Positions 1 to 31,681 of a DNA stretch of 31,681 nucleotides are shown here, piece by piece (position 1 is the first letter of the stretch; each line of letters starts with the position of its first letter). A program made the position numbers and the translations under genes. This DNA comes from Spirogloea muscicola. Lineage: Eukaryota > Streptophyta > Zygnematophyceae > Spirogloeales > Spirogloeaceae. The stretch spans positions 1 through 31,681 of the forward strand of contig WELB01000233.1 of NCBI GenBank assembly GCA_009602725.1, written 5' to 3'. The notes beneath the pieces are model-generated. The model saw nothing but the letters and a program-made list of their open reading frames with translations. It was not told the origin of the DNA and did no database searches.

Positions 1-450
1 GCCGCCGGCGGCGGGGCGCGGGCGGGGCGCTCCATGGGGGAGGTGCTGGCGGCCGGGGCCCGCCGAGGAAGAACAGGAGGCCGGGGGGAGGAAGAGGCGC
101 GAAGCTGCTGGGAAGCAGCGGGGCGGGCCGCTACGGGCCGCGCTAGCCCGCCCTCCGCGCCGCTTGACTCTGCGCGGGCGGGGCCACGCGGCGCGTTGCC
201 TTTCCGGTGCCGGTCGTCTCCAGGGAGCGCACCCGGAGACCCGGGCCGGACCTGGCCGCGAGCGTGGGCTGGGACACGCCAGCCCAGAAAGTACCACCAC
301 GGTCCGAAGGGCCCGCAAGGACTCGCCCCGCCAGTACGCTGAGGCAGCAGCCGAGGCTTGGCCAGCATGCAGATGCATGGTGAATGCCAAGCACGGCTGC
401 CGCACGTCGGACAACCGCATGCGAGACACTAGGGCAGAGAGCCCATGATG
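1..450. other. GC-rich unassigned start with a retrotransposon hairpin remnant
   Basis: The first ~260 bases are extremely GC-rich, as are the 5' ends of the host genes in this window, so a 5' exon or promoter of a gene leaving the window is possible. Short open frames start from a shared CATG at 33-36 on both strands, but neither encodes anything I recognise. Around 265-300, read on the minus strand, is GGGCTGGC, a 6-base loop, then CCAGCCC. This is the hairpin found in the 3' UTRs of the retrotransposon family that fills the window, so this part is probably a decayed retrotransposon 3' end. Confidence 0.4.
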
Positions 451-1650
451 ATCATATGTGACTGTTCCCCTGCTACCTCTGCCGTCGAGACTTTGCATCT
501 TGTGCGAGCATCTGCAGGAGGTCAAGCAGCTGAGGCCTAGGGACCCCATGGACTCCTACTGCCGATGGAACAAGTCCTTTTTGCATTTCACTTCTGCTAA
601 TGGCAGCCTCTCGGCGATTGGCTTAAGCTCCCGAACCGATTTCGAGTCATTAATGAGTGATTCGATCCCATGCAAAGAAACCCAACTATTCTGGCACCAA
701 CATCAGGCACACTTGATGCAGATTGTGCGTCGGCTCACATATTGCTTCCTTGCCTTCCACTTCTGTGCGCCTCGAATCTGTGAGGTGAGGCATAAGGCTT
801 CGCAGCAAGCTGAAGCCTACAGAGTACAACGCCGCAGTACTTCTTCTTGATATGCACCCGCACGCCTTGGCCCGCCTAAAGCCTGAGTACGCAAGCCCTT
901 GCCCGGTGGGCCATTGGGCCGACCTTGTCTCCCTCAGATGCTAAGGCAGATGCTGAGGCCCAAGCCCTCTTGTGCAAGCCAAGCTAAGCAAGGGACTCGC
1001 TTTTGCACACGTCAGCTGTCGGAGGAAATCGGTAGTCTAATACCACTCCATGAGGTAATGTCCTAAGTGGCTACTGCTGATTACCTTGGCGTTGCTGCGG
1101 GCAACGACAAAGCCAGAGCTTGGCTTATAATACTTGCAACCACCTCCCTCAGGAGCAAAAACTCAACTGCGCACTTTGTTGCCTGGTCATGCTGCAAAGC
1201 TTTGGCACTTTCCGTACCCTGCTACTGTTGGATACAGAGGGTGCTAGAGTCAGGCACGGATCTCATAGCTGTCTCTCGTGGGTTGGACAGACTCGTGGAT
1301 GCACTGAAGAGCGGTGGGTCTGTCGGGAGGCTTTCAGGGAGCCCCGCCTAGTGCAGCGATGACCTCCAGGCGGAGGCTCCCAATGAGGCAAGGCTAAGTG
1401 CCTTCAGGGGCAACGTTGCTGTGCGAGCTTGCCGTGTGCTTAGGCCCGAGTGGCAACTCGATGATGAATAGCAATCCACCACTGTCCAGTAGCAGGACAG
1501 TGACAATCTGAGAGCGTCATTGCAGTACAAGAAAGAAATTTGGCTGCCGATATCATCAAGGGGGGCTGTGAAACCACCGGAGTGCAGACATAGGCAAATG
1601 TGAAATGATTGTACAATACGCGGACCTATCAGGCTGGGCAACAGGGCCCT
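450..1650. other. Stretch with no recognised gene
   Basis: Open frames of 80-130 codons occur on both strands (for example 458-850 + and 1067-1351 +). None matches a family I know, and none shows a chain of exon-like segments with consistent splice sites. The composition is near 50% GC, unlike the GC-rich first exons of the recognised genes. It may be old retrotransposon sequence or intergenic DNA. Confidence 0.3.
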
Positions 1651-1651
1651 C

Positions 1652-2010
1652 TCAGTACCCCCGTGTCAGCAGTAGTAAGTCAGATGAGCTGAGGGGAGGT
1701 AGAGGAACTCCGCTGCGCAAGCCAGAGGCTGCAGCAAGGGCGCGACCGGCTCAACATGCAAAGCAAGCGATGGGGACCGCTGGAGGAACATGGAGAGACG
1801 CATGCGGTGGCAGGACACCAGACCCAAAGGCCGTAACCTCAGGAAGTGCTGCACCTTGCTCACGGCGCCGCTTGTCAGCTTGAGAGGCCAGCAGCAGCGA
1901 GGACCACCAAACACTTTAAACCCGGGGATGTCCATGGCCAGCGGGTAGAAGGTATTCCTCAGGTGGGTGGTCCCTGTACTGGATGTTCTTCTGCTCGGCC
2001 ACTTCACAGC
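1652..2010 (-). mobile_element. Decayed retrotransposon 3' end (C-terminal module)
   Basis: Read on the minus strand this is the C-terminal module of the window's non-LTR retrotransposon family. It contains LAMDI (compare AMDVHGAFG in other copies), a KLTSGA...VQHFL segment shared with the copy at 7740-7830, RMRLSMFLQRS, and after a frameshift GRALAAASGLRSG and SSSDLLLLTRGY with the stop at 1652-1654. At least one frameshift separates the parts, so the copy is dead. No RT or endonuclease domain precedes it, which fits 5' truncation. Confidence 0.75.
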
Positions 2011-2244
2011 ATAGCCGGCATAGAAGTGACGGGGCCCTTCTTTCGCAAGCTCAAACTAGAAAAAGAAGAGAAGTAAGGGTGACATCGATGTTGAGCCGCT
2101 TGCCACCTCCCAGGGGGACGCCCATCAGGTCAGTATGACTCGTTCAAGGTGACTTGCGTGTTTTGGAAAAGGGATGGCCAAAGTGGCTAAGAACAACGGC
2201 ACGCACAATTAATGACGTACACTACCCACTGCAAGTTGACCCGC

Positions 2245-3110
2245 TCAGTAGCCACGGGTCAGCACATAGAGGTCGCCGATCGATGCTTGGATTAGGACGG
2301 CGAAATCCAAGCCCTTCTGCCACCAACTAGAGTTCGCCCAGCTTTCTGGTGCAAAGCATGAGCCTGAGCACGTTGCAAACAGGCCGACACGCGACGGCGC
2401 AAGAACGACAGTTATGCAGCTGCCAAGCCCATCTCGGCTGGAAGCACGGGAAGCACATCTGTGCGTTGTGCATATCCTAGATTGGCAATTCTCTCGAGAC
2501 GGGTGTGGAATTGAGGGCCCATATAGCCAAAGACTGCAGCTGGCGGGAGCTGATTGCAATGGGGTTATGTCGTGCTGCAGCTTTCTTTGTTCTGCTTTGC
2601 CCAGCGCGTGGCCAGCGGTGTGGGTCGATGCTGGACCTTTGTATGCCTCCTTCATTGATGACATCGACCGACGCCCGTGGTCCTTCGCCAGGTTGCACGC
2701 CCACGATGTTCAAGGTGCGGCGATGATGACGTCGTGGGCAACCGTGGTGACAAGCATGATGTTATTCCACATCCACGACCGCACAGTAATTGGCGTCATG
2801 CATCAAGCCCGCCAGAGCATCGTGGAGGAGGTTGTGAACAACCACCAACTTCGGTCCAGTGGGTTTAGGGTTGCACGAAAGCCACACTCACACTGTTGCA
2901 CTCAAATCAGACAATTGGGTGGGAGGCTAAGGAAGAGTGGAAGCAGCGTCCGAAAGGCCTGGGGCTGGTGTCAAATGTGTTGGACATGGCGTGTGACGTG
3001 ACCCAGTCGGTAGCACCAGGTGTGGCAAGAGAAGTGAGTCTTGCCAGGCTCCTTGGATCGTTTTGAATTCTTGGCAGCCTCCTCGACCTCCTGCGACGCT
3101 CATCTTCCAA
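2245..3110 (-). mobile_element. Retrotransposon fragment: zinc finger, RLE endonuclease and C-terminal tail, frameshifted
   Basis: On the minus strand, in order: a lead-in (RRLPRIQNDPRSLARL, then TSLATPGATDW) at about 3100-3000; a finger-like PPNCLI...QQCECGFRA near 2900; the start of the restriction-like endonuclease (NIVGVQPGEGPRASVDVIN) near 2710-2650 with RTKKAA at about 2600; and a tail ending DLYVLTRGY with the stop at 2245-2247. The same lead-in, finger and GVQPGGGP motif occur in a better-preserved copy at 31230-31681, which confirms the identity. Several frameshifts make it a pseudogene. The upstream RT domain is absent. Confidence 0.8.
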
Positions 3111-4093
3111 CTGCCGCCATAAGTCTGGCTTGCGCCCCTTCATCGGAAGCTTGGGCAAGGGTAGAGAACCCGTTGCACAAACAGCTGCACCCATTGCAGC
3201 AATGTACGGCTGCTCAGATGGGCTGAAGTCTTGTGCTGCAGCACGGGCCTTGCTGATTGCCAGGACTGCAACAGACTACAAAGAGTTCCGACAAAAAGGG
3301 ATGCAAGCTTCTCGGCTTGGTCCTTATGAGACTCAGACTTGGATCTGTCCCCTTCAGGAGGGCAATTTGTGACTCCCAGACTTGCACGCCACCAATCTTG
3401 GCGCTCCTAGCAAAGTTGCCCACCCGTGCGACGTGCGCACATAGCATTGCCAATGTAAGCAGATCGCATGATGTCAATAGCTGCTCTTGTCAAGGCAGAG
3501 GCTCAACACTGCCGGGATACTAGATCACAGTGCCTGTAGTGGTAGATATTTGTGACAACGCATGCAGTCTTTTCCTTTGTGGCAGGACATCAAGGTAAAA
3601 ACAGTGCATTCGTGAAGTGTCGTCAGTTGTTTCAATCGACACTTCGCAGGCTACAGACTGCTTCTGCAAGAGTTTTTCTGGAAAGTGCATGATGCTGGTG
3701 CAAGGCCTGGTGGTTGAGCCTTGTGCATGACGAGATGCGCTTGGAGGAGCAGCAACAGCTGAAATTACTAGCATGCAGATCAAGAACATCTAGATGGCAG
3801 ACCTGTCACGGAAAACGCACATTCTTTGTCTGATGTGCGCATACAATAGCAGACTGCAGTATGAGGAGGGGCGGCAAGCATCTGTGGTACTTAATTGCAT
3901 TCGCCAAATTACACTTGGGAAGTAGACATCGGCGCTGCATAAGGAACCTGTTAGCAATGTGGGGAGTAGACAGCAGACTACAGCAGCGATGCATTCGAGG
4001 AACCTGATCTCTGCATCCAGGTTGCTGTGTGCTTGAAATCTGCAACTCAAGCAAACGAGCAGAACGAAGCTAAGTTTGGCTAAGTTTCGTTGA
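3110..4093. other. Downstream flank of SPF30; no recognised gene
   Basis: I see no conserved domain here. A minus-strand open frame at 3520-3789 starts with a hydrophobic stretch like a signal peptide (MFLICMLVISAVAA) followed by a 75-residue tail. It has no recognisable homologue and lies downstream of SPF30 on the same strand, so it could be chance. The nearest part (about 3900-4093) is the probable SPF30 3' UTR. Confidence 0.35.
3909..3913 (-). promoter_or_regulatory. Possible TGTAA polyadenylation signal for SPF30
   Basis: TGTAA on the minus strand, about 180 nt after the SPF30 stop. TGTAA is the common polyadenylation signal of green algal nuclear genes such as those of Chlamydomonas. 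The motif is short, so the call rests on position. Confidence 0.4.
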
Positions 4094-6523
4094 CTAAGTA
4101 TCACCTTCTACACGTACTGGTACATGCTTTTCTCGCTTTTGGAAGTCGGTCATGCCATGGCCACTGCCAGTGACACCAACCTTTCCTTTGGGGTCCTCAG
4201 GGGATTTGAATATACTCTCCTTTTTGCGGCCTGTGAAGAAGCCCACCTGCTCAGTGCGCACGATGGGGTCAGCCTTGGTTAAGCACCAGGTCCACGTGCA
4301 ATACAAGGCAGAAAAGCATGTTGAGCTATCTAAGGAGTGCCTTGGTTGAGCAGCAGGAACACAGGCAACAAAGGCGGAAACTCATTCTGAGCACTTTGCA
4401 CGCACATCAGTGTACTTCGTGCAGGGCTGACCGCAAGAGGATCCTGGCCCTGGACCCTACTCCCAAGAGCGTAGATAGCAGCACACCAAGCAAGCACGAA
4501 AGCAATGCCGCACCTTCTTGGACTTGCCCTTGCTGTCATTGAATTGCTGCCATGCATTCTGCCGCTTGTTTTGGTTGAGCTCCAGCACCTCTAGCCTCTG
4601 CTTGGACTTAAAAGCATGTGCCTTCTTTCTCTTCGCTGCTTTCTGCATGGAGGCTCCAAACTGCAAGTCAATGGCATAGCCCACAAGCATCACAGGTAAC
4701 AAGACGTGAACAGCTCTACAGAGAAAGCCAGGCATGCAGGGCAAGGTGCTCGAGGCCAAAGCTGATAGTGTGAACGGGGATAATGCTAGCGGCACCAACC
4801 ACTTCTTCCGAGTCATCTGGATTGATTCTGAGCTTGGGGGGTAAGTCTTTAGGCACCGCCTCTCGCTCGGCCGCCTGCGCCACTTTACGCTTGAGAGCTT
4901 GTTTCGTTGCCTCAGCTTCTCGCTCGGCAGCAGCCACAGCGTCGGCCTCTGCCTCAGTTGCTGCTTCTGCATCTGCCCTCCGTCGCACATTGCCCTCGTC
5001 AACCTGCACGAGGTGGCTGGCTAAACCATCAGCAATGATTGACCTTACATCCAATGACTGGTGTGGTCGTCACGCTCGATCCCAGAAGCTGCAAGATAGA
5101 CCATCACCAAATTCCCTCCTGTCCCTGATTTGTCCAGACCCACTCGCAGGGCCTGGATGGTCAGCAGCCGGAAGGTTCACTGGTGCAGATGGTGTATGTG
5201 CACTCGCTCTTGTTATTGGTGGTATGTCAAATACTGAGGGGCTGCTCTATACAGACAGTCAACTCATGCGGGGCTGTACGGCAGACCTCCTCCTTGTTGC
5301 CAAACTCGTCGTATGTGACCACGTACCCCAGGGCAGTGTGCTTTTCAACAGTGGCAGTGTACCTGTGCAGGCAGAACGGCAGCTCAGCGAGAATACATGA
5401 GCAACTTCTCCAAGGGATGGACGCCAATTGCAATGCAAACAAGCACTCAATTTGCTTCGGTTGCAGCAGGCGGCCAGCAAGGCCTGACAAGAGCAGGGAG
5501 CGTGCAGGTCCTCGCCTGCTACTTCTCAAGCAAGGTCATTGCCGCGCGCTTACTCGTGCCAGGTCAGCCCTGAGCAGTCGGGGACTCATATTGGAAGGCA
5601 CTAGTTCCTAGTCCTGGAAGCTTGGGTAGACTGGAGGTGCTCCTCACCATTCACCATCCTCACTGTACACAGCTTCCACCGCTGTCCCGACAGGGATCCT
5701 GTCAGACCGAGCTTCTTCCAAAGCCGAGCCGGCCTCCCACCTCTGCCCGAGGAGCCACGACGCCAGAGTAATCACTAGGTCAACAGCACCTTCCAGGCCA
5801 TTGCCAAGTGTGGCTACCAGCGCAGCCTTGCTGGCCAGCAAGGAGACTCGTCTGCCATTTGCTGACTGCGACTCTGCCAGCACCCAGGGCGGCAGCCTGG
5901 CGAGTGCGCGTCAATGCTGAGCTGGGTACCGGCTTGCGGGCAGCTGGCGTGGCGGCTGGGGAGCGCAGGGCCTGCTCGACTGAAGCATCTGGATCACCGC
6001 CTCCTCCTTGCAAGGCGGACAGCGGGTGCTGGAAGACGGGCTGCCCTGCCGCAGCCTCCGACAGGCGCGCGCTGACCAGCAGCTCCTCCGTCAGCTGGAT
6101 CACCTGCGCCCGGCCGTGCACGCCATCCGAGGCTGCTTCGTCAACGGGCTTGGCACGAGCGCAGAGGACGGATGCACAGCACCACCGCCAGGCGGGCTGC
6201 CGCAGAGGCCCGAGCGGCCAGGCCTGGCACTCGCGCAAGCGGTGGCGCAGGCCTGGCGGAGCATGAGTGGAGGCAGGGAGGGGCAGGCGGGGGCGTCCGG
6301 TGCTCGCCTCCTTGAGGCCGCCGAGCGTCTCCGCGTAGTCCTGGTTGGCGGGGTCGTCCTTGAGCAGCTGCGCGACCTGTGGAGAGGGCGCCGGGAGCGG
6401 AGGGTAAGGCGGGGGCCGGGCAGCGGCCAGAAAGGGGGAGGGCAGAGGCGAGGGGGGTGGTGCCTGGTGGAGCTGGGTGCGGTAGGTGCGGAGGTTGGCC
6501 TCCAGCTCCGGCACGGACTGCAT
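4094..6523 (-). CDS. SPF30: SPF30/SMNDC1-type splicing factor with a Tudor domain, 8 exons
   Basis: Homologue of survival-of-motor-neuron-related splicing factor 30, a nuclear Tudor protein needed for spliceosome assembly (tri-snRNP joining). Exons in transcript order: 6464-6523, 6308-6376, about 5930-6103, 5648-5742, 5287-5362, 4800-5003, 4514-4642, 4094-4246, giving about 319 aa. The N-terminal helix ELEANLRTYRTQLHQ...LLKDDPANQDY and VIQLTEELL match plant SPF30. The Tudor core is VGTAVEAVYSEDGEWYTA to YDEFGNKEEV, with W, Y and N at expected methylarginine-cage places. Then come an Ala/Glu-rich helix, KRKKAHAFKSKQRLE, QNKRQNAWQQF, and the conserved end VGFFTGRKKESIFKSPEDPK...GKVGVTGSG. Introns 1 and 2 use GC donors. 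The exon 3 donor is least certain: GT at 5929, or GC near 5896. An in-frame Met at 6610 lies upstream, but homologues start near 6523. Confidence 0.93.
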
Positions 6524-6639
6524 ACTGCGCGGGGGGCCGAGGCGCGGCGGGCTGGCGGGGGGGCGGCTGCTGATATGGAAAGAGCGGCTGGGGAAGCCAG
6601 CCAGATGCATACCGGTGTTCTTGACGGAGCCACCGGCTA

Positions 6640-6866
6640 GGCAGACAGGGACTAAGAGCGCCCCTGCCTTAGTACGCTCTTGGCGACGACGCTCTGGGCG
6701 ACGTCTTTCCGCCTGCTAGCTATTCAGACTTGCATCTACTGACTAGAGGTTACTGAGAGTCCGCTTGCTGCTGTCTCAGTCCTTAGCACTCCGGCTCCTC
6801 AAGACCTTGTCCATTCCTTCGGGCTGGCCTCTCCCAGCCATCAGTCAATCTGGCCGCGCTTGCTTC
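6640..6866 (+). mobile_element. 5'-truncated retrotransposon 3' end with B-type 3' UTR
   Basis: Only the last ~20 codons of the family polyprotein remain: GDVFPPASYSDLHLLTRGY with TGA at about 6752-6754. The 3' UTR of about 110 nt carries CTTGTCCATTCC, the hairpin GGGCTGG-CCTCTC-CCAGCC, and the end CTGGCCGCGCTTGCTT near 6864. The UTR is nearly identical to the minus-strand one at 14150-14254. The fragment sits roughly 120-170 bp upstream of the SPF30 start, in the divergent orientation. Confidence 0.85.
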
Positions 6867-6914
6867 TTAGTAACCCCGGGTCAGCAGTAGGATGTCAGAT
6901 GAGCTGAGGGGAGG
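6867..6914 (-). mobile_element. Very short retrotransposon coding tail (SSSDILLLTRGY)
   Basis: Minus strand: about 15 codons ending SSSDILLLTRGY with a TAA stop at 6867-6869. It abuts, tail to tail, the 3' end of the plus-strand copy before it. It is then interrupted by the 3' end of the copy at 6915-7240. It resembles the 1652-2010 tail (SSSDLLLLTRGY). Confidence 0.7.
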
Positions 6915-7240
6915 AGAAGGGGAAAGGGCTCGCCCATAGAAAAGAGGGGCTAGCAAAGCCAGCCCTGAAAAGAATGAACATTGTCCGCAGGCCTCAAAAC
7001 ACTGCCAGGAAAGACAAAACTACACACCAAAACACGAAATGATGCAGATGATGCTCAGTAACCACGAGTGAGCAACAGCAAATCAGAATAACTCGAAGCA
7101 GGAAAAGCGGCACTCTGCCGAGACCCTGAGGCAGCAGCCACAGCGCGGCCAGCGCGCATGTGGACTGCATGAAACCGGGGGACAAGCAACCCCGCTGCGC
7201 ACGCCAGAGGCTGCTGCAAGGGCGCGACCGGCGCGGCGGT
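6915..7240 (-). mobile_element. Retrotransposon 3' end with hairpin 3' UTR
   Basis: Minus strand: FHAVHMRAGRAVAAASGSRQ and FPASSYSDLLLLTRGY, with TGA at 7055-7057. A 3' UTR of about 140 nt follows to 6915, containing CATTCTTTTCAGGGCTGGC, TTTGCTAGCCCC and ATGGGCGAGCCC. A second, incomplete tail (RRAGRALAAASGVRSGVACPP) directly precedes it, at about 7245-7190. This copy is therefore inserted in, or recombined with, another member. Confidence 0.78.
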
Positions 7241-7244
7241 GCAA

Positions 7245-7840
7245 AGAGAAGTGCGCGCCCATAGAGAAGAGGGGCTGGCAAAGCCAGCCTAAAAAAGAAT
7301 GGACAATGTCCAAAGCCAAAGAAAGAGGAGCCGGAAAAAGGACTACACTACAAAACCCCGCAGAACACATAGACGATGCAGAGGGAAGCTCAGTACCCAT
7401 GAGTGAGCAACATCAGGTCTGAGTAGCTCGCTGCAGGGAAAGAGGCACTGCGCCGAGACCCAGAAGCGGCGGCCATAGCACGGCCTGCTCGCGTGTGGAC
7501 GGCGTGGGCAAGGGAGCGTTGAAGCGATACGGCCAGGCGCATGCGGAAGACTTGTGCGAGCGAACCGGCGGCGTTGAAGCCGGGCATCGCCCCTGGCAGA
7601 CCTGGCCGCCGGTCAATGGCCTGGCGGGCAAGCCGCTGAATGAGATCCAGCCAGCGGCTGCCGAAAGCCCCGTGTACATCCATCGCCAGGGCCGCGTGCA
7701 AAGCAAGCGCTTGGGAGCGCTGGAGGGACATAGACAAATCGCATGCGGTAGCAGGACACAAGACCCGAAAGGCACCAAGCCTCCAGGAAGTGCTGCACCC
7801 TGTTCCCGGCGCCGCTAGTCAGCTTGAGATGCCAGCAGCG
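7245..7840 (-). mobile_element. Chimeric retrotransposon 3' end with duplicated C-terminal segment
   Basis: Minus strand: KLTSGAGNRVQHFL...SCYRMR and LSMSLQRSQALALH. The reading then restarts with LAMDVHGAFGSRWLDLIQRLA, FNAAGSLAQVFRMRLAVS, RAGRAMAAASGSRR and SYSDLMLLTHGY, with the stop near 7390. The 3' UTR to about 7245 has the usual hairpin (AGGCTGGC, TTTGCCAGCCCC, ATGGGCGCGC). The RMRL...SLQRS block occurs twice, so the copy is a nested insertion or tandem recombinant. No RT or RLE domain is present. Confidence 0.78.
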
Positions 7841-7859
7841 AAGGCAGGGGGGGGAGAAG

Positions 7860-8300
7860 GCGCGCAGTGCGCATGAAATTGAAAGGGAGGCCAATTCAAG
7901 CCTTACAATGACCTGTTAACTGGGTAATGAGCTGGCTAAGGGGGACACTAATGTCCCCGAGTGAGCACATGCATATCTGACAAGCTATACTGAGGCGCCA
8001 AACGACCACCACGGAAGCCATTAGCCTGTGCTAACGCACGACCAGCACGCTGGTGTATCGCGAGTGCCTGGGAGCGCTGTAGACTCAATGATAGCCGCAT
8101 TCTATAGCATGCAATGATGGCTTGCGGGACGCTAGAATGCCCCAAGCTACCCGCCCGACTACGTCGGCGGGCATCGACATGCAGTGCCAGGCGATGGAGG
8201 AGGGAAGACCAGAGGAGGGAAGACCTCGTTCCGTAGCCGCCGTAGATGCCCATGGCGCATGGGAAGAAGTGGTCGAAGTCGAAGGGACGAAGTGGTCGTG
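7860..8300 (-). mobile_element. Retrotransposon 3' end with A-type 3' UTR
   Basis: Minus strand: AMGIYGGYGTRSSLLWSSLL (counterpart of VDVHGAFGAKWLYLLHHLA), CYRMRLSLSLQRSQALAIH, RAGRALAQANGFRGG and SLSDMHVLTRGH, with the stop at 7948-7950. The 3' UTR (about 7866-7947) begins TGTCCCCCTTAGCCAGCTC and ends with TTGAATTGGCCTCCC...TGCGCACTGCGCGCCTTC. The same UTR recurs at 14995-15095 (+) and 26775-26868 (-). The 5' limit near 8300 is approximate. Confidence 0.78.
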
Positions 8301-10460
8301 GGGGGAAAAGTCCTGAACCCTGCCGTTCCCCCACCCCCCCGGCCTCTGCCGCTTCGCTGCCGCGCCCGCCGCAGCCCGGCGCCGCACGCTCTCGCAAGCC
8401 CAGCCTCGCGTCTCCGGGCCTCTCTGCCAGCCCCGCTGCAGCACCGGGGGCGCCAGAGGGCCTCCACGGCTCCGCAGCTGGCGCTCCTATGGGCGCGCCT
8501 GCCGGCGATGGGTGCCGGCAAGGACGGGGAGGCCTGTGCAGGTAGCCCTCAGGCTGGCCACATCCACGCGAGACAGGGCCCAGTGGTGCGGACACGCAAC
8601 GTCGTGCACTGGCGCTGCGGCGGCGACAGTGGATGCTCGTCCAAGGTGAGCGACGTCCGGCACGTCGGCACCACCATCACCCTTCTTGTGCCGGTGGCCA
8701 GGCCCGGGCTATCCGGCCGCGTGCAGGAGACCAGCACATGGGCAGCACTGCCATTGGTGCAGCGCAGCAGGAGGCAGCGGCCACGCGGTGAATGCCACTA
8801 GGGGCGTAGGGTGGGATGGTGTGAGCACCCGTATCTGCCGCCAGCGTAGTCAGGCACGGAGGATGGGCCCCACGACCTGACCACCATGTAGACCGAGAGG
8901 CTTGGTTGCTGCTGCAGCTGTGATTTCCATGTGTACTGTGACGTACTTGTCTGATCGCGGGCTTGATGGCCATTTACGCGACGTACCAGAGCACTGCAAA
9001 TCACTCCCACACTTTCTGTGCAAAAGCCTCATCTGGCTCGACACGGCTTACTCTCTTGAGGAGTGCCAAGAGAAGGACCTGGGGCTACAAGCCAAGCAAG
9101 GGCCGGACCTGATGCCACTAAGTCAAGCAAGGGCCGGGGGTACTACACGTTGCATAAGCTCGTCCAGGGCCCCGTGCAATCTAGCTACAGAAGATCTTGA
9201 GCAAGACGTGGCAGGCCAGCCCCTGCTTTGCGGACTTACGGCATGCAGGAGCCACTAGTTGCTGCCGCGGACTTGGTTGAGTACTTTGTTGCACTCAAGG
9301 ACCTCCGAAGCAGGTTCTTGCCTAGGCACTGCACCCCCTCGCATGCAGAGCAAGCAGCACCACGGGGCCCTGTGAGCAACCCTGACAAGCTAGCTCTTGA
9401 GAGGTATAAAAAGAGGACGCAGGAGGTGGAGCACAGAGATGTGAATGATCAATTCCAGCCTGTGCATGGACCATGTAGCGCTACATATCTGTGTGATGCA
9501 ACGGCTTGCAGTGTGAAAAATGCCAATCAGCTCGTGCTCAAGATCTTGTAGCTGACCACTATTGGGCCGACATGCTGAGATGCGCCTGTGGCATACGACT
9601 GTGTTTCCAGGCACTCTGTGATGTGTTTGGTGACCACCAGTCCTCTGGAGCTGGTTCACACGCATACTATCACGCCGACAGCCGGGCATGTCAGGAAGAG
9701 GTTGGTCAAGCAAGAGCTTGATGTTTTTTTGTAGAGGTAAGTAGGACTGTGAGTTCCACGGTTGAGAAGGTTGTCACGGACTCGACTGGCTATGAACAGA
9801 GGAAGCTGGCACAGTCCCCAACTGCTTCGTTTGCCTTTTCCCTTGCCACCAGCCACCTTCTCAGAGGTGAGCTGCACTCCACTGGCTGACCCAGCTACGC
9901 AACCCTTCCAAGGGTCAGAATGCAGGGGATCTCTGGAGGCTCAGTGCTACTTCAGCATTGCACTTTACCTGCTCTTGGAAGATGTTCTAGAGAGTGAACG
10001 TCTTCTTACTAAGTTCTCACGAAGTTGCCAATCAAGCCTTTCCACGGTGGGGCCACCGCCCTGTGCCTGATGTGGCACTTCCTAGCCTCGTCTCTGTAGT
10101 CATTCATTCAATTATACTCGAAGTGACTTTCAGTCATACACTGTAGACTTGCAGCCTGCATTGTGCAAGTTGCACTTCATGTCAACCAAGTAGTGGCTAA
10201 TGCACAGTGACGCCCACCAATAGCCAGCAGGGCTGGATCCATGCAACCAAGGCATTGTCCGTTCCAGTGACTATGGATCCCTAAGGTCTGGGCCCTCAAA
10301 GCACCTCTTTGTTGTAGTGTCCAGCTTAGGGTCGTTCAAGACCTGAGCGTTGGGCCTGTTAACAGTCGCCATCCTCAACCCTGCAGCATCATCCACCATC
10401 CTCACCACTGCAGCATCTACCACCGATTACTGGGGCTTTGATTTCAAGCTATCGCACTTT
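8300..10460. other. Long stretch without a recognised gene
   Basis: The first 300 bases are strongly GC-rich, like a gene 5' end. Scattered exon-like open segments follow, for example VAAADLVEYFVALKDLRSR near 9250-9310 and VEKVVTDSTGYEQRKLAQSP near 9760-9820, both on plus. I could not link these into a gene or match them to a family. They may be exons of an unrecognised gene or remnants of another repeat. No tRNA, rRNA or strong repeat was seen. Confidence 0.3.
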
Positions 10461-10462
10461 CA

Positions 10463-10490
10463 CCTTCCAGCACAGGCAGGTGCTGGAAGG
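10463..10490. repeat. Perfect 11-bp inverted repeat (hairpin)
   Basis: CCTTCCAGCAC, loop AGGCAG, GTGCTGGAAGG: a perfect 11-bp stem with a 6-base loop in otherwise plain intergenic DNA. It is unrelated to the retrotransposon hairpin (GGGCTGGC). It could be a transcript-level hairpin or chance. Confidence 0.6.
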
Positions 10491-10499
10491 TAGCAGGTG

Positions 10500-11412
10500 T
10501 TTAACTCTATACATCATGTAGGGGAAAGTGCAATGAAGCGTATTAGAAAATGGAAAACAACAGAAGTTGAAAGGGGTATATCAGTCCCACTTTCTGAAGG
10601 AGCTCCTATAGAAGAATCTCCAGCAAAAAGCACCAATGAGGAGCTACAGTACCCCACAGAACAACTAGGCTGAATCTGCTGCCAAATGCTGGGCAAGTAT
10701 AGGCAATTGCAAGGTTCATGCGCACAAGATATGAGAGCCACCCAATCCGGCTCTACCCATCCCTTGCCAAGCTCAGCTGAAGCACTAGCGGGTTGTATCG
10801 AGCTAATGGGCTCAGCTGCACTTATTCCTGCAAGCTTCTGCTTGAACCTGTGCTTGACAGCTACGACCCTCTTTTGCTCAGAATTCGTCATTGCACCCTT
10901 CTCTCCAATGCCGATACCTGGCCTTGAACACCCACCTTACCTTTGCCGAGGTTGCACGTTGGTAAGCTTGCCAGACTCATTTGTGCACAAGAGTTGGCTT
11001 ATTATCCCAACACCACTGCCTGTAGCTGCACCTGAAAAACTAACTTCCCCTTACCATGGAACCCTCCCCCCTCCCTCCCCTCGCCCATCTTGATGTGGTG
11101 ATGTGGGAGCTGGGCGGGGTGCTGTGGCTGAAGCAGCCGAGGCAGGGTGACTTCAGGACCCACTTACTTCCTGATCGTCACCAAATTCAAACTGCTGCCG
11201 CAATGTTGGACGTGGCCTGTGTCTTGTGCAGGAAGGTCTGCTGATGTCGAGGTCACGCTTTTCACGCTGCCCACCCAGGATGCTCAGCCCCAACCTCTGT
11301 GCCTCCAGACTTGTCCCCACTTGCTTGCATACTTACTTGCAGGCTTGCAGACTTAGGCACGCGCACGAGCCTTGTCAGACACTGGGCGGCAAGCAGCTTG
11401 CCCACCCGGTAG
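10500..11412. other. Downstream flank of PII; no recognised gene
   Basis: The proximal part, just below 11413, must contain the PII 3' UTR. Open frames at 10514-10891 (-) and 10686-11093 (+) are antisense to each other, match nothing I know, and lack splice-linked partners. No clear TGTAA signal was found on the minus strand close to the PII stop. Confidence 0.3.
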
Positions 11413-13148
11413 CTAGTTGCCATCAAGTGACGCAATGGTTTTGGACAAAAGCTCTGCACGTCCGCCGACCATCCTCTCCGCCTCCAGGCCCCGCTCGCCT
11501 GTAACAGTGTGCATTCCTGAAATCTGATCTCGCTTGCTTGCTGGCGGCGGACAAGAAGGCAGCAGCAGAGATGCTGCGCTCGCAGCCTCTGGACTTTGCC
11601 ATGCAAGATTTACTCACCGGTTCTGATCCGCACGATGTCAAGGACTGGATAGACTGCATAGCCATCACATACAAGGGGGAGAAGCTCCAGCTCAGGTATG
11701 ACATACATGCTGACCGAGTACCGCACATCAATTACCAGAGACTGCACACACTAGAGGCCATCCTTGTATGGACTATGAGGCAGACGGTACGAGCACACAC
11801 CAAAGATCTTCCCATCTCCGATCTCCCCTGTCCTGGCCTCCGTCATGATGGTGTCAATAAGGGCCTCGACCTGCCAAGGACATGAATGCTCCACCAAGAC
11901 CTGATTGCTGCTGGTCGACCACCGTCATCATGTGACATCCTGAACACGTAAATGTGCATGCAGACCACACGAACGATGGAATTGCTCATTATTCACCTGG
12001 TCTGAGACGATGACAACCTCCAGCTTCACTTTGGACACAAAGTTGGAGTCAGTGAACTCAGAGCCTGCAGCACCACTAGAATGACCGAGTCATTACCAGC
12101 AGAGCCCGGGATCATATGCACGAGGCAAGGCTCATCACAAGTTGTTAGACTGGCAAGGGCTCTTAAGTCAGCTCAAGCTAAACTCACAACCAAGACTCCG
12201 GTCGAGACGACCCACCAGCGTGGCGCTCTCTTGAGCCTCCTTGCGCTCCAAAGCCTTTCACATCAGTGATAGTGACACCTCTGATGCCCATCTTTAGGAG
12301 AGCCTGCAGGTCATCCCCATGACGCCCTCAGCTTATCATGGCTGGGCAGGAAGCTGCGCATATCCAGGACCTGTGGTGGTGGCGCACGTCGTGCCCGTCG
12401 CGCCGTTTCTGCCGCTTCTCTAAGGCACGTCATCAAGAGTGCGCGAGTCAAGCAAGCAAGGACCCTGTCGACATGGCAAGCTGAGGTTATGTACTGGCCG
12501 GCCACGTGAAGGCAACCCTTCACCTGGGCCACAATGTTGACGCGCCAGGGCCTGTGAGCCAGCAAAGCAAGGTCAGCAGGTGGTGGCAGCGGGCAACCCC
12601 GCGGGCTGCCCGACCAGATCCCAGCCGCAGCAGCCAAAGGCAACTGCTGCGGCGCAAGAGAGGCACAGCTCCGGTCCAGCCTTGGCGGGCCGCCGGGGCT
12701 TGGGCTCTCGGGCTACGTCGGGCACCACGCATTCTACACGGATCACCCGTCTTCACCTCAGAATCGCCTCCACCTTGAAGAACTCCACGTCCGCGCAGGC
12801 TGGCCCTGTGGCAGGAGGGCGAGCTTCGTGAGTGGGCAACGCCCATGCTTGTGGCCCGCAGCGGTCAGCCTTTGGTGGGTGCCAGGTGGGGCTGGGAGGG
12901 TGGTTCGGAGACGAAAGTCAGTGACAATGGCACGGGCACGGAGGGCCCCGCTCGGGGGCGATGGGGGGGAGGGCGGGCACCGTCGTCGGAGGACGCTCGG
13001 NNNNNNNNNNNNNNNNNNNNNNNNNNNNNNNNNNNNNNNNNNNNNNNNNNNNNNNNNNNNNNNNNNNNNNNGGCGGCGGGGGGGAGCGGGAGCTGAGGCG
13101 GGCGAGCGGCGCGGCGGCGGCGGGGGGGGCCGCAGCGAGCGCGGCCAT
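11413..13148 (-). CDS. GLB1: PII nitrogen-regulatory protein (GLB1), plastid type, about 8 exons, gap in exon 1
   Basis: Plastid PII senses 2-oxoglutarate/ATP/ADP and, in plants and green algae, glutamine, and controls N-acetylglutamate kinase of arginine synthesis. Exons: 12981-about 13148 (broken by the gap 13001-13071), 12757-12805, 12524-12551 (28 nt), 12216-12303, 11997-12064, 11801-11870, 11618-11653, 11413-11498; all introns GT-AG. The mature part (about 140 aa) begins RASSDDGPACADVEFFKVEA then ILRPWRVNIVAQ and ALLKMGIRGVTITDVKGFGA. T-loop: QGGSRERHAGSEFTDSNF. B-loop: TGEIGDGKIF. C-loop: RIRTGERG. The Q-loop-like end is EAERMVGGRAELLSKTIA. The start at 13148 gives MAALAAAPPAAAAPLARLSS, a typical chloroplast transit peptide. 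Its frame cannot be followed through the gap; as written (71 N) it does not match, so the gap size is probably arbitrary. Confidence 0.95.
13001..13071. other. Assembly gap (71 N) inside PII exon 1
   Basis: A run of 71 undetermined bases flanked by very GC-rich sequence. It lies between the PII transit-peptide start and the RASSDD residues before intron 1. The true length is unknown. Confidence 0.99.
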
Positions 13149-13229
13149 GGCGGGGGCGGGGGACCCTCGTGTGCGTGCCCGCTTCGCTCCACCAGATGGT
13201 GGACAGAACGGGATGCCGCTGCTGATCTC

Positions 13230-13400
13230 AAGAGAGGTGGCTGTACAACCTCTGAACCTCTTTCTACCCTTTCACAGCCCTTGCCCCCATTGGGAGAGCC
13301 ACTTCTTCTCTTCTCTTTCTACCCATGCCGAGGGTGTTCATGGGGGATAGTTTTCCGGCAGCTAGTCTGTCGGATTTGAGGCTCCTCACTCGTAACTACT
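13230..13400 (+). mobile_element. Retrotransposon coding tail hosting a 43-nt hairpin insertion
   Basis: Plus strand: MPRVFMGDSFPAASLSDLRL then LTRNY with TGA near 13400 (LTRNY instead of LTRGY). The upstream part is interrupted at 13270-13312 by a hairpin-module fragment flanked by CTCTTTCTACCC on both sides. The 5' limit is not clear. The remnant lies about 80 bp upstream of the PII start and points away from it. Confidence 0.72.
13258..13324 (+). mobile_element. 43-nt hairpin micro-insertion with 12-bp target-site duplication
   Basis: CTCTTTCTACCC occurs at 13258-13269 and again, identical, at 13313-13324. Between them (13270-13312) lies TTTCACAGCCC...CCCATTGGGAGAGCCACTTC, the 3' half of the hairpin module common to this retrotransposon family. 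A TSD-flanked fragment holding only the extreme 3' end is what target-primed reverse transcription with early termination would leave. Confidence 0.8.
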
Positions 13401-13700
13401 GAGTGGTCCATCCTCCTCTGTTCTGCCATGGCCTCTTCAGGCCCCGAAGTCGCTCCTTAGCCCGTAGTTTCGTGGCGGCGCTCCAGCTCCCCAAGTTAGC
13501 TTGTCCGATTTGTTTGTCTTCTTCTTCTCGATTTGTTTGTGCTCTCCCGTGAGTACTAACGTCACCTTAGGCACCTTAGTTTAGGTCTCTATATTATGTA
13601 GCCTTGTTTAGTTTGCACTCGCCTCTGCTTGAACTGTGTATTGGCTTGAATTGGCCTCCCTTTTCATTTCATGCGCCCCGCGCGCCTTTCTCTCGTAGTT
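13401..13700 (+). mobile_element. Retrotransposon tail with A'-type 3' UTR and an internal duplication
   Basis: Plus strand: LSDLF... then FVLSREY with TAA near 13560. The 3' UTR has CACCTTAGGCACCTTAG, a TTGGCTTGAATTGGCCTCCC block and the end TGCGCCCCGCGCGCC near 13687. The minus-strand copy at 17612-17760 has the same UTR (ends LFVLTRGN). Here GATTTGTTTGT is duplicated around CTTCTTCTTCTC within the last codons. Confidence 0.72.
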
Positions 13701-13779
13701 TGCAGCAAGCGCGCGGAAAGACGTCGCCCTGACGGAAGCCGGAGGCCGCCGCCAGAGCGCGGCCCGCAGTTTGGCCTCT

Positions 13780-14100
13780 TCGAACCTTGTCAATTCTTTT
13801 CGGGCTTTTCGGGCTGGCTTCTCACAGCCCTTGCCCTCATTGGGAGAGCCACTTCTTCGTTCATGAGAGCAGGGCCTGTGTATCTGCCGTCCGTGGGGGA
13901 CATCCTTCAGCGACCTCTGCTCGTGACCACCCGCGTCACTGTGCGCTTCAGCGCCTTCCCCGGCCCCTGCGGAGTTTGTCCATTCTCTTTCCTGGGCTGG
14001 CCTGTCACAGCCATCGCCCTCTCCTGGAAGCGCCTCTCTCCCTCTACTTGCTGACCCGTGTTTACTGAGCGGGTCCGCTAAGAGAAGCAAGGGGCTCTAG
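13780..14100 (+). mobile_element. Two hairpin modules and a retrotransposon coding tail
   Basis: Two successive plus-strand hairpin modules: 13790-13860 (CTTGTCAATTCTTTTCGGG, GGGCTGGCTTCTCACAGCCC, ATTGGGAGAGCCACTTC) and 13970-14035 (TTGTCCATTC, GGGCTGGCCTGTCACAGCC). The second is followed by SLYLLTRVY with TGA at about 14066-14068. The mix of UTR parts before a coding tail shows nested insertions. Confidence 0.7.
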
Positions 14101-14149
14101 GCTCCAACCTGACGACGAGGAGGAGCCCTGTGGCACTTTAGGCCAATTG

Positions 14150-14690
14150 AAAGCAAGCGCGGCCAGATGGTGGCTGGGAGAGGCCAGCCCAAAGGAATGG
14201 ACAAGGTCTGAAGGAGCCGGAGTGCTAAGGACTGAGACAGCAGCAAGCGGACTCTCAGTAACCTCTAGTCTTTAGATGCAAATCTGAATAGCTAGCAGGC
14301 GGAAAGACGTCGCCCTGACGGTAGCCGGAGGCCGCCGCCAAAGCGCGGCCTGCGCGCAAGTGGACCGCAAAAGCTAGGGACCGCTGCAAAGAGATGGCCA
14401 AGCGCATCCGGAAGACTTGGGCGAGGGATCTGGCGACATTGAAGCCAGTCTGCTCGCCCTGCTGCCCGTGGCGGCGGGCCGCTGCTCGCCGCGCAAGGTG
14501 GTGAAGCAGGTAAAGCCATTTGGCGCCAAAGGCGCCGTGTACGTCGACGGCGAGTGGCACAAACCCTGTCGCCCACCGGGTGATCCGAGTATTTCCGATC
14601 CTTGGCGCCTGCCGCTGGGCGGACTGCGTAGCCCGCCTCCTCCGCCGAGCGTTTGGCGCTCCTCGAATCAAAAGAGTCAGTCGTGCAATT
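14150..14690 (-). mobile_element. Retrotransposon fragment: end of RLE, C-terminal module, B-type 3' UTR
   Basis: Minus strand: EEAGYAVRPAAGAKDRKY (the K-bearing end of the restriction-like endonuclease; compare KAGYAVACAARAKE at 18300-18250). After a frameshift come VPLAVDVHGAFGAKWLYLLH, FNVARSLAQVFRMRLAIS, RAGRALAAASGYRQGDVFPP and SYSDLHLKTRGY, with TGA at 14255-14257. The 3' UTR (to about 14150) has CTTGTCCATTCC and GGGCTGGCCTCTCCCAGCC and closely matches 6755-6866. This is one of the best preserved C-terminal modules in the window. Confidence 0.85.
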
Positions 14691-14779
14691 GAGCCCAGCA
14701 CAGAAGCAAAGAGCATGTTGACCACTTTCCGCAGGACACAACTTCCCCCCGTTGTGGTGGACCGTGAATGTCCGCACGT

Positions 14780-15100
14780 TGAGGCACATTGTCACAGGCA
14801 GCATGGTGGATATACCTTGTTTCATGTATCAAGCTTGCACACTGTCTACTGGATGCACTTGTTGGACTTGCTACACAGTCTCAAGCCCACGCCCTGCACA
14901 TGCGCACCAACCACACTCTTGCTGCAGCTTTTGCTTTCTGCAGGGGCGAGAGTCGCCCAATGCCAGTCTGTCCATGCTCACTCGGGGATATTAGTGTCCC
15001 CCTTAGCCAGCTCATTACCCAGTTAACAGGTCATTTGTAAGGCTTGAATTGGCCTCCCTTTCAATTTCATGCGCACTGCGCGCCTTCTCTCTTTTGTAGG
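14780..15100 (+). mobile_element. Retrotransposon 3' end with A-type 3' UTR
   Basis: Plus strand: ALHMRTNHTLAAAFAFCRGE (compare ALHLRAERALAAASG) and NASLSMLTRGY, with TAG near 14994. The A-type UTR follows: GTCCCCCTTAGCCAGCTC, TTGAATTGGCCTCCC and TGCGCACTGCGCGCCTTC to about 15093. It is tail to tail, roughly, with nearby minus-strand copies. Confidence 0.78.
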
Positions 15101-15311
15101 AGAAGACGAATCTGTTCGCTGCCAAAGGACGTCACGGGCCGCTTGGCTTGGTGGCTCCTTCAGCTGCTGCTAAAAGCGTTGATTTGTACTGAACTAGACA
15201 TTGCGCTCGCTGTGACAAGCCAAATCTGCTGCTGCTTGCTCGCCCAACCCTAGTCCGACTTGCGGTCGATAGCCGACGGTCGACGCCCCACCAGTCTCTG
15301 GAGGCGGCAGC

Positions 15312-17577
15312 CTAGGCATGGTCAGCACGAAGATGCAAGGCTGATTCCTGGAAACGTTGCACCGCAAGCAAGAGGCGCATGCGACACTCCTGACCGACCT
15401 CCTCCAGCCACTTGATTGACGAGCAGTGACCTGGGCTGCAGCAGGGCCAGCAGGGTGAACAGCAGACTGCCAGGCTGCGGGCTCGCTGGGCCAGAAGATG
15501 ACCACAGCGTCTTCCACGACTCTCCGGCTTGCCAAAGCAGCCGCCCTGGGCGGCCATAGGCCATGAGGAAAAAGGGTATAAGCGAAGGGAAGTGGTTGCG
15601 CAGCTCCTCCATGATGACGCTGCGCTCCACCGTGTTGAAGGCGTTACTGATATCCAGTCCAAGGACCATCATTGAAGGGTCCACGTCGAGAGCAGCGCGG
15701 ATGCCGTGGACGAGGGCCTCCGCCCCGCAGGACATGCCAGCACCAAATTGGTGGGGTGATAGGTGGCTGGTCAGCTGGGGTTTCAGCTCGCTGCACACGG
15801 CCTTTGATACCAGCCGCATGATAACCTCCGTCATCGCAATGGGTCTCACCCCGCCTGTCGGCTTCGCAAGGGTCAGCAGGTGGCTGGAATTTAAGGCGTC
15901 GGCAATGCGTGGTGGAATGGCAGCCCTGGCGATGTGCCGGCAGGTGGACAGGAACAGGGAGAAGCTCCTCTCATCCCCATCAAGAAATAGGTCCTGTAGG
16001 TGCTCAAAGAGCCATCCAGAAGGGCCTCCAGACACCATCCGGGGGGCTTTGGTCAGGGCCACACGGAGCGCTTCTGCCGACAGGTCAAGAGGACTGGGGA
16101 GCTCGCCAGCCCAGGGCTCGAGGGGGTGTTGTGGAGGGGGGTGGAGCTGTCGCAAGATAGCCTCCGTGGCGTCGTTGGTAGTAGCCAGGGGGTCAGGGCA
16201 AAGGGCCTGAGCGGCCCGGGAAAGTTCTCCTGCCCTGCCAAAGCGTCTTGCGCGCGCTAGATTTCCAGCTGTGGACTGTTGAGAGGGCTGATTGATTGCT
16301 CCATTGCGCGCCCGCCGCTGTGAGAGCGCGACCCGAGCAGCTGCTGCCCGCTGCTGGGCCAACTCCTCCCATTTCCCACTTGCAAATGCAGCCAGTCTGT
16401 CCTGGAGAGTCTTGCGGCCACCGACGCCGAAGGAGGGAAGATGGCCAAGAACGAGCTTGGGAAAAAGCAATTACAACGCCCAGGCCGCCTCGTCCATAGA
16501 GTCCGCTTCGATGCGTGCGAGGTAAGGCGTAAGAACCTTGGTGCACTGACGACGTGCCCATCTGGGAACGTGGCGAAGGTTTCGAAGGCCGTCAGGGATG
16601 AGAAGGGGGGTGAGGTCCACTGTGGCAGCCCAATGCCAGCTCTCTGAAGAAGGGGGTGGTGGAGGCCGGACTGTGCCAGGCACTTGTGAACTCGCTGCCA
16701 GCTCCTCGCGATTCTGGCGGTTGCGACAGTGATAGGCATGGACTGGCAGCCCTCTCGTGTTGAAACGTTGCTGGCATACTGGGCAGGGGACTCTGTGGTC
16801 TGGCGCATTTGGGAGGCCCGTGTGGACTGGGCTTGGGTTGTGAGACTGACCCTGGCGATGGCGAGGTCGTTCTTGATGGTCATCAGCTGGATGGCGTCTC
16901 GCGATAACAGGTCGAGGCAGCAAGGGAGGTGGAGGTACGGGTAGAGGTAACAGGGGAGGTAGAGGAGGCAATGATGGTGGCGGCACTGGTGGTGGTGGTG
17001 GTGGTGGTAGTGGAGCAGGTGGTGGTGGTGGTGGTGGTGGTCGTGGCGGCTCCGGGGCGGGGACTGGTGCTGGCACTGGTAAATGCACAGCTGGAGCTTG
17101 AGAAAGAGATGAGCGTTGCCTTCGAGTCGAGAGTAGATGCAGCAGACTTCGCGGCCGGCAGGAAATAAAGGGCCCGTCCGCAGTAGAAGAGTCGCTTGAC
17201 TGTGCTGGGCTGATGACAATTCCGACTCGGGGGTCCATGTTGGGGGCCTCGGACTCTGCATCCGAGGAGGCCGAGCCGGGGTCCGCAAGCCGAGCTATCT
17301 CATCAGGAGCAGGGACTGCAGGGAGGGGCTCGGGCTCCACAGCCGTCGTCGGGGAGGAGCGTGAAGAAGCTGAAGGGGGCGTTGAAGGAGTGGGAAGGTC
17401 GGCCACTAAGGCAATGGCAGCCCTCATTGCAGCAGTCGAGCTGCGGGTGCCGTAAGGGCGAGGGGCGCGCCGCGACGGGCTGCGCGCCGCGCCGCGACCT
17501 TTGGCAGCCGCCGCCATGGCGGTGGGGTCGGCCAGCGGGCGGTGGGCGGTGGGCGGCGGCCAGAAGGGCTCGCCCAC
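15312..17577 (-). mobile_element. Non-LTR retrotransposon with zinc finger and RT domain; nonsense codon and internal deletion
   Basis: Minus strand, one frame from 17577. It has a 368-codon N-terminal part with a proline-rich linker (GGT microsatellite 16980-17045) and a C2H2/C2HC-like finger VPCPVCQQRF...HAYHC near 16790-16730. A TAA at 16471-16473 interrupts it. The RT part continues in the same frame (16470-15322): KPTGGVRPIAMTEVIMRLVS (fingers), HQFGAGMSCGAEALVHGIRA, and motif A LGLDISNAFN at about residue 273. Shortly after AYGRPGRLLWQAG homology stops. The catalytic motif C (YxDD-like), thumb, finger and RLE are missing, and a different frame gives CRMRLLLAVQRFQESALHLR (15385-15312), the C-terminal module. 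It is thus an internally deleted, inactive copy, and the only one here with an RT domain. Confidence 0.88.
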
Positions 17578-17611
17578 TGGGATAAGCTAGCGAGAAGGCG
17601 TGCGGAGCGCA

Positions 17612-17760
17612 TGACATGAAAGGGAGGCCAATTCAAGCCAATACAGTATTCAGGCAGAGTCCCGTGCAAATTAAACAAGGCGACATGATAAGGAGACCTA
17701 AAGTAAGGTGCCTAAGGCGACATTAGTTCCCACGGGTGAGCACAAACAACTCCGACAAGC
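17612..17760 (-). mobile_element. Retrotransposon 3' end with A'-type 3' UTR
   Basis: Minus strand: SLSELFVLTRGN and a TAA stop near 17724. The UTR carries GCCTTAGGCACCTTAC, TTGAATTGGCCTCCC and an end near CGCACGCCTTCTCGC at about 17590-17612. It pairs with the plus-strand copy at 13401-13700. The RT-bearing element begins immediately beyond its 3' end in the same orientation, a head-to-tail arrangement. Confidence 0.75.
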
Positions 17761-17819
17761 TAACTTGGGGAGCTGTTGCGCCGCCACAAAAGCCGGAGGC
17801 CTGACTTAGAGCGCGACCT

Positions 17820-18900
17820 GCACGTTGATGAAGAGCCTCAGGATGAACAAAGTACGAGAAGGGGCCTGGGGAAGCACTAAGAAATACAAGCACAAAAAAG
17901 AACTAAGCAGCTACGAAGCACTCAGTAACCCCTGCTAAGCAGCCTCAGGTCACAGACGCTTGGCTCCTGGAAGCGGGTCCCCTGGCCAGAGCCAGAGGCA
18001 GCAGCGAGGGCTCTTTCGGCACGCAGGTGCAGCGCGCGGGCCATACACCTCTGCAGCGAGACGGCCAAGTGCATCCGGTACACCTGCGCTAGCGACCTGG
18101 CTGCATGAGAGTCCACCGGCTCCCCATGGAAGCGGCGGACAATGGCGCGACATGGGAGCTGGTTGAGCAGCTCGAGCAACCGAGCGACCAACGCCCCGTG
18201 CGCGTTGATGGCCAGCGGGGAGAGCTCGTCTTCCTGCGGATGATCTGCGTGTCAAGCTCCTTGGCCCGAGCGGCGCAGGCTACCGCATACCCAGCCTTGG
18301 AGGCACACTGTGCGCGATGTGTGCGGTCGTAGGGGTCAGTGGTTACCACGTCAAGGATAAGACGGGGCCCGCCGGCTGGGTGAGGTGGCCACAAGGTCGA
18401 CCCGACGGGCGTGGGGACCGTCCGCCCGTTGCTGAAGCGGCATGACTGCGGAATTCTGGGCGGCCACCGAGAAGCCGGCCTCCACGAGGATGCCGTGCAA
18501 CGCATCCCGGAGGAGGTCGTGTGCCGCTGTCCGCTCTCCGCCGGGGGAACAGCGCAGAACGTGGGCGGCCAGCTCCCCAGGCTCGGCCCCTCGCTCGCCA
18601 CATTCGCGTTGAAGCACGCCCTGTAGGCATGGTGGCGGCGGACCCAGGAGCCGGTGGACGGCACTGCGGAATACCTCGTCCGGGGTGAGGGCGTCGTTGA
18701 GGGGGAGGGCCTGGAGGCAAGGCGCTGCCCCCGGGGAAGAGGCCGAGTGGAGTCGTGCGCGGCCGCGCAGGTCGGCTGCCGGGAGCTGCTGCGAGGCGGT
18801 GGTGAGGCCGCGGAGCGCGCTTGGACGCGCAGGGCGGCGGTGTGCGCGAGGTGCTCGAACGAGGCCGCCTGGCGCGCCGCGAGCAGCTAGCTCCCGGTGG
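17820..18900 (-). mobile_element. Retrotransposon fragment: CCHC-like finger, RLE endonuclease and C-terminal module
   Basis: Minus strand: QQLPAADLRGRARLHSASSP and TPDEVFRSAVHRLLG (18790-18630). The finger is RECGERGAEPGELAAHVLRC. The endonuclease start RRVDLVATSP is near 18390. After a frameshift come LILDVVTTDPYDRTHRAQ and CASKAGYAVACAARAKELDT (18340-18250), giving D...D...K spacing like a PD-(D/E)XK fold. After another frameshift come HGALVARLLELLNQL, RSLAQVYRMHLAVSLQRC and DLRLLSRGY, with the stop at 17922-17924. The C-type 3' UTR continues to about 17820. No RT remains. Its 5' end lies about 330 bp upstream of eIF3i. Confidence 0.85.
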
Positions 18901-18949
18901 GCTAAGCGAGGCGGGGGAAGGCGCGCGCGGTGCGCGTGGAGCGGAAGGG

Positions 18950-19233
18950 AAGGGCCACATCCAGCCGGTCCGTTGTCCAGGCGACAGCTCGCACACAAGC
19001 GGCTGACACGGGAACGACGCCCCGGAACTCCACTCCCCACGACGCGCTGGCCTCGTTGCGCCTCGGCCGCGACGGCCTCCTCCCATATCCTCTGGACGAG
19101 TCTTCCCACCACTCCGCACCCCCGCCGCTCCCGAACGCCGCGCCCAAGCCCCAACCCCTCCGCCGGCCCCTCTGCCCTCCCTGCCCCTCCGCCCCCACCA
19201 GGCGCGCCCCGCTCGCCCCCGCCCGCCGGCGCC
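18950..19233 (+). promoter_or_regulatory. GC-rich promoter/5' leader region of eIF3i
   Basis: About 280 bp between the retrotransposon fragment and the eIF3i start. The last ~130 bases are C-rich and pyrimidine-rich on the plus strand, as in a 5' UTR. No TATA box is seen. The exact transcription start cannot be read from the sequence. Confidence 0.4.
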
Positions 19234-21491
19234 ATGCGGCCCATCCTGCTCAAGGGCCACGAGCGGCCGCTCACGTTCCTCAAGTACAACCGCGAGGGCG
19301 ACCTGCTGGTGTCGTGCGCCAAGGACCACCAGCCCAACATCTGGTACGCCGACAACGGCGACCGCCTGGGCACCTACCGCGGCCACAACGGCGCCGTGTG
19401 GACCGCCGACATCACGCGCGACTCGCGCCGCCTCATCACCGGCTCCGCCGATCAGTCCGCCATGCTCTGGGACCTCGAGACCGGCGCGCAGGCCTTCGTC
19501 TTCCACTTTGACGCACCCGCGCGCTCCGTCGACTTCTCGCACGGCGAGCACCTCGTCGCCGTCACCACCGACCCCTTCATGGGCGCTTCCTCCGCCGTCC
19601 ACGTCAAGCGCATCGCCGACGACAAGGCCGACCGTGAGCACCCACCCACCTCCCGTTTCTCGCGCCGCCCAGCCCGCCCAAGGGCAGGCAGCAGCGAGCC
19701 CTCACAGCTACTCCTGACAGGCTCGATGGCACGAGGCGCCCTCTTGGTCGGTCGCCCGGCGCCCGGCGAGCCAGTACCAAGGCCCTGGCTCCGCGCCGGC
19801 TGGCGGGTTGACAGGGGCAGGCAGCCTTCAGTCCCTGCTCCTTGAGCCGGTTCCCCTCGCTTGGTGCTGCAGAGGACGACGAGACCCTCCTGACGATCAA
19901 GGGCCCTGTTGGCCGCATCAACCGCTGCGTCTGGGGCCCGCTGAACAGGACGCTGATCGGGGCTGGGGAGGATGCCACCGTCCGCATGTGGGATGCTGAG
20001 GTGACTTGCTTTTGACCGATGCATCTAATTTCTCCAGGGTTTACCTAGTGGTACCCAGTTGTCTCTTTGGTGCCCATCTGATCATCACTCTCAGGGCCAG
20101 TGATTGCTCAGGCCCATCTTGCCACCTCTTCCCGCGTTCTTCAGAGCCCCTGAGCTTCGCTGTGTGGATCTTCATGGGCTTCTAGACTGGTCAGGTGCTC
20201 AAGGAGAGCGATGCTGAGACTGGTCACCAGAAGAGGATTGCATCGCTCGAAGTGTCAGCAGACGGCTCTCACTTCATCACTGGATCCAATGACAAGTCCG
20301 CCAAGGTGAGCTTCGATCAGTGTCACCTGTTTCATACCGCACCATGCAACACATACCAGAGCTTGTCTTCCTTTTGATTCGCGGCCGTGATTGTGAGAAC
20401 CTGGCCACCCTTCAGATTCTACTTGATGGAGCAGCAGTCTACGACTATGCTGTTCCTATTACTTTTACTCTTTTGTCAGAAGGCCATGACAAGTTGCTGG
20501 AGCGAGCTGCAAATGTCGCAGCTCAGGTTGCATCACTGCGTAGCCCTGGTTGATTTAGTACTTGCTTGAGCCCTGCAGCTCTGGGATATCAGGACACTAG
20601 AGGCCCTCAAGACCTACTCGACGGAGCGGCCTGTGAATGCCGCCTCCATATCTCCCTTACTCGATCATGTATGTGACTATCAGCCCTTCTACCAGTAGAA
20701 CAGTATGACGCGCTACATACATGCTGGCAGATGGCGGCCTAGCATTCTGGCTGTCTTGTTGATTCGTTGGCTGGTTGTCAGCATGGAAGTAAGCCTGGTC
20801 CCCGGTGGGTCAATGAGCAGGCATGGTCAAGCAGCAGGCAGGGAGGCAGGACATGCACGTGTCTCGTGCCCTCCTGCTGAGATCGTCTGAAGCTACAAGA
20901 AGATGAAGGTCCACCCTTTGTCTTGTGCAGGTAGTCATTGGAGGTGGGCAGGATGCTGCCAGTGTAACCACGACATCATCAAGGGCTGGCAAATTCGAGG
21001 CAAAGTTCTTTCACAAGGTGCTCTTCTTATATCATTCACGCTTGCGCTCGTAGTTGCAGAAGAGGCATGGTCTGTCTAGCGGCAGACCAGTTGTATGTCA
21101 CGATTTAAGCCCCTATATGATGCTAACAATCTCCTCGTACTCCCCTCTTATTGGCCCCCCAGGTGTTTGAGGAGGAAATTGGTGGAGTGAAAGGCCACTT
21201 TGGCCCCATCAATGCATTGTCGTTCAGCCCAGATGGCAGGAGGTAAGGCGCAGTGCATCAGTATTTGGCATGGCTTGTGGAAGAGCTTACTCAGGTTGTA
21301 CCAGCTTCACATTCTCTCATACTCTCAATGATGGTGGCTTTATAGAGGATGCAGGCAATGCACTCATCGGGTTGGCAGGTTGCACATCTCACTTGGCGTT
21401 GACGGATTGGTGCAGTTTTGCAAGTGGAGGCGAGGATGGGTATGTTCGGATACATCACTTCGACTCGGACTACTTCCACATAAAGATATGA
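19234..21491 (+). CDS. TIF3I1: Translation initiation factor eIF3 subunit I (TRIP-1/TIF34), WD40 protein, 7 exons
   Basis: Cytoplasmic WD40 beta-propeller subunit of eIF3, which binds the 40S ribosome and recruits initiation factors. Exons: 19234-19633, 19873-20000, 20186-20305, 20579-20668, 20931-21017, 21163-21242, 21416-21491; all six introns GT-AG. The coding length of 981 nt gives 326 aa, close to the plant protein. It begins [20 protein letters not shown], the universal eIF3i start, and ends [21 protein letters not shown]. Propeller repeats are evident: [13 protein letters not shown]...[34 protein letters not shown] then [79 protein letters not shown]. Exon 1 is very GC-rich; later exons are near 50%. 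The ATG follows a pyrimidine-rich leader and matches family starts. It is convergent with the LCIB-like gene at 22525-24359. Confidence 0.97.
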
Positions 21492-21708
21492 ACCTGTCAC
21501 GTGCAAAGCGAGAGGGTTTCCTACAAGAGCTTGGATCTGTCTGCCGTCTGGAAGCTGATACAGATATCAGGCACTCTTCATAAGCTTCAGGACACAGGAC
21601 AGCTGCACGAGTACTCCACTGGATGAAAGTACCTGCACTGGTATTCCACCTCTTGTGGAACTCCTTTGGCTTTTGGGTTTTGTCCCGCACAATGCTGCAT
21701 GAGGTCCA

Positions 21709-21713
21709 TGTAA
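21709..21713 (+). promoter_or_regulatory. Possible TGTAA polyadenylation signal for eIF3i
   Basis: TGTAA about 218 nt after the eIF3i stop, in the expected range for green algal 3' UTRs, where TGTAA is the usual signal. Confidence 0.45.
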
Positions 21714-22524
21714 ACAGCACTTGTACACTTTAGGGGGTTTGGCAGGTGGCAAGGATATGACGACCTACATCCAGCATTGCCAAGAGCTGGTGATGAGCCC
21801 GTTGTGATGCTTGACGGGGTTTTGTTGATGGGGCCAATTCATTCAGGACTAGGTGGGACTTGACAGCTCAGTTTGAATTGACCGAGCTGTGCATTTGTTT
21901 TGTAGCGCGTGTGCTCCTTACACACCGTGTGTGCTTGTCTTGCTTGTCCTGATTTGTACATCACATGTCAGCCACGAGGTGGTCATTTCGGTATCGGCTG
22001 TGCCTGCAGTTAGTCATGCAAGGGTGCTTCATCTGTCAGTCTATTTTTGTACCTGCTCAGACCTGGGATCACATGTTACCATCGGACTCAGTTTTTTTGT
22101 TGCAACACTTCAAACCCTCTCAGCCTTACTCTGCAGTACCGATAGGGTCTGGCCTGAATTTGAGGTGCACAACCATAGGCGCCAACACCTTGTGAGTTTC
22201 CAGCAAGCTGAACATGCGGACTTCCTGGCAGGTCACGTGTTACTGTTCCAAGTACACATCTTGAAGTCAATAGAGGCGAAAGCAGTGAGCAAATCTGTTC
22301 ATGCTGTAAAGGGCAATGAAGGTTGTTCGCACAAAATTGTCCTGACTAGGGGGTATTGCGTGAGACTCCACTAGCAGGTCCTCGAAGTGTCAGCTGAGCA
22401 AGGGAGTACAGATTGTCCTTGACTCAACCAAATGAATGCACACACTGTCCTACAGCAGCACTGCAACTGATGTATCTCAGTCCCTCTAGGAATGGACTGA
22501 AGTGGAGCTCAGACTACGACGGAT
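21714..22524. other. Convergent intergenic region between eIF3i and LCIB-like gene 1
   Basis: About 800 bp with no recognised gene or retrotransposon tail. A 161-codon plus-strand frame (21889-22374) is hydrophobic at its start and has no known match. It is downstream of eIF3i and could be 3' UTR or chance. The segment just below 22525 must contain the 3' UTR of the LCIB-like gene. Confidence 0.4.
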
Positions 22525-24359
22525 TTAGATCTCCTTCCGCTCGTTGCCGAGAATTGCGTACTTTTCCCCTGTAGATATTCAGCTGCGTCAGCTTGACATC
22601 CTCAGAACAGCATTAGTGCAACCGGAGCACCTCTGTACAAGACAAGCGACACAAAGGAGTGGAATACTTGCAGCAAACTGCTGCATTGCTGCATCTGCAT
22701 GCATTAATGAAACAGGCTGAGGCACCTGGGAAGATGTAGTCTTCAAAGCCTTTCTCTCCCGTGAAGGAGTCCGCGCCTGCATGGATTTGAACACCCGTGA
22801 TAACGGCATAGTCCACTGTGTCTGCTAAGCCAGCCTTGTGGATGTAAGATTCAAGCTCCTTTGCCGTCACCTAGTATACATTCAATTGTCACGCGATCAA
22901 TGCCAGAGATATCACAGTTTGCCAGTCATACTGCTGGCTGCTAAGGTCTCAGCTTAAGTGTGTCTGAAACAATTCAAAGCGAGGGCAAAAGGAGAGTTGT
23001 AAGGTCCAAAGGTGCAGATAAGTTAAGATAAGTGGCTGACCTCCATGGTCAACTTGGTAATATCTGCGAGGCTGAATTCTGAGGGCTTCTGAGGCAGGGA
23101 CTTGATGTGTGAGCCCTGCAGCATGTACTACCACGCTCTGGATTACAGCGCCATCTCTCTTGACACTATGATTGTATCAATACATACCTCCTGAGAGAGG
23201 TCCGCTTCTACAGTAGCCAAAGTCCAATGTGGCTGCTTATTAGAAGATTGGACCTGCACTCAGAGGTAACCTCATCATGCATTCTCTGAAGGCCTGCTTA
23301 AAAATCAGCTTCATGCACCAATCGCTGTGGCTACTTGTGTGCTTACCAATCTCTTCTTCAGGAAGCTCACTTCTAACTCGTCCGCATCGAGGTCCCCTTC
23401 TGGGATAAAACCCTGATTGTCCTCGATCACTTTGTGCATGGCAAGAAGAGCGCCACAGGCACTGCTTGCCTGGCTCCTTCCGATCCTGTGGATTTTCCCC
23501 TGCTGCCCTGCAGCATTAACAAGGAGATGCACCAGACTAAATGACGCTATGAGCTTACATGTGAGCCCTTGCAATTTCAGCTGCAATACAGCGACGCTGA
23601 CTGCTTACAGCCTCGCAGGCAGAGCTGGCATGCATCACGAAGACGGCTTACCTTCCTTGTCAATTCCAATGTGAGGGAAAGCAAAGAAAATATCTGCCAG
23701 TGCACAACCAGCTCCCGTCAGGGTCATGACAGTGTGACACAGGCTTTCATCATCATGATAATGATCTGTCATCGAAGACACGGACATCATGGACGGCAAC
23801 CATGCGGCGCAGCCCACAGTAGTGATGTGCAGTAAAAATCTGATGAGAGAGACGCAGCTGGCTGCCACTCATCGAGAAGCTTGACATTGAGAGGAGGCAG
23901 GCACAAAGCGAGCCGAATGGCATTGCCCTCACATTTCTCTGATCCGCTCTGGTTAGGCGCGTGGCTCATGCCAGCTTTGAGCCCCGTCGGGCCACAGGTG
24001 ACTAGGCCCGCAAGGGCGGACATGTCGAAGGACTCTCCGTAGATCTGGGAGCACGGCGAGCAGGCCGGGCAGTCTCAGCAACCAGCTGCCCTTCCAGCAC
24101 AGGAGCCGGCATCAATCAAGCAATGTCCCCGGCAGTGAACAGGATACAGAGAGAGGAGTGGAGGGGGGCAGGCCTCGTCAATCTTGCGGTAGAAGTGGTG
24201 CGTGATCTCGTCGCGGCACGTAGCGACGAGGGCAATGCTGTTGTCCTTGCTGAACCCCAGGTGGTCCAGGGAGCTGCGGACGGACTGGAGGAACTCGACG
24301 TCGCGCTGGCAGCCGGGGAAGAGCTGCTGCGCGGCGCGCAGCGCGGCGGCGGAGGCCAT
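22525..24359 (-). CDS. LCIB/LCIC-family protein (theta-type carbonic anhydrase fold), paralogue 1, 7 exons
   Basis: Member of the limiting-CO2-inducible B/C family of the algal CO2-concentrating mechanism. Family members have a beta-CA-like fold; some hydrate CO2, while Chlamydomonas LCIB/LCIC were reported inactive when purified. Exons: 24174-24359, 23933-24044, 23652-23693, 23347-23507, 23041-23115, 22726-22870, 22525-22568 (254 aa). Markers: FLQSVRSSLDHLGFSKDNSI, the CRDE motif at about residues 48-51 (probable zinc Cys and Asp), TGLKAGMSHAP, FFAFPHIGIDKEG, SSACGALLAMHK, DYAVITGVQIHAG, DYIFPGEKYAILGNERKEI. Intron 1 starts GC (24172-24173) where the paralogue has GT. An in-frame stop lies 26 codons upstream of the ATG and no long transit peptide is seen, so plastid targeting is uncertain unless an upstream exon exists. 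The paralogue is at 28937-30911. Confidence 0.93.
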
Positions 24360-24654
24360 GGCGGAGCGCAGCGGGGGGGGAGGAAGGAAGACTGCGGCAG
24401 CTGGTACTGAAGCAACGAAGCAATGCGGCTGGTGGTATCAGAGGAGCGGCTGTAGAAGCCCGGCCGGGTGCACACGGAGTGTGGTCGGAAGTGTGGTAGC
24501 GGGGGAGGGGGGTTGCGGGGCGCGGGGTTGCGTGGCAGCCGTGCTGTCGCATCTTACCCGCCACGCGGGCGCCCCGTCACCGGCCCCTCATCCCCTGCCG
24601 GTTATGGCCGGCGACTTCGTCCCCTCGTGTCCCCACCTTGTCCCCTCGAAACAG

Positions 24655-24860
24655 AGAGAAGGGCTCGCCCATTGAGGATAGGGGCTGGAAAAAGCCAGCC
24701 CAGAAAAGAATGAACGAAGGACGAGAAGGGGCCAGGGGAAGTACGAAGAACAACAAGCACAGAAAAGAAACGAAGCAGCTACGAAGCACTCAGTAACCCC
24801 TGCTAAGCAGCCTCAGGTCAGAGAGACTGGGTTCCTGGAAGCGGGTCCCCTGGCTCCGAA
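24655..24860 (-). mobile_element. Retrotransposon 3' end with C-type hairpin 3' UTR, upstream of LCIB-like gene 1
   Basis: Minus strand: FQEPSLSDLRLLSRGY with the stop at 24790-24792. The 3' UTR follows: CTTCCCCTGGCCCCTTCTCG, CATTCTTTTCTGGGCTGGC, TTTTTCCAGCCCC and ATGGGCGAGCCCTTCTC, ending near 24655. The coding tail and UTR match 17820-17970. It lies about 300 bp upstream of the LCIB-like start, pointing toward the gene. Confidence 0.8.
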
Positions 24861-24923
24861 ACAGGGCTTCGCTTTGTGTACCACCGCTCGTCGCACTGGC
24901 TTCTGCCAGAATCTCTCTGCTTA

Positions 24924-25150
24924 GGTCGACAAGGCCCCTATCGGCACTTCCGGCCCTCCTCCCCCCCCCTTGCCTCCTGCCACTGCTGCTGCCCAACTCC
25001 TCTAGCAGCTCAAGAAGCGGATGCAGGACAGGTCGACAAGGCCTCCGTTGGCACTACCGGCCCTCCTTCTCACCCCTGCCATCCCTCCCGCCACCCTAGC
25101 TGCCTCACTCCTCTGGCAGCTCCAGAAGTGGACGTAGGACGGGTCGACAA
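24924..25150. repeat. Imperfect tandem repeat, units of 107 and 111 bp
   Basis: GGTCGACAAGG recurs at 24924, 25031 and 25142. Each unit continues GGCACT(T/A)CCGGCCCTCC, then a C-rich stretch, CTCCTCT(A/G)GCAGCTC and AGAAG(C/T)GGA. Two full units and the beginning of a third are visible. The units have diverged, mainly in the C-rich middle. Function unknown. Confidence 0.75.
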
Positions 25151-25169
25151 GGTCCCCATTTATTTGCAC

Positions 25170-25570
25170 CGAACAATGTATTGGCTTGACTTGTCCACGC
25201 GCTTGTTCCAAGCGCACCGCGCGCCTTCTCTCTGTTGGACTCCCCGTCAAGTCATGCACTTGGCGCGCCTTCGCGCTCTCCCCGTAATTGCTCTTGGGCT
25301 GTGTGGCTCTCAGCTTTCCGGCCCCTTCGGACTTCGTTGATCTTCTGCCCCTTAAACCTTGTCATCTCCTTGGGCTGGCCATTCACAGCCTAAAATCTCT
25401 TCTCCCACCTATCCGGCTTGTCCCTTGGTATTGGCTGCCTGGATCTTTGTTGCGAGGTGGGACTCAGCACCTTCAGGGGCCTCCAGGCCTTGTCCATTTC
25501 TATAAGGCTGGCTTTCCAAAGCCATCCCCCCCTTTTGGGACGACTTTCTATTGTGACCTTGTCCGTTGTT
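25170..25570 (+). mobile_element. Cluster of plus-strand retrotransposon 3' UTR pieces
   Basis: GTATTGGCTTGACTTGTCC and CACCGCGCGCCTTCTCTC (25175-25230) are an A-type UTR end. Two hairpin modules follow: about 25355-25410 (CTTGTCATCTCC, GGGCTGGCCATTCACAGCC) and 25483-25550 (CTTGTCCATTTC, AGGCTGGCTTTCCAAAGCC). No coding tail is readable. The order implies at least three insertion events. Confidence 0.6.
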
Positions 25571-25789
25571 ACATGCTACTTGGAAGAGCTCCTTTTCTCA
25601 CGGCTGAACTTGTGGAAGAGCTTCTCTCTCTTGAATTGCTCCTCGTAAGGATTTGGGAATGAGGAATCCACGAGGTTGAGGGTCCACACTCTCTCGATCA
25701 CAGCAAGCCCACTGAATCGGCGGAGGCTGGGCACACGGGCAGCAAGCTGTTAGCGGCAAGGTAAGGACCAGCCTGCTGGAGATGAGTCT

Positions 25790-26131
25790 GCTGCGCTGGC
25801 CAGAGACGTTCACGGGGCATTTGGAAGTCGGCGACCTTATACAGCAGCTTGCCGGGCGTTCGACCGCATGACGCTAAGGCCAGAGAAGTGAGCAGCCCGG
25901 CTTCAATGCCGCTGGTTCGCTCGCTCAGGTATTCTGCATGCGCCTGTAAGACTCGCTACATCGTGCCCAGGCATTTGCAGTGCACTTGCGAGCAGGCCGC
26001 ACTGTGCCTGCAGCTTCTGGATCTCGCTGTGGTGACAAGTTTACCGGCAGCAAGCTATCTTACTTGCGGCTGCTGACCAGGGGCTATTGAAGCTTAGGAT
26101 TGAGCAACCACTAGTATCAGCCACTTGCGTG
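25790..26131 (+). mobile_element. Retrotransposon 3' end (C-terminal module), plus strand
   Basis: Plus strand: ALARDVHGAFGSR near 25797-25840, then EQPGFNAAGSLAQVFCMRL (25885-25945). After frameshifts, YLRLLTRGY with TGA at about 26086-26088. The 3' UTR then starts and is interrupted at 26132 by a hairpin-only insertion. It resumes at 26217 (GCTGTGTGG; compare CTTTGCTGAGTGG near 27685). Confidence 0.78.
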
Positions 26132-26216
26132 AAAAGAAAGTGGCTCTTCTAAAGGGGGCGAGGGCTGTGAACAGCCAGCCCGGAAGTACTTGACAAGGTC
26201 CGCAGCTACTTGCGTG
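26118..26216 (-). mobile_element. 71-nt hairpin micro-insertion with ~14-bp target-site duplication
   Basis: CAGCCACTTGCGTG (26118-26131) and CAGCTACTTGCGTG (26203-26216) flank a 71-nt insert (26132-26202). Read on minus, the insert is CGGACCTTGTCAAG, GGGCTGGCTGTTCACAGCCC, CGCCCCC and AGAGCCACTTTCTTTT. It is exactly one hairpin module with no coding sequence. Removing the insert and one repeat restores the 3' UTR seen in other copies (CAGCCACTTGC...GCTGAGTGG near 27673 and 28568). Confidence 0.85.
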
Positions 26217-26439
26217 GCTGTGTGGTTTTGCTTCGGACCGTGTCCAATTGTGGGGCGCGTTTCCCTTCTGCCCCTCGGCTGGGGCCAAGGTGGCCAGGGT
26301 TGCCGACCGCTTGCCCGCGTATGCAGGGCGGCGAACCTGGGCAGCCGCGCGCAGGTCGCCAGGTGGCCCACATTGGCTCCAGGTGGCGGTCCGCTGCTGG
26401 ACGAGGCACCTAGACGTGGCGGGGACTGCAGGCCCCTCG

Positions 26440-26770
26440 GCGCCCAACCGCGCGACCCGGGGCTCGGGCGCGCCACGCGGCCGAGCTGAACACCGCCGCC
26501 TTGGCGACCGCCATGCAGCTTCTCCCTCAGACGGACCTGCAACGGCGTGCCCGCCTGTGCTCGGCGCCCTCGCCTGCAGCGCCGGCATGGCTCATAGCTC
26601 TTCCTCTTTCGCATGCCCTACGGATGCCGGATGAGCCCTTCCGCACAGCAGTGCGCCGCCTCCCTGGCCTCCCTTCGCACTGCTTCAGGGGCGTGTTGCT
26701 GTGTGCATGGAGGCGCAGCGGACGATCTCCGTCCGAGATTGCTCAATTGGGCGTCTTCCTGGAGGCGAGA
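26440..26770 (+). mobile_element. Retrotransposon fragment around the CCHC-like finger
   Basis: Plus strand: AELNTAALATAMQLLPQTDL, QRRARLCSAPSPAAPAWL, MPDEPFRTAVRRLPGLPSHC and FRGVLLCAWRRSGRSPSEIA. This aligns with QQLPAADLRGRARLHSASSP and TPDEVFRSAVHRLLG in the copy at 17820-18900, the region just before the endonuclease. The finger is damaged. Homology stops where a minus-strand 3' UTR begins at 26775. Sequence from 26220 to 26440 may belong to the same copy, but I could not align it. Confidence 0.7.
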
Positions 26771-26774
26771 GAAG

Positions 26775-26930
26775 GCGCTCGGTGCGCATGAAATTGAAAG
26801 GGAGGCCAATTCAAGCATTACAAATGAGCTGTTAACTGGGTAATGAGCTGGCTAAGGGGGACACTAATATCCCCGAGTGAGCACATGCATATCTGACAAG
26901 CTAAGCTGAGGCGGTAATCATGTGGCCGTG
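26775..26930 (-). mobile_element. Retrotransposon 3' end with A-type 3' UTR
   Basis: Minus strand: LSLSDMHVLTRGY with TAG near 26868-26870. The A-type UTR is TGTCCCCCTTAGCCAGCTC, ACCCAGTTAACAG and TTGAATTGGCCTCCC, ending at GCGCACCGAGCGCCTTC near 26775. It is nearly identical to 7866-7950 and 14970-15095. Only ~15 codons of coding sequence remain. Confidence 0.8.
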
Positions 26931-26934
26931 GAGA

Positions 26935-27600
26935 ACACATCCGTCGTGCCCATCCAGAACGAGGGCTGACGGCCTCCGTACACCACGGGTCGACCTTGTT
27001 GCCACTACGCCAGGGGGGGTGGCACACATCATTGCTGATGTCGTCACCACAGTCCTTTCCCAGTCCAAGTCCAACGCGGTGTCCTCAGCCTCGAAGGCAG
27101 GACACAAGTTGCCACTATCGCCAGAGGCAAGGAGGCAAAGTACGCTCATCATCTGAAGGAGGATGAGTTGCTTACCCTCGTCAACGACATCCACGGAGCC
27201 TTTTTGCGGCTCGGTGGTTTGACCTGTTGCACCAGCTTGCAGGACACGTGGTGTCCCACAGACGGCAAGACAGAGCAGGCTGAATGCAAAGCCGCGTGCT
27301 CTCTGGCTCTGATGTACCCGCATGCAGGATTTTTTCTCTACAGCATTTTAGGCTCACGCCTTGCATCTGCAAGCTGTCCGTGCCCTGGCTGCCACCAGCT
27401 ATCTGCAGGGGACTGCTATCCGGCTGCTAGCAATTCCCGAGTTGCGGCTGCTCAGTGGGGTTACTGACTGGCCATACTTTACGTCTGCGCATTTTTTTCG
27501 TGCGTGCTTTATCCGCTTTACATCTCATTTGGACCTTGTGATCTCATTGAGGCTGGCCCTTCGCAGCCCTCGCCCCCCCAACCAGAGCTGCTTCTTCTAG
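26935..27600 (+). mobile_element. Retrotransposon fragment: RLE endonuclease, C-terminal module, hairpin 3' UTR
   Basis: Plus strand: RVDLVATTPGGVAHIIADVV (26984-27045), the paired acidic positions of the RLE. After a shift come ARGKEAKYAHHLKEDELLTL and VNDIHGAFLRLGG (27130-27215), giving a K..KY motif as in R2-type restriction-like endonucleases. A decayed tail follows (LHLQAVRALAATS, ELRLLS...GVT), ending near 27467. The UTR carries GGACCTTGTGATCTC and AGGCTGGCCCTTCGCAGCC (27532-27600). Frameshifts make it inactive. Confidence 0.8.
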
Positions 27601-27920
27601 AAGAGCTTCTTCTCCTCTCCAGCTGTTAGTCAACTGCTTGCAGCTATTGACGGGGATAAAGTGAGGTTGCCATCCGTAGCAGCCACTTGCTTTGCTGAGT
27701 GGTTGGCACATGTCAGACCCTTCCGATCTTGTCCATATACTTAGGCTGATTCAATACGCCGTTGCACCGTTTTGGAGTTGTTCTTTCCCTCTTTGATCAG
27801 ATTTTGCTGCTCGCCCACCTCTGACCACCGCAGTGGGCTGACCTTGCTCAGCCGCCATCCCCCTTGGGCTGGCCTTACACAGCCATCGCCCCCTTCAGAA
27901 AGAGCCACTTCTTCTTCCTG
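27600..27920 (+). mobile_element. Degenerate retrotransposon tail and hairpin 3' UTR
   Basis: Plus strand: LQLLTGIK and TGA (27634-27660), a worn form of LRLLTRGY. The UTR contains TAGCAGCCACTTGC (as near 26115 and 28568), then the hairpin module GGGCTGGCCTTACACAGCC and AAAGAGCCACTTCTTCTTCC (27860-27917). Confidence 0.6.
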
Positions 27921-27959
27921 CGATCCAAGTTCCACGGCAACCATGATGCGGCAGGTCAG

Positions 27960-28620
27960 GAGACAACATGCCCCATGGTATGTCACATGCGGCACACCAG
28001 TCTCAAGTGGCCACAGAGCGACGTCCATCACACCTAAGTCCAGTTGGCACCAACTGCCGATGGTCGTTCCAACAGGCGGCCGACCTCGCCCCTGTGCTTG
28101 GCGGGGCCATCACATCACAACAAATTGCTCGGACCCCACCATCCGACTGGCTTAGAAGTCGCAAGGCTGCAGGCGCCAAGGAGCACAATTGTGCGGACCA
28201 GCATGCAGCAGACGAATTTGTCTTGCTGGCAATCGAAATTAGAAATTTGGCGGCTTGACTTCTTCCAGCAGCTTGCGCTAAGAGCAGGAACTCAGAGCCA
28301 AGGGCAGCATGCCGAGCAGCCCAGCTTCAAAGAAACTCTTTAGTAGGGGACGCTGGCTGTGAAACGCCAGCATAAAAATACAATGCCTCAGATCCACCAG
28401 GTCGCTTGCTCAGGTGCACCGTGTGCGCCTTTCCGTACCAGCGTTCCCAGGCATTTCATTTGGGGTAGAACAGTAAAAGGGCCACCTCAAAATTCGCCGT
28501 GGCAATCTTTCTGGCTGCTAGCTACTCCGACTTACGGCTATTGACGAGGGGTTTTGAAGCACCTAGTAGCCACTCGTGTAGCTGAGTGGGTTGCCCTTTC
28601 CGGCCCCTCTACATAAGATT
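27960..28620 (+). mobile_element. Retrotransposon fragment: end of RLE, C-terminal module, with an inserted hairpin
   Basis: Plus strand: GAKEHNCADQHAADEFVLLA followed by IEI (counterpart of ...LLTLVNDIHGAF), LDFFQQLALRAG and AEQPSF (28150-28330). Then a foreign piece of about 60 nt (28331-28392) with GCTGGCTGTGAAACGCCAGC, the hairpin module in reverse. Then SLAQVHRVRL and ATPTYGY/SDLRLLTRGF with TGA near 28553. The 3' UTR follows with a worn module near 28625. No clear target-site duplication was found around the 28331-28392 insert. Confidence 0.72.
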
Positions 28621-28624
28621 TGTG

Positions 28625-28936
28625 CTGGCTTGTAAACGCCTAAACCCCTGAACCCCTACATCCTAAACCCTTGCTAATGATATATACATAGCTGGGTTGT
28701 CAATGCCGCAGGAAAGGGTTGACAGATGCCTGGAGACTAGACACCTCACCAGGCTGACAACTGGGGAACTTGGTCTGCTTCCTCGAGCCGAGATATGCGC
28801 AGCACAGAGTCGTGGCAAGAGACAGTGTGGTGCTGGCGCTGGAATGGAGACACAATGCGACCCCTGTGGGGACTACCCTTGTTGGCGCCGTTGAAGGTCG
28901 TTGACATTGACGGACACTTGAACTTGCATATAGACC
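28625..28936. other. Downstream flank of LCIB-like gene 2
   Basis: About 310 bp with no gene. It includes a short telomere-like run of degenerate CCTAAACCC units (28639-28670) and the probable 3' UTR of the LCIB-like gene. A TGTAA signal on minus was not seen. Confidence 0.4.
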
Positions 28937-30911
28937 TCAGATCTCTGTCCGCTTGTTGTCGACCACTACATACATTTTCCCTGTCGAGACATAGCTGCGT
29001 CAGCCTGGGGTTCTTAAAAACACAGGAGAGAAAGAGCACCTCTGGGCTTTGAGCAATCTGCATGTTCTAGTGGCTCATTGATTTAGCAGTGCCGAAATAG
29101 GCCGAAGCACCTGGAAAGATGTAGTCTCCAAAGCCCTTCTCTCCGTCAAAGGAGTCGGCGCCTGCATGAATCTGGACACCTGTGATAACAGCATAGTCTG
29201 CTCCGTTTGCTAGTGGAGCCCTCTCAATGCAAGACTCGAGCTCCTTCAGCGTCACCTATGATAGGTACGATTGTCACCTTGATCACTTCCAGAGGCATCA
29301 CATCTTGCCAGTCGAAGTATTGCTTCTAAAATTTCAACTATCAACCTGCAACTTCAATCTCAATTCATCTCACGTACATCTCTCAAGAGCGTGGGCACAA
29401 CGAAAGTGGGGAAGGTCCAATATTGCAACTCAGTAGCAAACCTCCATAGTCAACTTGGTAAGATCAGCGAGGCTGGAGGGTGTCTGTGACGAGGACTCCA
29501 TGTGTGCACCCTGCAGCGAATAACATCAGGCGCTTGCTTGACGAGGCGAATTGAAATCAACACATGCCCGCGTCAAGAGTCGCCAGAGCCCAAAGCCCGC
29601 ACTCAGAGCTTGCCCCGAGAGTCACATACTAGAGGCCTCTACCCCACCAGCATTGTGCACACAGGACGGCTTGTCATTTCTTACCAACCGCTGCTTAAGG
29701 AAGCTGAACTCCAACTCGTCTGGATCCAGGACCGCTCCAGAGAGTGAACCCTTGTCCTGTATTAGTTTGTGCACTGCAGCTAGAGCGCCACAGGCGTGGC
29801 TCGCCTTGGTTCTTCCAATCCTGTCAATACTCCCGATAGCTTCAGGATCCCCTGCAGCATTGAGAAGGAGACGCGCCAGACTACATGACACTGTGAAGTC
29901 ACCTGTGAGACGAGTGACCATTACCAATCAAAGCAGCTGCGATGCAGCGACGCTGGCTGACTACAGTCAGGCAAGGAAAGTTGGATTGCATCACGAAGAA
30001 TCGCAGAGAGCAGCTTACCTGTCTTGTCGATCCCAATGTGAGGGAAAGCAAAGAAGATATCTGCAAGTGCACAGCACCTTGAGGTGAATTACTCAGCCCC
30101 AGAGTCATGACAGTGGCCACAATGGACAAAGTCATCTTTATCAACATTATCGATGAACACAGATGTTCAGAAGCGGAATACTGGAGACAGAACTATGTGG
30201 CACTGCGGTGAAGTGCAATGAATCTTTCAGGAGAGTGCTGCCGAGAGTCAGCTGGTTGCCAGTCATTGGGGAGCTTGGGGAGCGGAAAGGGGTTGCTCGC
30301 ACATTTCTCTGCTCCGCCTTTGTCAGGCGCATGGCTCATGCCAGCTTTGAGCCCAATAGGGCCGCACGTAACGAGGCCCGCAAGCGCGGACATGTCAAAC
30401 GACTCCCCATATATCTAGGAGCATGGTGAGCAGGCAGGGCAATCTCAGCAACAGCTACCCTTCCAGCTCGATAGATGTCAGCATTGCTAAGGTGAAGCCC
30501 CCTGCATAAGCTGAGATACAGGGAGCCAAGAGACGCAACAGGCTTGCACAAAGATGAACAGGAGGCAGGCAATCGTGCGCAGCAGCTCGTCGGCGGGATG
30601 TGGGAGTAAATGGTGGCAGACCTCGTCGATTTTCCGGTAGAAGTGGTGGGTGATCTCGTCGCGGCAGGTGGCGATCAGGGCAATGCTGTTGTCCCTGCGA
30701 CGAGGCCAGGGCGTGGAGCGTCAGGCGCAGCGAGGGGCGAGCAGGGGCCAGGGAGGGGCGGGCGGCCCGCGAAGGGAGGAGGTAGCACAAGGGCGGACTT
30801 GCTGAACCCGTGGTCTTCGAGGCGGCTGCGGACATAGTCGAGGAAGTCGGCGTCGGGCTTGCAGTCCGGGAATGCCTCCTGCGCACGCAGCTGCGCTGCG
30901 GCGGAGGCCAT
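28937..30911 (-). CDS. LCIB/LCIC-family protein (theta-type carbonic anhydrase fold), paralogue 2, 8 exons
   Basis: Second copy of the LCIB-like gene, same strand as paralogue 1 and about 4.6 kb upstream of it in transcription order. Exons: 30799-30911, 30622-30694, 30303-30414, 30019-30060, 29685-29851, 29442-29510, 29111-29255, 28937-28980 (also 254 aa). Introns lie at the same places and phases as in paralogue 1, plus one extra intron (30695-30798). Identical blocks include CRDEITHHFYRKIDEIYGES, FDMSALAGLVTCGP, FFAFPHIGIDK and DYAVITGVQIHAGADSF. Differences include DRIGRTKASHACGALAAVHK and the end PGKMYVVVDNKRTEI, which is closer to other LCIB proteins than paralogue 1. Likely zinc ligands (Cys of CRDE, Cys of ACGAL) are kept. 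All introns GT-AG. No long transit peptide. The gene looks intact. Confidence 0.93.
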
Positions 30912-30984
30912 GCCGGGCGCGGCGCCGGGCGCTGGCCAAGGGGGACAGGGAGTCGGAGCTGCAAGCAGAGAGGCGAGGGCGAAG

Positions 30985-31160
30985 GGGAGAAGGGCTCGCC
31001 CACTGACGATAGGGGCTGGGAAAAGCCAGCCCCAAAAGAGTAGAGCGCGGCCAGATTGACTGGCGGCTGGGAGAGGCCAGCCCAGAGGAATGGACAAGGT
31101 CTGACAAGCCAGCCCCAAAAGGCATGTACGAAGGACGAGGAGGGGCCAGGGGAAGCACCA
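30985..31160 (-). mobile_element. C-type retrotransposon 3' UTR upstream of LCIB-like gene 2, split by an insertion
   Basis: Minus strand: CTTCCCCTGGCCCCTCCTCG, CTTCGTACATGCC, then TTTTGGGGCTGGCTT. A 67-nt insert follows, then TTTTGGGGCTGGCTT again, TTCCCAGCCCC and GTGGGCGAGCCCTTCTC near 30985. Without the insert it matches the C-type UTR at 24655-24789. It ends about 75 bp upstream of the LCIB-like start and points toward the gene. Confidence 0.78.
31023..31121 (-). mobile_element. 67-nt hairpin micro-insertion with perfect 16-bp target-site duplication
   Basis: AAGCCAGCCCCAAAAG occurs at 31023-31038 and 31106-31121. Between them, 31039-31105 read on minus is CAGACCTTGTCCATTCC, GGGCTGGCCTCTCCCAGCC and CAGTCAATCTGGCCGCGCTC. 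This is the end of the B-type 3' UTR (compare 6790-6862) and nothing else. The host sequence is a C-type UTR, so the two UTR families are distinct elements nested one in another. Confidence 0.85.
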
Positions 31161-31184
31161 GAAGAAAGGGGAGGAGCTCGCGCT

Positions 31185-31240
31185 GGGCGATGCGATGCCG
31201 AAAAACGGCCAACTGCAAAGAAGAAGTGGCTCTCCAATGA
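31185..31240 (-). mobile_element. Truncated hairpin-module remnant
   Basis: Read on minus: CATTGGAGAGCCACTTCTTC, the last part of the hairpin module (compare ATTGGGAGAGCCACTTCTTC at 13840-13860). The GGGCTGG stem is missing. No target-site duplication was found. Confidence 0.5.
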
Positions 31241-31681
31241 AGCTTGAGGAGGCTGCCAGAGATTCACAACAATCCAAGGAGCCTGGCAAGACTTACTTCC
31301 CTCGCCACACCTGGAGCCACAGCCTGGATCACCTCACACGCCGTGGCCAGCGCCTTCAGCATCAGCTCCGAGGCCTTTCGGACGTTGCTTCAACTCTTCC
31401 TCGGCCTCCCACCTGACTGCCTGATTGGGGTGCGCCAGTGTGAGTGCGGCTTCCGTGCAGAGAGTGCTGAGCTCGCCGCTCACATGCTGCGATGCCCCAC
31501 TGGACCAGAAGTGGTGGGCATCCAAAACCTCCTCCGTGATGCTCTGGCGGGTTTGATGCGCGACGCGGGGTACCGTGCGGTCGTGGAAGTGAACAACATC
31601 ATGCCTATCACCACGGATGCCCAGGGACGTCATCATCGCCGCACGCTTGACATTGTGGGCGTGCAACCTGGTGGAGGACCA
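31230..31681 (+). mobile_element. Retrotransposon fragment: CCHC-like finger and start of RLE endonuclease, open to window end
   Basis: One uninterrupted plus-strand frame: SLRRLPEIHNNPRSLARLTS, LATPGATAWITSHAVASAF, SEAFRTLLQLFLGLPPDC, the finger QCECGFRAESAELAAHMLRC, then LLRDALAGLMRDAGYRAVVE and RRTLDIVGVQPGGGP, running out of the window. The finger plus acidic RTLDIV pair matches the finger/RLE order of R2-type elements. It is the best preserved finger region here and shares its sequence with the decayed copy at 2245-3110. The RT domain is not present upstream; the frame begins abruptly after a hairpin-module remnant. Confidence 0.82.

Follow-up and report, generated by a model that had tools for sequence, protein, structure and literature searches.

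A 71-nucleotide antisense insert in a LINE 3' UTR is a strongly 5'-truncated LINE tail

We identified a 71-nt insert within the 3' UTR of a degraded LINE copy. Resident non-LTR retrotransposons (LINEs) have this sequence as their 3' tail, and the insert is a strongly 5'-truncated copy in antisense orientation to its host. It lies on contig C233 of a 153.1-Mb genome comprising 471 contigs; the whole stretch of this contig that was analyzed, which we refer to as the window, is 31,681 nt in length. The interpretation of the 71 nt as an insertion into the 3' UTR of a sibling LINE, with a target-site-like duplication, is supported by the sequences flanking the insert and by the sibling UTRs. The relevant features of the window are as follows.

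14168..14208, minus strand: sister-type LINE tail, located downstream of 14255, where a frame ends in ..LKTRGY* (tail profile)
15322..16470, minus strand: reverse transcriptase fragment from a LINE of the same superfamily (Pfam RVT_1, E 1.3e-7)
25880..26088, plus strand: host LINE copy, degraded 3' end of the ORF (at least 39 other scored matches in the genome, most stopping near the stop codon)
26089..26131, plus strand: first part of the host LINE 3' UTR, up to and including repeat copy 1 (sibling UTR alignment)
26118..26131, plus strand: direct repeat copy 1 (target-site duplication), CAGCCACTTGCGTG (13/14 identical to copy 2)
26132..26202, minus strand: insert, 71 nt of 5'-truncated LINE 3' tail, antisense to the host (profile match and flanked-query copies)
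26203..26216, plus strand: direct repeat copy 2, CAGCTACTTGCGTG (13/14 identical to copy 1)
26203..26248, plus strand: remainder of the host LINE 3' UTR, continuing into what is left of the tail that belongs to the host itself, CGGACCGTGTCCAATT (sibling UTR alignment)
27640..27760, plus strand: sibling LINE UTR, empty at the insertion site and continuing into its own tail (joined flanks 54 vs filled 40)
28500..28620, plus strand: sibling LINE UTR with the empty site (joined flanks 48 vs filled 39)

The initial annotation described a 71-nt insertion into the 3' UTR of another element with a 13/14-bp duplication, and its coordinates proved exact to the base. It also described the insert as lacking any coding sequence of its own and being T-rich at its 3' end, and we find the same; the T-rich end is TTTCTTTTC. 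The antisense orientation relative to the host UTR had no part in that account. Read on the minus strand, the insert is GGACCTTGTC...GGGCTGGC...GAGCCACTTTCTTTTC, with the middle also given as GGGCTGGCTGTTCACAGCCC. It matches a LINE tail profile, built from other copies together with the window, with an E-value of 7.3e-20. A repeat scoring as high as that around the insert is found in 0.58% of mismatched 5'/3' flank pairs from other copies, although this copy was chosen for its repeat. The end of the host ORF is 86–89% identical to the corresponding regions of loci L042 and L043.

An empty site is present among the siblings of the host. The set examined comprises 21 UTRs, namely 19 sibling UTRs from the 39 other matches to the host ORF end and the two siblings in the window near 27673 and 28568. 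Thirteen of the 21, including both of those in the window, give a better alignment when the flanks are joined by removing the insert and one repeat, seven align better to the filled version, and one (L055) is a tie. Among the seven that prefer the filled version, three (L042, L043 and L052) carry an antisense tail at the place of the insert. In two others (L050 and L056) the filled version has an advantage of 2 and 3 points, and inspection by eye shows no module at the site. The remaining two, L059 (40 vs 22) and L060 (25 vs 23), favor it through local matches inside the filled sequence that do not span the site. The 71 nt are therefore absent from most of the siblings examined and are not a regular part of this UTR, so that the insertion first proposed stands, together with the claim that removing the insert and one repeat recreates the UTR of the siblings.

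Two other contigs hold sequences related to the insertion locus. The L042 locus on C114 matches the window across the ORF end, the UTR and the module at 82% over 307 columns, and L043 gives a similar one-stretch match at 77% over 317 columns. On C183 the relationship is more broken. Positions 25686–26186 of the window match C183:22577–22060 on the minus strand in two adjoining pieces, positions 26139–26223 match C183:23403–23488, including the right-hand junction of the insert and sequence beyond it, and positions 26262–26497 match C183:24417–24650. L042 and C183 share 1.2 kb at 91.5%. From these alignments we read the C183 and C114 loci as probable segmental paralogs of the window, with the C183 locus rearranged and a breakpoint in the module. 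C183 retains both insertion junctions, each in its own piece, which makes it look as if the insertion preceded the duplication of the segment. As two other contigs hold paralogs with the insert, the event is not recent. Taken as a whole, C183:22060–24650 compares with window positions 25554–26497 as a rearranged paralog whose breakpoint, inside the tail module, is inversion-like. We also considered that L042 and L043 carry a longer antisense LINE and rejected this, since they proved to be segmental paralogs of the window whose module has been rearranged.

The window, L042 and L043 might each have taken up a tail independently at one preferred nucleotide. The modules of L042 and L043 look like another tail variant (TTCTCA...CCATCGCC or similar) and are 81% and 76% identical to the module in the window, compared with up to 91% for unrelated copies, and L052 has an antisense tail near the same place. 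However, L042 and L043 match the window as one stretch through the ORF end, UTR and module, and C183 also retains the right-hand junction and the sequence past it, both of which fit descent. We regard independent insertion as unlikely and favor a single event followed by duplication of the segment.

Tails of this type are abundant throughout the genome. A 24-mer core finds 3,924 matches with up to two mismatches in 153 Mb (1,973 and 1,951 by strand), and the reversed pattern finds 0 and 0. A 20-mer from the hairpin finds 11,770 matches with up to three mismatches (5,933 and 5,837; reversed pattern 1 and 1), and a sister tail variant finds 7,580 (3,785 and 3,795; reversed pattern 0), these three sets overlapping one another. 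The window alone contains 17 tails and none in the reversed control. A query of 176 bases, in which the module has flanks of approximately 57 and 47 nt, has 41 scored places consisting of the window and 40 others. Thirty-eight of the 40 start at query positions 56–61 (the module starts at approximately 59), the outlying starts being at 38 on C183 and at 76 at C128:303086, and all 40 end at positions 122–132 (the module ends at 129).

Copies were read with their flanks in 39 stretches, then in a set of 60, and then in 20 that were held out; the sets of 60 and 20 are the first 80 of 100 zero-mismatch core places listed, minus those fetched before. Upstream of TTCGGGCTGG, homology extends 0–15 nt in 15 of the 60 exact-core copies, 16–22 nt in 6, 23–50 nt in 15, 51–85 nt in 7 and more than 85 nt in 17. 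This last class runs into the LINE ORF end, although a few of its alignments are weak. The 20 held-out copies fall into the same classes as 6, 1, 5, 2 and 6. Thus 23 of the 80 identical-core copies reach inside the LINE ORF, and the 5' ends of the others vary down to the edge of the hairpin, with no peak at the start of the 71 nt (7/80 in the 16–22 nt class). Among 10 longer stretches, several have LINE ORF remnants on the 5' side of the tail. The sequence after the tail differs among most of the copies read, though some copies are paralogous to each other. The 3' end GCCACT(T) is reached by 40 of the 60 copies (43 on a looser count), and the other third are shorter or interrupted on the 3' side. 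One copy, L122 on C43, has telomere-like TTTAGGG repeats upstream of its tail.

Since the copies extend 5' by any length up to the LINE ORF end, the 71 nt are what remains of a LINE 3' end after extreme 5' truncation. The initial annotation had proposed the insertion of a separate hairpin module. The insertion is supported, but a separate 71-nt module is not, as copies elsewhere reach 5' as far as the ORF. We rejected an autonomous module of this length because of the spread of 5' ends over the 80 copies.

The same distribution bears on the idea of a discrete, ultra-short SINE-like unit of approximately 70–90 nt that borrows the LINE machinery in trans through a common tail. The tail is indeed common to the insert and the LINEs, there is no coding sequence, and among 44 truncated copies (the window copy included), which range from 35 to 125 nt with a median of 70, 38 are no longer than 100 nt. 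There is also precedent, as portions of PMC3747384 describe tail-sharing SINE/LINE pairs in green algae, with the SINEs known from Chlamydomonas. However, such a unit should have a fixed 5' end, and none is seen among these copies. The window also contains neither a tRNA gene nor any Rfam family at gathering score. Because of the 5'-end distribution in particular, we consider a SINE-like unit very unlikely and retain the truncated LINE tail.

Target-site duplications are not a rule of the family, as the 44 truncated copies show no excess over mismatched flank pairs. A repeat score of at least 7 occurs in 7 of the 44 (window copy included), compared with 12.4% of mismatched pairs, and the best repeat in this set is that of the window copy, itself selected for having one. 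A chimera, in which rearrangement joined an antisense LINE tail between two UTR copies and the repeats are two UTR starts, would accommodate this, the breakpoint in the module of the C183 paralog and the inverted repeat that the junction AGCCACTT...AAGTGGCT forms in itself, but it is highly improbable given that the UTR continues exactly where it was interrupted with a 13–14 bp overlap, that deletion gives back the order seen in siblings, and that at the other edge lies the T-rich 3' end which this LINE tail should have.

The tail contains a hairpin that is conserved in sequence. In an alignment of 24 tails (16 of the 17 in the window, one without a 5' arm having been left out, and 8 from fetched loci), 83.9% of stem cells are paired, compared with 31–54% when the partners are slid. 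There are no compensatory changes among the 24 tails, so covariation support is absent, and the folding energy is unremarkable (z -0.94). The 3' flanks begin near ACAGCC in 5 of the 60 copies compared with a background of 1.2%, though this motif was picked post hoc; the preference was not confirmed in the 20 held-out copies (1/20, p 0.25), and an alternative motif, CCAGCC, occurs in 0/60. At three loci (L084, L095 and L158) the tail apparently sits within the hairpin loop of an older tail, with a left half that is GGCTGGCC-like or similar and a right half beginning ACAGCC. Insertion of new copies into hairpin loops of older tails is thus a post hoc hint, not confirmed in the held-out copies.

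The LINEs that carry such tails belong to a superfamily with several intact members, which end in ..LTRGY* or near variants followed by a short UTR; the end of the host ORF is similar. Intact families at C63, C77, C176 and C36 have tails of the same build as the insert, and the loci L151–L154 consist of intact ORFs followed by such tails. Since loci L135–L145 and L146–L147 have other 3' ends, not every member of the superfamily has this tail. Counting itself, the reverse transcriptase fragment in the window has 115 scored matches in the genome. Many of these lie in long open frames, and the closest intact relatives of the fragment carry another 3' end. Among PDB sequences this fragment matches one group II intron reverse transcriptase (E 0.0024). 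Nine LINE copies with an identical match score, each with an open frame of 1,267 aa (on C89, C151, C153, C203, C255, C298, C329, C357 and C2), constitute a young and possibly active R2-like family. In the eight copies whose 3' ends were read, the 3' UTR ends differently (..ACGCATTT). We identified no intact LINE with exactly the tail found in the window, only degraded ORF ends, one with an endonuclease remnant. This is L069, which has a tail of the insert's type and, upstream, a broken endonuclease region identical to L151 at 70 of 99 residues (71%).

An alignment of the C-terminal 580 residues of five families shows an invariant YADD, a C-C-H-C set and the pattern R..D...DVV..K..Y. The C-C-H-C knuckle is invariant with spacing CX1CX11-12HX3C, compared with the published CX2-3CX7-8HX4C. 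A 582-aa model was unusable (pLDDT 48); the endonuclease domain of L151, modeled alone with AlphaFold2, has a pLDDT of 85.8. In a Foldseek search with the domain model, ranks 1–6 are all R2 retrotransposon structures (E 5.6e-6 to 2.6e-5), and the seven highest Z scores (8.9–10.8) are likewise all R2, the comparison with 9dou_A giving Z 10.8 and rmsd 3.6 over 134 aligned residues. R2 was not found by a sequence profile of the five ORF tails searched against the PDB. The parent superfamily thus has a reverse transcriptase and, based on the modeled fold, a C-terminal R2-like restriction-like endonuclease (RLE).

The insert very probably arose when a strongly 5'-truncated LINE copy entered the UTR of a sibling by target-primed insertion, in antisense orientation. 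The LINE protein, with its reverse transcriptase and R2-like endonuclease, would bind the tail RNA and nick a target in the 3' UTR of the sibling. Reverse transcription would then start at the 3' tail of the RNA and stop after approximately 71 nt, short of the coding region. Repair of the staggered nicks would leave the 13–14 bp duplication, and later duplication of the segment would give the paralogs with the insert on two other contigs. The analysis shows the empty site and the duplication, identifies the insert with LINE 3' ends, and finds a continuous range of 5' ends and, in sister families, the endonuclease fold; the insertion biochemistry would follow the scheme above, and the enzyme would presumably come from a family with exactly the tail of the insert. 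In other LINEs, the protein is established to recognize the tail (portions of PMC4176376), and by analogy it may do so in the present superfamily as well. The third of copies that are also short or interrupted on the 3' side is not predicted by simple tail-primed copying. It is conceivable, though we think it quite unlikely, that an R2-like LINE which has lost its fixed target re-inserts into its own tails and that a bare tail RNA of approximately 70 nt, sufficient by itself, often serves as its template. If so, the genome would be full of retroposed units that are the smallest known, and the 3' UTRs of LINEs would grow as mosaics of tails.

Most members of LINE families are 5'-truncated at various positions, and defective members measure 100–1,000 bp according to portions of PMC3747384. 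The copies described here resemble such truncated LINEs in general in that the 3' end is kept and the 5' end may fall anywhere, with a duplication of target sequence at the insert, but they differ in being mostly no longer than 100 nt. Nested 5'-truncated copies of which mostly 3' ends are left are also described, in parts of PMC8226300, for Zepp in Chlorella and Coccomyxa and for Zepp-like elements in Chlamydomonas. However, Zepp belongs to the L1 clade and in Coccomyxa forms one cluster per chromosome, whereas the present superfamily has a predicted R2-like endonuclease, and its tail cores are spread over many contigs with the two strands nearly equal. Judged against these accounts of green algae, nothing here is categorically new, and the insert, though genuine, is a rather ordinary one among thousands of tail fragments in the genome. 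What is unusual is how short the copies are, how densely they occur, and that dispersed elements have an R2-like endonuclease.

With R2 and other RLE LINEs the superfamily shares a reverse transcriptase, a CCHC-like knuckle (of other spacing), a predicted restriction-like endonuclease fold and, as read by eye, a C2H2-like finger before the reverse transcriptase. RLE LINEs are generally site-specific (portions of PMC5678591), but the copies that we read with flanks are dispersed, with no fixed target. The architecture fits the RLE group as described in those portions, except for the knuckle spacing and the dispersed insertion. A conserved, hairpin-like block near the 3' end, in LINEs and in short derivatives, is also a feature of stringent-type tails (UnaL2 and ZfL2; parts of PMC4176376) and of algal SINEX/RandI (parts of PMC3747384). 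However, the hairpin described here lacks covariation support, and its recognition is putative. With its thousands of short LINE tails, several long-frame R2-like families and dispersed insertion, this eukaryotic genome of 153 Mb is a natural data set in which to study how RLE LINEs may lose their target site and how small a 3' tail suffices for reverse transcription. It also calls for caution, as a short nested hairpin module in a genome of this kind can be the end of a LINE instead of a new class of element.

Some further features of the window were observed. A GGT-rich repeat at 16928–17083 lies within the area of the N-terminal frame adjoining the reverse transcriptase fragment. The region at approximately 12990–13075 is a run of X in several frames, probably a run of N that represents either a gap or withheld sequence. 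Positions 19001–21500 on the plus strand contain frames resembling a WD40 protein (eIF3i-like).

Follow-up and report, generated by a model that had tools for sequence, protein, structure and literature searches.

The DNA analysed here, referred to as the window, is a stretch of 31,681 nucleotides from Spirogloea muscicola (contig WELB01000233.1). Towards its end lies the start of a probable carbonic anhydrase gene and, upstream of it, the 3' tail of one LINE family (C) interrupted by the 3' end of another (B). The features on which the analysis is based are the following, identities to LINE protein being given for the open frame of the element L069, described below:

14156-14260, minus strand: another B tail of the window, immediately preceded on this strand by matching LINE coding sequence (14258-14687)
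15490-16785, minus strand: reverse-transcriptase part of a LINE of the same kind, 43% identical to residues 120-557 of the L069 frame
24656-24795, minus strand: uninterrupted C-family tail, used as the empty-site comparison, 98.6% identical to the C reference copy
30681-30911, minus strand: start of the probable LCIB-type carbonic anhydrase gene, start codon at 30909-30911
30987-31039, minus strand: host C-family tail, 3' part, C positions 87-140, 91% identity
31012-31033, minus strand: host hairpin with an 8-bp stem, GGGGCUGG/CCAGCCCC (z -2.98, fold of 30980-31037)
31023-31038, minus strand: target-site duplication, downstream copy, holding the left arm of the host hairpin
31039-31105, minus strand: 67-nt insert, a B-family LINE 3' end
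31065-31082, minus strand: hairpin within the insert, GGCUGG/CCAGCC (z -1.87, fold of 31034-31105)
31106-31121, minus strand: target-site duplication, upstream copy, CTTTTGGGGCTGGCTT
31106-31166, minus strand: host C-family tail, 5' part, C positions 46-104, 84% identity
31202-31681, plus strand: fragment of a further LINE of the same kind, corresponding to residues 850-1007 in the L069 frame

The carbonic anhydrase gene belongs to a tandem pair with LCIB_C_CA pieces (limiting-CO2-inducible B/C carbonic anhydrase), located at 23314-24359 and 29625-30911 on the minus strand. When six pieces of both genes were scanned against Pfam, five matched LCIB_C_CA, four of them above the cut-off: three in the copy at 23.3-24.4 kb (2.1e-6, 1.7e-9 and 1.6e-9) and one in the copy nearer to the insertion (30199-30414, 4.7e-8), which also holds the match below the cut-off (0.051). 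No Pfam match was obtained for the piece with the nearer start codon, 30681-30911. The first-pass annotation had placed the insertion within 200 bp of a gene start, and a fitting minus-strand start codon is indeed found at 30911, with the nearer repeat of the insertion 112 bp upstream of it. The LINE fragment was also considered as the neighbouring gene start, at 31244, and discarded for the LCIB-type start on the other strand.

The 30.9-kb copy of the gene contains a 104-bp GT...AG stretch (30695-30798), probably an intron, and the other copy has none at the exact spot. An origin of this intron from a C tail (17 of 19 bases matching, a value reached in 4 of 500 shuffles) is not claimed. Both tandem genes carry a C-family tail upstream of the start codon, at a distance of 297 bp (24656-24795) and 76 bp (30987-31166), respectively. 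These two tails are probably independent insertions, since their divergence from the reference differs (98.6% as against 84-91% identity).

The insert and its target-site duplication

The sequence AAGCCAGCCCCAAAAG is present twice, in identical form, at 31023-31038 and 31106-31121, and the two copies are spaced by 67 nt (31039-31105). Within this spacing, and in the same orientation as the surrounding C tail, 31044-31104 corresponds to positions 50-110 of the B tail with 96.7% identity (the reference being the 110-nt B tail of locus L014), flanked by the extra bases CTACT at the 3' end (31039-31043) and by a single G at the 5' end (31105). When the insert and one copy of the repeat are removed, the host aligns without gaps at the junction to the C tail of L041. 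In the 3' part of the host, the match to C extends one base beyond the end of the duplication at 31038, to 31039. Identical repeats, a gap-free host and uninterrupted copies elsewhere thus make the 67-nt insertion with its perfect 16-bp duplication, as reported in the first-pass annotation, exact to the base. The same annotation recognised the insert as the end of a B-type 3' UTR inside a C-type one, in agreement with the match of the insert to B and of its flanks to C, and it took the duplicated target to be an arm of the host hairpin, which 31023-31038 is, covering the left arm of the hairpin at 31012-31033.

A repeat of this length bracketing the insert is not attributable to chance, since among 174 truncated tail copies ten repeats of at least 10 bp were observed, as against a mean of 0.48 with randomly paired flanks. 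The 16-bp duplication is moreover the longest among the truncated copies with flanking repeats. Identity to the respective reference copy is 96.7% for the insert (B) and 84% and 91% for the two parts of the host (C), which makes the host the older of the two.

A fixed structure, with the same arrangement in every C tail, had been named as the outcome that would speak against an insertion; it is ruled out by the uninterrupted tail at 24656-24795 and by those located in the collected loci with a regular expression. The latter gave 30 C tails, 26 of them 140 nt long; because the expression catches only tails intact at the insertion site, and because overlapping loci were kept, this figure indicates that uninterrupted C tails exist and is no measure of the interrupted share.

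As regards secondary structure, the hairpin at 31065-31082 of the insert is followed by a second small stem at 31050-31064. Six single folds of tails gave z values from -0.72 to -4.08. Single folds also place the tail hairpin within an outer stem in C (window 24650-24740, minus strand, z -3.00) and in A1 (L040:2125-2192, z -4.08). The left arm of the hairpin shows hardly any variation between tail families, so that a covariation test would say little.

As a LINE copy, the insert is severely truncated at its 5' end; it was produced by target-primed reverse transcription and is flanked by a 16-bp target-site duplication. The event is ordinary in kind and cleanly marked, and it illustrates well how a very short LINE copy can be accompanied by a complete target-site duplication.

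The source LINEs and their short copies

In copies of B and C from elsewhere in the genome, the 3' end is constant (B ...GGCCGCGCT and C ...GGGCGAGCCCTTCTC, in the minus-strand reading of the window) and the 5' end variable. In the longer copies, a shared protein C-terminus (often ...SDLxLLxRGY, then a stop) immediately precedes the tail. The B and C tails are the 3' UTRs of related LINE retrotransposons. An exact 18-mer of the B 3' end, AGTCAATCTGGCCGCGCT, occurs 1906 times in the genome (936 forward and 970 reverse), with no occurrence of the reversed control pattern. Across the collected loci, five tail types (A1, A2, B1, B2 and C) were marked with one reference copy each, A2 being based on the single copy found by its expression. 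The families were set by regular expressions and single reference copies because single-linkage clustering fused nearly all tails into one group.

The best view of the coding part is given by L069, whose open frame of 1154 codons ends at a C tail. The beginning of this frame, which runs through an A1 tail lying upstream and is without a methionine before residue 249, need not mark the true start of the protein. The frame matches Pfam RVT_1 (PF00078, E 6.7e-13). A profile built from L069 and 14 relatives (15 sequences) matches R2 (9nl3) with an E value of 8e-37, from profile position 264 to 976 of 1022 and chain position 411 to 1141, that is, from the reverse transcriptase into the C-terminal region. 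In a fold search with the predicted model of L069 (mean pLDDT 78.7), ranks 1 to 7 were R2 proteins (TMq 0.43-0.50), followed by LINE-1 ORF2p and then by spliceosome entries, the rmsd being large over the whole chain. The profile also contains conserved columns of the form C-x-C...H...C and R-x-D...D-x-T...K, which we take to be a zinc knuckle and a restriction-like endonuclease, respectively, with catalysis as a prediction. A further motif, CKHC...H...C at residues 118-140, aligns to an R2 finger with a negative score, in a part of the model where confidence is moderate to low. Database proteins labelled SM000... are 43-91% identical to the query over 10-53% of its length (five of the 37 proteins listed), the SM prefix pointing to Spirogloea muscicola.

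The element is identified as a non-LTR retrotransposon (LINE) by three features: it has a reverse transcriptase ahead of a 3' end that is constant, its copies are truncated to varying degrees at the 5' end, and they have target-site duplications. By profile and predicted fold rather than by a tree, it is read as an R2-like LINE with a putative restriction-like endonuclease. The specific insertion into 28S ribosomal genes that marks the R2 clade proper is not seen, the copies being dispersed in other LINE tails and in assorted DNA. Insertion into telomere-like repeats, as in telomere-targeted LINEs of the CNL1/MoTeR type, is not seen either, the duplications of at least 7 bp in 28 copies being varied and mostly pyrimidine-led, with none recognisable by eye as a telomere repeat. 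In the open-access literature naming Spirogloea, no paper was recognised as describing its LINEs. Rfam returned a single match in the window, far below the gathering score, at 2087-2200 and distant from the 67-nt insert. A LINE-rich stretch of the window also includes 20 imperfect TGG units in a row (16987-17046).

The short copies were counted in loci fetched by similarity to B or C, eight of them through a query that already held B inside C. Tails cover 10.9% of the flanks of these loci, as against 4.0% of the window. Once repeated junctions had been removed, along with those containing N or lying at the end of a locus, 289 copies with a complete 3' end remained, 111 with the whole tail and 178 starting inside it. 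The number of truncated copies free of doubt is 133, since each of the other 45 is immediately preceded by the 3' end of a tail of like orientation and could be the 3' half of an interrupted host instead of a short insertion. For 174 truncated copies the flanks were long enough for a comparison, and repeats of at least 7 bp border 28 of these, compared with 5.1 for shuffled flanks; the inserts in these 28 measure 30-130 nt, the upper limit being set by the tail lengths, and the repeats are mostly pyrimidine-led. As the remaining 146 of the 174 have no repeat of at least 7 bp, the window insertion is cleaner than most. Very short LINE copies are common in the sampled loci.

The B piece could also be conceived as a discrete, short, non-autonomous element similar to a SINE, with a fixed 5' end at TCAGACC. 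Certain starts do recur, position 50 of B1 four times (the window insert included) and position 56 of B2 three times. The starts of the 178 truncated copies are, however, spread over the tails, with none dominant, and the 30-130 nt range of the 28 inserts with duplications also argues against such a unit. This explanation is extremely improbable, and it was rejected on the spread of the starts.

Many short copies in four tail families constitute a natural data set on target choice by R2-type elements outside ribosomal genes, which bears also on the frequency of template switching and on why copying stops after a few dozen nucleotides. In addition, hairpin scraps of 30-130 nt scattered near genes may be mistaken for functional UTR structures.

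Nesting of tails in tails

The first-pass annotation had proposed to count how often inserts land in other such modules relative to their share of the genome. Another tail was found within 25 nt downstream in 80 of the 289 copies, 68 in sense and 12 in antisense orientation. Since B or C similarity had been used to fetch the loci, and since these contain many tails, the control consisted of random points within their flanks, and only copies fetched by their own sequence were considered (58 central B and C hits excluding that of the window, one of which was dropped for N, leaving 57). Of the 57, 14 had another same-sense tail directly downstream, compared with 6.3% of random points (p 9e-6), while antisense nesting (4 of 57, compared with 6.1%) was at chance level. 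By family, the excess is clear for C (10 of 28, p 5e-6); the C query included 16 nt of flank past the tail end, so that certain surroundings may have been favoured. For B, to which the 67-nt insert belongs, the excess lacks significance (4 of 29, p 0.11). Sense nesting is thus enriched about fourfold in the sample and firm for C only; the excess stands for the sense orientation and for C, and does not extend to antisense nesting or, at significance, to B. At one locus (L007, minus strand, 1797-2022), four B tails stand in a head-to-tail row with a common orientation, and three of these copies begin 1-11 nt ahead of the hairpin.

The same annotation had also seen in the hairpin arm a hint of preference for the hairpin or for hairpin-bearing templates. 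Recognition of the hairpin itself as the target, whether as an extruded DNA structure or through an RNA template that carries it, is in fact compatible with the window, where the two cut positions assumed below bracket the left arm. The 68 sense entries are distributed over the hairpin base (11), the loop (12), the left arm (1), the part upstream (41) and the part after the hairpin (3). Base and loop together (23 of 68) exceed both a uniform expectation of 9.8 (p 5e-5) and one of 15.8 weighted by nearby CTT or TTT (p 0.03), the weighting being hand-set and the limits of base and loop drawn after the entries had been seen. Nevertheless, a hairpin looks alike from both strands, and antisense nesting is at chance; most of the sense junctions (41 of 68) enter upstream of the hairpin; and its base and loop are themselves rich in T. 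We consider hairpin recognition unlikely.

The pyrimidine sites offer a simpler account. Of the sense positions of the tails, 46% have a CTT or TTT close by, compared with 1.3% of the antisense positions; among the observed entries the share is 68%. Since these sites are found almost only on the sense strand of the tails, the orientation bias can be accounted for. The window fits this account, as its duplication has CTTTT at its beginning and spans the left hairpin arm. The proposed preference for hairpins as such is weakened by this comparison, being mostly explained by CTT/TTT sites, with the weak post hoc residual given above. The LINEs would therefore appear to enter each other's tails through CTT/TTT sites on the right strand, and not through hairpins.

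Nested insertion predicts the 5' half of the host directly upstream of the inserting copy. Of 46 sense junctions at which the inserting copy starts inside its tail, eight, including that of the window, have it. After setting aside three at a locus edge and 11 in which the inserting copy is in turn preceded by a tail (which makes the test hardly informative), 32 junctions could be judged directly, with the host 5' half upstream in eight, absent in 20, and entry near the host 5' end in four. With only eight of the 32 carrying this half, simple nesting leaves most tail-to-tail junctions unexplained.

The absence of the host 5' half at those 20 junctions favours template switching, in which a LINE reverse transcriptase passes from one RNA tail to the 3' end of a second RNA and continues there, so that several tails enter as a chain in one event. 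This rival bears on many junctions and not on the window case, and we hold it to be very unlikely. In two of 19 closed chains, a duplication of at least 7 bp surrounds the whole chain and none surrounds the first member, compared with 0.48 expected: at L023, CCTTTCAACTC repeats flank two B tails, and at L055 (1989-2132), CTAACCCGGG repeats flank A2, 19 nt of which 17 are identical to the inside of A1, and A2 again. The three joined pieces at L055 look like one insertion from several templates. The R2 reverse transcriptase has moreover been reported to jump templates in vitro, which supports switching (PMC8857657). On the other hand, 13 of the 19 chains have neither duplication and four have one of at least 7 bp around the first member alone (1.1 expected), and a later insertion exactly at the 5' junction of an older copy would mimic template switching. 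Template switching may join some tails; the two chains hint at it and do not prove it. In the window, the presence of both host halves and of the insert's own 16-bp duplication makes the insertion a separate, later event.

Insertion model and comparison with known systems

Very probably, a B-family R2-like LINE used target-primed reverse transcription to insert a copy of no more than the final 60-odd nucleotides of its RNA into a C-family tail that was already in place. The nick in the priming strand would have been made, in minus-strand terms, at the foot of the host hairpin, directly before CTTTTGGGGCTGG, and the pyrimidine-rich 3' end of the RNA would have been primed by a short pairing with the purine-rich end of the primer. 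Copying would then have halted after about 62 nt, and a cut of the second strand 16 nt further on, in the hairpin loop, would have generated the 16-bp duplication. For such priming, the nicked strand would have to end in a purine run able to pair with the pyrimidine-rich RNA end, and the tails would offer sites of this kind one way only.

A wider scheme, which we regard as rather doubtful, is a self-landing system, in which each new tail would bring pyrimidine sites (hairpin foot, loop and its own 3' end) that serve as preferred, strand-specific targets or switch points. Nested insertion and template switching would then give same-sense daisy chains and would spread hairpin modules of 30-130 nt, some of them upstream of genes.

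R2-type LINEs are well known, as is 5' truncation. The LINEs described here resemble R2 and the R2 group in their reverse transcriptase and C-terminal region, which align by profile and predicted fold, in their 5' truncation and in their structured 3' end. Unlike R2, which is confined to 28S rDNA, they are dispersed (1906 exact copies of the 18-nt B 3' end), have duplications of variable length, and many of their copies start within the last 110-147 nt.

Many non-specific LINEs with a restriction-like endonuclease have been assigned to the HERO clade (PMC4640811). These and other non-specific LINEs are similar to the present elements in that endonuclease type and in having no single fixed target, a likeness drawn from their description and not from sequence (PMC4640811).

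LINEs with 3' stem-loops and "stringent" recognition, among them a plant L1 lineage, have also been described (PMC3747384). They share with the present families a short conserved 3' stem-loop at the end, although those of plants belong to the L1 clade, whereas here the elements are R2-like and the stem-loop is known from predicted folds (PMC3747384). As for the joined tails of L055 and L023, chimeric LINE-1 insertions likewise consist of joined pieces, mostly in sense, within outer duplications; there, LINE-1 is joined with other RNAs, whereas the partners joined here are both LINE tails from a single superfamily (PMC13174262).

Finally, the nearest precedent found for self-nesting, though with telomere-like targets, is CNL1 of Cryptococcus neoformans, a member of the R2 superfamily which, according to prior studies cited in that paper, prefers to insert into its own copies (PMC12810828). 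Its self-insertion, truncated copies and target-site duplications of 0-13 bp parallel those of the Spirogloea elements (PMC12810828). However, CNL1 forms arrays near telomeres with telomere-like duplications, and its smallest insertion reported there measured 180 bp, whereas the tails considered here are dispersed and their duplications have varied pyrimidine starts (PMC12810828).
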